Positions 1 to 64,000 of a DNA stretch of 64,000 nt are shown one piece after another (positions within the stretch are counted from its first letter, which is position 1; each line of letters begins with the position of its first letter). The stretch comes from an uncultured Tateyamaria sp. (GTDB taxonomy: Bacteria > Pseudomonadota > Alphaproteobacteria > Rhodobacterales > Rhodobacteraceae). The stretch spans positions 930,001 through 994,000 of the forward strand of contig NZ_CANNCF010000001.1 of NCBI RefSeq assembly GCF_947503045.1, read 5' to 3'. The notes beneath the pieces are model-generated. The model saw only the letters and a list, made by a program, of their open reading frames with translations. It was not told the origin of the DNA and ran no database searches. Made by a program: the position numbers and the translations under genes.

Positions 1-460
1 CAAAGGATGCCACGGCCTCAAGCCGCGAGCGGCTGATGCCTTGCGAGGCGAGGAAGCCGACAACCGCGCGGGCGCGGGCGAGGCCCAATTGCTTGTTATA
101 TCCGGCAGACCCCACCGCGTCCGTATGGCCATAGACCCGGAAGCGGACTTCGGGGAACTGGCGGATCCAATTTGCCTGCTGGCGCAGCGCATCTTGCGCG
201 CCGGCATCCAGGACAGAGGAATTGAACGAGAAGTTCACCGTGGTGATCACCTCGGAGGCGAAACGGTTGGCCAGATCGAAGGTATAGCCCTGTTCGCCCG
301 TCATGATCAGCGTGTTGTTCGCTGTGGCGTTGCCGAAGTGGCCAGTGTCCACCAATGCGCCCGCTTCACGATAGAACTGGGTGTAGACCGGATCGTTGGA
401 CGCCGTACACGCCGAGATTGCGAGGCTGCTTACCAGTGCGACTGAGATGATCGGTTTCAT
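1..460 (-). CDS. OmpA-family lipoprotein-like protein of the Tad locus (3' end outside window)
   Basis: Minus-strand reading starts MKPIISVALVSSLAISACTASNDPVYTQF (lipobox-like LAISAC); sits directly downstream of the secretin gene, where Tad loci usually carry an OmpA-like gene. Confidence 0.65.
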   Translation of the reverse strand, partial: MKPIISVALVSSLAISACTASNDPVYTQFYREAGALVDTGHFGNATANNTLIMTGEQGYTFDLANRFASEVITTVNFSFNSSVLDAGAQDALRQQANWIRQFPEVRFRVYGHTDAVGSAGYNKQLGLARARAVVGFLASQGISRSRLEAVASF

Positions 461-472
461 TGAACCCTGTCC

Positions 473-1903
473 TTAATCCAACACGTAGCCATAAGAGCCG
501 GAGAAGTCCTGTTTGGCAACCTCGCCTGCAGCCCCTTGTTTGGGAACGCGGGTGCCCGCGGCTGTGCGACCATACAGGAACAAATCCTTTTCGCTGGGTG
601 GTTTGATGCGATCAGTGGGCAGCGCCAGGATGTCACCCCGAACAGGGGACACAAGATGCGCTGTGATGATGATCACAAGTTCAGTTTGGTTGCGCTGATA
701 CGACGCCGAGCGGAACAGTGCGCCCAGGATCGGCACATCGCCAAGCCAGGGCAACTGGCTGGAGTTGTCGTCGAAGTTGTCTTCGAGCAGACCAGCGATG
801 GCAAAGCTCTCTCCGTCGCGCATCTCGACCGTGGTCGATGTCTCGCGCCGCGAGAAGGCGTCGATTTCAAAACCGTTCACCGCAAAGCCGTTGGTTGGGT
901 CGATGGCCGACACAGCCGCCTCAAGCTCGAGGTTGATCAGGTCCTTGTCCACCACGCGGGGGATAAAGTTGAGTTCGATCCCGAAAGGCTTGAACTCGAT
1001 GGTGATCACGCCGTTGTCCTGGCTGACGGGGACGGGATATTCGCCACCTGCAAGGAACTTGGCCTCCTGGCCGGACAAAGCGACCAGGTTTGGTTCGGCC
1101 AGCGTGCGCACAACCCCTTTGGTTTCAAGGGCTTCAAGCAGCAGACCCACCTGGGTGTTGCCGGTGTTGAAGCCAAAGAGAATCGCACCTGCGTTTTCGT
1201 TGATGGCCGGGATATTGCCGCCAAGGCTGGTGCCGACACCGCCCGAGCTGTTTGTTGTCCCGGTCCCGCCGTTTACGCCCACATCACCCGAGAACAGGGT
1301 GCCGTTCAGCGACAGCGAAGAGCTGAGAGATTTGGAAACCGAGCGGTTCATCTCGGCAAACCGGACCTTGAGCATGACCTGCTGGACGCCACCGACGCTC
1401 ATCAGGTTGGAAACGCGGCCTTCGGCGTAGCGTTCTGCCAGATCAAGTGCGCGTTGCAGCCGTGCGGTCGATGATACGACGCCCGACAGCACGATACCGT
1501 CATTGGCGGTGCGTACCTCGATCTTTTCACCCGGAAGGATCTGGCGAAGCCGCTCCTTGAATTCCGAGATGTCTGCCGCGACCCGCACGTTCACATTCGT
1601 GATCAGGCGGCCATTGGCATCCAGAAGGGTGAGTGTTGTCAGTCCCGGCGCTTTCCCGAGCACATATATAGTGCGGTCGCTGAGCGAGGAGATGTCCGCG
1701 ATGGCCGGGTTGGCGATGCTGAGCTCTGCAAAGGGCTCTTCGCTTTCCACGACAACGGCCCGGTTCATGGGCACGTTCAGCGTTGCTTCGCTGGCGGTGC
1801 GCACGACCTTGAGGTTCTCTGCGTGTGCTGCAGAAAACGCCATCGGGCTGATAGCAAGGGACAACCCGAGAAGGGATGCTTTGAAAATTCCGTCAATGTT
1901 CAT
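473..1903 (-). CDS. cpaC: Type II/III secretion-like secretin of the Tad pilus (CpaC/RcpA)
   Basis: ORF 473..1960, likely start MNIDGIFKASLLG; pilus-associated N-terminal domain, BON-like domain, and secretin motifs (VPVSQDNGVITIEFKPFGIELNFIP, FAIAGLLEDN...LPWLGDVPILGALFRS). Confidence 0.9.
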   Translation of the reverse strand: MNIDGIFKASLLGLSLAISPMAFSAAHAENLKVVRTASEATLNVPMNRAVVVESEEPFAELSIANPAIADISSLSDRTIYVLGKAPGLTTLTLLDANGRLITNVNVRVAADISEFKERLRQILPGEKIEVRTANDGIVLSGVVSSTARLQRALDLAERYAEGRVSNLMSVGGVQQVMLKVRFAEMNRSVSKSLSSSLSLNGTLFSGDVGVNGGTGTTNSSGGVGTSLGGNIPAINENAGAILFGFNTGNTQVGLLLEALETKGVVRTLAEPNLVALSGQEAKFLAGGEYPVPVSQDNGVITIEFKPFGIELNFIPRVVDKDLINLELEAAVSAIDPTNGFAVNGFEIDAFSRRETSTTVEMRDGESFAIAGLLEDNFDDNSSQLPWLGDVPILGALFRSASYQRNQTELVIIITAHLVSPVRGDILALPTDRIKPPSEKDLFLYGRTAAGTRVPKQGAAGEVAKQDFSGSYGYVLD

Positions 1904-2074
1904 GTGACCTGCCTTTTTGATCACGCCTCTATGCCGGGTCTTATTGCCCGCGATCGTCACGGGTCGTTTGCCCGCGTATTGGGATCACCATGGGACACTT
2001 TGGTTTTTATTGCAAGAATCAATGGGTTCAGGGAGTTCTTTTATGTGGATAACTGGCAACAGACCCCAAAACGC

Positions 2075-2104
2075 AACCGGCGCCCCCAAGAGGGAGCGCC
2101 GGTT
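2075..2104. terminator. Stable hairpin between cpaB and cpaC (possible attenuator)
   Basis: Inverted repeat AACCGGCGC...GCGCCGGTT in the cpaB-cpaC gap. Confidence 0.4.
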
Positions 2105-2124
2105 TAAGTCTTTGATTTCTAGGC

Positions 2125-2982
2125 TCAGTTTGTGCAGGGGATCGGAATTTCGACAACCTCTGCGCCGCGGCGTGTGCGGATCGAACAGGTCTTTTCTTCC
2201 TCGACTGCGGCTTTGACTTCCTGGGTTGCGATACCCAAAAGTGAGCGTTGATCGACTTCGATGGCGGCCGCGACGGTATCGTCTTCGGCGCCGACAAGCG
2301 ACAGCGACAGGCGACCCGACGACTGGGCCTGCGCCAGCTTGGCCACCTTCGCGGGCGGAATGGAGACGGTCACGGTCTGGGCAATGGTCGCCCCGTCCAG
2401 ATCACCGGCGGCGTTCTGGTCGATGGCAATCAGCTTGACGCCCGGTTCGATCAGTTTGGTCACTTCACCACGGTCCTGGCTGAGCGATTGGTCCACACGG
2501 CCGGTCCAGTACACGTCGACCCGGTCACCCGGACGCAGGAAGCCGGATACACCCGAGGCCACGTCAACTTTGATGGCAAAGGCGCGCATGCCGCGTTCCA
2601 GCCGCGAAGTCAGGCCTGCCTCTTCACCGGGTTCGGTCACTTTGACCTCAAGGACGGCTTCGTCCTTTTCCATGGTGCGCAACACGACGCGGGCCGCGGT
2701 CACACCTTCGGCAAAGATGGGATTGTCTTCTGTAAAGGCGCCCTCGGGGATGGCATTTTCAGGCCAGTCCACGGTACGCACGTCTTCCATGGTGAGCGCC
2801 TCGCCGTATTTCAGGGGGCGATCCGCCACGTAGACGGGGATTGTGGGCACGATCTTTTCCCGCTGCGCGCGTTCCTTGGCGAGCGCCGTCTGATATTGCC
2901 CGATGTAATTCTTGGCCATGTATACGGCACCCCCCGCCAGGGCGATCCCGGCCAAAAGCACCAATCCGAAAACCATTCGCAT
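2125..2982 (-). CDS. cpaB: Flp pilus assembly protein CpaB (SAF domain)
   Basis: MRMVFGLVLLAGIALAGGAVYMAKNYI..., SAF-like VADRPLKYGEALTMEDVRTVDWPENAIPEGAF; next to the secretin. Confidence 0.9.
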   Translation of the reverse strand: MRMVFGLVLLAGIALAGGAVYMAKNYIGQYQTALAKERAQREKIVPTIPVYVADRPLKYGEALTMEDVRTVDWPENAIPEGAFTEDNPIFAEGVTAARVVLRTMEKDEAVLEVKVTEPGEEAGLTSRLERGMRAFAIKVDVASGVSGFLRPGDRVDVYWTGRVDQSLSQDRGEVTKLIEPGVKLIAIDQNAAGDLDGATIAQTVTVSIPPAKVAKLAQAQSSGRLSLSLVGAEDDTVAAAIEVDQRSLLGIATQEVKAAVEEEKTCSIRTRRGAEVVEIPIPCTN

Positions 2983-3172
2983 AGTAATACCTCATATCTG
3001 GGCCCATCATCACCGGAAGGGTGCGGGCCTCTTGGGATCAGGTGTGTCATCAAAATGTGGCAGATTCTGGGACGCGGGACGGTGTTAAGGTGGCATCTGC
3101 CCTCTTGGGGCGTTCACCCACGACAAACGCCCGAGGCTGGCCCGGGCGCACGTCGTACAAATATAGATGTGT

Positions 3173-3349
3173 TTAGAACTGCCAGCCGGTCATAAAGGCT
3201 TCGACACCGGCAGAGACGCCGACGGAGCCATTTGTAAGTGCAAGCACAAGGGCCACCGCAAGAGCGACAATCGCCGCGGTCAGCACAACCCAGTCCACGG
3301 TGACAGCACCGTCTTCGTCGTTGTGGAATTTCTTCAGAAATCGGGTCAT
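3173..3349 (-). CDS. Flp-like type IVb pilin (58 aa)
   Basis: Translation MTRFLKKFHNDEDGAVTVDWVVLTAAIVALAVALVLALTNGSVGVSAGVEAFMTGWQF; short basic leader, G-AVTVDW cleavage-like site, hydrophobic helix; adjacent to cpaB. Below the size cut-off of the ORF track. Confidence 0.75.
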   Translation of the reverse strand: MTRFLKKFHNDEDGAVTVDWVVLTAAIVALAVALVLALTNGSVGVSAGVEAFMTGWQF

Positions 3350-3393
3350 GGCAAAAGCACCTTTTCGGAATGGTAACGGAAACTCGTAGGCGT

Positions 3394-3427
3394 AAAAAAG
3401 GGCTGCGCCCGGATGCGGTCGCAGCCC
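3394..3427 (-). terminator. Rho-independent terminator between the two pilin genes
   Basis: Minus strand GGGCTGCG...CGCAGCCC followed by TTTTTT. Confidence 0.7.
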
Positions 3428-3459
3428 CCGTATCGTAGTGACCTTCAGGTCAGACCAAC

Positions 3460-3639
3460 TTAGTTAGGGTCTTGAGCCTGCAGGAATGTGTCGGTGTCAG
3501 CTGTCAGCTCAGTCGCGCCGGTTTCGATCGACGTGTAAGCTGCAACGGCCAGACCAACAACTGCGGCTGTCAGAACAACCCAGTCAACTGTCACGGCACC
3601 GTCTTCGTCGTTACGGAAGTTTTTGATAAATTTCATCAT
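3460..3639 (-). CDS. Flp-like type IVb pilin paralogue (59 aa)
   Basis: Translation MMKFIKNFRNDEDGAVTVDWVVLTAAVVGLAVAAYTSIETGATELTADTDTFLQAQDPN; near-identical N-terminus to the 3173..3349 product. Confidence 0.75.
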   Translation of the reverse strand: MMKFIKNFRNDEDGAVTVDWVVLTAAVVGLAVAAYTSIETGATELTADTDTFLQAQDPN

Positions 3640-4005
3640 TGTTGTGTCCCTCCAAAGGATCAGTAGATTTACGTTTTAACCTCGCCGTCTGATATGGGCC
3701 GCTCTCTCTCATTGGCCCAGGTCCGACTTGGTATAGAGCTTTATAGCCTTGGGATTGGGGCACGAATTTGGCGGCATATTGGGCATTTCAGGTCGCATCC
3801 CAGAAAATTTGAAAAATCCGCATAGCATTCTGAAATCACACTGTTTTTTTTGGGGGTAAATTTTGCTTGCTGATAATTTTTATCAAAGGGCGTGGCAAAT
3901 AAGGCAAAACTGCCATGTTTGGCGTGAACAAAGGTGGTTAGAGCCCGGTTTTTTTGCTAAATTGTATCCAATCTCGGTCGTAGAACCGATGTCTTGAGGC
4001 GAACC

Positions 4006-4812
4006 ATGATACCCAGATATTTGATCTGCGCCGCCATGATGGCAGCGCTGGTGGGAGCTTGCCCCGTTGCGGCCAAGGATCCCCCTCCGTTCAAGGATTT
4101 TTCGGCCAAGCGGGTCAAACCGCCCAGTGCAGGTACGAAAAAGCGCATCACCATTCAGATTGATCCGGCCGAGGCAGCCGTGGCGGCAGCCCCCGCACCT
4201 GGCGAGAATGCAGCCCAGCCCCGCGCCAGCCGCTATGACTGGTTCTGGAACGATATCTCGCCGGACATTGCCGATTCAGGACCCGGACGACTGGATCTGG
4301 CCATGCGCGCGCTGGCCCGGTCAGACGCGCCGGTGCCCGTACCCCGCCTGCAGCAGATGCAGGCGCTGGCGCAAGCGCAGGGCATCGACATCCTAAAGGC
4401 CACCATCGGCACCGACGTGTCCCCGGCGCTGGTGCTGGCGGTGATGATGGTGGAATCAGGTGGTGTTGCGGATGCCAAAAGCGGGGCCGGGGCCGAGGGC
4501 CTCATGCAGTTGATGCCCGATACAGCGTCCCGTTTCGGGGTCGACGACAGTTTTGAGCCTGCGCAGAACATTGCGGGCGGGGTGAAATACCTCGACTGGC
4601 TGATGGGGCATTTTGACCACGACCCGGTTCTGGTGCTGGCGGGGTACAATGCGGGCGAGGGGGCTGTGCGCAAACATCAGGGTGTGCCGCCATACCCGGA
4701 AACCCGCGACTACGTGCCCAAGGTGCTGGCGACGTTCCAACTGGCGCGCGGGCTGTGCATTACACCGCCGGTGCTGGTCACCGACGGCTGTGTGTTCGCC
4801 GCCCTGAACTGA
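4006..4812 (+). CDS. Lytic transglycosylase (SLT domain)
   Basis: SLT motifs ALVLAVMMVESGG, GLMQLMPDTASRFGV, NIAGGVKYLDWLM, LAGYNAGEGAV. ORF track starts at an upstream TTG; ATG at 4006 gives MIPRYLICAAMMAALVGACPVAA signal. Confidence 0.85.
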   Translation: MIPRYLICAAMMAALVGACPVAAKDPPPFKDFSAKRVKPPSAGTKKRITIQIDPAEAAVAAAPAPGENAAQPRASRYDWFWNDISPDIADSGPGRLDLAMRALARSDAPVPVPRLQQMQALAQAQGIDILKATIGTDVSPALVLAVMMVESGGVADAKSGAGAEGLMQLMPDTASRFGVDDSFEPAQNIAGGVKYLDWLMGHFDHDPVLVLAGYNAGEGAVRKHQGVPPYPETRDYVPKVLATFQLARGLCITPPVLVTDGCVFAALN

Positions 4813-4820
4813 CGCTGGCA

Positions 4821-4864
4821 GAAATTCTCGGAATTTCCGGTCCGTTTTCCGACTTCGGAAAACG
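4821..4864. repeat. Tandem double hairpin in convergent intergenic region
   Basis: GAAATTC-TCG-GAATTTC then CGTTTTCCG-ACTT-CGGAAAACG, both perfect inverted repeats. Confidence 0.7.
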
Positions 4865-4878
4865 TCTCCGCGTGGATG

Positions 4879-5505
4879 TCAGATAATCGTTGCTTCGGTT
4901 GCGGCGCGCATTTCGTCCTCGGTAACCCCATCGGCGGTTTCGACGATCTGCAGGCCGCCCTCGACCACGTCCAGTACCCCGAGATTGGTGATGATGCGAT
5001 CCACCACCGCCTGACCGGTCAGCGGCAGGGTGCATGCCTTGAGCACCTTGCTGTCGCCGTGCTTGTTGGTGTGGTCCATGACCACCACCACGCGGCCCAC
5101 GCCTGCCACAAGGTCCATCGCCCCGCCCATGCCCTTGACCAGCTTGCCCGGGATCATCCAGTTGGCCAGATCTCCGTTCTCGGCCACTTCCATCGCGCCC
5201 AGGATCGCCATCGCGATCTTGCCGCCCCGGATCATGCCGAAGGACTGGGCAGAATCGAAATAGGCCGTCTGCGGCAGTTCGGTGATTGTCTGTTTGCCCG
5301 CGTTGATCAGATCGGCGTCTTCGGTGCCCTCGATCGGGAAAGGGCCCATGCCCAGCATGCCGTTTTCCGATTGCAGCGTCACCTCGACCCCGTCGGGGAT
5401 ATAGTTGGACACAAGCGTCGGAATGCCGATCCCGAGGTTCACATACCAGCCGTCTTCGAGTTCCTGTGCGGCGCGCGCCGCCATTTGGTTACGGTCCCAG
5501 GGCAT
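4879..5505 (-). CDS. scoB: 3-oxoacid CoA-transferase subunit B
   Basis: [35 protein letters not shown] (CoA-transferase family I B-subunit SENG motif). Confidence 0.9.
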
Positions 5506-5516
5506 GTATTTTCCTT

Positions 5517-6545
5517 TTAGGCGTCCAGAAGGGTCGCGCCCGCGGGCACGTCGATGGTGATAAAGCTGCCAGCGGCACCGCGGCCCAGTTGCAGCGTGCC
5601 CTCAAGCCCTTCGATCAGGCCCGAGACGATGCGTCCGCCCATGGTGCGGCTGTCGGGCCATTGCATGTCCGAAGGCACACCGACGCCGTCATCGGACACG
5701 GTCAGGCGCAGCCCTCCGGCGCTTAGCTGGCTCATGCGAATCTCGACCAGCCCGCTGTCCATGCGATCAAAGGCGTGCTGAAAGGCGTTGGTCAGCACCT
5801 CGGACAGAACGAGGCCGACGCGGGTCGCCGTTTCAATGGGAACCTCGAGCGGTTCGACCTGCAGGTTCATCCGCACGCCGGGACGACCCAATGTGTGCGC
5901 GATGGCAGATGACAGGCGCGACAGGTAGCTGCCCATCTGGATGCTGTCGCGGTTGGATTGGGAATCCGCCAGCTTCATCTCTTCATAAAGCAGTTGCAGA
6001 GTTTCGATGCGGCGGTGCAGGGCGGCAAAATCCTCTGGCACGGATGTGGCTGCCGACTGGCGGCGGATCATGCCGATGACCATGGACAGGTCCGTGGCCA
6101 CGCGGTTCTGTATCTCGATCAGCGCGGCGTTGATCTCTTCGGCGCTGGCATCGGTGTCGCCGTTGCGCAGTTCCTTCTGGATGCCAATGAAATATTGCAG
6201 CTTGCCCTGATTGTCATGCAGCGGTGAGATCACCAGCCGGTTGCGGTATTTTTCACCGCTGGCGCGATAGTTGATGATGTCGACGGTGACGGTCTGTTCG
6301 TTCTCGATCGAATGGCGCAGCTTGTCCACATCTGCCTTGCTGGTGTCCTCACCCTGCAAAAAGCGGCAGTTGCGCCCGATGGCGGCCGACCGGGCAAAGC
6401 CGGTTGAGCGGGCAAAGGCCTCGTTCACATAGACGATGGGGTTGTCTTCCAGATACGGGTTGGTCACCACGATCGCGACTTGGGCGCGATTGTACCCGTC
6501 AAAGGCCGCATCCTCTTCAAGAAGCTGTTCCAAGGTGTCTGGCAC
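5517..6545 (-). CDS. LOV-domain sensor protein with HWE/HisKA_2-like kinase region (GTG start)
   Basis: LOV photoactive motif GRNCRFLQG; ATPase N box [14 protein letters not shown] and DDGVGVP; between CoA-transferase subunit genes. Confidence 0.85.
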
Positions 6546-6560
6546 GATCCTGCTCCCTTT

Positions 6561-7256
6561 TTAGGCCGCGCGCGTTGTACGTTGTTCGATCCGCTTTTCA
6601 TGTTCGCCCTGCACGATGCGGTGCACATAGATGCCGGGCAGGTGGATCGAATCCGGGTCAAGCGACCCCGTCGGCACGATTTCCTCGACCTCAGCGATGC
6701 AGATCTTGCCGCACATGGCAGCCGGGGGGTTGAAGTTGCGTGCTGTCTTGCGGAACACGAGATTGCCGGTGGCATCCGCCTTCCACGCCTTGACGATGGC
6801 GAGATCCGCAAAGATCCCCTTTTCGAGGATATAGGTCTGGCCGTCGAATTCCTTGTGCTCTTTGCCTTCGGCGATCACGGTGCCCACGCCGGTCTTGGTA
6901 TAAAAGCCGGGGATGCCGCAGCCGCCGGCGCGCATACGCTCGGCCAATGTGCCCTGGGGGTTGAATTCCAGCTCAAGTTCACCCGACAGATATTGGCGCA
7001 TGAACTCGGCGTTTTCGCCCACATACGAGCTGATCATTTTCTTGACCTGGCGCGTCTGCAACAGGATGCCGATGCCGAAATCATCGACGCCCGCGTTGTT
7101 GGAGGCAAAGGTCAGATCCTTGGTGCCTGCGTCCTTGATCGCGTCCAGCAACAGTTCCGGAATGCCGCACAGGCCAAATCCACCTGCCGCGATGAACATG
7201 CCATCAAACAGCACACCATCAAGCGCTTCAGCCGCTGAGCCGTAAATCTTTTTCAT
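6561..7256 (-). CDS. scoA: 3-oxoacid CoA-transferase subunit A
   Basis: MKKIYGSAAEALDGVLFDGMFIAAGGFGLCGIPELLLDAIKDAG...LTFASNNAG; family I CoA-transferase A-subunit. Confidence 0.9.
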   Translation of the reverse strand: MKKIYGSAAEALDGVLFDGMFIAAGGFGLCGIPELLLDAIKDAGTKDLTFASNNAGVDDFGIGILLQTRQVKKMISSYVGENAEFMRQYLSGELELEFNPQGTLAERMRAGGCGIPGFYTKTGVGTVIAEGKEHKEFDGQTYILEKGIFADLAIVKAWKADATGNLVFRKTARNFNPPAAMCGKICIAEVEEIVPTGSLDPDSIHLPGIYVHRIVQGEHEKRIEQRTTRAA

Positions 7257-7390
7257 TGCTGTTCCCCCGACACTTCCGCAGAAGCCTGACACTCTTCATA
7301 AAATAACTGACGGGCGGGTGCAATAAAGTCAACGAATACAGGCGGTGCACGGCGGTATACTGCGACAATTTTTCTCGCAAGCCGTGTGGA

Positions 7391-9982
7391 TCAGGATGCC
7401 TCTTTGGTCGCTGTCTTTTTCTTGGCGGGTTTCTTTTTGGCTGCGGGCTTCTTTTTGGCGGTCTTTTTCTTGGCCGGTGCTTTTTCGATGATGAGCTGCA
7501 CGGCCATGTCCATGGTGACGTTTTCGGGTTCGGTGCCCTTGGGGATGGTCGCGTTGACCTTGCCCCATTTGACGTAAGGCCCGTATTTGCCCTTCATCAC
7601 CGATACAGGTCCGCCCTCCTCGGGGTGTTCCCCCAACTCGTGCAGCGGTTTGGCAGCAGCCCCGCGTCCGCCCCGGCTCGCCAGCTTTTCGGCCAGCAGT
7701 TGCACGGCGCGGTTCATGCCCACGGTCCAGACCTCGTCGATCCCTTCGAGGTTGGCATTGGTGCCACCACGGTCCGACGTGCTTTCGGCATGTTTGATGT
7801 AAGGCCCGTAGCGTCCGATATTGGCCCAGACCATCATGCCGTCCTCAGGGTGCGGCCCGATTTCGCGGGGCAGGGACAGCAGCATGACGGCGCGGTCCAG
7901 TTCCAATTCCTCCGGTGCCCAATCCTTGGGGATCGACTGGCGCGGGGGTTTCTTATTCTCTTCGGTGACGGCGCCGCGCTGCACATAGGGGCCGAAACGG
8001 CCCTTGAAGACGCGGATCTCATCGCCATTGTCCTCGCCGAGCAGCTTGCCCTCGGGGGGGATGGCGCTGGCCTCGGCCTCTGGGTCCGGCGGGCCGAAGG
8101 GGCGGGTGTAGCGGCATTCTGGGTAGTTCGAGCAGCCGATAAAGGCCCCGCCCGAGCGCGCGGTGCGCATGCTCAGCCGTCCAGCCCCGCAATTCGGGCA
8201 CAGGCGCGGATCGCCCCCGTCTTCAAGCGGCGGGAAGAGGTGCGGTTCCAGCACCTCGTTGATCTTTTCCAGCACTTCGGTGATGCGCAATTCGGAGGTT
8301 TCGGCAATGGCGGCGGAAAAATCCGTCCAGAACCGGCCGAGCACATCCTTATAGTCGCGGCTGCCCGCGCTCACGTCATCAAGCTGTTCCTCAAGATCGG
8401 CGGTGAAATCATAGCCCACATAGCGGCGAAAGTAGTTCTCGAGAAAGGCGATCACCAGCCGCCCCTTGTCCTCGGGGATCAGGCGGTTGCGGTCCTTGCG
8501 CACATATCCGCGATCCTGAATGGTCGTGACGATGCTGGCATAGGTCGAGGGGCGGCCAATGCCGAGCTCTTCCATCCGCTTGACGAGGGTCGCCTCGGTG
8601 TAGCGGGGCGGGGGCTGGGTAAAGTGCTGTTCGGGGGTCACGCCGCGTTTCTCGGCGGATTCACCTTGGGTCAGTTGCGGCAGGCGCTTGTCGTCGTCAT
8701 CGACAACTTCGTCATCGCGCCCCTCTTCGTAGACCTTGAGGAACCCGTCAAACAGGATCACTTGCCCGGTGGCGCGCAAGCTCACCTGTTCGTCGGCGCT
8801 GCCGATTTCGACCGTGGTGCGCTCCAGCCGCGCACCTTCCATCTGGCTGGCGAGCGTGCGTTTCCAGATCAGATCATAGAGCTTGCGCTGATCCGCATCC
8901 GTCACCGGCAGGTCGTCAGGTTTGACGGTCATATCGGTGGGGCGCACGCATTCGTGGGCCTCTTGCGCATTCTTGGCCTTGTTTTTGTAGATGCGCGGTT
9001 TGTCCGGCACATAGTCCTTGCCATAGAAACTGGCGATGGCCTCGCGGGCGGCGGTGACGGCCTCGGGGGCCATGTCGATGCCGTCGGTCCGCATATAAGT
9101 AATGTAGCCTGCCTCATAGAGACGCTGCGCCGTGCTCATCGCGGCGCGCGCGCCCATGCCGAACTTGCGGCTGGCCTCTTGCTGCAGGGTCGAGGTCATG
9201 AAGGGGGCGGAGGGGTTGCGCGAAGCCGGCTTGGCCTCGACAGAAGTGATTTTCAGATCGCGGCTGGAGATGGCCGCGACGGCCATGTCGGCCTGCGTCT
9301 GGTTTTCCAGATCAAAGCGGTCGAGCTTTTTGCCTGCAAGGCTGACAAGGCGCGCCTCGTATTCCTGCCCTCGGGGGGAGGCCAGAACAGCCTTGACCGA
9401 CCAGTATTCGCGGTTGCGGAACGCCTCGATCTCCATCTCGCGCTCGGTCAGGATGCGCAGGCAGACCGATTGCACACGGCCTGCGGATTTCGCGCCGGGC
9501 AGTTTGCGCCACAAAACGGGGCTCAGGTTGAAGCCCACAAGATAATCGAGCGCGCGGCGGGCCAGATAGGCCTCAACCAGCGGCATGTCGACCTGGCGGG
9601 CGTTGGCCATGGCCTCGGTCACGGCGGCCTTGGTGATAGCGTTGAAGGTGACGCGGCTGACGGGCGTGTCTTTCTTGATCGATTTGCGCTTGGTCAGGGC
9701 CTCTTGCAGGTGCCAGCTGATCGCCTCGCCCTCGCGGTCGGGGTCGGTTGCGAGGATCAGTGCATTGTCTTCTTTCAGCGCGTCGGCGATGGCCTTGACG
9801 TGCTTTTTGCTGTCGCTTGCGACCTCCCAAAGCATGTCGAATTCGTTGTCCGGATCAACCGATCCGTCCTTGGGCGGCAGGTCACGCACATGCCCGTAAC
9901 TGGCCAGAACGGTATAGTCGTCGCCCAGATATTTGTTGATTGTCTTGGCTTTAGCCGGGGATTCGACAACGACGACAGGCAT
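7391..9982 (-). CDS. topA: DNA topoisomerase I
   Basis: MPVVVVESPAKAKTINKYLGDDYTVLASYGHVRDLP, TOPRIM DPDREGEAISWHL, active-site region GYITYMRTDG, Zn-finger-like CPNCGAGRL, Lys/Ala-rich C-tail. Confidence 0.97.
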   Translation of the reverse strand: MPVVVVESPAKAKTINKYLGDDYTVLASYGHVRDLPPKDGSVDPDNEFDMLWEVASDSKKHVKAIADALKEDNALILATDPDREGEAISWHLQEALTKRKSIKKDTPVSRVTFNAITKAAVTEAMANARQVDMPLVEAYLARRALDYLVGFNLSPVLWRKLPGAKSAGRVQSVCLRILTEREMEIEAFRNREYWSVKAVLASPRGQEYEARLVSLAGKKLDRFDLENQTQADMAVAAISSRDLKITSVEAKPASRNPSAPFMTSTLQQEASRKFGMGARAAMSTAQRLYEAGYITYMRTDGIDMAPEAVTAAREAIASFYGKDYVPDKPRIYKNKAKNAQEAHECVRPTDMTVKPDDLPVTDADQRKLYDLIWKRTLASQMEGARLERTTVEIGSADEQVSLRATGQVILFDGFLKVYEEGRDDEVVDDDDKRLPQLTQGESAEKRGVTPEQHFTQPPPRYTEATLVKRMEELGIGRPSTYASIVTTIQDRGYVRKDRNRLIPEDKGRLVIAFLENYFRRYVGYDFTADLEEQLDDVSAGSRDYKDVLGRFWTDFSAAIAETSELRITEVLEKINEVLEPHLFPPLEDGGDPRLCPNCGAGRLSMRTARSGGAFIGCSNYPECRYTRPFGPPDPEAEASAIPPEGKLLGEDNGDEIRVFKGRFGPYVQRGAVTEENKKPPRQSIPKDWAPEELELDRAVMLLSLPREIGPHPEDGMMVWANIGRYGPYIKHAESTSDRGGTNANLEGIDEVWTVGMNRAVQLLAEKLASRGGRGAAAKPLHELGEHPEEGGPVSVMKGKYGPYVKWGKVNATIPKGTEPENVTMDMAVQLIIEKAPAKKKTAKKKPAAKKKPAKKKTATKEAS

Positions 9983-10080
9983 TTAACGGATCAACCTCTG
10001 ACGGGAAAACTGGGGGCTCTATGGCCGCGCAAGATGTGGTGTGCAAGAGCGGAATGTCAACGGGGCCCAGCCCCGTGTCT

Positions 10081-11229
10081 TTAACTGGCGCGGGTCAGCA
10101 GGCCACCGGGGGCGCGATCGATGCTGCCGTCAAGCTCCAGTTCGACCAGCACCGGGGCCACGCTGGCAGAGGGCGCGCCAAGGTCGCGGATCAACTGATC
10201 CTCGGCCAGCGGCGAGGGGCCGAGGCGCGACAGGATCTGGCCGTGCAGATTGGCAGTTTCGCGCAATGTGCGGCTGTCGCTGGGGCGGGTCGCGGGAGGC
10301 TCCAGCGGCAGTTCGGGTGCGCGCGGCGCAATGGGGGCCAGCGCTTCGAGCACATCGGCGGCATCCCGCACAAGCGTCGCCCCATCCCGTATCAGCATGT
10401 TGCAGCCCGAGGCCCGCGAATCCATTGGATGGCCCGGCACCGCCAGCACGTCGCGGCCCAAATCGAGTGCATCCCGTGCGGTGATCAGACTGCCCGACTT
10501 GGCCGCCGCCTCGACGACCACGGTGGCCTGCGCCAGTCCCGAGATCAGCCGATTGCGCGCCGGAAAGTGGCGCGCCATGGGTTGCAGGCCCATGGGCTGT
10601 TCACTGATCCGCGCGCCTTTTTGGGCGATGTCCTGGGCAAGTTGGGCGTTTTCGGCCGGATAGATGGTGTCGACCCCTCCGGCTTGTACGGCGATGGTGC
10701 CTGTCTCAAGTGCGGCCAGATGGGCGGCGGCATCCACGCCGCGCGCAAGGCCGGAGACAACGACATAACCCGCAGCCCCCAGATCACTGGCCAGTTTGCG
10801 CGCCATGCGCGTCCCCAGCGACGAGGCATTTCGGGCACCAACCAGCGCAATGGCAGGCTTTTGCAACCACGCAAGATCACCGATCACCCATAAAAACGGG
10901 GGTGCGTCGCGCAGATCGTTCAGCGGGGCAGGGTAGTCGGGCGTGCCTTGGGCCACGAGGCGTGCACCCGCTGCGCGACCGGCCTTGAGTTCCGCGCAAA
11001 TGACGCCTTCGGGGCAAATGGAGTATTTCGAGACGCCGGCGGCGCGCGCTACCTCCGGTAGCGCGGCCAGCGCGTTTTGCGCAGTGCCGTGTTCAATCAG
11101 CAAACGTTGATACGTCGAAATGCCAACCCGGCGTGAGCGCAACAGACGAAGACACGAGAACTGGTCATCTTCCGAGGTGGGTGGGAGTGGGGGGTGAGTG
11201 GAAGAAGGATGGGTATCCTTTTCAGTCAT
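10081..11229 (-). CDS. dprA: DNA-processing protein DprA
   Basis: ALVGARNASSLGTRMARKLASDLGAAGYVVVSGLARGVDAAAHLAAL, Rossmann fold DprA signature. Confidence 0.92.
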   Translation of the reverse strand: MTEKDTHPSSTHPPLPPTSEDDQFSCLRLLRSRRVGISTYQRLLIEHGTAQNALAALPEVARAAGVSKYSICPEGVICAELKAGRAAGARLVAQGTPDYPAPLNDLRDAPPFLWVIGDLAWLQKPAIALVGARNASSLGTRMARKLASDLGAAGYVVVSGLARGVDAAAHLAALETGTIAVQAGGVDTIYPAENAQLAQDIAQKGARISEQPMGLQPMARHFPARNRLISGLAQATVVVEAAAKSGSLITARDALDLGRDVLAVPGHPMDSRASGCNMLIRDGATLVRDAADVLEALAPIAPRAPELPLEPPATRPSDSRTLRETANLHGQILSRLGPSPLAEDQLIRDLGAPSASVAPVLVELELDGSIDRAPGGLLTRAS

Positions 11230-11365
11230 CCGTTGCTCCGTCCGTTGCTGCATTTGTTATAGAATTTACAAGGTTAACAACGCATGAACGCATCCTGTCC
11301 AATGAGAGACAAACCCGTTGTTCGTTGTTTTCATGGACGTATTTCAGCGCAGGATTTGTGTGCGG

Positions 11366-11380
11366 GAACGGAACAAGAAC
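11366..11380. promoter_or_regulatory. Candidate alphaproteobacterial LexA (SOS) box upstream of dprA
   Basis: GAAC-N7-GAAC (GAACGGAACAAGAAC), i.e. GTTCN7GTTC on the minus strand, about 137 bp upstream of the dprA start. Confidence 0.35.
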
Positions 11381-11477
11381 AAATTTGGCGCCCCAACCTC
11401 CCCCAAAATAGGGAGGTCAAAGCCCTCATCGCCTCATGCGGTACCAAATTCGCGCGACTCACCCTCAAGGTGATTCT

Positions 11478-12899
11478 TCAGGAGGCGGAGCCGCCGACCG
11501 TCAGCCCGCCGATCATCAATGTGGGCTGGCCCACACCCACCGGCACCCATTGCCCGGCCTTGCCGCAATTGCCCATGCCGGGATCAAGCGCCATGTCATT
11601 GCCGATGGCGCGGATGTGTTTGAGCGCGGTCGCCCCGTCCCCGATCAGCGTCGCCCCGTTAACGGGCGCGCCGACCTTGCCGTTTTGCACGCGATAGGCC
11701 TCGGTGCAGGAAAACACGAACTTGCCATTTGTGATGTCGACCTGCCCGCCGCCAAAGCCAACGGCATAGATCCCGTCCTTGAGGTCAGCCACGATGTCGC
11801 CCGGGGCCACGTCGCCGCCCAGCATGTAGGTGTTGGTCATGCGTGGCATCGGCGCGTGCGCATAGCTTTGACGCCGCCCGTTGCCGGTGGCCGCCACGCC
11901 CATCAGGCGCGCATTCTGGCGGTCCTGCATGTAGCCGACCAGCACGCCGTCCTCGATCAGCACGTTCTTGGCCGAGGGGGTCCCTTCGTCATCCACGGTG
12001 ATCGAGCCGCGCCGGTCGGGGATTGTGCCGTCATCGAGCACGGTGACCCCGCGCGCGGCAATCTGCTGGCCCATGAGCCCGGCAAAGGCCGAGCTGCCCT
12101 TGCGGTTGAAGTCCCCTTCAAGCCCGTGCCCGATGGCCTCGTGCAGCAGGATGCCGGGCCAGCCGGGGCCAAGCACCACGTCCATCACCCCCGCCGGGGC
12201 CGGGACCGCATCAAGGTTCACCACGGCCACCCGCAGTGCCTCGCGCGCTTTGGCCTGCCAGTCGGCGCGATCAATCAGCCCATCAAGGCCAACACGGCCC
12301 CCGCCACCTGCACTGCCGCTTTCGCGCCGCCCGTTCTGTTCGACAATGACCGAGATGTTAAGGCGGCTCATCGGGCGCACATCGCGCACCGTGTGCCCAT
12401 CTGCGCGCAGGATTTCGATCTCCTGCAGCGACGCGGCGATCGAGGCCGAGACCTGCACCACACGCGAATCAAGGTCGCGCAGGTAGGCATCGACCTCTTT
12501 CAGCGTCTCGAGCTTTACCGGAAAGGGGGCTCCGGCGATGGGATCGTCGCTGGTGTAGAGGTGGCGATTGGTGGCTTTCGGCGCATCGGCCATGGTGCCT
12601 CCGCCGCTTCCGACAGCCAATCGCGCGGTTTCAGCAGCCCTGCGCAGGGCGGATTCGCTGATCTCGGTGGAATGGGCATAGCCTGCCACTTCGCCGCGCA
12701 CGGCGCGCAGGCCAAAGCCCTTGGCGGCATCATAACTGGCCGTTTTCAGGCGGCCATCGTCATATACCAGCGACTCCGAGCGGCGTTGTTCGAAAAACAA
12801 CTCGCCATCATCCGCCCCCGCCGTGGCGGCGCGCAGCACGTCCAATGCGGTGTCTCGATCAACCTCTGTGTCCAGAGGGGCGAAGGGGGCGTCGGTCAT
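11478..12899 (-). CDS. tldD: Metalloprotease TldD
   Basis: HEAIGHGLEGDFNRKGSSAFAG (HExxxH motif of the TldD family). Confidence 0.92.
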   Translation of the reverse strand: MTDAPFAPLDTEVDRDTALDVLRAATAGADDGELFFEQRRSESLVYDDGRLKTASYDAAKGFGLRAVRGEVAGYAHSTEISESALRRAAETARLAVGSGGGTMADAPKATNRHLYTSDDPIAGAPFPVKLETLKEVDAYLRDLDSRVVQVSASIAASLQEIEILRADGHTVRDVRPMSRLNISVIVEQNGRRESGSAGGGGRVGLDGLIDRADWQAKAREALRVAVVNLDAVPAPAGVMDVVLGPGWPGILLHEAIGHGLEGDFNRKGSSAFAGLMGQQIAARGVTVLDDGTIPDRRGSITVDDEGTPSAKNVLIEDGVLVGYMQDRQNARLMGVAATGNGRRQSYAHAPMPRMTNTYMLGGDVAPGDIVADLKDGIYAVGFGGGQVDITNGKFVFSCTEAYRVQNGKVGAPVNGATLIGDGATALKHIRAIGNDMALDPGMGNCGKAGQWVPVGVGQPTLMIGGLTVGGSAS

Positions 12900-12970
12900 G
12901 GCAGGCTCCTGCGGGTTCATGGGGGGCGAAATATGCGCGAAGCGTCCGTTTGACGCGCCCCTTAAGTCTT

Positions 12971-12988
12971 TATCTTGCGATCAAGATA
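12971..12988. promoter_or_regulatory. Inverted repeat in the tldD/ctaC divergent promoter
   Basis: TATCTTG-CGAT-CAAGATA, perfect 7-bp arms. Confidence 0.4.
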
Positions 12989-13087
12989 TGATTGTAAGTT
13001 CCGGTAATACAACGGGAGGAGAGTGCGGTGCGCGTATTCGCCCTCTCAAGGACCCCAGGATCGCTCCAACAAGTTCAGGACGACGAC

Positions 13088-13969
13088 ATGAAAAAGCTTT
13101 TCTCGATATCGGGCGTTTTTGCCGCTTTGGCCGCCGCCCCCGCTTGGGCCCAGGATGGGCTTGAAGTGATTGGCCGCCCGGTGGATGGTGCCATGGGCTT
13201 TCAGCCCGCCGCCACCGAAGTGGCCCGCCGGTTGCAGTGGCTGGATGGAATGATCCTGATCATCATCACCGCCATTACGCTCTTTGTCTGCGCGCTGCTG
13301 GCCTGGGTGGTCATCCGCTTCAACCGCAAGCGCAACCCTGAGGCGGCGACGTTCACGCACCACACGCCGGTCGAGATTGCTTGGACGGTGATTCCGATCG
13401 TGATCCTTGTCTTTATCGGTGCCTTCTCGCTTCCCACTCTGTTTCACCAGCAGGAAATTCCAGAGGCCGACATCACCATTAAGGCGACAGGCTACCAGTG
13501 GTTCTGGGGCTATGAGTATGTGGACGAAGGCTTTGCCTTTGACGCCTACATGATTGGTGCGCCAGCCACGGGCGGTGACAATTCGCTGACACCCGAAACC
13601 GAGGCCGCGTTGGTCGAGGCGGGCTATTCGCGCGAAGACTTCCTGTTGGCGACCGACAACGCCATGGTGATCCCAGTGAACAAGACCATCGTGGTTCAGG
13701 TCACGGGTGCTGATGTGATCCATGCATGGACCATCCCGGCCTTTGGCGTGAAACAGGATGCCGTGCCCGGACGTCTGGCTGAACTGTGGTTCGAGGTCGA
13801 AAAAGAGGGCATTTACTACGGTCAATGTTCCGAACTGTGCGGGATTGCCCATGCCTATATGCCGATCACGGTCAAGGTTGTCTCGGAAGAGGCCTATGCC
13901 GAATGGCTGGCAGGCGCCAAGGCCGAGTTTGCCGGCACGCCCAAGACGCTGACCGTCGCGTCGAACTGA
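13088..13969 (+). CDS. ctaC: Cytochrome c oxidase subunit II
   Basis: CuA site [18 protein letters not shown]; two N-terminal TM segments; signal peptide [21 protein letters not shown]. Confidence 0.95.
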
Positions 13970-13973
13970 ACCC

Positions 13974-14000
13974 GTAAGGTGGGGTTCAACCCCACCCTAC
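13974..14000. repeat. Palindromic hairpin between ctaC and ctaB
   Basis: GTAaGGTGGGGTTcAACCCCACCcTAC, nearly perfect inverted repeat. Confidence 0.65.
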
Positions 14001-14025
14001 ACCCCAGCTTGAGCTACAGGTGCAT

Positions 14026-14964
14026 ATGACCGACGTCAGTTTTCAGAACCAAGCACAAGAGGCCGAGGCATCCTTGGGTGATTATTTCGCCCTGATGAAG
14101 CCGCGCGTGATGCAGCTGGTGGTGTTCACGGCTGTGGTCGGTCTGCTGGCAGCACCCGTGGGCGTGCATCCGGTTATCGCCTTTGCCTCGATCCTGTTTG
14201 TCGCCATCGGGGCAGGGGCATCAGGCGCGCTGAACATGTGGTGGGATTCCGATATTGACGGCGTGATGCGCCGCACGGCCAAGCGGCCCATCCCTGCGGG
14301 CAAGGTCACGCCGGACGAGGCCAAGGTGCTTGGCTTTGCCCTGTCGGGTATGTCGGTGATGATGCTGGCGCTCAGCGCGAACCTGCTGGCGGCCTTCCTT
14401 CTGGCCTTTACCATCTTTTTCTACCTCGTGATCTATTCGATGTGGCTGAAACGCTCGACGCCGCAGAACATCGTTATCGGCGGCGCTGCGGGCGCCTTTC
14501 CCCCGGTCATTGGCTGGGTGATCGCGACCGGATCCATGACGATCGAGCCATGGCTGATGTTTGCCCTGATCTTTATGTGGACGCCGCCCCATTTCTGGGC
14601 GCTCGCGCTGTTCATGAAATCCGATTACGACGATGCCGGTGTGCCGATGCTGACCGTGACCCATGGGCGCACCTCCACCCGCAAGCACATCCTTGTCTAC
14701 ACCGTTCCGCTGGTCATTCTGGCCGTTGGCACGGCCTTCACCAGCATTGGCGGCCCGATCTATCTGGCCACGGCGCTGGTGCTGAATGCGCTGTTCCTCA
14801 AAGGTGCCTATGACATCTGGAGCCGCACCGAGGCGCAGGCCGAAGCAGACGAGTACAAGGTCGAAAAGTCGTTTTTCCGCCTGTCGCTGTGGTACCTGTT
14901 CCTGCACTTCGGGGCCATCCTGATCGAGGCCCTGCTGCCCGCCACATGGGGGATCTGGACATGA
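14026..14964 (+). CDS. ctaB: Protoheme IX farnesyltransferase
   Basis: UbiA-family motif NMWWDSDIDGVMRRTAKRPIPAG; between ctaC and ctaG. Confidence 0.95.
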   Translation: MTDVSFQNQAQEAEASLGDYFALMKPRVMQLVVFTAVVGLLAAPVGVHPVIAFASILFVAIGAGASGALNMWWDSDIDGVMRRTAKRPIPAGKVTPDEAKVLGFALSGMSVMMLALSANLLAAFLLAFTIFFYLVIYSMWLKRSTPQNIVIGGAAGAFPPVIGWVIATGSMTIEPWLMFALIFMWTPPHFWALALFMKSDYDDAGVPMLTVTHGRTSTRKHILVYTVPLVILAVGTAFTSIGGPIYLATALVLNALFLKGAYDIWSRTEAQAEADEYKVEKSFFRLSLWYLFLHFGAILIEALLPATWGIWT

Positions 14965-15122
14965 GCATTCGCGCCGAACACGAGATCCACCAGCGCCGCA
15001 AGGGCCGCAATATCGGCGTTGGCCTGATGCTGGCCGCTTTTGTCGTGCTGATCCTCGCGCTGACCTTCGTCAAGATCACCAGCGGTGATTTTGAGATGCC
15101 GCGGATCGAGGAGGGGCAATGA
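14961..15122 (+). CDS. Small CoxF-like membrane protein of the oxidase cluster (53 aa)
   Basis: MSIRAEHEIHQRRKGRNIGVGLMLAAFVVLILALTFVKITSGDFEMPRIEEGQ; ATGA overlap with ctaB stop and with ctaG start. Confidence 0.8.
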   Translation: MSIRAEHEIHQRRKGRNIGVGLMLAAFVVLILALTFVKITSGDFEMPRIEEGQ

Positions 15123-15697
15123 TGCGCCTGTCGGGCCCTGCAAAGACGGTTGTACAAACGCTGAGCCTTGTCGTGTTCATGGGCGGCCTCGCCTGGGCAT
15201 CGGTGCCGTTTTACGACTGGTTCTGCCGGGTCACGGGTTTTGGCGGCACACCGGGGGTGAGCGAAGTCGCCAGCGACGACATTTTGGACCAGACCATCAA
15301 GGTGCGCTTTGACGCCTCGCTGGAACGCTCCATGCCGTGGGAGTTCAAACCCGTCGTGCGCGAAATGGAATTGCGGATCGGCGAGACCGGGTTGGCGTTC
15401 TATGAGGCCTATAATCCGACCGACAAACCGGTCGCAGGGTCGGCCAGCTACAATGTCGCCCCATACGAGGCGGGCGGCTTTTTCTCCAAAATCGACTGTT
15501 TCTGCTTTGAAGAGCAGGTGCTGGCACCGGGCGAGCGCGTCCAGATGCCCGTCACCTTCTATGTCGATCCGGAAATCGTGACAGACCGGGACGCAAAATA
15601 CGTGCACTCGATCACGCTCAGCTATACATTTTACCAAATCGACCTGCCGGAGGGCTATGCCGCTCTGGACAAGGACGAAGACACAAACCTGAACTGA
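15119..15697 (+). CDS. ctaG: Cytochrome c oxidase assembly protein CtaG/Cox11
   Basis: VPFYDWFCRVTGFGGTP and KIDCFCFEEQVL Cu-binding CFCF motif. Confidence 0.95.
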   Translation: MMRLSGPAKTVVQTLSLVVFMGGLAWASVPFYDWFCRVTGFGGTPGVSEVASDDILDQTIKVRFDASLERSMPWEFKPVVREMELRIGETGLAFYEAYNPTDKPVAGSASYNVAPYEAGGFFSKIDCFCFEEQVLAPGERVQMPVTFYVDPEIVTDRDAKYVHSITLSYTFYQIDLPEGYAALDKDEDTNLN

Positions 15698-15709
15698 GGG
15701 ACGCAACCC

Positions 15710-16564
15710 ATGGCCCACGCAAAAAATCACGACTACCACATTCTGTCGCCATCGACATGGCCACTTTTGGGCGCGCTGGCGGGCTTTGCCATGCTCTTTG
15801 GGGCGGTGGCCTGGATGTCGGGCGGGATGACCATCCTGTTCAAATCCGTCGAACTGAGCGGGCCCTGGCTGTTCCTGATGGGCTTTGTTGGCGTGCTTTA
15901 TGTGATGTTCGGCTGGTGGGCCGACGTGGTGGCCGAAAGCAAGATCGGCGATCACACACCGGTCGTGCGCATCGGCCTGCGCTATGGGTTCATCCTGTTC
16001 ATCATGTCCGAAGTGATGTTCTTTGCCGCGTGGTTCTGGGCCTTCTTCAAGGACGGCATCTATCCGATGAGCGAATATGTCGGCACGACATATGTGCGCC
16101 CCGAGATTTACCACGTGGATGCCTTCCACCTGCCGCTGATCAACACGCTGATCCTGTTGTTGTCGGGCTGTGCCGTCACATGGGCGCACCACGCGCTGGT
16201 GCATGGCGGACCGCGCAAGGACCTGATCAATGGGCTGGCGATTGCCGTTGTTCTGGGCCTGCTCTTCACCTTCTTCCAGGCCTATGAATACTCCTATCTG
16301 CTCTATCAGGGCTGGCAGTTCGGCGAGGACACGTTCTTTTCCGCCTTCTTCATGGCCACCGGCTTTCACGGCGCGCATGTGATCATCGGCACCATCTTTT
16401 TGTTCGTGTGCCTTGTGCGCTCGATGAAAGGTGACTTTACCGCCGAAAAGCACATCGGGTTCGAGGCTGCCGCCTGGTACTGGCACTTTGTGGACGTGGT
16501 CTGGCTGTTCCTGTTCTTTGCCGTCTACATCTGGGGTGTCGCTCAGATGCCCGGCGCGCACTAA
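15710..16564 (+). CDS. ctaE: Cytochrome c oxidase subunit III
   Basis: [44 protein letters not shown]. Confidence 0.96.
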
Positions 16565-16592
16565 GCCCCAGCGGCGACAACGAAAGACAAAG

Positions 16593-16616
16593 GCGCGCGG
16601 TTTCCGCGCGCTTTTT
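16593..16616 (+). terminator. Rho-independent terminator downstream of ctaE
   Basis: GCGCGCGG-TTT-CCGCGCGC followed by TTTTT. Confidence 0.8.
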
Positions 16617-16644
16617 CAATTTTGACGGAGGCAAGAGAGGCGTA

Positions 16645-17322
16645 ATGCGGCTGTGGTTTGGTCTGATTGTCGGTGTGATCGGAGTCGGTATTTTGCTGGC
16701 GCTTGGCACATGGCAGGTCCAGCGGCTGGCGTGGAAACAGGACCTGCTGGCCCGGATCGAGGCGCAGATCGACGCCGACCCGGTGCCGCTGGCCGAGGCT
16801 CTCGCGCCTGAGTTTCGCCGCTACGCTCCCGTGACTGTCACCGGCACTTTCGGGGCAGGGGATGCGTTCCTGACCGCTCTGGCCTCGCGCAAGACCACCG
16901 GCGCCGTCTACCGCATCATCCGACCCTTCGAGGCCGAGGGCCATGGTCGCATCCTGATCGACACCGGTTGGCTGCGCGACGGCGAAGACGTGCCGGGCGC
17001 ACCACAGGTGCGCCTTACGTTGGTCGGCAACCTTGATGCCCCCAACGAGATCGACGGCTTTACCCCCGCGCCCGATCTGGAAAAAAACATCTGGTTCGCC
17101 CGCGACGTATCTGCCATGGCCGCCGCCCTGAACACCGCCCCGGTGCTGGTGGTGCTGCGTGATGAGCCGGAAATTGACCTTGGCGTGACGCCCTGGCCCG
17201 TAGACACGGCTGGTATTCCGAACGATCACCTGCAATACGCCCTGACGTGGTTTTCCCTTGCCGTGATCTGGGGGGGCATGACCACCTATTTCCTGCTGCG
17301 CACTCGCCGCAGCCTGCGCTGA
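16645..17322 (+). CDS. SURF1 family protein
   Basis: GTWQVQRLAWKQDLLARIE, ILIDTGWLRDGE, NDHLQYALTWFSLA. Confidence 0.9.
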   Translation: MRLWFGLIVGVIGVGILLALGTWQVQRLAWKQDLLARIEAQIDADPVPLAEALAPEFRRYAPVTVTGTFGAGDAFLTALASRKTTGAVYRIIRPFEAEGHGRILIDTGWLRDGEDVPGAPQVRLTLVGNLDAPNEIDGFTPAPDLEKNIWFARDVSAMAAALNTAPVLVVLRDEPEIDLGVTPWPVDTAGIPNDHLQYALTWFSLAVIWGGMTTYFLLRTRRSLR

Positions 17323-17335
17323 GAAAGACGAACCA

Positions 17336-18724
17336 ATGCGCTATATCTCGACCCGTGGCCAAGCGCCCGCGCTGACATTTGAGGACACGATGCTGACCGG
17401 GCTGGCCCGTGACGGCGGCCTATACGTGCCCGAAACCATCCCGCAGATGGACGCCCACGCCATCGCTGCGATGGGCGGGCAGTCTTACGAAGAGATCGCC
17501 TATACCGTGATGCGCCCCTTTGTCGGCGATACGTTCACGGATGCCGAATTCCGCGGCTGCATCAACCGCGCTTATGCGGGCTTTGGTCATGCCGCCCGCG
17601 CGCCGCTGGTTCAGCTGGATCAGGGGCATTTTCTGCTAGAGCTGTTTCACGGGCCCACGCTCGCCTTTAAGGATTTTGCGATGCAGCTGATCGGTCAGCT
17701 GTTCCAGACCGCCCTTGCGCGGCGCGGGGAACGGGTGACAATCGTGGGGGCAACCTCGGGCGACACAGGCTCTGCCGCGATCGAGGCGTTCCGGGGTCTC
17801 GACAATGTCGATGTCTTCATCCTCTACCCGCACAACCGCGTCAGCGAAGTGCAGCGGCGCCAGATGACGACGCCTACCGAATCCAATGTGCACGCACTGG
17901 CTGTGGATGGCGATTTCGACGACTGTCAGGCCCGCCTCAAGGACATGTTCAACGATTTTGATTTCCGCGACGGGGTCAAACTGGCAGGTGTGAACTCGAT
18001 CAACTGGGCGCGGGTGCTGGCGCAAGTGGTCTACTACTTCTCTGCCGCTGCCTCTTTGGGTGCACCCACGCGCAAAGTCAGCTTTACCGTGCCCACGGGC
18101 AATTTCGGCGACATCTTTGCAGGTTACATCGCCAAACGTATGGGCCTGCCCATTGACCGTCTCGTTGTGGCGACCAACCAGAACGATATCCTGCACCGCG
18201 CGCTGTCGGGACAGGGCTATCACAAGGGCGACACGATACCCTCGATCAGCCCGTCGATGGACATTCAGGTCAGCTCGAACTTTGAGCGTGCCCTGTTTGA
18301 TGCCTATGGGCGCGACGGCAAGGCGGTGGCGCAACTGATGGACGAATTGAAGGCTGGTGGGTTTGAAGTGAGTCAAGGCGCGATGCAGGCCCTGCAGGAT
18401 CACTTTGACTCTGGCCGTGCGTCTGAGGCGGACACAAGTGCCGCCATCACCCGCACGTTGAAAGAGACGGGTGAGCTGCTGTGCCCACACTCTGCCGTCG
18501 GGGTTCACGTGGCCGCTGATCACATTGATCCGGCCACGCCCATGGTCACGCTCGCCACCGCCCATCCGGCGAAATTCCCGGATGCGGTCGAGGCAGCGAC
18601 AGGTATCCGCCCCCCTCTTCCCCCGCGCATGGCGGACCTGTATGAACGGCCCGAACGGCTGACCCGTGTGCCCAATGATCTTGAGGCACTCAAGGCCCAT
18701 ATCAAAGACCACCGCGCCAGATGA
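17336..18724 (+). CDS. thrC: Threonine synthase
   Basis: MRYISTRGQAPALTFEDTMLTGLARDGGLYVPE; PLP-binding HGPTLAFKDFAMQL; GATSGDTGSAAI. Confidence 0.95.
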   Translation: MRYISTRGQAPALTFEDTMLTGLARDGGLYVPETIPQMDAHAIAAMGGQSYEEIAYTVMRPFVGDTFTDAEFRGCINRAYAGFGHAARAPLVQLDQGHFLLELFHGPTLAFKDFAMQLIGQLFQTALARRGERVTIVGATSGDTGSAAIEAFRGLDNVDVFILYPHNRVSEVQRRQMTTPTESNVHALAVDGDFDDCQARLKDMFNDFDFRDGVKLAGVNSINWARVLAQVVYYFSAAASLGAPTRKVSFTVPTGNFGDIFAGYIAKRMGLPIDRLVVATNQNDILHRALSGQGYHKGDTIPSISPSMDIQVSSNFERALFDAYGRDGKAVAQLMDELKAGGFEVSQGAMQALQDHFDSGRASEADTSAAITRTLKETGELLCPHSAVGVHVAADHIDPATPMVTLATAHPAKFPDAVEAATGIRPPLPPRMADLYERPERLTRVPNDLEALKAHIKDHRAR

Positions 18725-18734
18725 GAGCACCGAA

Positions 18735-19997
18735 TTGAACACGCAGACACATACCCTTTCCAACGGCTTTCGCATCGTCACCGAACATATGCCCAGCCTC
18801 GCCTCGGCCTCGATTGGCATCTGGGTCGGCGCAGGCGCGCGCCATGAGGCGACCGAGCAGAATGGCATCGCGCATTTCCTGGAACACATGGCGTTCAAGG
18901 GCACGCAAAAGCGCACTGCCTTGCAGATTGCGGAATCCATCGAGGACGTGGGGGGTTATATCAACGCCTATACCAGCCGCGAGGTGACCGCCTATTACGT
19001 GCGCGTTCTGGAAAACGATGTGCCGCTGGCGTTGGATGTGCTGGCCGACATTCTGCTGAACCCCGTCTTTGACGAGAGCGAGATCGAGGTCGAGCGGGGT
19101 GTGATCCTGCAGGAAATCGGGCAGGCGCTCGACACACCCGATGATGTGATTTTCGATTGGCTGCAGGAACAGGCCTATCCCGAACAGCCCCTTGGGCGCA
19201 CCATTCTGGGCCCATCCGAACGTGTCTCGGCCTTTGATCGCGCGGACCTGTCCCGCTTTGTCGATCAACACTATGGCCCCGAGCAGATGATCCTGTCGGC
19301 GGCCGGGGCCGTCGATCACGACGCCATCGTGCGCATGGCCGAAGAGTTCTTTGGCCACTTGCCGCGCCGCCCCTTGCTGGTGGCCGACACAGCCCGGTTT
19401 TCGGGTGGCGAGGTGCGTCAGGGCAAGGCGCTCGAACAGGCGCATTTCGCGCTGGCTTTTGAGTCGCCCGGCTACCGCGACGATGCGATCTATACCGCCC
19501 AAGTCTATGCCAGCGCGCTGGGCGGCGGCATGTCCTCGCGCCTGTTTCAGGAAATCCGCGAGAACCGGGGCCTGTGTTACACAATCTTTGCCCAGGCCGG
19601 GGCCTATGCCGATACCGGCATGACCACGATCTATGCGGGCACCTCCGCCGAGCAAATCGGCGATCTCGCCACCATAACGGTGGACGAGATGAAGCGTGCG
19701 GCGGGCGACATCAGCCAGGCCGAAGTTGACCGGGCGCGCGCACAGATGAAGGCCGGGCTGCTGATGGGTCTTGAAAGCCCGTCCAACAGGGCTGAACGAC
19801 TGGCGCGGCTGGTGCAGATCTGGGACAGGGTGCCCCCCCTGGAAGAAAGCGTGGCGCTGATTGATGCGATCACCGTGCGGGACGTGCGCGACTTTGCCGA
19901 GCAGATGGCGAGCCGCGCGCCGATGGCCATGGCGCTCTACGGCCCCGTCGACGCCGCCCCCAGCCGCGATGCCCTAGAGGAGCGCCGCGCCGCCTGA
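18735..19997 (+). CDS. M16 family peptidase (processing peptidase-like), TTG start
   Basis: HFLEHMAFKGTQKRT (HxxEH zinc motif); likely start MNTQTHTLSNGFRIVTEHMPS. Confidence 0.9.
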   Translation: MNTQTHTLSNGFRIVTEHMPSLASASIGIWVGAGARHEATEQNGIAHFLEHMAFKGTQKRTALQIAESIEDVGGYINAYTSREVTAYYVRVLENDVPLALDVLADILLNPVFDESEIEVERGVILQEIGQALDTPDDVIFDWLQEQAYPEQPLGRTILGPSERVSAFDRADLSRFVDQHYGPEQMILSAAGAVDHDAIVRMAEEFFGHLPRRPLLVADTARFSGGEVRQGKALEQAHFALAFESPGYRDDAIYTAQVYASALGGGMSSRLFQEIRENRGLCYTIFAQAGAYADTGMTTIYAGTSAEQIGDLATITVDEMKRAAGDISQAEVDRARAQMKAGLLMGLESPSNRAERLARLVQIWDRVPPLEESVALIDAITVRDVRDFAEQMASRAPMAMALYGPVDAAPSRDALEERRAA

Positions 19998-20581
19998 TGC
20001 TGCTCACCAAACGGAAATTGCAGATCGAGACTGAGCGCATGTCGCTGCGCCCGCCGTCTCATTCCGATTTTCGCACATGGACGGCGCTGCGTGTGGCCAG
20101 TGCCGATCACCTGACCCCGTGGGAGCCGAGCTGGGCCAGCGATCACCTGACGCGCAAGGCCTTCACCAACCGGGTGTATTGGGCGCAACGCTCGGTCGCC
20201 GCCGGAACGGCGCTGCCCCTGTTCCTGATTCGGCGCAAGGATGACGCGCTGATGGGGGCGATCACGCTCGACAATATCCGGCGCGGCCCTGCACAGGCGG
20301 GCACGCTTGGGTACTGGACCGGCGCGCAATATGCGCGGCAAGGCTATATGCGCGAGGCGATCCTGTCGGTGGTACACTACGCCTTCAACCGCCTTGACCT
20401 CAGCCGGATCGAGGCCGCCTGCCTGCCGGAAAACGCAGCCTCACGGGCTTTGCTGGAAACCTGCGGGTTCAAATATGAAGGGGTGGCGCAAAGCTATCTG
20501 CAGATCGACGGGCGCTGGCGCACCCACGTTCTTTATGCAGCCCTGCGCATGGATCGACGCGGGCGGACCGAAGCCGGGTAA
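19997..20581 (+). CDS. GNAT acetyltransferase, RimJ-like
   Basis: GTLGYWTGAQYARQGYMREAILSVVHYAFNRLDLSRIEAACLPENAASRALLETCGF. Confidence 0.85.
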   Translation: MLLTKRKLQIETERMSLRPPSHSDFRTWTALRVASADHLTPWEPSWASDHLTRKAFTNRVYWAQRSVAAGTALPLFLIRRKDDALMGAITLDNIRRGPAQAGTLGYWTGAQYARQGYMREAILSVVHYAFNRLDLSRIEAACLPENAASRALLETCGFKYEGVAQSYLQIDGRWRTHVLYAALRMDRRGRTEAG

Positions 20582-20626
20582 AATTCTCACACAGAATTTT
20601 GCCAAGACTTTTGGAAAAAGTCTTGC
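20581..20626. repeat. Tandem double hairpin
   Basis: AAAATTCT-CACAC-AGAATTTT and CAAGACTTTT-GGA-AAAAGTCTTG, both perfect. Confidence 0.75.
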
Positions 20627-20645
20627 CCTGCTCTAAACTCATTCC

Positions 20646-21476
20646 ATGCGTGTCCTTATTCTCAGCCTTGCAATCCTTGTGCTGCCGCTGGCCGTTGCCG
20701 CACAGCAAACCCGCACCCCCAGCCATTGCATTGCGCTGGCGGGCGACATTGACGGCGCCACATTTGTGCACAAGGCCAGTTACAATGTAGATGTCGCGTC
20801 CGAAACGGTGCGCATTCACTATATCGCCCATGCCTCTTTCCTGATCCGCACGGCGGGTGGGCTGAATATGGTGACCGACTTCACCGGCTTTACCGGCTCC
20901 GCCCCGATGATCCCGGATGTGGTCACCATGAACCACGCCCATGAAACCCACTGGACTGCCTTTCCTGACCCGGCCATCCCCCATGTGCTGCCGGGCTGGG
21001 GGGAGTTTGGCCAAGGCATCGATCACCGTGTCGATCTGGGCGAAGTGCTGGTGCGCAATGTCTCTACCGATATCCGCTCGCAGTTTTCCGGCATCGAGGA
21101 CAACGGCAATTCCATCTTTATCTTTGAAGTTGCTGGCCTGTGCATCGGCCATCTGGGGCATTTGCATCACGAACCCAATGACGAACAATACGCGGCCATC
21201 GGGCGGCTGGATGTGGTCATGGCGGCCGTGGACGGGGGCATGACAGTCGATCTGCCCACGATGATGCGGATCGTTGATCGGTTGCGCTCGTCCATCGTGA
21301 TCCCGATGCACTGGTTCGGGGACTATACGTTGAATGAGTTTCTTAACGGAATGCGGGATACATTCCAGATTGTAGATGTCGGGGGGCCGGCGCTGGACGT
21401 GTCGCTGGACCGCCTGCCGAGCCGTCCAACGATTATGGTGTTGCGCCCGGCTTGGCTGCAAGTACAAGCGGAATAG
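20646..21476 (+). CDS. MBL-fold metallo-hydrolase
   Basis: YIAHASFLIRTAGGLNMVTDFTGF, NHAHETHW, HLHHEP...; signal peptide MRVLILSLAILVLPLAVAAQQ. Confidence 0.75.
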   Translation: MRVLILSLAILVLPLAVAAQQTRTPSHCIALAGDIDGATFVHKASYNVDVASETVRIHYIAHASFLIRTAGGLNMVTDFTGFTGSAPMIPDVVTMNHAHETHWTAFPDPAIPHVLPGWGEFGQGIDHRVDLGEVLVRNVSTDIRSQFSGIEDNGNSIFIFEVAGLCIGHLGHLHHEPNDEQYAAIGRLDVVMAAVDGGMTVDLPTMMRIVDRLRSSIVIPMHWFGDYTLNEFLNGMRDTFQIVDVGGPALDVSLDRLPSRPTIMVLRPAWLQVQAE

Positions 21477-21538
21477 CCTCGGGCGCCTTGGTGTGCCCGA
21501 CCGGGCGCTGTAAACGTCAGAGCCGAAGGGGCCGACCG

Positions 21539-22951
21539 ATGCTGAACTCCCTGACCGCAGACCGCGTGGACGCCATGCGCGCCGTTCTGCCTGACGACAG
21601 GTTTTCCGAGGCAGATGAAGGGCAGTTGCAGGAACCGCGCGGGCGCTATCAGGGCACCGTAGGCCTTGTCGCACGCCCCCGCACCACGCAAGAGGTGGCG
21701 GCCCTTGTGCGCGCCGCGTCCGAGGCCCGCGTGCCGGTGATCCCCTATGGCGGTGGCACTGGTCTGGTGGGCGGACAGGTGGTGCCCGATGGCCCGCTGC
21801 CGCTGGTGCTCAGCCTTGATCGCATGAATGCCGTGCGCGACGTCTATCGTCAGGAAAACGTGCTGGTGGCCGAGGCGGGCGCGATCCTGACGGATGTCCA
21901 GGATGCCGCGGCCAAGGTGCGCCGCCTGTTCCCGCTGTCGCTGGCCTCAGAAGGGTCTGCGCGAGTGGGCGGGCTGCTTTCCACCAATGCAGGTGGAACA
22001 GGCGTTCTGCGCTATGGCAATGCGCGCGATCTGTGTCTGGGGATCGAGGCGGTGCTGCCTTCGGGCGAGATCTATCAAGGGCTCAGCCGCCTGCGCAAAG
22101 ACAACACCGGCTATGACCTTCGCCACCTCTTGATCGGGGCCGAAGGCACGCTTGGCATCATCACGGCCGCCTCGCTCAAACTGTTTGCCCAGCCATCGCA
22201 GATGGGCACCGCCCTGCTGCAAGTGGATTCCCCCGGTGCGGCCCTGCTGCTGCTGGCGCTGGTGCGCGAGCAGGTTGGCGAAAGTGTCAGCGCGTTCGAA
22301 CTCATCCACCGCCAAGGCTTTGATTTTCTGGCCGAAACCATGCCGGATTTGCGCAATCCCTGGTCCGAAACACCCGAATGGTGCGTGCTGATCGAACTTG
22401 GCCTTTCCGGCGGTGTAACGCCGCAATCGGCACTTGAGCGGATATTCGAAACCGGGGTCGCCGATGGGCTGGTTGTCGACGGTATGATCGCCCAAAGCGA
22501 GGCGCAGCGCGCGGATTTCTGGTCCATCCGCGAAAGCATCCCCGAAGCCAACCGCAGGGTCGGTTCGGTGTCGTCGCATGACATCTCATTGCCCCTTGGT
22601 GCACTTGCGGATTTCATCACCGAAGGGGGCAAGCGTATCGCGGCCCTTGGCCTGTTCCGCATCAACTGCTTTGGTCATGTGGGCGACGGCAATCTGCACT
22701 ACAACGTCTTTCCCATGCCCGGCAAAACCCGCGCCGATCACATGGCCGAGCGCGAGCAGATCAAATCGATTGTGCACGATCTGGTGCACGAGATGAGCGG
22801 GTCCGTCAGTGCAGAGCACGGGATCGGGCGGCTCAAGGTCGGCGATCTGGAACGCTATGGCGATCCGGCGAAACTGGCGGCGATGCGGGCGATCAAGGCG
22901 GCCCTCGACCCGCTTGGCATCATGAACCCCGGTGCGGTGCTGCGCGCCTGA
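21539..22951 (+). CDS. FAD-binding oxidase (GlcD/D-2-hydroxyacid dehydrogenase-like)
   Basis: VIPYGGGTGLVGG (FAD_binding_4), C-terminal GSVSAEHGIGRLK motif. Confidence 0.88.
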   Translation: MLNSLTADRVDAMRAVLPDDRFSEADEGQLQEPRGRYQGTVGLVARPRTTQEVAALVRAASEARVPVIPYGGGTGLVGGQVVPDGPLPLVLSLDRMNAVRDVYRQENVLVAEAGAILTDVQDAAAKVRRLFPLSLASEGSARVGGLLSTNAGGTGVLRYGNARDLCLGIEAVLPSGEIYQGLSRLRKDNTGYDLRHLLIGAEGTLGIITAASLKLFAQPSQMGTALLQVDSPGAALLLLALVREQVGESVSAFELIHRQGFDFLAETMPDLRNPWSETPEWCVLIELGLSGGVTPQSALERIFETGVADGLVVDGMIAQSEAQRADFWSIRESIPEANRRVGSVSSHDISLPLGALADFITEGGKRIAALGLFRINCFGHVGDGNLHYNVFPMPGKTRADHMAEREQIKSIVHDLVHEMSGSVSAEHGIGRLKVGDLERYGDPAKLAAMRAIKAALDPLGIMNPGAVLRA

Positions 22952-23078
22952 TCTTGCCGTGGCCCCTGCGTCATGGCTATTCTGTCCCGCGTTCGGGGAT
23001 GGGTGCGATGAATCGCTCTGGCAATAACACTTCACGGGATCAAGCGGGCCTGCCCAAGGCTGGTGGGGGCCTGCGCCC

Positions 23079-23783
23079 ATGAAACCCGTGACCAACCTGC
23101 TGCGGCTGCCCATCATCCTGCCACAGGCACTGTGGGTCGCGGCCCGTGCGGTCCGCCTGCCCGAACCACCGGGCCCGCGCGAGGGGCAAGACGGAGAAGG
23201 CGCGCCGCTGCGTGTGCTGATCCTCGGTGACAGCTCTGCCGCGGGTGTCGGGGTCGATCATCAGGATCAGGCCCTGTCCGGGCGACTGGTTGCGCGGCTT
23301 GGCCACACCCATACGGTCTATTGGCAGCTTTGGGCGCAGTCCGGCCTGACCACGTCTGCGGCGCTGCGTCTGCTATCGGAGCATTCACATCAACGCTTTG
23401 ATCTTGCAGTGGTCGCGCTGGGAGTAAATGACGTCAAGAATGGGGTGCATGTGACGCGCTGGCAGTCCAATTACGCGCGCCTGATCGGGATGCTGAAACG
23501 GCGCTTTGGCGTGCGGCGCATCTATGCCTCCGGCGTGCCGCCAATGGGGGCCTTCCCGCTGTTGCCGCAACCGTTGCGGGGCACGCTCGGGGACCGCGCG
23601 ACGCGCTTTGACGCGACGCTCGTCGCCTTGTGCCAACGCGAGCCGGGGGTTGTGCATATGCCATTCGACGTCGATCTCGACCCCGGCATGATGGCGGCGG
23701 ACGGCTTTCACCCCGGTGCAAAAGTCTACGACATCTGGGCAGAGCGCATTGTAGCGGCACTCTCAGAAGATCCACTCGACTGA
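23079..23783 (+). CDS. SGNH/GDSL hydrolase family protein
   Basis: LILGDSSAAGVGVDHQDQALSGRL, VVALGVNDVKNG, DGFHPGAKVYDIWA. Confidence 0.85.
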   Translation: MKPVTNLLRLPIILPQALWVAARAVRLPEPPGPREGQDGEGAPLRVLILGDSSAAGVGVDHQDQALSGRLVARLGHTHTVYWQLWAQSGLTTSAALRLLSEHSHQRFDLAVVALGVNDVKNGVHVTRWQSNYARLIGMLKRRFGVRRIYASGVPPMGAFPLLPQPLRGTLGDRATRFDATLVALCQREPGVVHMPFDVDLDPGMMAADGFHPGAKVYDIWAERIVAALSEDPLD

Positions 23784-23896
23784 GTCAAACCGCAGGCCTG
23801 ATCGCAGGTCCCAAACCTTCTCTGATTCCAAAAAATCCTCCCCGAAGGGCCGGACAGCCACCCGCACCTGCGACACAAAAAAAGCGCACCAAACGC

Positions 23897-24427
23897 CTAC
23901 TCCCCGTCAAAGGCACACAAGGCTTGAACCTCCATCCCCATGGCCTCAAGCCGCGCGCGTCCACCCAGATCGGGCAGATCGATCACGAATGCGCAGGAGA
24001 CAATCTCGCCTCCGAGTCGCTCGACCAGCTTGATGCCCGCCTCGGCTGTGCCGCCAGTGGCCAGCAGATCGTCCACCACCAGGATCTTTTCCCCTGGCTG
24101 AATAGCGTCATCGTGCAGCTCCACAATCGCCTCGCCATATTCCAGCGTGTAGGCCTGCGAGATCGTCGTGCCGGGCAGTTTGCCCTTCTTACGGATCGGG
24201 ACGAAGCCCACCGACAACTGGTGCGCGATGGCGCCGCCAAGGATGAACCCGCGCGCCTCAAGGCCCACGACCTTGTCTATATTTATGCCCGCATAGGGGT
24301 GCAGCATCTGGTCGATGGCCATGCGAAACCCCCGTGGGTCGGCAAACAGCGTGGTGACATCGCGAAACATGATCCCCTCATGGGGGAAATCGACGATGGT
24401 GCGGATGTAGTCCTGAACAGTCTTCAT
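23897..24427 (-). CDS. apt: Adenine phosphoribosyltransferase
   Basis: [38 protein letters not shown] motif [16 protein letters not shown]. Confidence 0.95.
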
Positions 24428-25047
24428 TGTGCTCTCCGAAGGGTGGCGGTGAGGATGCCCATGGCCACCAGCGTGGCGCCGCCCGCGCGGGTGAGCCATG
24501 TGATGATATTGGGCCGCGCGATCATCGCCCGCATCCGGTCCGCCAGCAGCGCATAGGCCAGCGCGTTGATAGCGGCCAGCGCGCAGAACGTGGCAATCAG
24601 GATGGCGAACTGGGGCAGCAGGGCGGCGTCCGGTCGAATGAACTGCGGCACGAACGCGATGAAAAAGGCAATAGATTTGGGGTTGAGGGCAGTGACGGTC
24701 GCCGCGTGGCCAAAGACACCGCGCGCCGTGATGTCCGCGTGGGGCAGGGCCAGCCCGTCGGACGGGGCCGAGCGGATCAGCTTGATCCCCAGCCAGATCA
24801 GATAGGCAGCACCCACCCATTTGAGCACGGTGAACAGCGTGGCGGAGGCCAGCACCAGCGCTCCAAGCCCCAGCAGCGAGGCTGTCATCGCGATCAGATC
24901 ACCCACGGCCACCCCGGCAGCAGAAGCCACGGCAACCGAGCGGCCCTTGGATAGCGCATAGCTGAGCACCAACAGCACAGTCGGCCCGGGAATGAGAAGC
25001 AGCGCAATCGAGGCGGCCACAAAGGTCAGCCAGATGTCGAGGAGCAT
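24424..25047 (-). CDS. LysE family translocator
   Basis: [50 protein letters not shown]. Confidence 0.88.
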
Positions 25048-25062
25048 GGGCGATTTCCTGTC

Positions 25063-25730
25063 TTATTTACGGTCATAGTGCATGCGGATGGCGGTCGCGT
25101 CCTGGCGAAAAAGCCGCTTCACATGGTTGCTTCTCTCATCAAAGATCGAATTGCGGCGATAATGCAAATTGCTGATATCTGTCAGCAGCCCAAGACTTTG
25201 GACCAGCTCTTCGAGGATGATCGACTTGATGTCTGCAATCCCGGTGTCGGGGGTCACGATGATGACGCTCTTAGTGATCCGCTTGGCCCCATCCCACCAC
25301 ACGTGGACATAGGCCGCGCCAATCTGGTTGCCGTCGAGATCGTCAATGCCGGTGTCCTGCAGCACGCTGTCTTCGGGCAGGTCCAGCAACATGACCGAAA
25401 TGTCCGGTTTGCCTGTGGTGCGGGTAATCGTGACGCCCGCCTCAAGCTTTGAAATTTCACTAGCGGCCCGTGTCAGCGCCGCGTCGATCAGGCGCGCATT
25501 GCGCTCAGGAAAGGTGGGGTCGGTCCGGGTGATGGCGACGCTCAGACGCTTGGCCTTACTGGCTGGCCAGCGCACGATATCCTTGCGGCAAGGTCCGCCC
25601 GGATCGGCTGCGCAGGCGACCAGCCGGTAAAAGTCGCGGTCCGACAACGGCCCCTTGGTTATGATGTATTCCTGCGCCGATGCAGGGATGGTCGTCAGGA
25701 AAATCGCCATCAATGCCAGTAGTTTACGGA

Positions 25731-25734
<4 letters not shown>
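25063..25734 (-). CDS. DUF2927-like secreted protein
   Basis: N-terminal signal MIRKLLALMAIFLTTIPASAQ; IILEELVQSLGLLTDISNLHYRRNSIFDERSN. Confidence 0.65.
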
Positions 25735-26603
<869 letters not shown>

Positions 26604-26664
26604 GGAGGGCCTCAAGTGTCGCTGGTTGGTCGTTTTACGGGGCGAAAACGGCCTGTCACACCCC

Positions 26665-26703
26665 GTGCACAAGGCGTACACAACCTGTGCACCGCCTGTA
26701 CAC
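26665..26703. promoter_or_regulatory. Four-copy 11-bp iteron array upstream of mtnP
   Basis: GTGCAC-aaggc-GTACAC-aacct-GTGCAC-cgcct-GTACAC; unit starts 26665, 26676, 26687, 26698. Confidence 0.6.
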
Positions 26704-26745
26704 CCCCGCCGCACGCACAACGGCGCGAACACGCAACAGGCAGCG

Positions 26746-28629
26746 TCATTCGCGGCGAATGATCCCGGTGATGGCGGCGGCCCCAAGGGCGGTGACGATC
26801 CAGCCCATCACCGTCAATATCCAACTGCCCCACCACAAATGAAAACCCCACGGGCCGCGGGTTGTGGAGGGTGACCAGGCCGCGGTTTGCCCAAAGTCGA
26901 TGATCGGGATGACAACATCAAAGCCATAGGCATAGCGGTTGAACGTCTCCCAATCGCGCCCCGGCGCAATTGCGCGCCATTGCGCAAGGGTGAGGTCGCT
27001 GGCTGCGGGCAGGCGGTCACCGGCCCAGGCAGCGGCCGGGTGGGGATCGGTTTCGGCCAGAACCGTCCAGTCATCCGAGACCAGAACAGGGGGAGCATTG
27101 GGGGCAAAGCTGCCCTCCTCCCATGCGAAATGGGCGGGGACAATGGTGCCAAGGATCAGAACGGCGAGGGCTGCCACGCTGCGAAACGGGTAGTGGCCAT
27201 AGCCCACCAAAAGGCGCAACAGGAAGTTCCAGAAGCTGAACCAGACCGTCAGCAGAACGGCGACACCGCGCCCGGATTTCCGACGCTCGTCCTGCGCGCT
27301 GGCCCGGCGCAGGCGTTCGCGCGTGAACATAACCCGCCGCGCGTCTTCGTCGTGTCCGGTCTCGCGCAGGAATTTTGCATATTGGGAATAAGGTTGCGGG
27401 CGAAACTCGTCATCGAAATAGCTGCCGTTTTCCAACCAATCCATCCGCATATGCGAGGCCGACACCTTGCCCCGGATCCGGTCATAGGTGAAGCCGTCCA
27501 AATATAGTGCCGTGCGGTCGGGCCAGTTGTCGGGATGATCGTCCAGTTCGGCCACATGCGCGCCATTGAGGCTGATGGCCCCCGACGCATGTTCGACCTT
27601 TTTCCACACAAACGCATGCTCGACCCGCATCGCCTTTCCATTGAATGCATGCCCGGAATCGTTGCGCAGCTTGACCCGTTCGCAGGTCAACCGTCCCGAA
27701 ATGCGCGCGCCCGCCAACAGGATTTCGCCGGTGCTGTCACAACCATCAAGGCGCACGGCCCCCTGAACGGTTGCACCGCCCAAGGACAGGGATTGGCCCG
27801 ATCTCGTGGCGATCAGCGTTGTCTGCTGCGCATAGAGCCCGCCGATGGTGGCGCCGTTCAGCCGGATTTCTCCGGTGCTGTGAAAGGGTTTGGTGACCGC
27901 ATTCTTGTCGGTCTTGACCCGTGGGTGCAAAAACACGCCGCCCGCAATATGCGCATCGGGTGCCGAAATGGCGAATTCGGTTTGGACGTTGATCTGCGCG
28001 CTGGTGCAGCCGAGTTGCCCGCCGATCCTGATGCCATTCAGATCAAGGGTGCTGAAGGCGATGACGCTGTCCAGAAAGACGTCGCCTTCGATTTTGGCCC
28101 CCTGGGCGTTGAAGGCGGTGCCGTGTTCGACTGCCAGATGCGCGCGCGCGCAATCAAGTTGCCCGCCGATTGTGGTCCCTTTCAGATCGATGGTGCCAGC
28201 CGCCGTGATGTCGTGCAAAAAGACATTGCCTTCGATCACAGCGCCCTGCGCGACCCAGTCTTTCAGGATGCTGCCGCTGAGGTTTACCATTCTGAACCGG
28301 GTTTGCGCGCTGTCAAAACGGCTTTCGAAATGACAGTTTTCCAGCTGCACCGCGCCATGCGTCGTCGCAAGGTTCAGATCAAGCGCACCCGTGATATAGC
28401 CACCGATCAGATGTACGCCGCGCTCATCCACGGCGCAGGCCTCGCACCCGCCCAACAGCAGATACCGCAGAATGTCGGCCCGTATCGTTCGGGCAGGATC
28501 GGGGGAGGTGGGGCAGGCGCCATCGTCCAGCGCGCATGGAACACCAGCCTTGCTGGCCTCGATCAGATCGGTTTCGGCCGTGGTCGGCTCCTGATCCAAA
28601 ACCTCTGCATAGGTCCGCAATATCGCCAT
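26746..28629 (-). CDS. Membrane protein with N-terminal beta-helix-like repeats
   Basis: Repeats DLKGTTIGGQLDCARAHL / DLNGIRIGGQLGCTSAQI / RLNGATIGGLYAQQTTL; C-terminal hydrophobic segments VAVLLTVWFSFWNFLLRLLVGYGHYP and WILTVMGWIVTALGAAAITGIIRRE. Confidence 0.7.
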   Translation of the reverse strand: MAILRTYAEVLDQEPTTAETDLIEASKAGVPCALDDGACPTSPDPARTIRADILRYLLLGGCEACAVDERGVHLIGGYITGALDLNLATTHGAVQLENCHFESRFDSAQTRFRMVNLSGSILKDWVAQGAVIEGNVFLHDITAAGTIDLKGTTIGGQLDCARAHLAVEHGTAFNAQGAKIEGDVFLDSVIAFSTLDLNGIRIGGQLGCTSAQINVQTEFAISAPDAHIAGGVFLHPRVKTDKNAVTKPFHSTGEIRLNGATIGGLYAQQTTLIATRSGQSLSLGGATVQGAVRLDGCDSTGEILLAGARISGRLTCERVKLRNDSGHAFNGKAMRVEHAFVWKKVEHASGAISLNGAHVAELDDHPDNWPDRTALYLDGFTYDRIRGKVSASHMRMDWLENGSYFDDEFRPQPYSQYAKFLRETGHDEDARRVMFTRERLRRASAQDERRKSGRGVAVLLTVWFSFWNFLLRLLVGYGHYPFRSVAALAVLILGTIVPAHFAWEEGSFAPNAPPVLVSDDWTVLAETDPHPAAAWAGDRLPAASDLTLAQWRAIAPGRDWETFNRYAYGFDVVIPIIDFGQTAAWSPSTTRGPWGFHLWWGSWILTVMGWIVTALGAAAITGIIRRE

Positions 28630-28834
28630 GAGGTCTCCGGAGTGATGCGCGTCCGCGTCAGCCTAGCCGATCTTGCCCTTTTGTTAACCCTGATCTGCCA
28701 TGTGCCTCGAAGAATACGGTGACTTTTTCGGCGTCGCCTTTACCTGACGGGCTGCATGCGCCCGCTGGCATGGTCATTCCAGAACCGATCCGTTAAGGGC
28801 CAGTCAAAGCAGTAGACGAAAAGACAGGACACCC

Positions 28835-30472
28835 ATGGCCTTTTTCGATTTTTCGAACATGCGCACCAAGACCCGCTTTGGCGATTTCTCCATCTCACCC
28901 GGCGAGGTCAAGCTGACCCCGGCGCAAATCCGCACCGACCTGTTGTCCGGTCTCACCGTGGCGCTGGCGCTGGTGCCCGAGGCGGTGGCCTTTGCCTTTG
29001 TGGCCGGTGTGCATCCGCTGGTCGGGCTTTATGCGGCGTTCATGGTTGGGCTGATCACGGCGATCTTCGGGGGCCGTCCGGGCATGATTTCAGGGGCCAC
29101 GGGGGCGCTCGCCGTTGTGATGGTCGCGCTGGTGGCCCAGCACGGCGTTGAGTACCTTTTTGCGACCGTTGTATTGATGGGTCTGCTGCAGATTTTTGCC
29201 GGTGTCATGCAATGGGGCAAGTTCATTCGCCTTGTGCCGCATCCGGTCATGCTGGGCTTTGTAAATGGCCTCGCCATCGTGATTTTCCTGGCGCAACTCA
29301 CCCAGTTCAAGGTGCCGGGCACGGCCGAGGCGTCGGGCCATGGCATGGCGGGGGGCGCGTGGCTGACCGGTCTGCCGCTTTACCTGATGCTAGGCCTTGT
29401 GGGGCTGACGATGGTGATCATTTGGCTCTCGCCGCGTGTGACGCGGCTGATCCCAGCACCTTTGGCGGGCATCGGGATTGTTGCGGCCATCGTCATCGGC
29501 TTTGGCCTTGATGTGCCGCGTGTGGGCGACCTTGCCAGCATCGAAGGCGGGCTGCCGCCCTTCCATATCCCGGCGGTGCCGTTCACCCTTGAAACGCTGC
29601 GGATCATCCTGCCTTACGCGATCATTCTGGCCGCCATTGGCCTGATCGAAAGCCTGCTGACCCTGAACCTTGTTGGCGATCTGACCAAGCAGCGCGGGGG
29701 GGCCAGCCAGGAATGCATCGCCCAAGGCGTGGCCAACACGGCCACCGGGTTCTTTGGTGGTATGGGGGGCTGTGCGATGATCGGGCAGTCGATGATCAAC
29801 GTGAAATCCGGGGGGCGCACGCGTATTGCAGGCGTGTCGGCGGCACTGTTCCTCCTCGCCTTTATCCTTGTCGGCTCCAGCGTGATCGAACTGATCCCGC
29901 TCGCCGCGCTGGTTGGCGTGATGTTCATGGTGGTGATCGGGACATTTGCGTGGAACTCGCTGAAAATCCTGCGCAAAGTGCCGCTGACAGATGCCTTTGT
30001 CATCGTGCTGGTCACGGTTGTGACGGTGATGGAAGACCTTGCAGTCGCTGTGGTTGTGGGCGTGATCGTGAGCGCGCTGGCCTATGCGTGGAACAATGCG
30101 CGGCGCATCCATGCCACGACCCGCGACTCGGTGACCGAGGCGGGGGCCAAGGTCTATGAAATCCACGGCCCGCTGTTCTTTGGCTCTGCCACCGGGTTCA
30201 TCGAGATGTTCGACGTCGAAAACGACCCGCGCGAGGTGATCATCGATTTCGCCGACAGCCGGGTGGTAGACCAGTCCGCCCTGCAGGCGATCGAGGCAGT
30301 GGCGGGCAAATACGAAGAGCTGGGCAAGCGCGTGCAGCTGCGCCACCTGACCCATGACTGCCACAAGCTGCTGACCAAGGCAGGGCACCTGATCGTGGAC
30401 AGTGATGACGACCCGGATTACGAGATCGCCACGGATTACGGCGTGCGGACGGGGATTTTGGGCGACCACTGA
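28835..30472 (+). CDS. SulP family inorganic anion transporter with C-terminal STAS domain
   Basis: LLSGLTVALALVPEAVAFAFVAGVHPLVGLYAAFMVGLI; STAS VIIDFADSRVVDQSALQAIEAVA. Confidence 0.93.
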   Translation: MAFFDFSNMRTKTRFGDFSISPGEVKLTPAQIRTDLLSGLTVALALVPEAVAFAFVAGVHPLVGLYAAFMVGLITAIFGGRPGMISGATGALAVVMVALVAQHGVEYLFATVVLMGLLQIFAGVMQWGKFIRLVPHPVMLGFVNGLAIVIFLAQLTQFKVPGTAEASGHGMAGGAWLTGLPLYLMLGLVGLTMVIIWLSPRVTRLIPAPLAGIGIVAAIVIGFGLDVPRVGDLASIEGGLPPFHIPAVPFTLETLRIILPYAIILAAIGLIESLLTLNLVGDLTKQRGGASQECIAQGVANTATGFFGGMGGCAMIGQSMINVKSGGRTRIAGVSAALFLLAFILVGSSVIELIPLAALVGVMFMVVIGTFAWNSLKILRKVPLTDAFVIVLVTVVTVMEDLAVAVVVGVIVSALAYAWNNARRIHATTRDSVTEAGAKVYEIHGPLFFGSATGFIEMFDVENDPREVIIDFADSRVVDQSALQAIEAVAGKYEELGKRVQLRHLTHDCHKLLTKAGHLIVDSDDDPDYEIATDYGVRTGILGDH

Positions 30473-30543
30473 GGGCGCGTCACATGTCCGACAGTTCTGC
30501 CCGTTGAGGCGCTCGTTCTTTCCGAACGGCCAGCCGCCAACCG

Positions 30544-31455
30544 CTAGCCGCCCTGCCGGGAGGCCCGAAAATCACGTGGAGACTGGCCAGTCTTGGCCTC
30601 AAACGCGCGGGTAAAGGCGCTGCGCGAGGCAAAGCCGACAAGGTCCGCCACGCGTTTGATCGGGACATCCGTCATTTCCAGCAGATGACCCGCCCGGCGC
30701 ATGCGCAGATCCCGCAACAACTCCATCGGTCCCGACCCGTAGGCCTCGGCAAAGCGTTTGGCAAAGGCCGCGCGGCTCATGCTCACATGTGTGGCCAGAC
30801 TTTCGACGGTGTGCGGCTCTCCGGGTTTGTCCAGCATCAGCTTGAGTGCGTTCCAAATGGAGGGATCGGCCAGCGCGGCCATCCAGCGCAGCGCGCTTTC
30901 ATTCTCGGTCAGCCGTTTGCGCAGCATGTCGATCACGCATTGCATCAAGAGGGCGCGGATCATGGCGCGACTGCCCAGCGTGGGGTTGGATACTTCGGCC
31001 AGCAGGGCCTGCAGGGCCGGGCGCATGTGACTGGGGGAGGACACGTTCTCGATCATCGGCTCGCGGATCACATCAATGATGTCCCGGATGCCGCGCAGAC
31101 CAACCGTCACATGGGCGCAGAGCGCGGTCAGTTGCCCGCTATCGACCTGTTCGGACCCGGCCATGAGGCTGGCCAGTTTCAAAGCGGCAGGTTTGCATTC
31201 GGGAATGGGGTGACTGGTGCCGCCGAAACTGTGCAACGCATGGCTTTGCAGGGCGGGAATGAACACCAGCATGCCGCGCGACACCTTGATTGGGGGCCGC
31301 GCCCGCAGGCTGATTTCCCCTTCACCCGAGAGAATGTAGTGCAACGTGGCCGAGGCATCCCGCCCCAGCCCCAGATCACAGGCCCCGCGCAACTCGCACA
31401 AGGCGAACGGATCGGTCGAGATTTCCAGCTCGTCAAAGATGTGGTCGTATTTCAT
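30544..31455 (-). CDS. AraC family transcriptional regulator with cupin-type N-terminus
   Basis: C-terminal HTH VESLATHVSMSRAAFAKRFAEAYGSGPMELLRDLRMRRAGHLLEMTDVPIKRVADLVGFASRSAFTRAFEAKTGQSPRDFR. Confidence 0.92.
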   Translation of the reverse strand: MKYDHIFDELEISTDPFALCELRGACDLGLGRDASATLHYILSGEGEISLRARPPIKVSRGMLVFIPALQSHALHSFGGTSHPIPECKPAALKLASLMAGSEQVDSGQLTALCAHVTVGLRGIRDIIDVIREPMIENVSSPSHMRPALQALLAEVSNPTLGSRAMIRALLMQCVIDMLRKRLTENESALRWMAALADPSIWNALKLMLDKPGEPHTVESLATHVSMSRAAFAKRFAEAYGSGPMELLRDLRMRRAGHLLEMTDVPIKRVADLVGFASRSAFTRAFEAKTGQSPRDFRASRQGG

Positions 31456-31478
31456 GGGGCCAAACTAGCCGGGATTCA

Positions 31479-31532
31479 GACGCAAAGGCACCCCAAAGTC
31501 CGCTCGGGCACGCCTTTGAGACGAAAAGGCAC
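31479..31532. promoter_or_regulatory. Pair of 13-bp direct repeats in divergent promoter (candidate AraC operator)
   Basis: GACGCAAAGGCAC (31479-31491) and GACGAAAAGGCAC (31520-31532), 12/13 identical, 41 bp apart. Confidence 0.45.
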
Positions 31533-31583
31533 GCGCGCTGCCATAGCTCTGGATCATCGAAACGCAAATGAGAGATTGATTCC

Positions 31584-32423
31584 ATGTGCAACTGCAATGA
31601 TCACGATCACAATCACAACGGCTCACATATCACCCGGCGCGCCGCGCTGCGCGGGGGTGTTGCGGCCACGGCCGCCGCAGCAACTGTCGCCGTCGGCGCG
31701 CAGTCTGCCGATGCCCAGCAGGCCAACCCCTATGCCGCACCGGCAGAGCCTGCATTGCCGCCATCGGACATGAAGCTGGACCTGTCGCGTGCCGCGCTGG
31801 TGGTCACCGACCCGCAGATCGACTTCCTCCATCCCGAGGGGGTCACATGGGGCGTCATCGGCGCCAGCGTGACCGAGCACAACACCGTCGACAATATCGA
31901 GGCGCTGTTCAAAGCCGCCAAGGCCGCCGACATCACCACAGCCGTGTCGCCGCACTACTACTATCCCACCGATCACGGCTGGAAATTCGAAGGTGCGCTC
32001 GAAAAACTGATGCACAAGATCGGCATGTTCGACCGCAAGGGCGCGCTCAATCTGGATGGGTTTGAAGGCTCCGGCGCGGACTGGATGCCCCAGTACAAGA
32101 AGTACATCGAGGATGGCAAAACCATCGTGACCTCGCCGCACAAGGTCTATGGCAACGACACCAATGACCTGTCGCTGCAACTGCGCAAACGGGGCGTGGA
32201 TCAGGTGATCCTTGCGGGCATGTCCGCCAACCTGTGCACCGAAAGCCATATGCGCGAATTGCTGGAAGACGGGTTCGAGGTTGCCGTGGTCCGCGATGCC
32301 ACCGCGGCGGCGATGCTGCCCGAGGGCGACGGTTACCTCGCCGCGCTGATCAACTTCCGCTACATGGCCAACGCGGTCTGGAGCACGGAAGAAGCGCTGG
32401 CACAAATCAAGGCAGCGGCGTAA
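31584..32423 (+). CDS. Isochorismatase-family cysteine hydrolase with Tat-like signal
   Basis: LVVTDPQIDFLHPEG, VILAGMSANLCTESHMRELLEDGFEVAVVRDATAAA; N-terminus MCNCNDHDHNHNGSHITRRAALRGG. Confidence 0.88.
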   Translation: MCNCNDHDHNHNGSHITRRAALRGGVAATAAAATVAVGAQSADAQQANPYAAPAEPALPPSDMKLDLSRAALVVTDPQIDFLHPEGVTWGVIGASVTEHNTVDNIEALFKAAKAADITTAVSPHYYYPTDHGWKFEGALEKLMHKIGMFDRKGALNLDGFEGSGADWMPQYKKYIEDGKTIVTSPHKVYGNDTNDLSLQLRKRGVDQVILAGMSANLCTESHMRELLEDGFEVAVVRDATAAAMLPEGDGYLAALINFRYMANAVWSTEEALAQIKAAA

Positions 32424-32525
32424 GCACTGTCTGTAAGACCCACCTACCTCGCATGGACGGGGTAGGTGGGCCGTCGTTGTGCCGCGCATTGCGACGCCGA
32501 CGACCCCACCAAGGAGCCACAGAAA

Positions 32526-32648
32526 ATGAAAAAGATTGACGTAGAAGATGATCTGAAACGCTCGAAATTTCTGATCAAGGCCATGCTTTTGCAAGTCGTC
32601 GTGGTCTTGCTGATCATGTTCGCCTATTGGATCTATCTGAAGATGTGA
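32526..32648 (+). CDS. Small membrane protein (40 aa)
   Basis: MKKIDVEDDLKRSKFLIKAMLLQVVVVLLIMFAYWIYLKM with an AAGGAG upstream (32511-32516). Confidence 0.55.
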   Translation: MKKIDVEDDLKRSKFLIKAMLLQVVVVLLIMFAYWIYLKM

Positions 32649-32675
32649 GGCGCGCCGTAATTGGCGAGGCCAAAC

Positions 32676-32709
32676 CTGTCATTCATGCCCGAGACTTCAT
32701 GAATGACAG
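32676..32709. repeat. Perfect 12-bp inverted repeat in convergent intergenic region
   Basis: CTGTCATTCATG-cccgagactt-CATGAATGACAG. Confidence 0.7.
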
Positions 32710-32750
32710 CCTTCGTGCGTCGGCCATATCACCTGCCGACGCCAAAAAAC

Positions 32751-33356
32751 CTACTCCCCCGGCCGTTTCAGGCTGAACTTGTCCCGGATCACCGAATAAT
32801 CCCTATACCCAAGGCGCGTCAGGGGCTGGTATTGCAGAACGTCAAAGATTCCGTCCACGATGCAATCATCGCGCAGATGCACGCCGACGACTTCGCCGAA
32901 CACCACGTAATTCGCGGCCCCCTCGATCTGCACGATCTGGGTCATCTTGCATTCCAGCGCTGCCGGGGCCGCGCCGACGCGGGCGCAATTGATCTCGCTG
33001 CAGTTGGCCTTTTCGATTGCCGCCAGTTCGAATTCGTCCGTCGTGGCCTCCCACGGCCCCGAGGTCTGGTTCATCGCATCCTTCATCGCGTATTCCACCA
33101 CGTTCACGCAGAACACGCCCGTGTCGCGGATATTGGCCACCGAATCCTTGGTCCCGTCCCGGTCGTCTTTGGCTCCGGTCGAGGCGAACATGACCTGCGG
33201 CGGGACGTAAGCGACTCCGTTGAAGAACGAATAGGGTGCCAGATTGTCCGACCCGTCCGATCCGCGCGTGGAAATCCAGCCGATGGGGCGCGGTGTCACG
33301 ATGGCATTGAACGGGTTGTGGGGCAGGCCATGGCCGGTTTCGGGACGGTAGAACAT
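32751..33356 (-). CDS. Flavin reductase family protein (FMN-binding split barrel)
   Basis: FNAIVTPRPIGWISTRGSDGSDNLAPYSFFNGVAYVPPQVMFAS. Confidence 0.9.
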   Translation of the reverse strand: MFYRPETGHGLPHNPFNAIVTPRPIGWISTRGSDGSDNLAPYSFFNGVAYVPPQVMFASTGAKDDRDGTKDSVANIRDTGVFCVNVVEYAMKDAMNQTSGPWEATTDEFELAAIEKANCSEINCARVGAAPAALECKMTQIVQIEGAANYVVFGEVVGVHLRDDCIVDGIFDVLQYQPLTRLGYRDYSVIRDKFSLKRPGE

Positions 33357-33445
33357 CGCATCTCCTGACGTGTCGTTTGCGCAAGCACTACCCCCATGCT
33401 AGGGCGACAGCCACCCCTGACGAGCCAGTGTGACCCGCGACGCCC

Positions 33446-33931
33446 ATGTTCCAATTGACCAAAGAGACGCCCGGCGACTGGTGGGAGGTCGAGGCCTTGT
33501 ATGACCTGTGCTTTGCGCCCGGGCGCGAGGCGTTGTCCTCGTATCGCCTGCGCGACGGGGTGCCGTCGGTGGCTGCGCTGAACCTTGTGGCGCGTGATGA
33601 CACGGACACGCTGGGCGGGGCGATCCGGTACTGGCCTGTGCGCATCGGTGCGGCCCGGTCCTTGTTGCTGGGTCCCGTCGCCGTGCACCCGACCCATCAG
33701 GGTGAGGGCCTTGGCGCGCTGTTGATCGAAGCCTCGCTTGAAACCGCCGCCGCACAGGGGTGGGAGCGGGTGCTGCTGGTGGGGGATGCGCCCTATTACG
33801 GGCGCTTTGGCTTTGCCCGGCTGGATCACGTCGCGATGCCCCCGCCGACCAATCCCGAACGTGTTCTGGGCCATGCGCTGCGCCCCGGTGCATGGGACGG
33901 AATTGCAGGGGATGTGGTGCGTTCGGATTGA
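33446..33931 (+). CDS. GNAT family N-acetyltransferase
   Basis: LLLGPVAVHPTHQGEGLGALLIEASLETAAAQGWERVLLVGDAPYYGRFGF. Confidence 0.88.
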   Translation: MFQLTKETPGDWWEVEALYDLCFAPGREALSSYRLRDGVPSVAALNLVARDDTDTLGGAIRYWPVRIGAARSLLLGPVAVHPTHQGEGLGALLIEASLETAAAQGWERVLLVGDAPYYGRFGFARLDHVAMPPPTNPERVLGHALRPGAWDGIAGDVVRSD

Positions 33932-33962
33932 AACCGGGCCTGTGCACCCCAATCTATTCCCT

Positions 33963-34721
33963 ATGAACGAAGTTGTACTTGCCCGCCCGCCCATTGATCC
34001 CGACACCGAAATCGAGCGCCTTGCCCGGCGCTACAAGGCCGCCGGTGGCATGGGTATTCAGGTGCTCAACACCCTTGGCACACAGGCCGACGGGCTGCTG
34101 GATCGCTTGCCCGCACCGGTGCGCGCCCAACTTGATGCCGCCACGCGCGCGGCCCTGTTGCAGGCGATGAGTGCCGCCAGTCAGTCCCGCCGGCTGGTCC
34201 CCGATCAGGCCGAATGGCTCAATTCTGCCGTCAGCACGGCGATGGGCGCGGCAGGTGGCTTTGGCGGCTTGCCGACCGCGCTGGCCGAACTGCCCGTGAC
34301 CACCACGCTTTTGTTGCGGGTGATCGAAGGGGTGGCGGTCGAGCATGGTTTTGATCCGGAGGCGGACTCGGTGCGTTTTGACTGCGTGCAGGTCTTTGCC
34401 GCCGCCGGGCCGCTGGCCCATGACGACGGGTCCGACCTTGCCTTTCTGTCGGCCCGCGTTGCGCTGACCGGCGCTGCGATGCAGGCGATCATCGCCCGTG
34501 TGGCCCCCCGTCTGGCCGTGGTGATGGGTCAGAAACTGGCCGCCCAAGCGGTGCCTGTTCTGGGTGCTGTGGCGGGGGCGGCGACGAATTACGCCTATAC
34601 AAGCTACTATACGGACGTCGCCCATGTGCATTTCGGTTTGCGCCGGCTCGCGATCGAGGCCGATCAGCCGCACGAGCGCATGGTGGATCGTCTGAGGGCC
34701 GAGGTTAAGGCGCTGACGTGA
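33963..34721 (+). CDS. EcsC family protein
   Basis: MNEVVLARPPIDPDTEIERLARRYKAAGGMGIQVLN...FGGLPTALAELPVTTTLLLRVIEGVAVEHGFDPE. Confidence 0.8.
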   Translation: MNEVVLARPPIDPDTEIERLARRYKAAGGMGIQVLNTLGTQADGLLDRLPAPVRAQLDAATRAALLQAMSAASQSRRLVPDQAEWLNSAVSTAMGAAGGFGGLPTALAELPVTTTLLLRVIEGVAVEHGFDPEADSVRFDCVQVFAAAGPLAHDDGSDLAFLSARVALTGAAMQAIIARVAPRLAVVMGQKLAAQAVPVLGAVAGAATNYAYTSYYTDVAHVHFGLRRLAIEADQPHERMVDRLRAEVKALT

Positions 34722-35793
34722 CCTCGCCCGAGATGGCGTTTTGCGCCACGGACGTGGCCTTGAGAATGGCAAACAGCGCCTGACCTTGTGTCAGCCCCAT
34801 CGCACTCACCGCCCGCGCGGTCACCCGCGCAAGCAGCGCATCCCCTGCCGCATCCAGTGCAATGGCCGCCCCGGGCCCGTCGCCCGTGCGCATCGCGGTG
34901 ACCGTGACGGGCAGGATGTTTTGCGCGCTGAGGCCCTGCGGCATCTCAAGGGACAGCAATACGTCCTGCGCCAGCACCCGCAACCGCACCTGCGCGCCCA
35001 CCGGGGCCTGCACGCCCAGGAGGTTGAGCGTACCTGCGGCCACCTGCAGCGTACTCAGCCCGTCCGCGCCATGCGCCACCACCTTGGCCTGCAACACCGC
35101 ACCCGCCTCGCGCACGCCCAGCAGGGGGATGGCGGCGGGGTCGGCCATCACCTCAAACAGCGGGCCGGAACGTGCCACGCGTCCACCGGACAGCAGCACC
35201 ATCTGATCGGCCAGCCGCGCGACCTCGTCCACGGCGTGGCTGACATAGAGGATCGGCACGCCGGTTTCCGATTTCAGCCGGTCGAGATAGGGCAGGATGT
35301 CGGATTTGCGTGGTCCGTCGAGGGCGGCAAGCGGTTCGTCCATCAGCAGCAACTGCGGGTCGGCGAGGAGAGCGCGACCGAGGGCCACCCGCTGCTTTTC
35401 CCCACCGGACAGGGTGGCAGGACGCCGTTCCAGCAGCTCGCCCAGTCCCAGCAAGTCAATGATATGGCTGCGTGTTTTGGGTTGCGCCCCGAAACGGCGC
35501 GCATAGTCGAGGTTTTGCGCCACGCTCAGATGCGGAAACAGACGCGCGTCCTGAAACACGTATCCGACCCGGCGTTTGTGCGGGGGCAGGCAGGTGCTTG
35601 CGTCGTTGAACACCCTGCCATCAAGGCTGATCTGCGCCTTGTCCGGGCGCAGCAGCCCCGCGACTGCATTCACGATGGTGGTCTTGCCTGCGCCGGAGCG
35701 TCCGAAAAGTGCGGTGACACCCGGCCCGGCCTCGAACGCGACGTCGAGGTCCAACCCGTCAAAGCGGTGGGAGAGGGCGACTGAGAGGCTCAT
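34705..35793 (-). CDS. modC: Molybdenum ABC transporter ATP-binding protein
   Basis: Walker A FGRSGAGKTTIVNAVAGLLRP, signature LSGGEKQRVALGRALLADPQLLLMDEPLAALD, C-terminal TOBE-like region. Confidence 0.93.
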   Translation of the reverse strand: MSLSVALSHRFDGLDLDVAFEAGPGVTALFGRSGAGKTTIVNAVAGLLRPDKAQISLDGRVFNDASTCLPPHKRRVGYVFQDARLFPHLSVAQNLDYARRFGAQPKTRSHIIDLLGLGELLERRPATLSGGEKQRVALGRALLADPQLLLMDEPLAALDGPRKSDILPYLDRLKSETGVPILYVSHAVDEVARLADQMVLLSGGRVARSGPLFEVMADPAAIPLLGVREAGAVLQAKVVAHGADGLSTLQVAAGTLNLLGVQAPVGAQVRLRVLAQDVLLSLEMPQGLSAQNILPVTVTAMRTGDGPGAAIALDAAGDALLARVTARAVSAMGLTQGQALFAILKATSVAQNAISGEVTSAP

Positions 35794-36482
35794 GCGCCTG
35801 CAATCCGTGCTGCAACCCGCCGCGCCAGCCATTCCGACAGGACCACGGCCCCGAGCGCCAGCACGCAGGCCCAGAGGACCAGCGAAATGGCGGTTGCTTC
35901 GCCGCCGGGCACCTGCAGCAGGGCATAAATGGCAGAGGGCAGTGTCTGCGTCTCGCCGGGGATGTTGGCGACAAATGTGATGGTGGCCCCGAACTCGCCG
36001 ATGGCCTTGGCAAAGCCCATGACCGCACCCGCAAGGATGCCGGGCAGGATAAGAGGCAGGGTGATGGTGGCAAAGACCGCATAGCCGGGGGCGCCGAGGG
36101 TGCGGGCGGCGTCCTCGATCTTGGGATCGACCGCCTCGATGGCGAGGCGAATGGCGCGCACCATGAGGGGAAAGCCCATGACGATGGCTGCGAGAACCGC
36201 GCCCGTCCAGCGAAAGGCCAGCACAAGGCCCAAGGTCTGTTCAAGGAACCGCCCCGCAGGCCCGGTGCGCCCAAAGGCGATCAGCAGCAGATAGCCGGTG
36301 ACGACAGGCGGCAGGACCAGCGGCAGGTGGACGGCGGCGTTGAGCAGGGATTTGCCCCAAAACTCACGCCGCGCCAGCAGCCAGGCGATCCAGGTGGCAA
36401 GGGGCAGGGCCAGAAGGGTGGCCACCACGCCGACCAACAGCGACAGGCGCAGGGCGTCCCAACCTGAGGGATCAAGGCTCAT
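35790..36482 (-). CDS. modB: Molybdate ABC transporter permease
   Basis: LVLPPVVTGYLLLIAFGR, AKAIGEFGATITFVANIPGETQTLPSAIY. Confidence 0.94.
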   Translation of the reverse strand: MSLDPSGWDALRLSLLVGVVATLLALPLATWIAWLLARREFWGKSLLNAAVHLPLVLPPVVTGYLLLIAFGRTGPAGRFLEQTLGLVLAFRWTGAVLAAIVMGFPLMVRAIRLAIEAVDPKIEDAARTLGAPGYAVFATITLPLILPGILAGAVMGFAKAIGEFGATITFVANIPGETQTLPSAIYALLQVPGGEATAISLVLWACVLALGAVVLSEWLARRVAARIAGA

Positions 36483-37213
36483 GGCAGGGCCACGAAGCCC
36501 GCAGCCACGAATGGCGCGGTGTGCTGGGTGAGATGATCAAGAAAGGCCTGCCCGGACGGCGATAGCGCAACCGCGTGATAAAGGATTTGCGGATGCTGCT
36601 CTGCCGGGATCGTCCAGACCACTCCGACTTGCCCGCTGGCCTGCGCGTCCGAGGCATAAACAATGCCAAGCGGTGTTTCCTTGCGCGCCACAAGGGCGAG
36701 GGCGGCGCGCACGTTTTCGGTTTCGGCCAGATGCGGGCGCAGGTTTTCCCACGCGCCGAGATGGGTCAGCCACGCCTTGGCATAGATGCCCCCAGGTACG
36801 GATTGGTGCTGCCCCATGGCCAGCCGCCCGTCACCTAGCGCCGTGCGCAGTGTCGCGCCGTCCATCTGATCAAAGGCGGTCGTCCCGTTTGGTGCGATCA
36901 GGACAAGCCGGTTGGACAGGATGGGGCGGGCGGGGGTCTCTGTATGTCCTTCGTCCAACAGCCAATCGGCCCATGTTTTATTGGCCAAAATGACAATATC
37001 CGCAGGCGCTCCAAGGCTGACCTGACGTGCAAGCGTGCCGCTGCCGCCATAGCTGACCGTGCTGTTCACGTCATAGTGTTCGGCGATGGCGTCGAGCGGT
37101 CCCTGCAGGCTGGCGGCTGCAAATATGCGCAGCGGATCGGCATTTGCCTGCGCAGACAGACAGGCAAGCGCAAGCATCAGCGCCAAGCCTTTGATCCAGT
37201 TGTACGTTTTCAT
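36479..37213 (-). CDS. modA: Molybdate ABC transporter substrate-binding protein
   Basis: Signal peptide MKTYNWIKGLALMLALACLSAQANA; LRIFAAASLQGPLDAIAEHYD, SYGGSGTLARQVSLGAPADIVILANKTWADWL. Confidence 0.94.
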   Translation of the reverse strand: MKTYNWIKGLALMLALACLSAQANADPLRIFAAASLQGPLDAIAEHYDVNSTVSYGGSGTLARQVSLGAPADIVILANKTWADWLLDEGHTETPARPILSNRLVLIAPNGTTAFDQMDGATLRTALGDGRLAMGQHQSVPGGIYAKAWLTHLGAWENLRPHLAETENVRAALALVARKETPLGIVYASDAQASGQVGVVWTIPAEQHPQILYHAVALSPSGQAFLDHLTQHTAPFVAAGFVALP

Positions 37214-37403
37214 GTCCGGGGCACTATTGGCCAAGCCATGGGAGGGCTCAAGCCGAATTTCGCGTATCGTGGACATGCGTGGTTAACGAAATCTGAACAC
37301 CGAATCGCATATGTCTTTGGAATCGGAAAGAAATCTGGCATTTCTCGTCGAGGTCGCATATATTATAGGCAAAGAAACGGAGATTTGGGCAGTGACGGCC
37401 CCC

Positions 37404-37868
37404 ATGATCAAGCAGCTTCCCTTGTCCTTTGGACAGGCCGATAAGAAAGATGTGCGCACGCAGTTTGCAGCACTCTGCTATCGTGTGAAGAACGACAAGA
37501 TTCAGGTCTTGCTGGTAACATCCCGTGGGTCTGGCCGCTGGATCATCCCCAAGGGTTGGCCTATGGACGGCAAGACGCCGACCGAAAGTGCGGCCATCGA
37601 AGCCTGGGAAGAGGCGGGGGTCAAAGGCATCGCCGATCCGCGTCCTTTGGGTCTGTTTTCCTACAGCAAAATTCTCGACGAGGTCGAACATGACCTGCCC
37701 TGCGTGGCGATGGTCTATGGGCTCAAGGTCAAATCGCTGGCGCGCGACTTTCCCGAAGCCGGACAGCGGACCCGCAAATGGGTCGGCCGCAAAAAGGCGG
37801 CAAGCCTTGTAGATGAGCCGGAATTGGCCCGCATCCTGCGCGATTTTGACCCGCGCGCGATCTACTGA
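37404..37868 (+). CDS. NUDIX hydrolase
   Basis: GWPMDGKTPTESAAIEAWEEAGVKG Nudix box. Confidence 0.9.
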   Translation: MIKQLPLSFGQADKKDVRTQFAALCYRVKNDKIQVLLVTSRGSGRWIIPKGWPMDGKTPTESAAIEAWEEAGVKGIADPRPLGLFSYSKILDEVEHDLPCVAMVYGLKVKSLARDFPEAGQRTRKWVGRKKAASLVDEPELARILRDFDPRAIY

Positions 37869-37920
37869 ACCTGCGGGCGCCCATTGCGGTTTTACCCGGT
37901 GGGATTATGTTGAGAGCGAC

Positions 37921-38364
37921 ATGATCAAGTACACTTTGAAATGCGGCGACGGACACGCCTTTGACAGCTGGTTTGCCAGTGCGTCGGCCTATGACAGTCT
38001 GGCCGCGTCCGGGCATCTGGCCTGCATGACGTGCGGGTCGACCGCAGTGGAAAAGGCCGTCATGACACCCCGTGTCAGCACATCGAAAGCCGTGGCCGCC
38101 AGAGTCGGTACGGATCAGCCTGAAGCGCCTGATGCGACCCCATCCGAGGTCGAAGCGGCTCTGTCAAAGATGCGCGCCGAGGTGGAAAAGAACGCCGCTT
38201 ACGTCGGCAATGACTTTGCGCGGCAAGCCCGCGACATGCATCTGGGCGACGTGCCGGACAAACCGATCTGGGGTGAGGCCAACGCCAAGGAAGCCAAGGC
38301 CCTGATCGAAGATGGCGTGCCCGTGGCCCCGTTGCCCTTTATTCCAACGCGCAAAGTGAACTGA
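37921..38364 (+). CDS. DUF1178 family protein
   Basis: MIKYTLKCGDGHAFDSWFASASAYDSLAASGHLACMTCGSTAVEKAVMTPRV. Confidence 0.88.
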   Translation: MIKYTLKCGDGHAFDSWFASASAYDSLAASGHLACMTCGSTAVEKAVMTPRVSTSKAVAARVGTDQPEAPDATPSEVEAALSKMRAEVEKNAAYVGNDFARQARDMHLGDVPDKPIWGEANAKEAKALIEDGVPVAPLPFIPTRKVN

Positions 38365-38368
38365 CCTT

Positions 38369-39010
38369 ATGAATATCGTGATTACCGGAGCGACCCGTGG
38401 CATCGGCGCGGGCCTGTCGGCGCATTACAGCGGTGCAGGTCACAGCGTGGTCGGCACGGGCCGGTCTGCCGGGGCGGATGTGACGCTGGACGTGACCCAG
38501 CCCAGTGATCACAGCGCTCTGGCCGAGCGTCTGGCGGGCGTGCCGATTGATCTGCTGGTGTGCAATGCGGGCGTCTATCTGGACAAGGGCGCGGCGCTTG
38601 AGACCGGCTATGCCGCCGATTTGTGGTCACAGAGTTTTGCGGCCAATGTCACGGGCGTGTTCCTGACCATTCAGGCGTTGCTGCCCAACCTGCGTCTGGC
38701 CGCGCGTCCCAAGATCGCGGTCATTTCCTCGCAAATGGCCTCGCACACCAATGCGCCCGGCGGCAGCTATATCTACCGCGCCTCAAAAGCGGCGGTGCTG
38801 AACCTGGGCCGCAATCTGGCCAGCGATCTGGCGGGCGAAGTGGCCGTGGGGATCTATCATCCGGGCTGGGTGCAGACGGATTTGGGTGGGTCTTCGGCGG
38901 CGATCACGGTGGAGGAGTCTGTGACCGGGCTGGTGCAGCGCTTTGATGCCTTGAGCCATGAGACAACGGGGTGTTTCGAGACATGGGACGGCCGCGCGCA
39001 CCCGTACTGA
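38369..39010 (+). CDS. SDR family oxidoreductase
   Basis: MNIVITGATRGIGAGLS; YIYRASKAAVLNLGRNLASDL. Confidence 0.88.
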   Translation: MNIVITGATRGIGAGLSAHYSGAGHSVVGTGRSAGADVTLDVTQPSDHSALAERLAGVPIDLLVCNAGVYLDKGAALETGYAADLWSQSFAANVTGVFLTIQALLPNLRLAARPKIAVISSQMASHTNAPGGSYIYRASKAAVLNLGRNLASDLAGEVAVGIYHPGWVQTDLGGSSAAITVEESVTGLVQRFDALSHETTGCFETWDGRAHPY

Positions 39011-39042
39011 GCCGCGATCCTATGGCCGCTTGCGCGACGCCA

Positions 39043-39093
39043 TTTTTTGGGGGGCTCTGCCCCCGTCGCTCACGCGCCTCCCCCGGGATTTTT
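39043..39093. repeat. G/C-run hairpin element between SDR and lysC (terminator-like)
   Basis: TTTTTT-G-GGGGGC-TCT-GCCCCC followed by CCTCCCCCGGGATTTTTGAAAA. Confidence 0.55.
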
Positions 39094-39187
39094 GAAAACA
39101 GAGAAGGACCCCTTTGGCGTGCGTTGCCTTGCAACTGGCGAAGGGGGGCGATAAGGCCCGAGCGGAGTAATTTTCCGAGGCCAATCC

Positions 39188-40426
39188 ATGCCTGTACTGG
39201 TGATGAAATTCGGTGGCACCTCTGTGGCCACTCTGGACCGCATCCGCCGCGCCGCCAAGCGAGTGGGCGTCGAGGTGGCCAAGGGGTATGATGTGATCGT
39301 CATTGTGTCTGCCATGTCCGGCAAGACCAACGAACTGGTCGGGTGGGTCAACGAGACCTCGCCGCTGTTTGATGCGCGCGAATATGATGCGGTTGTGTCC
39401 AGCGGCGAGAACGTAACCGCCGGGCTGATGGCGCTGACTTTGCAGGAAATGGATGTGCCCGCGCGCAGCTGGCAGGGCTGGCAGGTGCCGGTGCGCACCA
39501 CATCGGCCCATTCCAGCGCCCGGATCGAAGAGATCCCGGCCGACAATATCAATGCCAAGTTTGCGGAAGGTATGCGCGTGGCTGTGGTTGCAGGCTTTCA
39601 GGGCGTCAGCCCCGAGGGACGCATCACCACGCTGGGCCGGGGCGGGTCGGACACGACCGCTGTTGCCTTTGCCGCCGCCTTTGAGGCCGAGCGCTGTGAT
39701 ATCTATACGGATGTGGATGGGGTCTATACCACCGATCCGCGCATCACCGCCAAGGCGCGCAAGCTCGATCGGATCGCCTTTGAGGAAATGCTGGAACTGG
39801 CCTCGCTCGGGGCCAAGGTGCTGCAAACCCGCTCGGTCGAACTGGCGATGCGCTATAAGGTGCGCCTGCGGGTCTTGAGCAGTTTTGAGGAACAATCGGA
39901 CGAGGCCGGTACGCTGGTCTGCGACGAGGAGGACATCATGGAAAGCAATGTTGTGGCCGGTGTGGCTTATAGCCGGGATGAGGCCAAGATGACGCTGGTG
40001 AGCGTGGCGGACCGCCCGGGCATCGCGGCGGCCATCTTTACCGCGCTCAGCGAGGGCGGCGTCAATGTCGATATGATTGTTCAAAACATCAGTGAGGAAG
40101 GGCGCACCGACATGACCTTTTCCTGTCCCACTGATCAGGTCAAACGTGCGCAAAAGGCCATGGACGAGGCCCAGAGTGCGGGCGTGATCAACTTTCACGA
40201 GCTGATTGCCGACACCGAAGTGGCCAAGGTCAGCGTGGTCGGCATCGGCATGCGCAGCCACACAGGTGTTGCGGCCAAGATGTTTGAATGCCTGAGCGCC
40301 GAGGGGATCAACATCAAGGTGATCACCACCTCAGAGATCAAGATTTCCGTGCTGATCGACCGTAAGTACATGGAACTTGCGGTGCAGGCGCTGCATGACG
40401 CATTCGAGTTGCACAAGGCCGCCTGA
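39188..40426 (+). CDS. lysC: Aspartate kinase
   Basis: VLVMKFGGTSVATLDRIRRAAKRV, GRGGSDTTAVAFAAAFEAERCDIYTDVDGVYTTDPRI, ACT domains. Confidence 0.97.
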   Translation: MPVLVMKFGGTSVATLDRIRRAAKRVGVEVAKGYDVIVIVSAMSGKTNELVGWVNETSPLFDAREYDAVVSSGENVTAGLMALTLQEMDVPARSWQGWQVPVRTTSAHSSARIEEIPADNINAKFAEGMRVAVVAGFQGVSPEGRITTLGRGGSDTTAVAFAAAFEAERCDIYTDVDGVYTTDPRITAKARKLDRIAFEEMLELASLGAKVLQTRSVELAMRYKVRLRVLSSFEEQSDEAGTLVCDEEDIMESNVVAGVAYSRDEAKMTLVSVADRPGIAAAIFTALSEGGVNVDMIVQNISEEGRTDMTFSCPTDQVKRAQKAMDEAQSAGVINFHELIADTEVAKVSVVGIGMRSHTGVAAKMFECLSAEGINIKVITTSEIKISVLIDRKYMELAVQALHDAFELHKAA

Positions 40427-40464
40427 TTGGTGACGCATACGGCCGCGTTTCGCGCGCGTCGGCC

Positions 40465-40491
40465 CGAATTTCTACCATAAGTGGAAATTCG
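40465..40491. repeat. Hairpin between lysC and ptsP
   Basis: CGAATTTC-taccataagtg-GAAATTCG perfect 8-bp arms. Confidence 0.6.
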
Positions 40492-40576
40492 CCGGATCAC
40501 ACGGCGCTTTGCCGTTTCGCTTTTGCCGGGGCTGTGATCTAATCTGTGATTGCACGAGATTGAGGGGCGGGGGCCA

Positions 40577-42817
40577 ATGGCCGAACGGGTGGAAACAGAA
40601 AGCCGCAAGCTTTTGGGGCGGTTACGTGACGCGATGGCCGGGGATGATGCCGGGCAGGCGCGGCTGGACAAGATCACCCATCTGATCGCGGACAGCATCG
40701 GCACCGAGGTCTGTTCGATCTACCTGTTTCGCGACGAGGACACGCTCGAGCTTTGCGCCACCGAAGGGCTGAACCCTGAATCGGTGCACCGCACCCGCAT
40801 GCGTCTGGGCGAGGGGCTTGTGGGCCGCGTGGCGCGCCGCCGCCAGGTGGTGAACACCGCAAATGCCCCCAAGGCGCGCGGTTTTCGCTTTATGCCCGAA
40901 ACCGGCGAAGAAGTGTTTTCCAGCTTTCTTGGTGTGCCTGTACAGCGTCTGGGCGAGGCGCTGGGCGTGCTGGTTGTGCAATCCAAAGAGGCGCGCGAGT
41001 TTTCCGCCGACGAGGTGTATGCGCTCGAAGTGGTCGCGATGGTCTTGGCCGAAATGACCGAGCTTGGCGCGTTCGTCGGCGAGGCCGGGGGCATGGGCAA
41101 GCGCCACAGCCAGCCCGTGATGCTGCGCGGCACAGTTGCGCAGGAAGGAGTCGCCGAGGGCCATATCTGGCTGCACGAACCGCGCGTTGTCGTCACCAAC
41201 CCGATTGCCGACGACCCCCATCGCGAATTGGAACGCCTGAAGGAGGCGGTCGAGGAATTGCGCGTGGGTGTAGACAAGATGCTGGCGCTGGCCAGTGTCG
41301 ACAAGGACCAGGCCGAGGTGCTCGAGGCTTACCGGATGTTCGCCAATTCCAAGGGCTGGATGCGCCGGATGGAAGAGGACATCTCCAACGGGTTGAGCGC
41401 CGAAGCCGCGGTGGAAAAGGAACAATCGCTGGCCCGCGCCCGGATGGGGCAGGCGAGTGACAACTACCTGCGCGAACGGCTCAGCGATCTGGACGACCTG
41501 TCCAACCGCCTGCTGCGTATTCTGACCGGGCAGGGCAAGGACACGGGCGCCGAGATGCCGGATGATCCGATCCTTGTGGCCCGCAACATTGGCCCTGCCG
41601 AGTTGCTTGATTATGGGCGCAGCCTCAAGGGGATCGTGCTTGAGGCAGGCTCAGTCGGCTCTCATGCCGCCATCGTGGCGCGTGCGCTGGCCATTCCGCT
41701 GATCGTCCATGCGGACCGGTCCACGCTCGAGGCGCTGAACGGTGATCATGTTCTGGTGGATGGCGAGCAGGGCATCGTGCATCTGCGCCCCGATGACTCT
41801 GTGGTCAGTGCCTTTCGCGACAAGATGGCGATGCAGGCGGCCGCCGCCGAGCGCTATGTCTCGATCCGCGACAAACCGGCCCAGACCCTGTGCGGCGAGG
41901 TGATTTCGCTGACGATGAATGCGGGTCTGATGGCCGATCTGCCCTCGCTTGAGGGATCCGGCGCGGAAGGGGTCGGGCTGTTTCGCACCGAATTGCAGTT
42001 CCTGATCCGCAACCAGATGCCGAAACGATCGGAACTCTCGGCGCTTTATGCCCGCGTGCTGGATGCGGCGCAGGGCAAGAAGGTGGTGTTCCGCACACTC
42101 GACATCGGGTCGGACAAGGTGCTGCCCTATATGAAACCCAATGATGAGCCGAACCCGGCGCTCGGTTGGCGCGCGATCCGGGTCGGACTCGATAAACCCG
42201 GCGTGATGCAAATGCAGTTGCAGGCGCTGTTGCGCGCTGCGGCAGGGCGACCCTTGACGGTGATGTTTCCCTTTGTCGCGCAGTTCGAGGAATACACCCT
42301 CGCCTGCGCGCAGATGGACAAGGCCATCGAACGCGAGCGGTCCCTGGGCCACGTGCTGCCCGAGGACATCGAAGTGGGCGCGATGCTCGAAACGCCCAGC
42401 CTCGCCTTTGCGCCACAAAAGTTCTTTGAAGAAGTTGGTTTCCTGTCGATCGGGGGCAACGACCTCAAACAGTTCTTCTTTGCCGCGGACCGAGAGAATG
42501 AGCGGGTGCGGCGGCGCTATGACACGCTCAACGTCTCGTTCCTCAGCTTTATCGAGCGGATTGTGGAGCGCTGTGAAGTCACCAAAACGCCGTTGTCCTT
42601 CTGCGGTGAGGATGCAGGACGCCCGGTCGAGGCATTGTGTCTTGCCGCCATCGGGTTGCGCAATCTGTCGATGCGCCCCGCCTCAATCGGGCCGGTCAAG
42701 TCCTTGCTGCGCCGGTCTAATCTGGAAGAGGTGCGCAAAGTGATCGCGGATGCGCGCCACAGAGGCGAAATGAACGTCCGGCCCGCGATTATGGAGTACC
42801 TGCGCCAGCAGGGCTGA
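40577..42817 (+). CDS. ptsP: Phosphoenolpyruvate-protein phosphotransferase PtsP (GAF + EI)
   Basis: N-terminal GAF; EI phospho-His region GSVGSHAAIVARALAIPLIV; PEP-binding GVGLFRTELQFL; FLSIGGNDLKQFFFAADREN. Confidence 0.95.
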   Translation: MAERVETESRKLLGRLRDAMAGDDAGQARLDKITHLIADSIGTEVCSIYLFRDEDTLELCATEGLNPESVHRTRMRLGEGLVGRVARRRQVVNTANAPKARGFRFMPETGEEVFSSFLGVPVQRLGEALGVLVVQSKEAREFSADEVYALEVVAMVLAEMTELGAFVGEAGGMGKRHSQPVMLRGTVAQEGVAEGHIWLHEPRVVVTNPIADDPHRELERLKEAVEELRVGVDKMLALASVDKDQAEVLEAYRMFANSKGWMRRMEEDISNGLSAEAAVEKEQSLARARMGQASDNYLRERLSDLDDLSNRLLRILTGQGKDTGAEMPDDPILVARNIGPAELLDYGRSLKGIVLEAGSVGSHAAIVARALAIPLIVHADRSTLEALNGDHVLVDGEQGIVHLRPDDSVVSAFRDKMAMQAAAAERYVSIRDKPAQTLCGEVISLTMNAGLMADLPSLEGSGAEGVGLFRTELQFLIRNQMPKRSELSALYARVLDAAQGKKVVFRTLDIGSDKVLPYMKPNDEPNPALGWRAIRVGLDKPGVMQMQLQALLRAAAGRPLTVMFPFVAQFEEYTLACAQMDKAIERERSLGHVLPEDIEVGAMLETPSLAFAPQKFFEEVGFLSIGGNDLKQFFFAADRENERVRRRYDTLNVSFLSFIERIVERCEVTKTPLSFCGEDAGRPVEALCLAAIGLRNLSMRPASIGPVKSLLRRSNLEEVRKVIADARHRGEMNVRPAIMEYLRQQG

Positions 42818-43057
42818 TTTCATTAACATTTCAGATGGTTGCGCGTGATCTTTCAGGTCACGCGTCAGCTTATTCTGTGGATAACTCTACGTTCAGAAAG
42901 CGTTCATTCTAAATAGAAAAGCACGCCTCTTTTTGTAAATTACTAACAATAATTCCACCTTACTCACCATACTTGGGAACAAAATTGCACAAAAACGATA
43001 AAATTCCAAAATAAACCCCAGAACGGCAATCCACATATCCACAGTGCCGCTGAACAC

Positions 43058-43091
43058 AAAAAAACCGCCCGGGCGGACGCGCGGGCGGCTT
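43058..43091 (-). terminator. Rho-independent terminator downstream of the UgpC-type ATPase gene
   Basis: Minus strand GC-rich stem GCCCGCGCGTCCGCCCGGGC...GGTTTTTTT. Confidence 0.65.
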
Positions 43092-43115
43092 GTGGTGCGT
43101 GATATGTGGCGAGGT

Positions 43116-44177
43116 TTAGCGCAGGCGCGCCTCGCTTTTGGCATCAAAGAACATGGTGCGTTCCTGATCAAAGGTCACGGTGACCTCAGTGCCTTCTTCC
43201 ATCGCCAGATCGCCGCGGCTTTCGACAACCAGTCGCTCGCCTGTCGGCGTGTTGAGGTAGTCATAGGCCACGCCACCCAACCGCTCGCGGATGTCGAGGG
43301 TGATGGCCGAGGCGCCGGCGGTCAGTTCCATGTCCTGCGGGCGCACGCCGACAATCACGTCGCTGCCTTCGGCGGGCAGGGCGACGGATGTGGGCACCAC
43401 CGTGTCGGACAGGGCAGGGACGCGCACAGCACCCTTTTCGGCCACACCATTCACAAAGTTCATCGCCGGAGAGCCGATGAACCCGGCCACGAACTTGTTG
43501 TCGGGGTCCTGATAGAGATGCATCGGGCTGCCGACCTGTTCGATATAGCCTGCGCGCAGCACCACGATCTTGTCGGCCAGCGTCATGGCCTCGACCTGAT
43601 CGTGTGTCACGTAGATCATCGTGGTGCCCAGTTCCTTGTGCAGACGGGCGATTTCGACCCGCATGTCGACGCGCAGTTCGGCGTCGAGGTTGGACAGCGG
43701 CTCGTCAAACAGGAACACTTCGGGCCCGCGCACAATCGAGCGGCCAATGGCGACCCGCTGACGCTGACCACCCGACAGGGCAGCAGGTTTGCGGTCCAGA
43801 TACTCGTCGAGCTTGAGGATCTTGGAGGCCCCATCGACCTTGCGGTCAATCTCGGCCTTGTCGACCCCGTTCATTTTCAGTCCAAACCCCATGTTTTCCT
43901 TGACCGTCATGTGCGGATAAAGCGCGTAGGTCTGGAACACCATCGCCACGCCGCGCGCTGCGGGGTCCATGTGGGTCACATCGCGGGTGCCGATGTTGAT
44001 CTGGCCGTCTGACGTTTCTTCCAGCCCCGCAATCATGCGCAGCAGCGTGGACTTGCCACAGCCCGAGGGGCCGACAAAGACACAGAATTCGCCATCATCA
44101 ATGGTCAGGTCCACACCGTGGATAACCTGTGTGGCCCCGTATCGTTTGATCGCTTTGTGAAGTGTCACTCCGGTCAT
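43116..44177 (-). CDS. Carbohydrate ABC transporter ATP-binding protein (UgpC/MsmX type)
   Basis: FVGPSGCGKSTLLRMIAGLEETSDG, LSGGQRQRVAIGRSIVRGPEVFLFDEPLSNLDAELR, C-terminal TOBE/OB fold. Confidence 0.95.
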   Translation of the reverse strand: MTGVTLHKAIKRYGATQVIHGVDLTIDDGEFCVFVGPSGCGKSTLLRMIAGLEETSDGQINIGTRDVTHMDPAARGVAMVFQTYALYPHMTVKENMGFGLKMNGVDKAEIDRKVDGASKILKLDEYLDRKPAALSGGQRQRVAIGRSIVRGPEVFLFDEPLSNLDAELRVDMRVEIARLHKELGTTMIYVTHDQVEAMTLADKIVVLRAGYIEQVGSPMHLYQDPDNKFVAGFIGSPAMNFVNGVAEKGAVRVPALSDTVVPTSVALPAEGSDVIVGVRPQDMELTAGASAITLDIRERLGGVAYDYLNTPTGERLVVESRGDLAMEEGTEVTVTFDQERTMFFDAKSEARLR

Positions 44178-44205
44178 TGGTCTCCCCCTTCGAGTTCAGG
44201 AATGG

Positions 44206-45000
44206 TTATTGGCTTGGGAACTGCCAGTTGGCGGTGGCCTGCGCGATCTCTCGCGCGGTTGATTTCAGATGCGGTGCAAGTCTGGTCAGATCGGCCAGGG
44301 ATTTGCGCGCAGTAGATGTGGTGACGCTGAGCGCGCCAATGGCGCGGCCTGTTTCGGACAGGATCGGGGCCGCAACGCAGATAATGCCGGGCTCATGCTC
44401 TTCGCGGTCATAGGCGACACCCTCGGCGCGAATCACTTCGAGTTCGGCTGACAGGCTGTCGCGGTCGGTGTGGGTGTTGGCGGTATGGGCAAACCAGGCT
44501 TGCTGAGACAGGGCCATTTCGCGGGCGTCATCGCCCAGAAAGGCGATCATGGCCTTGCCGACACCCGTGCAATAGCCGGGGCCAACCTTGCCGGCCTGAG
44601 AAAACATCTCGATCGGGTCGGCGGCGTTGCGTTTGTCCACATACAGAACCTGCCCCCCGTCCAGTTGCGCCAGGTGCACGGTTTCCCCCAGCGTTTCGCT
44701 GAGCCTATCAATATGAGGCCGCGCGATGGGCGCAAGGGAGCTTTGCCGCCACGCCGCATGCGCAAGGCTGACAAGGCGCAGGCCTGGCGCATAGGTCTGG
44801 CGATCCACATCATAGCGCAGCATGCCCAGATTGGTCAGCGTCTGCACCAGCCGATACAGCGTTGCCTTGGGGTGAGGGGACAGGGTCAACAACTCGGAAA
44901 ACCGCACGGGCCGTTCGGCCTGCGCAACCAGGTCCAGCACTTCGAGCGCCTTGCCAATGGTGCCGTCCCCGGATCTTGGGGCTGCGGTGTTCATCTGATT
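44206..45000 (-). CDS. IclR family transcriptional regulator (start uncertain)
   Basis: ALEVLDLVAQAERPVRFSELLTLSPHPKATLYRLVQTLTNLGMLRYD (HTH_IclR); effector domain GYCTGVGKAMIAFL. Confidence 0.9.
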   Translation of the reverse strand, partial: NQMNTAAPRSGDGTIGKALEVLDLVAQAERPVRFSELLTLSPHPKATLYRLVQTLTNLGMLRYDVDRQTYAPGLRLVSLAHAAWRQSSLAPIARPHIDRLSETLGETVHLAQLDGGQVLYVDKRNAADPIEMFSQAGKVGPGYCTGVGKAMIAFLGDDAREMALSQQAWFAHTANTHTDRDSLSAELEVIRAEGVAYDREEHEPGIICVAAPILSETGRAIGALSVTTSTARKSLADLTRLAPHLKSTAREIAQATANWQFPSQ

Positions 45001-45057
45001 GGTCCTCCCAAACCGCCCGACAGGAATCTGTTGACCTGCCGAACATGTCACCGCATA

Positions 45058-45094
45058 GTTCCGATAGTTGGAATGCAGTTTCACTATGTGGAAC
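45058..45094. promoter_or_regulatory. Tandem candidate IclR operators
   Basis: GTTCC-gatagtt-GGAAT and GTTTC-actatgt-GGAAC, centres 20 bp apart in the iclR/SBP divergent promoter. Confidence 0.5.
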
Positions 45095-45197
45095 TTCTAT
45101 GAGACGAGACTGTAAGTCAAAAGAAATCTGACTTTCCGTTTCCGGGCCGATGAGACATGGTCCGAAAACGGGAGAAACGGAACTAAGGGAGGAAACC

Positions 45198-46430
45198 ATG
45201 TTCCTGAATATGAAAACCGCCGTGGCGGCAATTGCCCTGTCGGCTATGGCTGGCAGTGCGTTCGCGCGCGATCTGGTCATCAACTTTGACGACCTCAACC
45301 CGGGCCCCAAAAAGGGCTTTGATGATGCTGTGGCACTTTTCCAAAAGGAAAACCCCGACATCAACGTGATCGTCAACATCAACGACCGCGAAGCCCACAA
45401 AACGGCGATTCGGAACTTTCTGACGGCCGAAGCGCCTGACGTGACAAGCTGGTACCCCGGCAACCGCATGGCCCCCTTTGTTGACGCTGGACTGTTCCAG
45501 CCTGTCGACGATGTCTGGGAAGAAAACGGCTTCAACGACGATCTGGCCGCGATCAAACCCACGATGAGCCGCGATGGCAAAATCTGGGGTGTGCCTTACA
45601 GCTACTACCAGTGGGGCATCTACTACCGCAAAGACATCTTTGACCTGCTGGAGCTGGAAGAGCCCCAGACATGGGACGAGCTGCTGGCGGCCTGTGGCAA
45701 GATGAAAGAGAACGGCGTCACACCCTTCACCATCGGCACCAAGTTCCTGTGGACCGCGGCTGGCGTGTTTGACTACTTGAACCTGCGCACCAACGGTTAT
45801 GACGTGCACAACGCACTGACCGCGGGCGAGATCAAGTACACCGATCCGCGCATCCGGGCCACATTCTCCAACTGGGAAACGCTGATCAACGAGTGTGGCT
45901 TTGTCGACAACCACGCCTCGATGAGCTGGCAGGACGCCATCGCACCTTTCGCCAATGGCGATGCGGCGATGTATGTCATGGGCAACTTCTCGGTCGATGG
46001 CTACAAGAACGCCGGTCTGACCGAAGAGCAGATCGACTTCATGCCGTTCCCGACAATTGATGCGTCCATCCCCGGTGCCGAAGAAGCGCCTGCAGACGCG
46101 TTCTTTATCCCCACAAACGCCAAGAACGTCGAAGATGCCAAGAAATTCCTGGCCTTCGTTGCGCGCCCTGACGTGCAGACCCAGTGGAACAAGACCATTG
46201 GTCAGCTGCCCATCAACTCCAAGGCGGACATTTCGGACGACAAGTTCATTCAGGAAGGCTTTGCCCTGCTGAACGGCGCGTCTGGTCTGGCGCAGTTCTT
46301 TGACCGCGACGCCCCGGCCGAAATGGCCAAGGCAGGCATGGAAGGCTTCCAGGAATTCATGCTGGACCCCTCCAAGGTCGACGCGATCCTTGAGCGTCTG
46401 GATACGGTTCAGGCCGAAGTCTACAAGTAA
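45198..46430 (+). CDS. Sugar ABC transporter substrate-binding protein
   Basis: Signal MFLNMKTAVAAIALSAMAGSAFA; SBP_bac_1-like WGVPYSYYQWGIYYRKDIFDLLELEEPQTWDELLAAC. Confidence 0.92.
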   Translation: MFLNMKTAVAAIALSAMAGSAFARDLVINFDDLNPGPKKGFDDAVALFQKENPDINVIVNINDREAHKTAIRNFLTAEAPDVTSWYPGNRMAPFVDAGLFQPVDDVWEENGFNDDLAAIKPTMSRDGKIWGVPYSYYQWGIYYRKDIFDLLELEEPQTWDELLAACGKMKENGVTPFTIGTKFLWTAAGVFDYLNLRTNGYDVHNALTAGEIKYTDPRIRATFSNWETLINECGFVDNHASMSWQDAIAPFANGDAAMYVMGNFSVDGYKNAGLTEEQIDFMPFPTIDASIPGAEEAPADAFFIPTNAKNVEDAKKFLAFVARPDVQTQWNKTIGQLPINSKADISDDKFIQEGFALLNGASGLAQFFDRDAPAEMAKAGMEGFQEFMLDPSKVDAILERLDTVQAEVYK

Positions 46431-46438
46431 GTACGACA

Positions 46439-46464
46439 TGGGGCGGGCCACGTTGCCCGCCCCA
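46439..46464. terminator. Strong hairpin between SBP and first permease gene
   Basis: TGGGGCGGGC-CACGTT-GCCCGCCCCA, perfect 10-bp stem; short T-run follows. Confidence 0.6.
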
Positions 46465-46584
46465 CCTTTTGCCTATCAACACGTTGTAAGTGCTATGTTT
46501 TAGCGTTTTCAAAGGGTTGGTTTGTCGCCCCATATCCTGCGACCCCGACGCCGATCAGGCCCGATATCATATCAGGAGTCCGTC

Positions 46585-47580
46585 ATGACCCACGCCGCTG
46601 TCCCCGATACCACTGCCTCTGCCCGACCCAGTTGGGTCAAGCGCAACAAGCTGGCCATCGCGCCGTGGATATTCCTGATCCCCGCGCTGATCTTTTTCGC
46701 CATCTACGTGGTGATCCCCATTTTCCAGAGCCTCTGGCTCAGCCTTTATGAATGGAACGGGCTGTATTCGGCAGATGGCGAAAGCACCGCCACTTGGGTC
46801 GGCTTTCAGAACTACGCCAAGCTCTGGGATGATCCGAACTTCTGGACCTCGCTGCGCAACAACCTGGCCTGGCTGATCCTGTTCATGCTGGCGGTGCCGC
46901 TGGGCCTGTTCATCGCGCTGTTCCTGAACCAGACGGTTCCGGGGATGCGGTTTTACAAGTCGATGTTCTTCTTCCCCTTCGTGATCTCACAGGTCGTTGT
47001 GGGCCTGATCTTTGGCTGGTTCTACAACCCGGATTTCGGGGTGGTCGGCACGTTGTGGAAGGCGGTGTTCTGCGAGGAAACCACCAACATTCTGGGCAAT
47101 GTGACCTTCACCTGTTCGCGCCCCGCGCCTGACATTCTGTCGAGCCCGGAATGGGCGACCTATGGCATCATTGCCGCCGGTCTCTGGCCGCAGATCGCCT
47201 ATTGCATGATCCTGTATCTCACAGGCCTCAACAACGTCGCCGCTGACCAGATCGAGGCCGCGCGCCTTGATGGGGCCAAGGGCTGGAAAATGCTGTGGTA
47301 CGTGGTTGTCCCACAACTCAAGCCCGCGACCTTCATCGCCATCGTTGTGACGGTGATCGGGGCGCTGCGATCGTTCGATATGATTGCGATCATGACGCAG
47401 GGCGGGCCGTTCGGCTCGACCAACGTGCTGTCGCATTACATGTACGAAGTCGCGATTTCCGAATATGGCGAACGGTATGGGTACGGTTCGTCCGTGGCCA
47501 CCGTGCTGTTCGGTATCATGTTGATCTTCATCAGCTATTTCCTGTGGCAGATGTACCAAGACGAAAAGGGGGGCCGCTGA
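46585..47580 (+). CDS. Sugar ABC transporter permease
   Basis: MTHAAVPDTTASARPSWVKRNKLAIAPWIFLIPALIFFAIYVVIPIFQSLWLSLYEW; EAA loop DQIEAARLDGAKGWKMLWYVVVPQLKPA. Confidence 0.94.
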   Translation: MTHAAVPDTTASARPSWVKRNKLAIAPWIFLIPALIFFAIYVVIPIFQSLWLSLYEWNGLYSADGESTATWVGFQNYAKLWDDPNFWTSLRNNLAWLILFMLAVPLGLFIALFLNQTVPGMRFYKSMFFFPFVISQVVVGLIFGWFYNPDFGVVGTLWKAVFCEETTNILGNVTFTCSRPAPDILSSPEWATYGIIAAGLWPQIAYCMILYLTGLNNVAADQIEAARLDGAKGWKMLWYVVVPQLKPATFIAIVVTVIGALRSFDMIAIMTQGGPFGSTNVLSHYMYEVAISEYGERYGYGSSVATVLFGIMLIFISYFLWQMYQDEKGGR

Positions 47581-48428
47581 TGTTTCCGCGTCCAGTAGAA
47601 AAATCCACCGCCACCGTCCGCTATTCCTATCAGGCCTTCCTGCCTGTGGCCCTGATCCTGTGGCTGCTGCCGCTGCTGGCCATTTTCCTGACCTCGATCA
47701 GGTCGGCGGCCGACATCAACTCGGGCAACGTCTTTGGCTGGCCGTCCGAATTTGCGCTGATCGAAAACTACTCTGCGGTTTTCACCCAGTCAGCGGCGGC
47801 ACAATACATGTGGAACTCGGTGCTGATCACCGTGCCCACCGTGATGATCTCGGTCGCCCTTGCCTGCCTCGCAGGCTACGCGCTGGCGATCTACAAGTTC
47901 CGGGTCGCTTTGCCGCTGTTTTTCCTGTTCGTGGCGGGCAACTTCATTCCGTTCCAGATCCTCATGGTGCCGGTGCGCGACATGTCGGTCCAAACCGGGC
48001 TTTATGACACCATCGCGGGTCAGTTCCTGTTCCACGCGGCCTTCCAGACCGGGTTCTGCACGCTGTTTATGCGGAACTTTATCAAGGCCTTGCCCTTTGA
48101 TCTGATCGAATCCGCGCGGATCGAAGGCATCGCGGAGTGGAAGATCTTCTGGTACGTGATCCTGCCCCTCGTGCGCCCTGCGATTGCAGCGCTCGCGGTG
48201 CTGATCTTTACCTTTGTGTGGAACGACTTTTTCTGGGCCAACGTGCTGACCCAGGGCGAGTCCGCAAAACCGATCACGGCCGGTGTGCGTGCGCTCAACG
48301 GTCAGTTCGTGAACAACTGGCATCTGGTGTCTGCAGCCTCGCTGCTGGCAGCGATCCCACCTGTGGCGTGCTTCTTCCTGATGCAGCGCCACTTTATTTC
48401 CGGCCTGACGATGGGAGCCGTGAAGTGA
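47581..48428 (+). CDS. Carbohydrate ABC transporter permease
   Basis: MFPRPVEKSTATVRYSYQAFLPVALILWLLPLLAIFLTSIRS; EAA loop ESARIEGIAEWKIFWYVILPLVRPA. Confidence 0.94.
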
Positions 48429-50509
48429 GCGCATGCTGGCGTCTGGATGACGGACGCCAGACTTTGGTTCTCGGCTCTGACCGGGGTCGGCTGGCTGAGG
48501 TCGTCTATTGGGGACCCAGCCTGCCGGAGACCGAAGATCTGGCCACGCTATACGAAGCCTATACCCTCGATGTGACCGGCGGCATGCTGGATCTGAACCC
48601 GGAGCTGAGCATCTGCCCGGAATCCACGCGGTCCTTTCCCGGCCAACCGGGGCTGATCATCCGCAACGGGGACGGCACGCCGTTCCTGCCCAAGTTCTGT
48701 CTGGAGCGCGCCGATCTGGGCGAGAACGTGTTGATCCTGACCTATATGGATCAGACCCGCGTGCTGACCTATCGCGCCCGTTTTGCCATTGATCCCACCA
48801 CCCACATCATCGAGGCCAGCGCCGAGGTCGAGGCAGACCAGCCCATGCACCTGCACTGGTTAAGCGCGCCGGTGTTTCCAGCGCCGCAACTGAGCGACGA
48901 GATGATCGATTTCGCCGGGCGCTGGTGTGGCGAATTCCAGATGAACCGCACGCCGTGGTCACCGGGCATCCGCTACCGCGAGAACCGCACGGGGCGCACG
49001 GGGCACGAACATTTCCCCGGCCTGATCGTGCCGGTGCGCGGGGCCTCGAACGCGACCGGGCAGGCCTATGCCTTTCACTATGGTTGGTCCGGCGGGCACC
49101 GGATGGTCGCCGAAGAGCTGCCCGATGGCCGCCGCCAGATCCAGTTCGGCCATGCCGCAAGGATGGAAGGGCAGGCGCAAAAGCACTTTTCGACCGGCAA
49201 GCTTTATGCCGTGTTTTCCGACGATGGTCTGAATGGCTGCGCAGTCGCGTTCCAGCGCCACCTGCGCGACCGGGTGGTGACATTTCCCCGCCCCGAGGCG
49301 TCGCGCCCGGTGCATTACAACTGCTGGGAAGCGGTCTATTTCAACCACAATCTCGACGAGCTCAAGGACATCGCTGACCGCGCCGCCGCCCTCGGGGCCG
49401 AGCGGTTCGTGCTGGATGATGGCTGGTTCGGCAATCGCGATGACGACACGCAGGCCCTGTCCGATTGGGAGGTCGATCCGCGCAAGTATCCCGACGGTCT
49501 CACGCCGTTGATCGACCACGTCAAAGGCTGCGGTATGACCTTTGGCATCTGGTTCGAGCCCGAGATGATCAACCCGAATTCGGACATCTTCCGTGCCCAT
49601 CCCGACTGGGCGCTGGGGAGCGAGGATCAGATCATGGGCCGCCAGCAGATGGCGCTCAATATGGCGCTGCCTGCTGTGCAGTCCTTTCTCTTTGCGCGGA
49701 TCGGCGACATCCTGTCCCGCCACGACATCGAATATATCAAATGGGACCACAACCGCGTGCTGCCCATGCCTGATGCGGCCCAGACGCGGGGGTCTTATGC
49801 GCTGCTGGATCGGTTGCGCCGCGAGTTTCCGCATGTGGAGATTGAAAGCTGCGCGTCCGGGGGCGGCCGCATCGACTTTGGTATCATGGAGCGCACCCAG
49901 CGGGTCTGGCTGTCAGACTCAAATGACGCGGTCGAAAGGCTGCGCATCCAGCACAACGCGTCGATCTTTTTGCCCATGGCCGTCACTGGCAGCCATGTGG
50001 GCCCGCGCACCTGTCACACTTCGGGGCGCACGCTCGACATCCGGTTCCGCGCCTGGGTCGCCGCCCAACGCCATATGGGGTTCGAGATGGACCCGCGTGA
50101 GTTGACCGAGGAAGAGGCCAAGGTTCTGCGCGAGGTCACCAACTGGTGGAAGGCCAACCGCGACTGGATGTATGGCGCCGATATCCTGCGTCTGGACAGT
50201 GCCGACCCGGCGGTGATCGCGGAACAGCATCTGGAAGAGGGCGGTGGGCAATTTGTCGTCTTTGCCGGCAAGGCCGCCACCTCGGACCAGATCGCGCCGC
50301 GCCCCCTGCGCCTGACCCGGCTGACGCCGGACGCAAAGTACCGGATCGAGCTGATCAATCGCGACGATGTCGGCGTGTTGTCGCGCGGTGCAAATGCGCT
50401 GAAATCCGGCCCGCTGGTGGTGAGCGGGGCCTACCTGATGTATCATGGGCTTACTCTGCCGTGGAGTTTCCCCGAACGGATGTGGGTGATCAAAGGCGAT
50501 CTGGCCTGA
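48425..50509 (+). CDS. Alpha-galactosidase, GH36 (GTG start)
   Basis: FVLDDGWFGNRDDDTQALSDWEVDPRKYPDGLTPLIDHVKGCGMTFGIWFEPEMINPNSD; YIKWDHNR catalytic Asp; ESCASGGGRIDFGIMERTQRVWLSDSND. Confidence 0.96.
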   Translation: MSACWRLDDGRQTLVLGSDRGRLAEVVYWGPSLPETEDLATLYEAYTLDVTGGMLDLNPELSICPESTRSFPGQPGLIIRNGDGTPFLPKFCLERADLGENVLILTYMDQTRVLTYRARFAIDPTTHIIEASAEVEADQPMHLHWLSAPVFPAPQLSDEMIDFAGRWCGEFQMNRTPWSPGIRYRENRTGRTGHEHFPGLIVPVRGASNATGQAYAFHYGWSGGHRMVAEELPDGRRQIQFGHAARMEGQAQKHFSTGKLYAVFSDDGLNGCAVAFQRHLRDRVVTFPRPEASRPVHYNCWEAVYFNHNLDELKDIADRAAALGAERFVLDDGWFGNRDDDTQALSDWEVDPRKYPDGLTPLIDHVKGCGMTFGIWFEPEMINPNSDIFRAHPDWALGSEDQIMGRQQMALNMALPAVQSFLFARIGDILSRHDIEYIKWDHNRVLPMPDAAQTRGSYALLDRLRREFPHVEIESCASGGGRIDFGIMERTQRVWLSDSNDAVERLRIQHNASIFLPMAVTGSHVGPRTCHTSGRTLDIRFRAWVAAQRHMGFEMDPRELTEEEAKVLREVTNWWKANRDWMYGADILRLDSADPAVIAEQHLEEGGGQFVVFAGKAATSDQIAPRPLRLTRLTPDAKYRIELINRDDVGVLSRGANALKSGPLVVSGAYLMYHGLTLPWSFPERMWVIKGDLA

Positions 50510-50531
50510 CCCGCACGAAAGAGAGTTTGAG

Positions 50532-51302
50532 ATGAAAGAGACAGTGACATTCCACGACCTGAACGGCGCTTCGGTGTTCATCACCGGCGGCGGTTCTGGC
50601 ATCGGCGCGTCCCTCACCGAAGGGTTTCTGGAACAGGGCGCCAAGGTGGCCTTTGTCCAGCGCTCGGACGCGACCGCATTCTGTGACGAGATGGAGGCCA
50701 AGTACGGCACCCGCCCGCTGTTCATGCCCTGCGACATCACCGACGATGCCGCGCTCAAGGCCTGTATCGAACAGGCCAGTGCGGCCCATGGCGCCGTCAC
50801 GACGCTGGTCAACAACGCCGCCAACGACAAGCGCCACAGCACGGCAGAGGTCGACAGTGACTTTTTCGACTGGATGATCGCGATCAACCTCAAGGCCTAT
50901 TTCTTTGCCTGTCAGGCGGTCATGCCCCGCATGCAGGCGGCTGGCGGCGGGTCGATCATCAACTTTTCCTCGATCAGCTACATGATGGGGAATGCGGGCT
51001 ATCCGCTTTACACCAGCGCCAATTCGGCGATCAACGGCATGACCCGCAGCCTCGCGCGCGAGTTCGGCCCCGACAAGATCCGCGTGAACGCGCTGGCGCC
51101 CGGTTGGGTGCTGACGCAAAAGCAGCTGGATCAGTGGGCGACGCCCGACGGATTGGCCGCACATATGGACCGCCAGTGCCTCAAGGAACATCTTGAACCG
51201 CGCGACATCGTGGGGGCTGTGCTGTTCATGGCCTCGGATGCGAGCCGGATGATGACAGGGCAGGCGGTTGTCGTGGACGGTGGCGTGGCGGTGACGGGCT
51301 GA
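50532..51302 (+). CDS. SDR family oxidoreductase (candidate galactose dehydrogenase)
   Basis: FITGGGSGIGASLTEGFLEQGAKVAF; YTSANSAINGMTRSLAREFGPDKIRVNALAPGW; position in galactoside operon. Confidence 0.85.
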   Translation: MKETVTFHDLNGASVFITGGGSGIGASLTEGFLEQGAKVAFVQRSDATAFCDEMEAKYGTRPLFMPCDITDDAALKACIEQASAAHGAVTTLVNNAANDKRHSTAEVDSDFFDWMIAINLKAYFFACQAVMPRMQAAGGGSIINFSSISYMMGNAGYPLYTSANSAINGMTRSLAREFGPDKIRVNALAPGWVLTQKQLDQWATPDGLAAHMDRQCLKEHLEPRDIVGAVLFMASDASRMMTGQAVVVDGGVAVTG

Positions 51303-52185
51303 TGGCAAAAGGGACGTGGATCGCAGTGGATTGGGGCACGTCGCAATTGCGCGCGTGGCTGATGCGCGGCGATGGCCACATCCTTGAACGACGCCAGTCC
51401 GATGCGGGCATGGGCACACTGGCGCGCGACGGGTTTGAACCGGCCTTGCGCGCCCTTGTGGGTGACGCGCTGCCCGCCCCGGTACTGGCCTGCGGCATGG
51501 TCGGCTCGCGTCAGGGCTGGATTGAGGCACCTTATCTACAACCCCCTGCGCGCCCCCCGGCGCGGCCGAGGCTGTCGCAGTGCCCGGTATGGATGTGCGC
51601 ATCCTGCCCGGTGTCAAACAGGACCACCCCGCAGATGTGATGCGCGGCGAGGAAACCCAGATCGCAGGATATCTGGCCACCCATCCGGGCTTTGACGGCG
51701 TGATCTGCCTGCCCGGCACTCATACCAAGTGGGTCCATGTGAGTGCGGGTGAAATCGTGAGCTTCCGCACCGCGATGACAGGCGAGATGTTTGCCCTTCT
51801 GTCCACCCAATCGGTGCTGCGCCACTCGATGGGCGCGGGCTGGGACGCGGACAGTTTTGCCGCCGGGATCGATCAGGCGATCTCCAAACCTGAAGGGCTG
51901 GCCGCCGCCCTGTTTTCGCTGCGCGCCGAAGGGTTGCTGGCCGGGCTCAACCCCGATGCCGCCCGCGCGCGCCTGTCGGGTCTGTTGATCGGTGCCGAAC
52001 TGGCCGCCATGCGCCCCTATTGGCTGGGCCAACAGGTTGCGCTGATCGGCGCCGAAAGCCTCAGCCGCGCCTATGCAGAGGCCCTTGCCCTGCAATCCGT
52101 TCCCTGCCACAGCGCAGGCGTCGAAGACATGACCCTCGCAGGCCTCACCGCCGCATGGTCCCAAATCTATGGAGAAGCCGCATGA
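51302..52185 (+). pseudogene. dgoK: 2-dehydro-3-deoxygalactonokinase (DgoK), split by an apparent frameshift near 51553-51558
   Basis: Frame 1: MAKGTWIAVDWGTSQLRAWLMRGDG...GMVGSRQGWIEAPYL; second frame: VPGMDVRILPGVKQDHPADVMRGEETQIAGYL...LPGTHTKWVHV. One extra base in the C6 run would restore one ORF. Confidence 0.85.
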
Positions 52186-52784
52186 GCCGGGAAATCATCG
52201 CCATTCTGCGCGGCATCGCGCCAGACGAGGCCGAAGCCGTCGCGGATGCATTGGTCGACGCAGGTATCACCCGGATCGAAGTGCCGCTGAACTCTCCGCA
52301 ACCCTTTGACAGCATTTCGAAAATGCTGCTGGCCCATGGTTCCCATGCGATGATCGGGGCAGGGACCGTGCTCGACGTGCGCGACGTGGAAAAGCTGCAC
52401 AAGATGGGCGCGCATATGGTGGTGTCTCCGGATGCGAACGCGACCATTATCGTGGCGACCAAACAGGCGGGCATGATGTCCTTTCCCGGTGTGATGACGC
52501 CCACCGAATGCTTTGCAGCACTTCAGGCGGGGGCCGACGGGCTGAAACTGTTTCCGGCCTCGCTGCTCGGGGTCGAGGGGCTCAAGGCCATCGGTGCGGT
52601 GCTGCCCAAAGGGACCAAGGCCTATGCCGTGGGCGGCGTGGGTCCGGCGAATTTCGCCGACTGGTTTGCCGCCGGGATCACCGGGTTCGGCATCGGCTCC
52701 GCGCTTTACAAACCGGGCATGTCCGTGGCGGATGTCGCGGCGCGGGCGGCGGATATGGTTGCGGCCTACGACGCAGGCGCGTGA
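52182..52784 (+). CDS. dgoA: 2-dehydro-3-deoxy-6-phosphogalactonate aldolase
   Basis: IIAILRGIAPDEAEAVADALVDAGITRIEVPLNSPQPFDSI; KLFPASLLGVEGLKAI. Confidence 0.93.
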   Translation: MSREIIAILRGIAPDEAEAVADALVDAGITRIEVPLNSPQPFDSISKMLLAHGSHAMIGAGTVLDVRDVEKLHKMGAHMVVSPDANATIIVATKQAGMMSFPGVMTPTECFAALQAGADGLKLFPASLLGVEGLKAIGAVLPKGTKAYAVGGVGPANFADWFAAGITGFGIGSALYKPGMSVADVAARAADMVAAYDAGA

Positions 52785-53617
52785 TGGAGGTCTTTGACGA
52801 CCGTGCCTGCGCCCTCGGCGAGGGGCCGCTCTGGCATCCGATCCGGAACGAACTGTTCTGGTTCGATATTCTGAACAAGACCCTGCATGCCAAGGGCGAA
52901 AACCGCCAAAGCTGGACCTTTGATGACCATGTCTCGGCTGCGGGCTGGGTGGATGAAAACACCCTGCTGATGGCCTCGGCCACGGGCCTGTGGCGCTTTG
53001 ACATCCCGACCGGCGCGCGCGAACTGGTGACACCGCTTGAGGCCGACAACCCGGTCACCCGCTCAAATGACGGGCGCGCCGACCTGCAGGGCGGTTTCTG
53101 GATCGGAACGATGGGGATCAAGGCCGAGGCCTATGCCGGGTCCATCTATCGCTATTACCGGGGCGAGCTGCGCCAGCTCTTTGATCGTATCACCATCTCC
53201 AACGCGATCTGTTTTGCACCGGACGGGCAGGTGGCCTATTTCTGCGATACTTTTTCCAAGCAAATCCAGAAGGTTGCGCTGGATACTGACGGATGGCCAT
53301 CGGCCGAACCGCAGGTTTTTCTGGACCTGCGCGAGGATGGGTTGAACCCTGATGGCGCGGTTGTGGACAGTCTTGGCAACCTCTGGAACGCGCAATGGGG
53401 CGCCAGCCGCATGGCCTGCTACGCGCCCGACGGCACATATCTGCGCCACGTTGAGACCCCCGCCGCGCAAACCACATGCCCGGCCTTTGGTGGCCCCGAG
53501 GGCACAACCCTGTTTGCCACCTCCGCCGCTGATGGCACGGACGAAGCGCAAGGCGGCATGACCTTTGCCGTTGATGCAGGCGTCAAAGGCCAACGCGAAC
53601 ATCAGGTGATCCTATGA
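52784..53617 (+). CDS. SMP-30/gluconolactonase family protein (candidate galactonolactonase)
   Basis: CALGEGPLWHPIRNELFWFDI; NDGRADLQGGFWIGTMG; LNPDGAVVDSLGNLWNAQWGASRM. Confidence 0.92.
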   Translation: MEVFDDRACALGEGPLWHPIRNELFWFDILNKTLHAKGENRQSWTFDDHVSAAGWVDENTLLMASATGLWRFDIPTGARELVTPLEADNPVTRSNDGRADLQGGFWIGTMGIKAEAYAGSIYRYYRGELRQLFDRITISNAICFAPDGQVAYFCDTFSKQIQKVALDTDGWPSAEPQVFLDLREDGLNPDGAVVDSLGNLWNAQWGASRMACYAPDGTYLRHVETPAAQTTCPAFGGPEGTTLFATSAADGTDEAQGGMTFAVDAGVKGQREHQVIL

Positions 53618-55545
53618 AACGCACACTTGGCGTCTGTTACTACCCCGAACACTGGCCCGAGGCGCAATGGGCCGAGGATGCCGCCCGCATGGCTGCCCTT
53701 GGCCTCACATGGGTGCGCATCGGTGAATTCGCGTGGAAACGGATGGAGCCGGTCGAGGGAGAATATGACTTTGACTGGTTGGACCGGGCGATCGAGACTT
53801 TGGGCGCGGCAGGCCTCACGGTTGTTCTGGGCACACCCACCGCCACGCCACCGGCCTGGGTTGTGGCCAAGCACCCTGACATGTTGCCCGTCGATGCAGA
53901 GGGGCGCGTGCGCGGCTATGGCTCGCGCCGCCACTACTGCTTTTCCCACGCCGGGTATCTGTCCGAATGCTGCCGGATCGTCACCCGCATGGCCGAGCGC
54001 TACGGCGCAAACCCGGATGTGGGCGCGTGGCAGACCGACAATGAATATAGCTGCCACGACACCACTCTCAGCTATTCAGACTGCGCCACCCGTGCCTTTC
54101 GCGACTGGCTGCGCACACAGTTTCCCGCGCCGGAATCCTATCGCGGCAATGACGGCGATATCGATGCGCTGAATGCGGCATGGGGCAACGTCTTCTGGTC
54201 GATGGACTATGATGATTTCGACCAGATCGGCCTGCCCAACCTCACCGTGACCGAAGTGAACCCGGCCCATGCTCACGCCTTCCGCCGGTTTTCTTCCGAT
54301 CAGGTGGTGGCCTTCAACCGCGCGCAGGTCGACATCATTCGCGCGCATTCCGAGGCGCCGATTGCCCACAACTACATGGGGCGGATCACGGATTTCGATC
54401 ACTTCAAGGTCGGCGCCGATCTCGATATCGCGTCCTGGGACAGCTACCCACTGGGCTTTCTCGAGGACCGCTCGGGCGGGTCGGATGCGCACAAGCGTGC
54501 CTACGCGCAGCAGGGCGACCCGGATTTTCAGGCCTTCCACCATGACCTCTACCGCGCTGTCGGCAAGGACGGGCGTTGGTGGGTGATGGAACAACAACCC
54601 GGCCCGGTGAACTGGGCGCCCTACAACCCCGCCCCCTTGCCGGGCATGGTGCGCCTCTGGACTTGGGAGGCCTTTGCCCATGGCGCCGAGGCGGTCTGTT
54701 ATTTCCGCTGGCGTCAGGCACCGTTCGCGCAGGAACAGATGCATGCGGGTCTTTTGCGCCCGGACTCAGCCGAGGCGGAGGCCTTTGGCGAGGCCGCGCT
54801 CGTGATGGCGGAGCTGGCCGACGCCCCGGACGTCGCCCCTGCGCAGGCCCCGGTCGCCATCATATTCGACTATGGTGCAGATGCGATGTGGGCGGTGCAG
54901 CCGCACGGGGCAGGCCTCAGCTATTTCGGGTTGGTCTTTGACTGGTATCGTGCGTGCCGCAAGTTAGGTCTGTCCGTGGATATTCTGCCTCCAACGGCGC
55001 GCGACTTTGACGGCTATGCACTGGTGCTGGTGCCCGGGATGATGCATATGCCCGACGATTTGAAGGGCGCCCTAGATGCGGCGGAAGGTCAGGTTGTGCT
55101 GGGCCCCCGCAGCGGCGCACGCGACACGCATTTCTCGATCCCCACGCCGCTGCCTCCGGCATGGCCCGGCAGTGACTTGACGGTCGCGCGGGTACAGTCC
55201 ATGCGGCCCGACATGCCGGTGCCGGTCGACGGCGGCGGGCAGGTGGTCGGTTATCTCGAACAGGTCGAGGGCGGCAGCGAGGTTTTGCTGCGCACAGAGG
55301 ACGGCGCACCCGTCGCGCTGCGCTGTTCGGACCATGTGAGCTATGTCGCGGGCTGGCTGGACGATGCCGCCCATATGCGCGTGCTGCGCAGCGTCGCGCC
55401 TGATCTGGAGGTACATGAGATGCCGGACTCTGTACGTCGCCGGGAAACCGGGGGTGAAGTGTTCTGGTTCAACTACGGTGCGCAAGATGCTGAAGTGGAA
55501 GGTAAAGTTCTGCCAGTTGCCGGAGTTCTGCGCCGCCCACGCTAG
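53614..55545 (+). CDS. Beta-galactosidase, GH42
   Basis: GVCYYPEHWPEAQWAEDAARMAALGLTWVRIGEFAWKRMEP; WQTDNEYSCHDT acid/base region; WVMEQQPGPVNWAPYNPAPLPGMVRLWTWEAFAHGAEAVCYFRWRQ. Confidence 0.96.
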   Translation: MKRTLGVCYYPEHWPEAQWAEDAARMAALGLTWVRIGEFAWKRMEPVEGEYDFDWLDRAIETLGAAGLTVVLGTPTATPPAWVVAKHPDMLPVDAEGRVRGYGSRRHYCFSHAGYLSECCRIVTRMAERYGANPDVGAWQTDNEYSCHDTTLSYSDCATRAFRDWLRTQFPAPESYRGNDGDIDALNAAWGNVFWSMDYDDFDQIGLPNLTVTEVNPAHAHAFRRFSSDQVVAFNRAQVDIIRAHSEAPIAHNYMGRITDFDHFKVGADLDIASWDSYPLGFLEDRSGGSDAHKRAYAQQGDPDFQAFHHDLYRAVGKDGRWWVMEQQPGPVNWAPYNPAPLPGMVRLWTWEAFAHGAEAVCYFRWRQAPFAQEQMHAGLLRPDSAEAEAFGEAALVMAELADAPDVAPAQAPVAIIFDYGADAMWAVQPHGAGLSYFGLVFDWYRACRKLGLSVDILPPTARDFDGYALVLVPGMMHMPDDLKGALDAAEGQVVLGPRSGARDTHFSIPTPLPPAWPGSDLTVARVQSMRPDMPVPVDGGGQVVGYLEQVEGGSEVLLRTEDGAPVALRCSDHVSYVAGWLDDAAHMRVLRSVAPDLEVHEMPDSVRRRETGGEVFWFNYGAQDAEVEGKVLPVAGVLRRPR

Positions 55546-55556
55546 CTTTTTGCGCG

Positions 55557-55587
55557 CTGTCATGGAATTGTCATGCAGGACTGTCAT
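55557..55587 (+). promoter_or_regulatory. Pho-box-like repeats upstream of gap-arsJ
   Basis: CTGTCAT-GGAA-TTGTCAT (7-4-7) plus a third CTGTCAT at 55581-55587; start codon of GAPDH at 55621. Confidence 0.65.
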
Positions 55588-55620
55588 AGCCCGCAGAGTG
55601 CTTCACACGAAAGACGCCCC

Positions 55621-56613
55621 ATGACCACATATGCCCTGAACGGCCTTGGCCGCATCGGAAAGCTGGCGCTGCGCCCTCTGCTTGAGGGCGGCTGCGACAT
55701 CGCCTTTGTCAACGATGCGGTGGGTGATCCGGCGATGCACGCCCACCTGCTCGAATTCGACACCGTGCATGGGCGCTGGCCTGCAGAGTTCGCCGCCGAT
55801 GCCGACAGTATCACCATCGACGGCACCCGCATCCCCGCCCATGGCATGCGCCGGATCGAGGAATTGCCGCTGGATAGCGTTGATGTCGTCATCGACTGCA
55901 CTGGCGTGTTCAAGACCGAAGCCGCGCTCGCGCCCTACTTTGCCGCCGGGGTGAAAAAGGTTGTCGTCTCCGCCCCGGTCAAGGACGGTGACACAGCCAA
56001 TATCGTGTTCGGGGTCAACAATGCGGCCTATACCGGGCAGCCGATTGTCACGGCAGCATCATGTACAACCAATTGCTTAGCACCCGTTGTTAAAGTGATT
56101 CACGAAGGGTTGGGGATCAAGCACGTTTCGATCACGACGATCCATGACGTGACCAACACGCAGACCATTGTGGACCGTCCGGCCAAGGATTGGCGGCGCG
56201 CGCGGTCGGCGCTCAACTCGATGATCCCGACCACCACGGGCTCGGCCACGGCCATCACGCTGATCTATCCAGAACTGACCGGCAAGCTGAACGGCCACGC
56301 GGTGCGCATCCCGCTGCTCAACGCTTCGCTCACCGACTGCGTGTTCGAGGTGGAGAGGGCCACAACCGTCGAAGAGGTCAACGCCCTGTTCGAGGCGGCG
56401 GCAGCGGGTCCGTTATATGGGATTCTCGGCTATGAAACCCGCCCGCTGGTGTCTTCGGACTACACCAACGATCCCCGTTCCAGTATTGTGGATGCGCTTT
56501 CCACTATGGTGGTGAACGGCACGCAGGTGAAGATTTACGCCTGGTATGACAACGAATGGGGTTACGCCCATCGGCTGGTCGATGTCGCGCAAATGGTGGG
56601 CGCATCCCTGTGA
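55621..56613 (+). CDS. ArsJ-associated glyceraldehyde-3-phosphate dehydrogenase
   Basis: [18 protein letters not shown], catalytic [40 protein letters not shown] overlap with arsJ. Confidence 0.9.
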
Positions 56614-57872
56614 GCAGGCCTGCGGGCTTTGCGGCCTATGTGGCGGTGACGGCGGCCTATTGGGCCTTCATGCTGACGGACGGGGCGTTGCGGATGCTGG
56701 TGCTGTTGCATTTCAACAGCCTTGGCTTTTCGCCCGTGCAACTGGCCTATCTTTTTGTCCTTTATGAGATCGCGGGCGTGATCACGAATCTGTCCGCCGG
56801 ATGGATCGCGGCGCGGTTCGGGCTGACCTCGACGCTTTATGTCGGTCTTGGCCTTCAGGTGGTGGCACTGATCGCGCTCGCACAGCTTGATCCGGGCTGG
56901 AGCGTTGCCGCCTCGGTCGTGTTCGTGATGTGCGTGCAGGGGATGTCGGGTGTGGCCAAGGATCTGGCCAAGATGTCCTCCAAATCCGCGGTCAAACTGC
57001 TCGCGCCCGAGGGCGATGGGTTGTTTCGCTGGGTCGCGCTGCTGACGGGATCCAAGAACGCGGTGAAGGGCTTGGGCTTTCTTCTTGGGGCAGGGGCGCT
57101 GGCATTGTTCGGTTTCGTTCCATCCGTTCTGGGTATGGCCGTGATGCTGGGCGTCATCCTGTTGGTTGTGGGCATGCGCATGCCGCCGGGCCTGCCGGTC
57201 GGTCGCAAGGGCGCAAAGTTCAGAGAGGTCATTTCGAAAAACGCGCGCATCAACTGGCTGAGCCTCGCCCGTGTCTTTCTGTTCGGGGCGCGGGATGTGT
57301 GGTTTGTGGTCGGAATCCCGATCTATTTCTATGCGGTGCTCAGCGACGGGACACCGGACGGCCAGCGCGCCGCCTTTTTTATGATCGGCACCTTCATGGC
57401 ACTTTGGGTGATCCTGTACGGGGCCGTTCAGGCGCGCGCGCCCGCCATCCTGCGCAGTGCGGGGCGGTCGGAGGCCGACCTTGCAGCCGCCGCCCGGTTC
57501 TGGGTCGCCACGCTGTTCTTCGTTCCTGCTACGCTTGCCATCGCCGCATTTCTGGCAGGTGCGCCGACCCTGTGGCTGACCGGGGCGGTGGTCATTGGAT
57601 TGCTCATCTTTGGCGTGTTGTTTGCGCTTAACTCGTCCCTGCATTCCTACCTCATCCTCGCCTTTACCAGCGCAGGCCGTGTGACGATGGATGTGGGGTT
57701 TTACTATATGGCCAACGCCGCGGGGCGTTTGATCGGCACGGTTCTTTCGGGCCTGACATATCAGATCGGTGGCCTGCCGCTGTGTCTGGGCACTGCCGCC
57801 CTCATGATTGCCCTCAGTTGGCTGTCGATCGGGCGGATCAGCCGCGAAAACGCGCCATCCAACCCAGCGTAG
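56610..57872 (+). CDS. arsJ: Organoarsenical efflux MFS transporter ArsJ (GTG start)
   Basis: [101 protein letters not shown]; coupled to GAPDH. Confidence 0.88.
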
Positions 57873-58587
57873 CGTCCGTATCGCCGCCCGGTTTATACTC
57901 CGCCCCCAATGGGGCGGGCCAGTCGGCGAGGGCGGCAAAGATATGGGCATAATCCAGCTCGCCATGATCCGGCGCGCCCCGGTCGGGGACAGATGCAAAC
58001 TGGATATGGCCGATGATGTCGCGCAAGGCACCAAGGCGCGTGGTCACGTCACCTTCGTTCCGGCCCACATGGTAACAGTCGAACATCAGCTTGAGATTGG
58101 GTGCGGCGACCTCGTCAATGATGGCGCGGGCCTGATCCGTGGTGGACAGGAAGTAGCCCGGCGCGTCATGGCGGTTCAGCGGTTCGATCAGGATCATCTT
58201 GTCCGTTGCCGCGCACGCAAAGCGCAAGTTGTCCACAAAGGTTACGTGCGCTGCATCCCTGTGGCCAAAGCCGCACATCACGTGGATCGCACCTGCATTC
58301 ACGACACTCGCATATGCAATGGATTCTTCGATTGCCGCGCGCGCCTCGTCTTCCCGCCCCGGCAGTGCGGCAAGGCCGTTTTCGCCCCCCGCCACATCGC
58401 CGCGCCGCGTGTTGAGGCCCAGCATCGGCAGGCCGGTGGTGTCCAAAGTGGCCCGAACGTCCTCGGCGGGCGTGTCATAGGGCCAATGGCACTCAACCGC
58501 GTCGAACCCGGCGGCCTTGGCGGCGCGGATGGCGTCGGGCAACGGTCGGTCCGCCCACAGGAACCCGAGATTTGCCGAGAACCTCAT
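57838..58587 (-). CDS. Hydroxypyruvate isomerase-like TIM barrel protein (OtnI-like)
   Basis: MRFSANLGFLWADRPLPDAIRAAKAAGFDAVECHWPYD; ILIEPLNRHDAPGYFL; LMFDCYHVGRNEGD. Confidence 0.82.
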   Translation of the reverse strand: MRFSANLGFLWADRPLPDAIRAAKAAGFDAVECHWPYDTPAEDVRATLDTTGLPMLGLNTRRGDVAGGENGLAALPGREDEARAAIEESIAYASVVNAGAIHVMCGFGHRDAAHVTFVDNLRFACAATDKMILIEPLNRHDAPGYFLSTTDQARAIIDEVAAPNLKLMFDCYHVGRNEGDVTTRLGALRDIIGHIQFASVPDRGAPDHGELDYAHIFAALADWPAPLGAEYKPGGDTDATLGWMARFRG

Positions 58588-59489
58588 GGCTTTTCCCCCG
58601 GCAGGGTCAGCCCGGCGTTGCGGGCATAGACCTTGGCCACCGCCGCGTCATCCTCGCCCCCCATCCCCATGCCCGCGGCGGCGATGAACTGTTGTAGAGC
58701 GGCTGCCGTGATCGGGGCGGAGAAGCTGGCGGATTTGGCCACGTCCAACACGATGCCCAGATCCTTGGGCCAGATATTGACGGAAGAGTGCGGCGTGTAG
58801 TCGCCCGCCACGATGTGGGGCGCGCGGTTTTCCAGCATCCAGCTGGTGCCCGCGCATTTGCTGATCACTTCGACGAATTGCGCGGGCTCCACCCCTTGGG
58901 TCATGCCGAAGGTCAGCGCCTCGGCCATGGTCGCGATATGCACGCCTGCGAGCAGCTGGTTGACCGCCTTCATGGCCGATCCGGGGCCTGCCTGATCGCC
59001 CAATTCGAACACGGTTGTGGCTGTCGCATCAAGCACGGGGCGGGCAGCGGCAAAGGCCTCCGGCGTGCCCGAGGCCATCACTGACAACGCGCCTTGCGCG
59101 GCCTTGAGCGACCCGCCCGAGATCGGCGCATCAAGGTAATGGACGCCGAAATCGGTGCACATTGCCTCCATCCGGCGGGCAAAGTCGGGCGGTACGGTGG
59201 CGCAGGCCATGACGACCGCGCCCTTGCGCATCAGCGGCGCGACGCCATTGGGCCCAAACAGCACGGTTTTGGTCTGCTCAGCGTTCAAAACGACCACGAT
59301 GACTGCATCAAGGGTCGCGGCCACGTCCGCGATCGCGCCGGGCGCACCACCTGCGGCGGCAAAGCGGGCCGTCTGTTCGGGAGAGACATCAAAGCCATAG
59401 GTTTCGTGCCCCGCCGCGAGGCAGGATTGCGCAATCCCGTAGCCCATGGAGCCAAGCCCGATGACAGCGGTGCGGTGTGAAGTGGTCAT
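58584..59489 (-). CDS. NAD(P)-dependent beta-hydroxyacid dehydrogenase, L-threonate dehydrogenase (LtnD)-like
   Basis: AVIGLGSMGYGIAQSCLAAGHETYGFDVSPEQ; LDAPISGGSLKAAQGALSVMASG; KAVNQLLAGVHIA; WMLENRAPHIVAGDYTPHSSVNIWPKDLGI. Confidence 0.82.
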   Translation of the reverse strand: MTTSHRTAVIGLGSMGYGIAQSCLAAGHETYGFDVSPEQTARFAAAGGAPGAIADVAATLDAVIVVVLNAEQTKTVLFGPNGVAPLMRKGAVVMACATVPPDFARRMEAMCTDFGVHYLDAPISGGSLKAAQGALSVMASGTPEAFAAARPVLDATATTVFELGDQAGPGSAMKAVNQLLAGVHIATMAEALTFGMTQGVEPAQFVEVISKCAGTSWMLENRAPHIVAGDYTPHSSVNIWPKDLGIVLDVAKSASFSAPITAAALQQFIAAAGMGMGGEDDAAVAKVYARNAGLTLPGEKP

Positions 59490-59658
59490 GGAGGTCTCCA
59501 AATTTTGTGGCGCGTTGGGGCAGTGTTCGGCAATCCGCGCGGCAAGCGCAAGGGGCAGGGGGCGGCGGCGCGGATCGGCGCGCTGTGCGGTCTTGCAATC
59601 CGGGCCCTGCGCGGGTCACGTTGTGCGGGCAGATCAGGCAGGCACGGCACAGGATTTC

Positions 59659-60615
59659 ATGACTGAGGCAAGCGAGACACCGTCCGCAACATCTGGCAAA
59701 GGCTGTTGTCTGCCCGCGCGGGCGCGCGATGCGGCGCTTTCGCCTTTTGCAACCACACTCCGATCTGCGCCGCCCGCTGATACCGTGGACATCCCCGGCG
59801 GCACCGCCTTGGTCGGGACCAACACACCCGTCCTTGTGGCGGATGGCGAAGGCCCTTTGCAGCGAAAGAAGATCAAACCGTTCCGGATGGATGCAACCAC
59901 CGTGACAAACGCACGGTTCCAGGCCTTTGTGGATGACACCGGCTATGTCACCGAGGCCGAGCGGATCGGCGATTCCTTTGTTTTCATGAACTTCTTGCCC
60001 GATGATGCCCCGCCCACCCGGGCCGTGGCCGAAGCCCCTTGGTGGCGCGTGGTCGATGGCACCCACTGGCGTTGCCCGCACGGGCCGGGATCAGAGGCCG
60101 CGGTGCTGGCCGATCATCCGGTCACCCACATCACCTGGAATGACGCGCGCGCCTTTGGCGAATGGGCCGGGGGGCGCCTGCCGACCGAAGTTGAATGGGA
60201 GCACGCCGCGCGCGGCGGCCTTGGCGACGTGCCTTACCCATGGGGGGACGCCGCACCCGATGATACAGGCCACTTCCCCTGCAATATCTGGCAAGGCCAG
60301 TTCCCGCAGGCCGACCTTGGCCTGGATGGCCATATCGGCACCGCACCGGCCCGATCTTTTGAGCCCAACGGTTATGGGCTGTTCAACATGGTCGGAAATG
60401 TGTGGGAATGGACGTCGCAACCGTTCAAGGTACATTCGCTGAAAAAGTCCGTTCAGGCCGCTCATGCGGGCAAGGCCGGGTTCAAGCTGAGCAAGGGCGG
60501 GTCGTTTCTATGCCACGCATCCTATTGCTTTCGCTACAGAATAGCGGCGCGCAGTGGCACGTCACCGGACAGCTCGACGTCCCATCACGGTTTTCGACTG
60601 GTCTATGCACCCTGA
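59659..60615 (+). CDS. Formylglycine-generating enzyme (SUMF1/FGE) family protein
   Basis: C-terminal KGGSFLCHASYCFRYRIAARSGTSPDSSTSHHGFRL with both catalytic cysteines; NVWEWTSQPF; GGRLPTEVEWEHAARGG. Confidence 0.92.
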   Translation: MTEASETPSATSGKGCCLPARARDAALSPFATTLRSAPPADTVDIPGGTALVGTNTPVLVADGEGPLQRKKIKPFRMDATTVTNARFQAFVDDTGYVTEAERIGDSFVFMNFLPDDAPPTRAVAEAPWWRVVDGTHWRCPHGPGSEAAVLADHPVTHITWNDARAFGEWAGGRLPTEVEWEHAARGGLGDVPYPWGDAAPDDTGHFPCNIWQGQFPQADLGLDGHIGTAPARSFEPNGYGLFNMVGNVWEWTSQPFKVHSLKKSVQAAHAGKAGFKLSKGGSFLCHASYCFRYRIAARSGTSPDSSTSHHGFRLVYAP

Positions 60616-60685
60616 CGAGGGAGGATTGCGGTTAGGGTCGGGCGTAGATGGCCGCCTGCGCATCGGATTTGTCGTTGAGATTAGA

Positions 60686-60759
60686 TGGAGGCGAGTACCG
60701 GAATCGAACCGGTGTACACGGATTTGCAATCCGCTGCGTAACCACTCCGCCAACTCGCC
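60686..60759 (-). tRNA. tRNA-Cys (GCA anticodon)
   Basis: Minus strand GGCGAGTTGGCGGAGTGGTTACGCAGCGGATTGCAAATCCGTGTACACCGGTTCGATTCCGGTACTCGCCTCCA; 7-bp acceptor stem, U73, CCA encoded. Confidence 0.95.
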
Positions 60760-60913
60760 AGCCGTGGTGCGAGGGCTGCGATAGCTTATCTCATAATCGC
60801 GCGCAAGGGCGCCTGTAGATCAAAGCCTGCATTCAGTGCGCTCGCGCGTTGCCCCGGGGCGCGGGATGTGGCACATCTGGGTTCAGGATTCTGAACGAAC
60901 GAGTTTAGCAGCG

Positions 60914-61567
60914 ATGACCGACTTTTCCGCCCGCCGTACAATGATGGTCGACACCCAGGTGCGTCCGTCGGATGTGACCAAATTTCCCATCATCGACGCC
61001 ATGTTATCCGTCAAGCGCGAAGACTTTGTTCCGGCCGCCAAACGCGAGGCCGCCTATATGGGCGAGAACCTCGGCCTTGGGGGCGGGCGTGTGCTGCTTG
61101 AGCCGCGCACATTGGCCAAGATGCTGGATGCGCTGGACATTGATCAGGACGAGTTGGTGCTCGATGTGGGCGCGGCCTATGGCTATTCCTCGGCCGTCAT
61201 TGCCCATATGGCTGTCGCCGTTGTCGCCCTCGAAGAAGACGGCGACATGGCCCACGAAGCCGAAGAGGGGCTGATGTCGGCCGGTATGGACAATGTGATC
61301 GTGCACACGGGCCCCCTGAACGAGGGCGCGCCGGATCATGGCCCCTATGATGTCATCGTGGTCGAAGGCGGGGTCAGCCATCTGCCCGACGCGATCCTTG
61401 CCCAATTGAAAGACGGCGGGCGGATTGCCTGCCTGTTCATGGACGGGGCCCTGGGCGAAGTGCGCATCGGCTACAAGCTGGACGGACGCATGCATTGGCG
61501 CCGCTCGTTCAATGCAGGGGCGCCGATTCTGCCGGGCTTTGAAAAACACAACGCCTTCCAGTTCTGA
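60914..61567 (+). CDS. pcm: Protein-L-isoaspartate O-methyltransferase family protein
   Basis: MVDTQVRPSDVTKFPIIDAMLSVKREDFVPAAKREAAYMGENLGLGGGRVLLEPRTLAKMLDAL; VLDVGAAYGYSSAVIAHMA. Confidence 0.88.
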   Translation: MTDFSARRTMMVDTQVRPSDVTKFPIIDAMLSVKREDFVPAAKREAAYMGENLGLGGGRVLLEPRTLAKMLDALDIDQDELVLDVGAAYGYSSAVIAHMAVAVVALEEDGDMAHEAEEGLMSAGMDNVIVHTGPLNEGAPDHGPYDVIVVEGGVSHLPDAILAQLKDGGRIACLFMDGALGEVRIGYKLDGRMHWRRSFNAGAPILPGFEKHNAFQF

Positions 61568-61618
61568 ACAGATCACTTCGGTGCCACGCGGCCACCCATG
61601 CAACAGGGGACAGACACC

Positions 61619-63046
61619 ATGAGCAAGACAGGACAAAGCGGCATGTGGCGACGGACTGCGGCGGTATTTGCTGTCATTGCAGGTCTTGGTGCCCCTGCCG
61701 CCCTCGCCGACACGCTGGCTGACGCCCTTGTCGGTGCCTATGGCCACAGTGGGCTGCTGGATCAGAACCGCGCCCTGTTGCGCGCGGCGGACGAGGATGT
61801 GGCGATCGCCGCCTCCGTCCTGCGCCCGATCATTTCGTGGTCCGGCGATCTCACCCGTCAGTTTGGCAATTCGACGTCTCTGGCCACTGGTGGTGTGACG
61901 CGCGACGCGGGATCGACCACCGCGTCCTTGGGCCTTGAGGCGACATTGCAGCTGTTTGATGGCGGCGCGGATGCCGCACGCATCGAGGCCAGCAAGGAAA
62001 CCGTATTGGCCACGCGCGCTTCGCTTTTGACCATTGAACAGAACGTGCTGCTGCGCGCGGCGGTTGCGTTTTTCAACGTCGGACGCCAGCAGGAGTTCGT
62101 GGCCCTGCGTCAGAACAACCTGCGCCTGTTGCAACAGGAACTGCGCGCCTCCGAAGACCGGTTCGAAGTCGGCGAGGTGACCCGCACCGACGTGGCACTG
62201 GCCGAGGCCGCCGTGGCGCAGGCCCGCAGCAACCTGGCCGACGCCCAGCGTGACCTGGTGCAGGCCCAGGCCGAATATGCCAACGCGACGGGCCGCAAAC
62301 CCGGACGTCTGTCCGCCGTGCCGAGCTTGCCACGTACCACCACCGACATTGCCAGCGCCCAGGGCGTAGCCGTCCGCTCGCATCCCGAGATGGAGCAGGC
62401 CCGCCGTCAGGTTGCAGCCAACGAATTGCTGATCACGGCGGCTGTGGCGGATACGTTGCCCACCGTGTCGCTGCGCGGCACCCTTGGTGTGCAGGAAAAC
62501 CTCGGCGACCGCTCGGGCTCGGAAACCGGCTCGATTGGCGTGAATGTCGGCGGACCGATCTATCGCGGGGGCGAGTTGAGCGCCCGTGAGCGCCGCGCCA
62601 TGGCGGTGCGCGATGCCGCGCGTGGCAACCTGCACAACGTGCGCCATAACGTGCAGCAGGACGTGGTGAACGCGATTTCGAACCTTGTGGCTGCGCGCGC
62701 CAGCCTTTCGGCCTCGGAACGCCAGATCCGGGCGGCCCGCGTTGCCTTTCAGGGCGTGCGCGAAGAGGCCACATTGGGGGCCCGCACCACGCTGGATGTT
62801 CTGGATGCCGAACAGGACCTGCTGGATGCCGAAACCAACCGGATTTCCGCGCAGGCCGATCAATACATCGCCGCCTATCAGGTTCTCGAATCGATGGGGC
62901 TGCTGACAGCCCAGCGATTGGGCCTGCCGGTGCAGATCTATGACCCCGCCGCATATTACAACCTGGTGAAGTCAGGCCCGGTCAAGCGTTCAAAGCAAGG
63001 CCAACAGCTCGATCGGGTAATCCGATCCCTTCAACCATCTGATTAA
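61619..63046 (+). CDS. tolC: TolC family outer membrane protein
   Basis: TLADALVGAYGHSGLLDQNRALLRAADEDVAIAASVLRP; VGEVTRTDVALAEAAVAQARSNLADAQRDLVQAQAEYANATGRKPG. Confidence 0.93.
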   Translation: MSKTGQSGMWRRTAAVFAVIAGLGAPAALADTLADALVGAYGHSGLLDQNRALLRAADEDVAIAASVLRPIISWSGDLTRQFGNSTSLATGGVTRDAGSTTASLGLEATLQLFDGGADAARIEASKETVLATRASLLTIEQNVLLRAAVAFFNVGRQQEFVALRQNNLRLLQQELRASEDRFEVGEVTRTDVALAEAAVAQARSNLADAQRDLVQAQAEYANATGRKPGRLSAVPSLPRTTTDIASAQGVAVRSHPEMEQARRQVAANELLITAAVADTLPTVSLRGTLGVQENLGDRSGSETGSIGVNVGGPIYRGGELSARERRAMAVRDAARGNLHNVRHNVQQDVVNAISNLVAARASLSASERQIRAARVAFQGVREEATLGARTTLDVLDAEQDLLDAETNRISAQADQYIAAYQVLESMGLLTAQRLGLPVQIYDPAAYYNLVKSGPVKRSKQGQQLDRVIRSLQPSD

Positions 63047-63120
63047 GGTTTTCACCACAGTGTTGTGCGACTCTTTTGTGCGGGCTAGACTGCATATCGA
63101 GGTTGAGAGTGGTAAAAAAA

Positions 63121-64000
63121 ATGTCTGATCCGATGACCAACACTGATGTGGAGGACGTTCTTGCGTCTATTCGACGCCTGGTGTCCGATAACACGCGGCC
63201 CGGTTCCACACCCGTCCAGCAACCGCCAAGTGACCGTCTGGTTTTGACGCCGTCCCTGCGCGTGCCAGAGGATGATCCGGCGAACGCGCCCGAAGAGGCC
63301 GAGGCTGAGATGGCCGACGTCGAAGACGAGGCTGACGCAGAGGAAGAAACGCTGTCGCAATTTGCGCAATCGGCGTTTTCGAAAGAACCCGCTGACGAGG
63401 CTGGGAAAATTGACGTTCGCGTTCAGGGATACACGCCAGCGGATGACAGCGATCTGATCGCCTCGCTGTCCTCGGAAGGGTTCAGCAAGCCGCTGGATCC
63501 ACCTGTCCAAGCGGATGCGCACGCCGATGCGGAGAGCGTGGTCGAAGATCTGAGCGACGAACATGCAGACGTGCCTGACGACACAGGCAATGATGATGTT
63601 GACGCCGCACTGGTTGCCACCGCTCTGACCGAGGCCGGGCTGCTTGAAACAGTGAATGCGGAAGAAAACGTGCAAGACGCCGAAGTGCCCGAGGATTGGG
63701 CAGAAGAGGTGGAAGACGCCGCCGCCGCGCCGGACGAGGACGAGGACGAGGGCAGCACCGCCGAGGCTGAGACGCCTGACCCCATGCCGCGCAGTCTGAG
63801 TGAAAAGATCGAAGCATTGGAAACTTTGGTCGGTGAGCGCCGCGATCAGTTCGAACCGGACGATCCGGGCGTCGATGCCTATGCGGGCACGGAACCACCC
63901 GCGATGGAGTGGGAAGACGCCGACGTTGAAGAAGATGATGTCGCGGAAAACGAGACGGCCGAGGCGGATGCCGCATTCGAGGTGACCGAAGTCGAAGAGG
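63121..64000 (+). CDS. Acidic protein with PopZ/DUF2497-like N-terminal motif (3' truncated by window)
   Basis: MSDPMTNTDVEDVLASIRRLVSDNTRPG followed by a long Asp/Glu/Ala/Pro-rich region. Confidence 0.6.
   Translation, partial: MSDPMTNTDVEDVLASIRRLVSDNTRPGSTPVQQPPSDRLVLTPSLRVPEDDPANAPEEAEAEMADVEDEADAEEETLSQFAQSAFSKEPADEAGKIDVRVQGYTPADDSDLIASLSSEGFSKPLDPPVQADAHADAESVVEDLSDEHADVPDDTGNDDVDAALVATALTEAGLLETVNAEENVQDAEVPEDWAEEVEDAAAAPDEDEDEGSTAEAETPDPMPRSLSEKIEALETLVGERRDQFEPDDPGVDAYAGTEPPAMEWEDADVEEDDVAENETAEADAAFEVTEVEE

Follow-up and report, generated by a model that had tools for sequence, protein, structure and literature searches.

The window, a stretch of 64,000 nucleotides from an uncultured Tateyamaria sp., contains a gene for an ArsJ-associated glyceraldehyde-3-phosphate dehydrogenase (gap) followed by a gene for the efflux transporter ArsJ (Table 1). 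Both proteins scored above the curated cut-offs of their families, and the genes are adjacent in the same operon with a 4-bp overlap, GTGA, at positions 56610-56613, which identifies them as an ArsJ-GAPDH arsenate efflux pair; arsenate resistance is here predicted from the gene families. The stop codon of the upstream GH42 gene (55545) and the ATG codon of gap are separated by 75 bp, and no arsR-like ORF is located beside the pair. The identity and overlap of the two genes, the 75-bp gap and the lack of a neighbouring arsR-like ORF had all been proposed in an earlier, sequence-only reading of this DNA, and were confirmed.

The GH42 gene ends an apparent galactoside/galactose catabolic run on the forward strand (48137-55545), upstream of gap-arsJ, which comprises ORFs for alpha-galactosidase-like, SDR, DgoK-like and KDPG-aldolase-like proteins (named by eye) as well as an SGL lactonase gene and the GH42 gene itself. 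The position of gap-arsJ at the 3' end of this run is common to most of the genus. The 3' end of arsJ overlaps by 35 bp (57838-57872) the 3' end of a convergent hydroxypyruvate/2-oxo-tetronate isomerase-like gene, which is followed by a gene for L-threonate dehydrogenase (58584-59501).

Table 1. Features of the gap-arsJ locus in the window.
Feature	Position	Strand	Description
GH42 beta-galactosidase gene	53614-55545	+	Pfam PF02449; upstream context, outside the resistance pair
Intergenic spacer GH42/gap	55546-55620	+	75 bp; occupied in congeners by the arsR-arsC fusion gene (~830 bp), which is absent here
Predicted Pho box	55557-55574	+	7-mers CTGTCAT and TTGTCAT, GGAA spacer, 11-bp period; sole exact match in the genome; top matrix score in the window; conserved in congeners without arsRC
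Predicted -10-like hexamer CATAGC	55585-55590	+	10 bp past the box; overlaps the third CTGTCAT (55581-55587); TG(A/T)CATAG common to four congeners; putative
gap	55621-56613	+	ArsJ-associated glyceraldehyde-3-phosphate dehydrogenase, 330 aa, ATG start; NF033735, 529.2 bits (cut-off 450)
arsJ	56610-57872	+	MFS efflux transporter ArsJ, 420 aa, GTG start; NF033734, 523.1 bits (cut-off 400)

The spacer contains the direct repeat of two 7-mers with a 4-bp spacer that the sequence-only reading had pointed to. In a pattern search of the genome (4.74 Mb), this element, CTGTCATGGAATTGTCAT, was the sole place that matched CTGTCATNNNNYTGTCAT exactly, and it differs from CTGTCATNNNNCTGTCAT by a single C-to-T change. 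With up to two mismatches, the pattern was found at 47 places in the genome, as compared to 7 places for a reversed control pattern. In the window, the element was the only place with no mismatch, and with up to three mismatches 6 places were observed and 6.4 expected by chance, so that the exact match alone is informative. The other matches in this genome (L001-L016), pst excepted, were mostly located inside ORFs or before unrecognised genes, and at one or two mismatches the pattern is therefore a poor predictor.

To avoid reliance on a consensus alone, we built a Pho matrix from 19 pstS promoters (from relatives and from this genome), with training sites chosen by likeness to the classical consensus and with no gap-arsJ sequence among them, and scanned the window and the collected loci. 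Scored with this alphaproteobacterial PhoB-type matrix, as had been suggested, the element obtained 16.85, the highest score among the window's roughly 128,000 positions (runner-up, 13.8). Compared with the pst sites, this score is toward the lower end (GG in the spacer). The organism's own pstS promoter reads CTGTCATAAAACTGTTACGCAACTGTCAC, the same element with three repeats at 11-bp steps, and the same direct repeat was found in pstS promoters across the class. The two 7-mers before gap and a downstream CATAG have been kept in four congeners, while the remainder of the spacer has diverged. We consider it very likely that the element functions as a Pho box.

A third CTGTCAT is present in the spacer, as the sequence-only reading had noted, at 13 bp rather than 11 bp from the second copy and thus out of register. 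This position reads TGACATAG in four relatives, the congeners with closely similar promoters, in which the copy is CTGACATAG or GTGACATAG. The spacing and the sequence in the relatives make a role as a PhoB half-site unlikely, and the third copy did not hold up as a Pho repeat. The conserved core, CATAG, begins 10 bp after the box, and in PhoB-activated promoters such as that of E. coli phoA the -10 element is located at this distance after the box. No sigma-70 -35/-10 pair was found upstream of gap. The third CTGTCAT probably belongs to a -10 element.

We compared the upstream regions of 200 distinct gap-arsJ loci, nearly all from Rhodobacteraceae. An ArsR-ArsC fusion gene (arsRC) is located directly upstream in 167 of these loci and is missing in 33. 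Its product, of about 275 aa, contains an ArsR-like HTH domain with a Cys-Cys motif and an arsenate-reductase (LMWPc) domain with CTGNSARS, and the gene usually overlaps gap. Most relatives thus have the arsR gene that characterises an ArsR-regulated ars operon, whereas none is located near the pair in the window. Within the 200 bp preceding gap, matrix scores of at least 8 were obtained for 22 of the 33 arsRC-less loci and for none of the 167 arsRC-bearing loci (Fisher's p ~2e-21, kinship ignored), and scores of at least 16 for 16 and none, respectively. The background frequencies at these two thresholds were 2.9% and 0.15% in dinucleotide shuffles, and 2.4% and 0.4% upstream of 464 other long ORFs in the same loci.

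In the 167 arsRC-bearing loci, the stretch before gap is taken up by arsRC coding sequence, and the promoter of the whole operon therefore offers the fairer comparison. Here, scores of at least 8 were found in 22/33 versus 61/167 loci (Fisher's p 0.002) and scores of at least 16 in 16/33 versus 21/167 loci (Fisher's p 1e-5), kinship being ignored in both. A matrix-free search for half-site pairs in the arsRC-less loci peaked at a period of 11 (18/33 loci), followed by 8 loci at a period of 13. When kinship was taken into account by independent pairs on a GAPDH tree of the whole family, 7 supported pairs gave no clear association between box and arsRC loss, partly because many arsRC-bearing operons are boxed too, and we do not count this test as support. 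No box was found in 11 of the 33 arsRC-less loci; in four of these 11, the only such cases among the 33, an arsR gene is located one gene farther upstream. The comparison across Rhodobacteraceae that had been proposed thus shows that the repeats are conserved in orthologous loci, specifically in the arsR-less ones, as a box with an 11-bp period and the sequence of the clade's pstS promoters.

A few loci in the sample deviated in gene content. In two congeners (L134 and L141), an extra ORF of about 250 and 170 aa, respectively, separates gap from arsJ, as does varH in Vibrio; the two ORFs are not alike. The arsJ gene of one congener (L126/L128, G006:C33:43737-44977) is split over two frames and may be broken or misassembled, and a second ArsJ copy with 67% identity was identified with no gap gene nearby (L146, G018:C4:31181-32404).

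The share of boxed arsRC operons (61/167) is far above the background (2.4-3.9%). The box-like element of such an operon is typically located 52-54 bp before the start of arsRC, and a palindrome like TTCATATATTCATGAAATATGGAA is located at the start codon. This ArsR-type motif was found in 143 of 166 arsRC operons; it includes the start codon and the second codon, and its conservation is hence partly coding. The palindrome is the predicted binding site of ArsR. Upstream of gap in the window, the palindrome motif scored -13.6, as compared to a median of 31 in the arsRC operons, and no palindrome with perfect 5-bp arms was found there; the motif is also absent from nearly all other arsRC-less promoters. 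The many boxes before arsRC suggest an older double control, with predicted activation by PhoB and repression by ArsR. In the arsRC operons, the second half of the box is often degraded (NNTTCAC), and control by PhoB is therefore less certain there than in the arsRC-less loci. The simplest reading is a PhoB-activated and ArsR-repressed operon from which arsRC has sometimes been lost. The proposal of a Pho box in place of ArsR thus applies to the derived loci; most of the family has kept ArsR, with many operons seemingly under both controls.

The genus of the window provides a natural experiment, in which close relatives with and without arsRC share both the genes and their location. The order SGL-GH42-[arsRC]-gap-arsJ, with the same GH42 neighbour, is kept in 14 genomes, eight with and six without arsRC. 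In the six arsRC-less loci, about 63-108 bp separate the end of GH42 from gap, and all six contain a box (scores 16.8-20.5). In a tree of GH42, gap and arsJ, the six loci are interspersed, with five changes, and a single loss of arsRC, with these loci as one clade, was rejected by an AU test (p-AU 1e-31). The flanking DNA, down to a distance of about 100 bp from the promoter, and the initial 200 bp of gap mostly track the species grouping rather than the allele. The arsRC tree is in line with this grouping as well. Parallel loss is therefore preferred, and an exchange of alleles that carried the flanks along was rejected on the same grounds. The promoters of two loci that are not sisters (L137 and L140) are nearly identical and may reflect the exchange of a very short tract. 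These results favour the loss of arsRC in place about five times in this genus.

Boxes were not limited to this family. Among 30 class-level gap-arsJ loci, strong boxes were found at several without detectable arsRC, as judged from stretches of about 400-500 bp before gap in which arsR genes farther away may be missed; the scores were 25.4 (L363), 19.7 (L350), 18.2 (L354), 16.8 (L335), 16.3 (L334) and 15.2 (L345). Boxed loci with no arsRC detected were thus present in other alphaproteobacterial families as well. The strongest boxes before gap, in L322 (25.8) and L363, belong to distant relatives with no detected arsR; the genome of L363 is 1.4 Mb in size and perhaps represents a streamlined marine lineage.

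The host genome encodes pst-phoU-phoB. PhoB was identified with 344.7 bits (cut-off 296), its gene adjacent to phoU and about 5 kb from pstS, and the motif before gap is the same as that before the organism's own pst genes. Neither Acr3 nor an ArsR-ArsC fusion was found in the genome, and the sole LMWPc match is a stand-alone protein of 153 aa. As judged from these searches for Acr3 and LMWPc proteins, the gap-arsJ pair looks like the main arsenate route of the host. One of 11 ArsR-type HTH matches in this genome is a metalloregulator with an LTECC motif (L024, G000:C5), encoded beside an ArsP_1 permease and preceded by an ATTTCGA...TCGAAAT palindrome, forming a separate metal or organoarsenical efflux pair.

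We considered whether gap-arsJ is still controlled by arsenic via an ArsR protein encoded elsewhere, such as this metalloregulator, with the repeats being secondary. The 11 HTH matches provide candidates, and ArsR proteins can have distant targets, as in Agrobacterium (PMC7965956). However, the palindrome of the metalloregulator has no counterpart and shares no 7-mer with the region upstream of gap, where the ArsR palindrome of the sister operons also scores negatively. With no matching operator before gap, control in trans by the metalloregulator was rejected, and we regard remote arsenic control in general as improbable. Slightly less probable still is that expression of gap-arsJ stems mostly from read-through of the galactose/galactoside operon before it, past functionless repeats: the genes are on the same strand with a 75-bp spacer, no terminator was found between GH42 and gap, and the GH42-gap-arsJ synteny is conserved in the genus, but the two 7-mers and CATAG have outlasted the divergence of the surrounding spacer, and some gap-arsJ loci that lack GH42 are boxed as well. 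OmpR-type regulators can bind similar direct repeats and about a dozen further full-length ones are encoded in the genome, but binding of the repeat by one of these instead of PhoB is very unlikely, as the same element is found in the organism's own pstS promoter and in pstS promoters class-wide.

The same GAPDH and ArsJ families, pairing and gene order are found in the ArsR-regulated arsR-gap-arsJ operons of Pseudomonas aeruginosa and Vibrio cholerae (in the latter, the var operon; PMC9601151). Those operons keep arsR, whereas the locus in the window is devoid of both arsR and operator and has a predicted Pho box; the V. cholerae operon is arsenate-induced, and its ArsJ has been argued to export mainly free arsenate (PMC9601151). 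The window promoter resembles PhoB-activated promoters (the clade's pstS, E. coli phoA and pstS) in its two CTGTCAT-type 7-mers with an 11-bp period and in the putative -10-like hexamer predicted about 10 bp farther on, with no -35 hexamer found, but those promoters serve phosphorus acquisition whereas the genes in the window serve arsenate detoxification. In Halomonas HAL1, PhoB binds a Pho box at the arsenite oxidase genes aioBA (PMC4563254), so that there, too, the phosphate two-component system reaches an arsenic gene, with binding shown in that case and predicted here; that system differs in that the gene is for arsenite oxidation, the box lies close to the start codon on the other strand, and arsenite is still needed. 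In the arsR-sphX-gap-arsJ cluster of Nodularia spumigena, gap (log2 1.6-2.4) and arsJ (log2 0.3-1.2) increased in RNA-seq under P limitation (PMC9846622), but arsR is retained beside the genes, the P box is of the cyanobacterial type and no box was reported for gap or arsJ. Control of pst/pho by ArsR1 in Agrobacterium (PMC7965956) represents a similar cross-talk between arsenic and phosphate in the opposite direction, from ArsR to phosphate genes. Our literature search, with most subscription journals outside its reach, yielded no published Pho box at gap-arsJ, and only the Nodularia paper for arsJ together with PhoB or a Pho box.

We consider it highly likely, from the sequence comparisons, that gap-arsJ in the window is an arsenate-detoxification pair with a PhoB-activated promoter under feed-forward control by low phosphate. 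At low phosphate, PhoB phosphorylated by PhoR would occupy the two 7-mers, which substitute for a -35 element, and bring RNA polymerase to the predicted -10 hexamer CATAGC, so that gap and arsJ are transcribed together. GAPDH would join arsenate to glyceraldehyde-3-phosphate, and ArsJ would export the product, or free arsenate as argued for V. cholerae. The high-affinity uptake that is induced at low phosphate would bring arsenate in, with the exporter switched on alongside, and the local arsenic-sensing repressor, the ArsR-ArsC fusion, would have been deleted in place with its operator. Control of the pair very probably follows phosphate rather than arsenic, and may lack any arsenic input. 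The proposal of phosphate starvation rather than ArsR control is well supported by the comparison, through the 22/33 versus 0/167 loci, the 11-bp period, the pst-like box, pst-phoU-phoB in the genome and the disappearance of the ArsR palindrome.

The detoxification pathway itself is known, and its form with a predicted Pho box is a new regulatory variant. What goes beyond the sequence-only reading, and is the notable part, is the repeated loss in place of the arsenic sensor from what was likely a two-input ancestor. In its broadest form, we give somewhat better than even chances to a scenario in which arsRC-gap-arsJ of marine Rhodobacterales ancestrally had both inputs on one promoter, and the repeated loss of arsRC and operator in place, about five times in one genus, gave rise to an arsenate defence driven purely by phosphate-starvation feed-forward, which recurs in other alphaproteobacterial families.

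ArsR is the textbook case of arsenic resistance induced by the toxin itself. If the reading proposed here is true, this is a resistance operon without a sensor, driven by phosphate hunger, an anticipatory control that is armed as the entry door of arsenate opens. Such control would fit surface seas, where the ratio of arsenate to phosphate can exceed 50 (PMC6426599). Transcripts of gap-arsJ in marine data would then be a signal of phosphate stress rather than evidence of exposure to arsenic.
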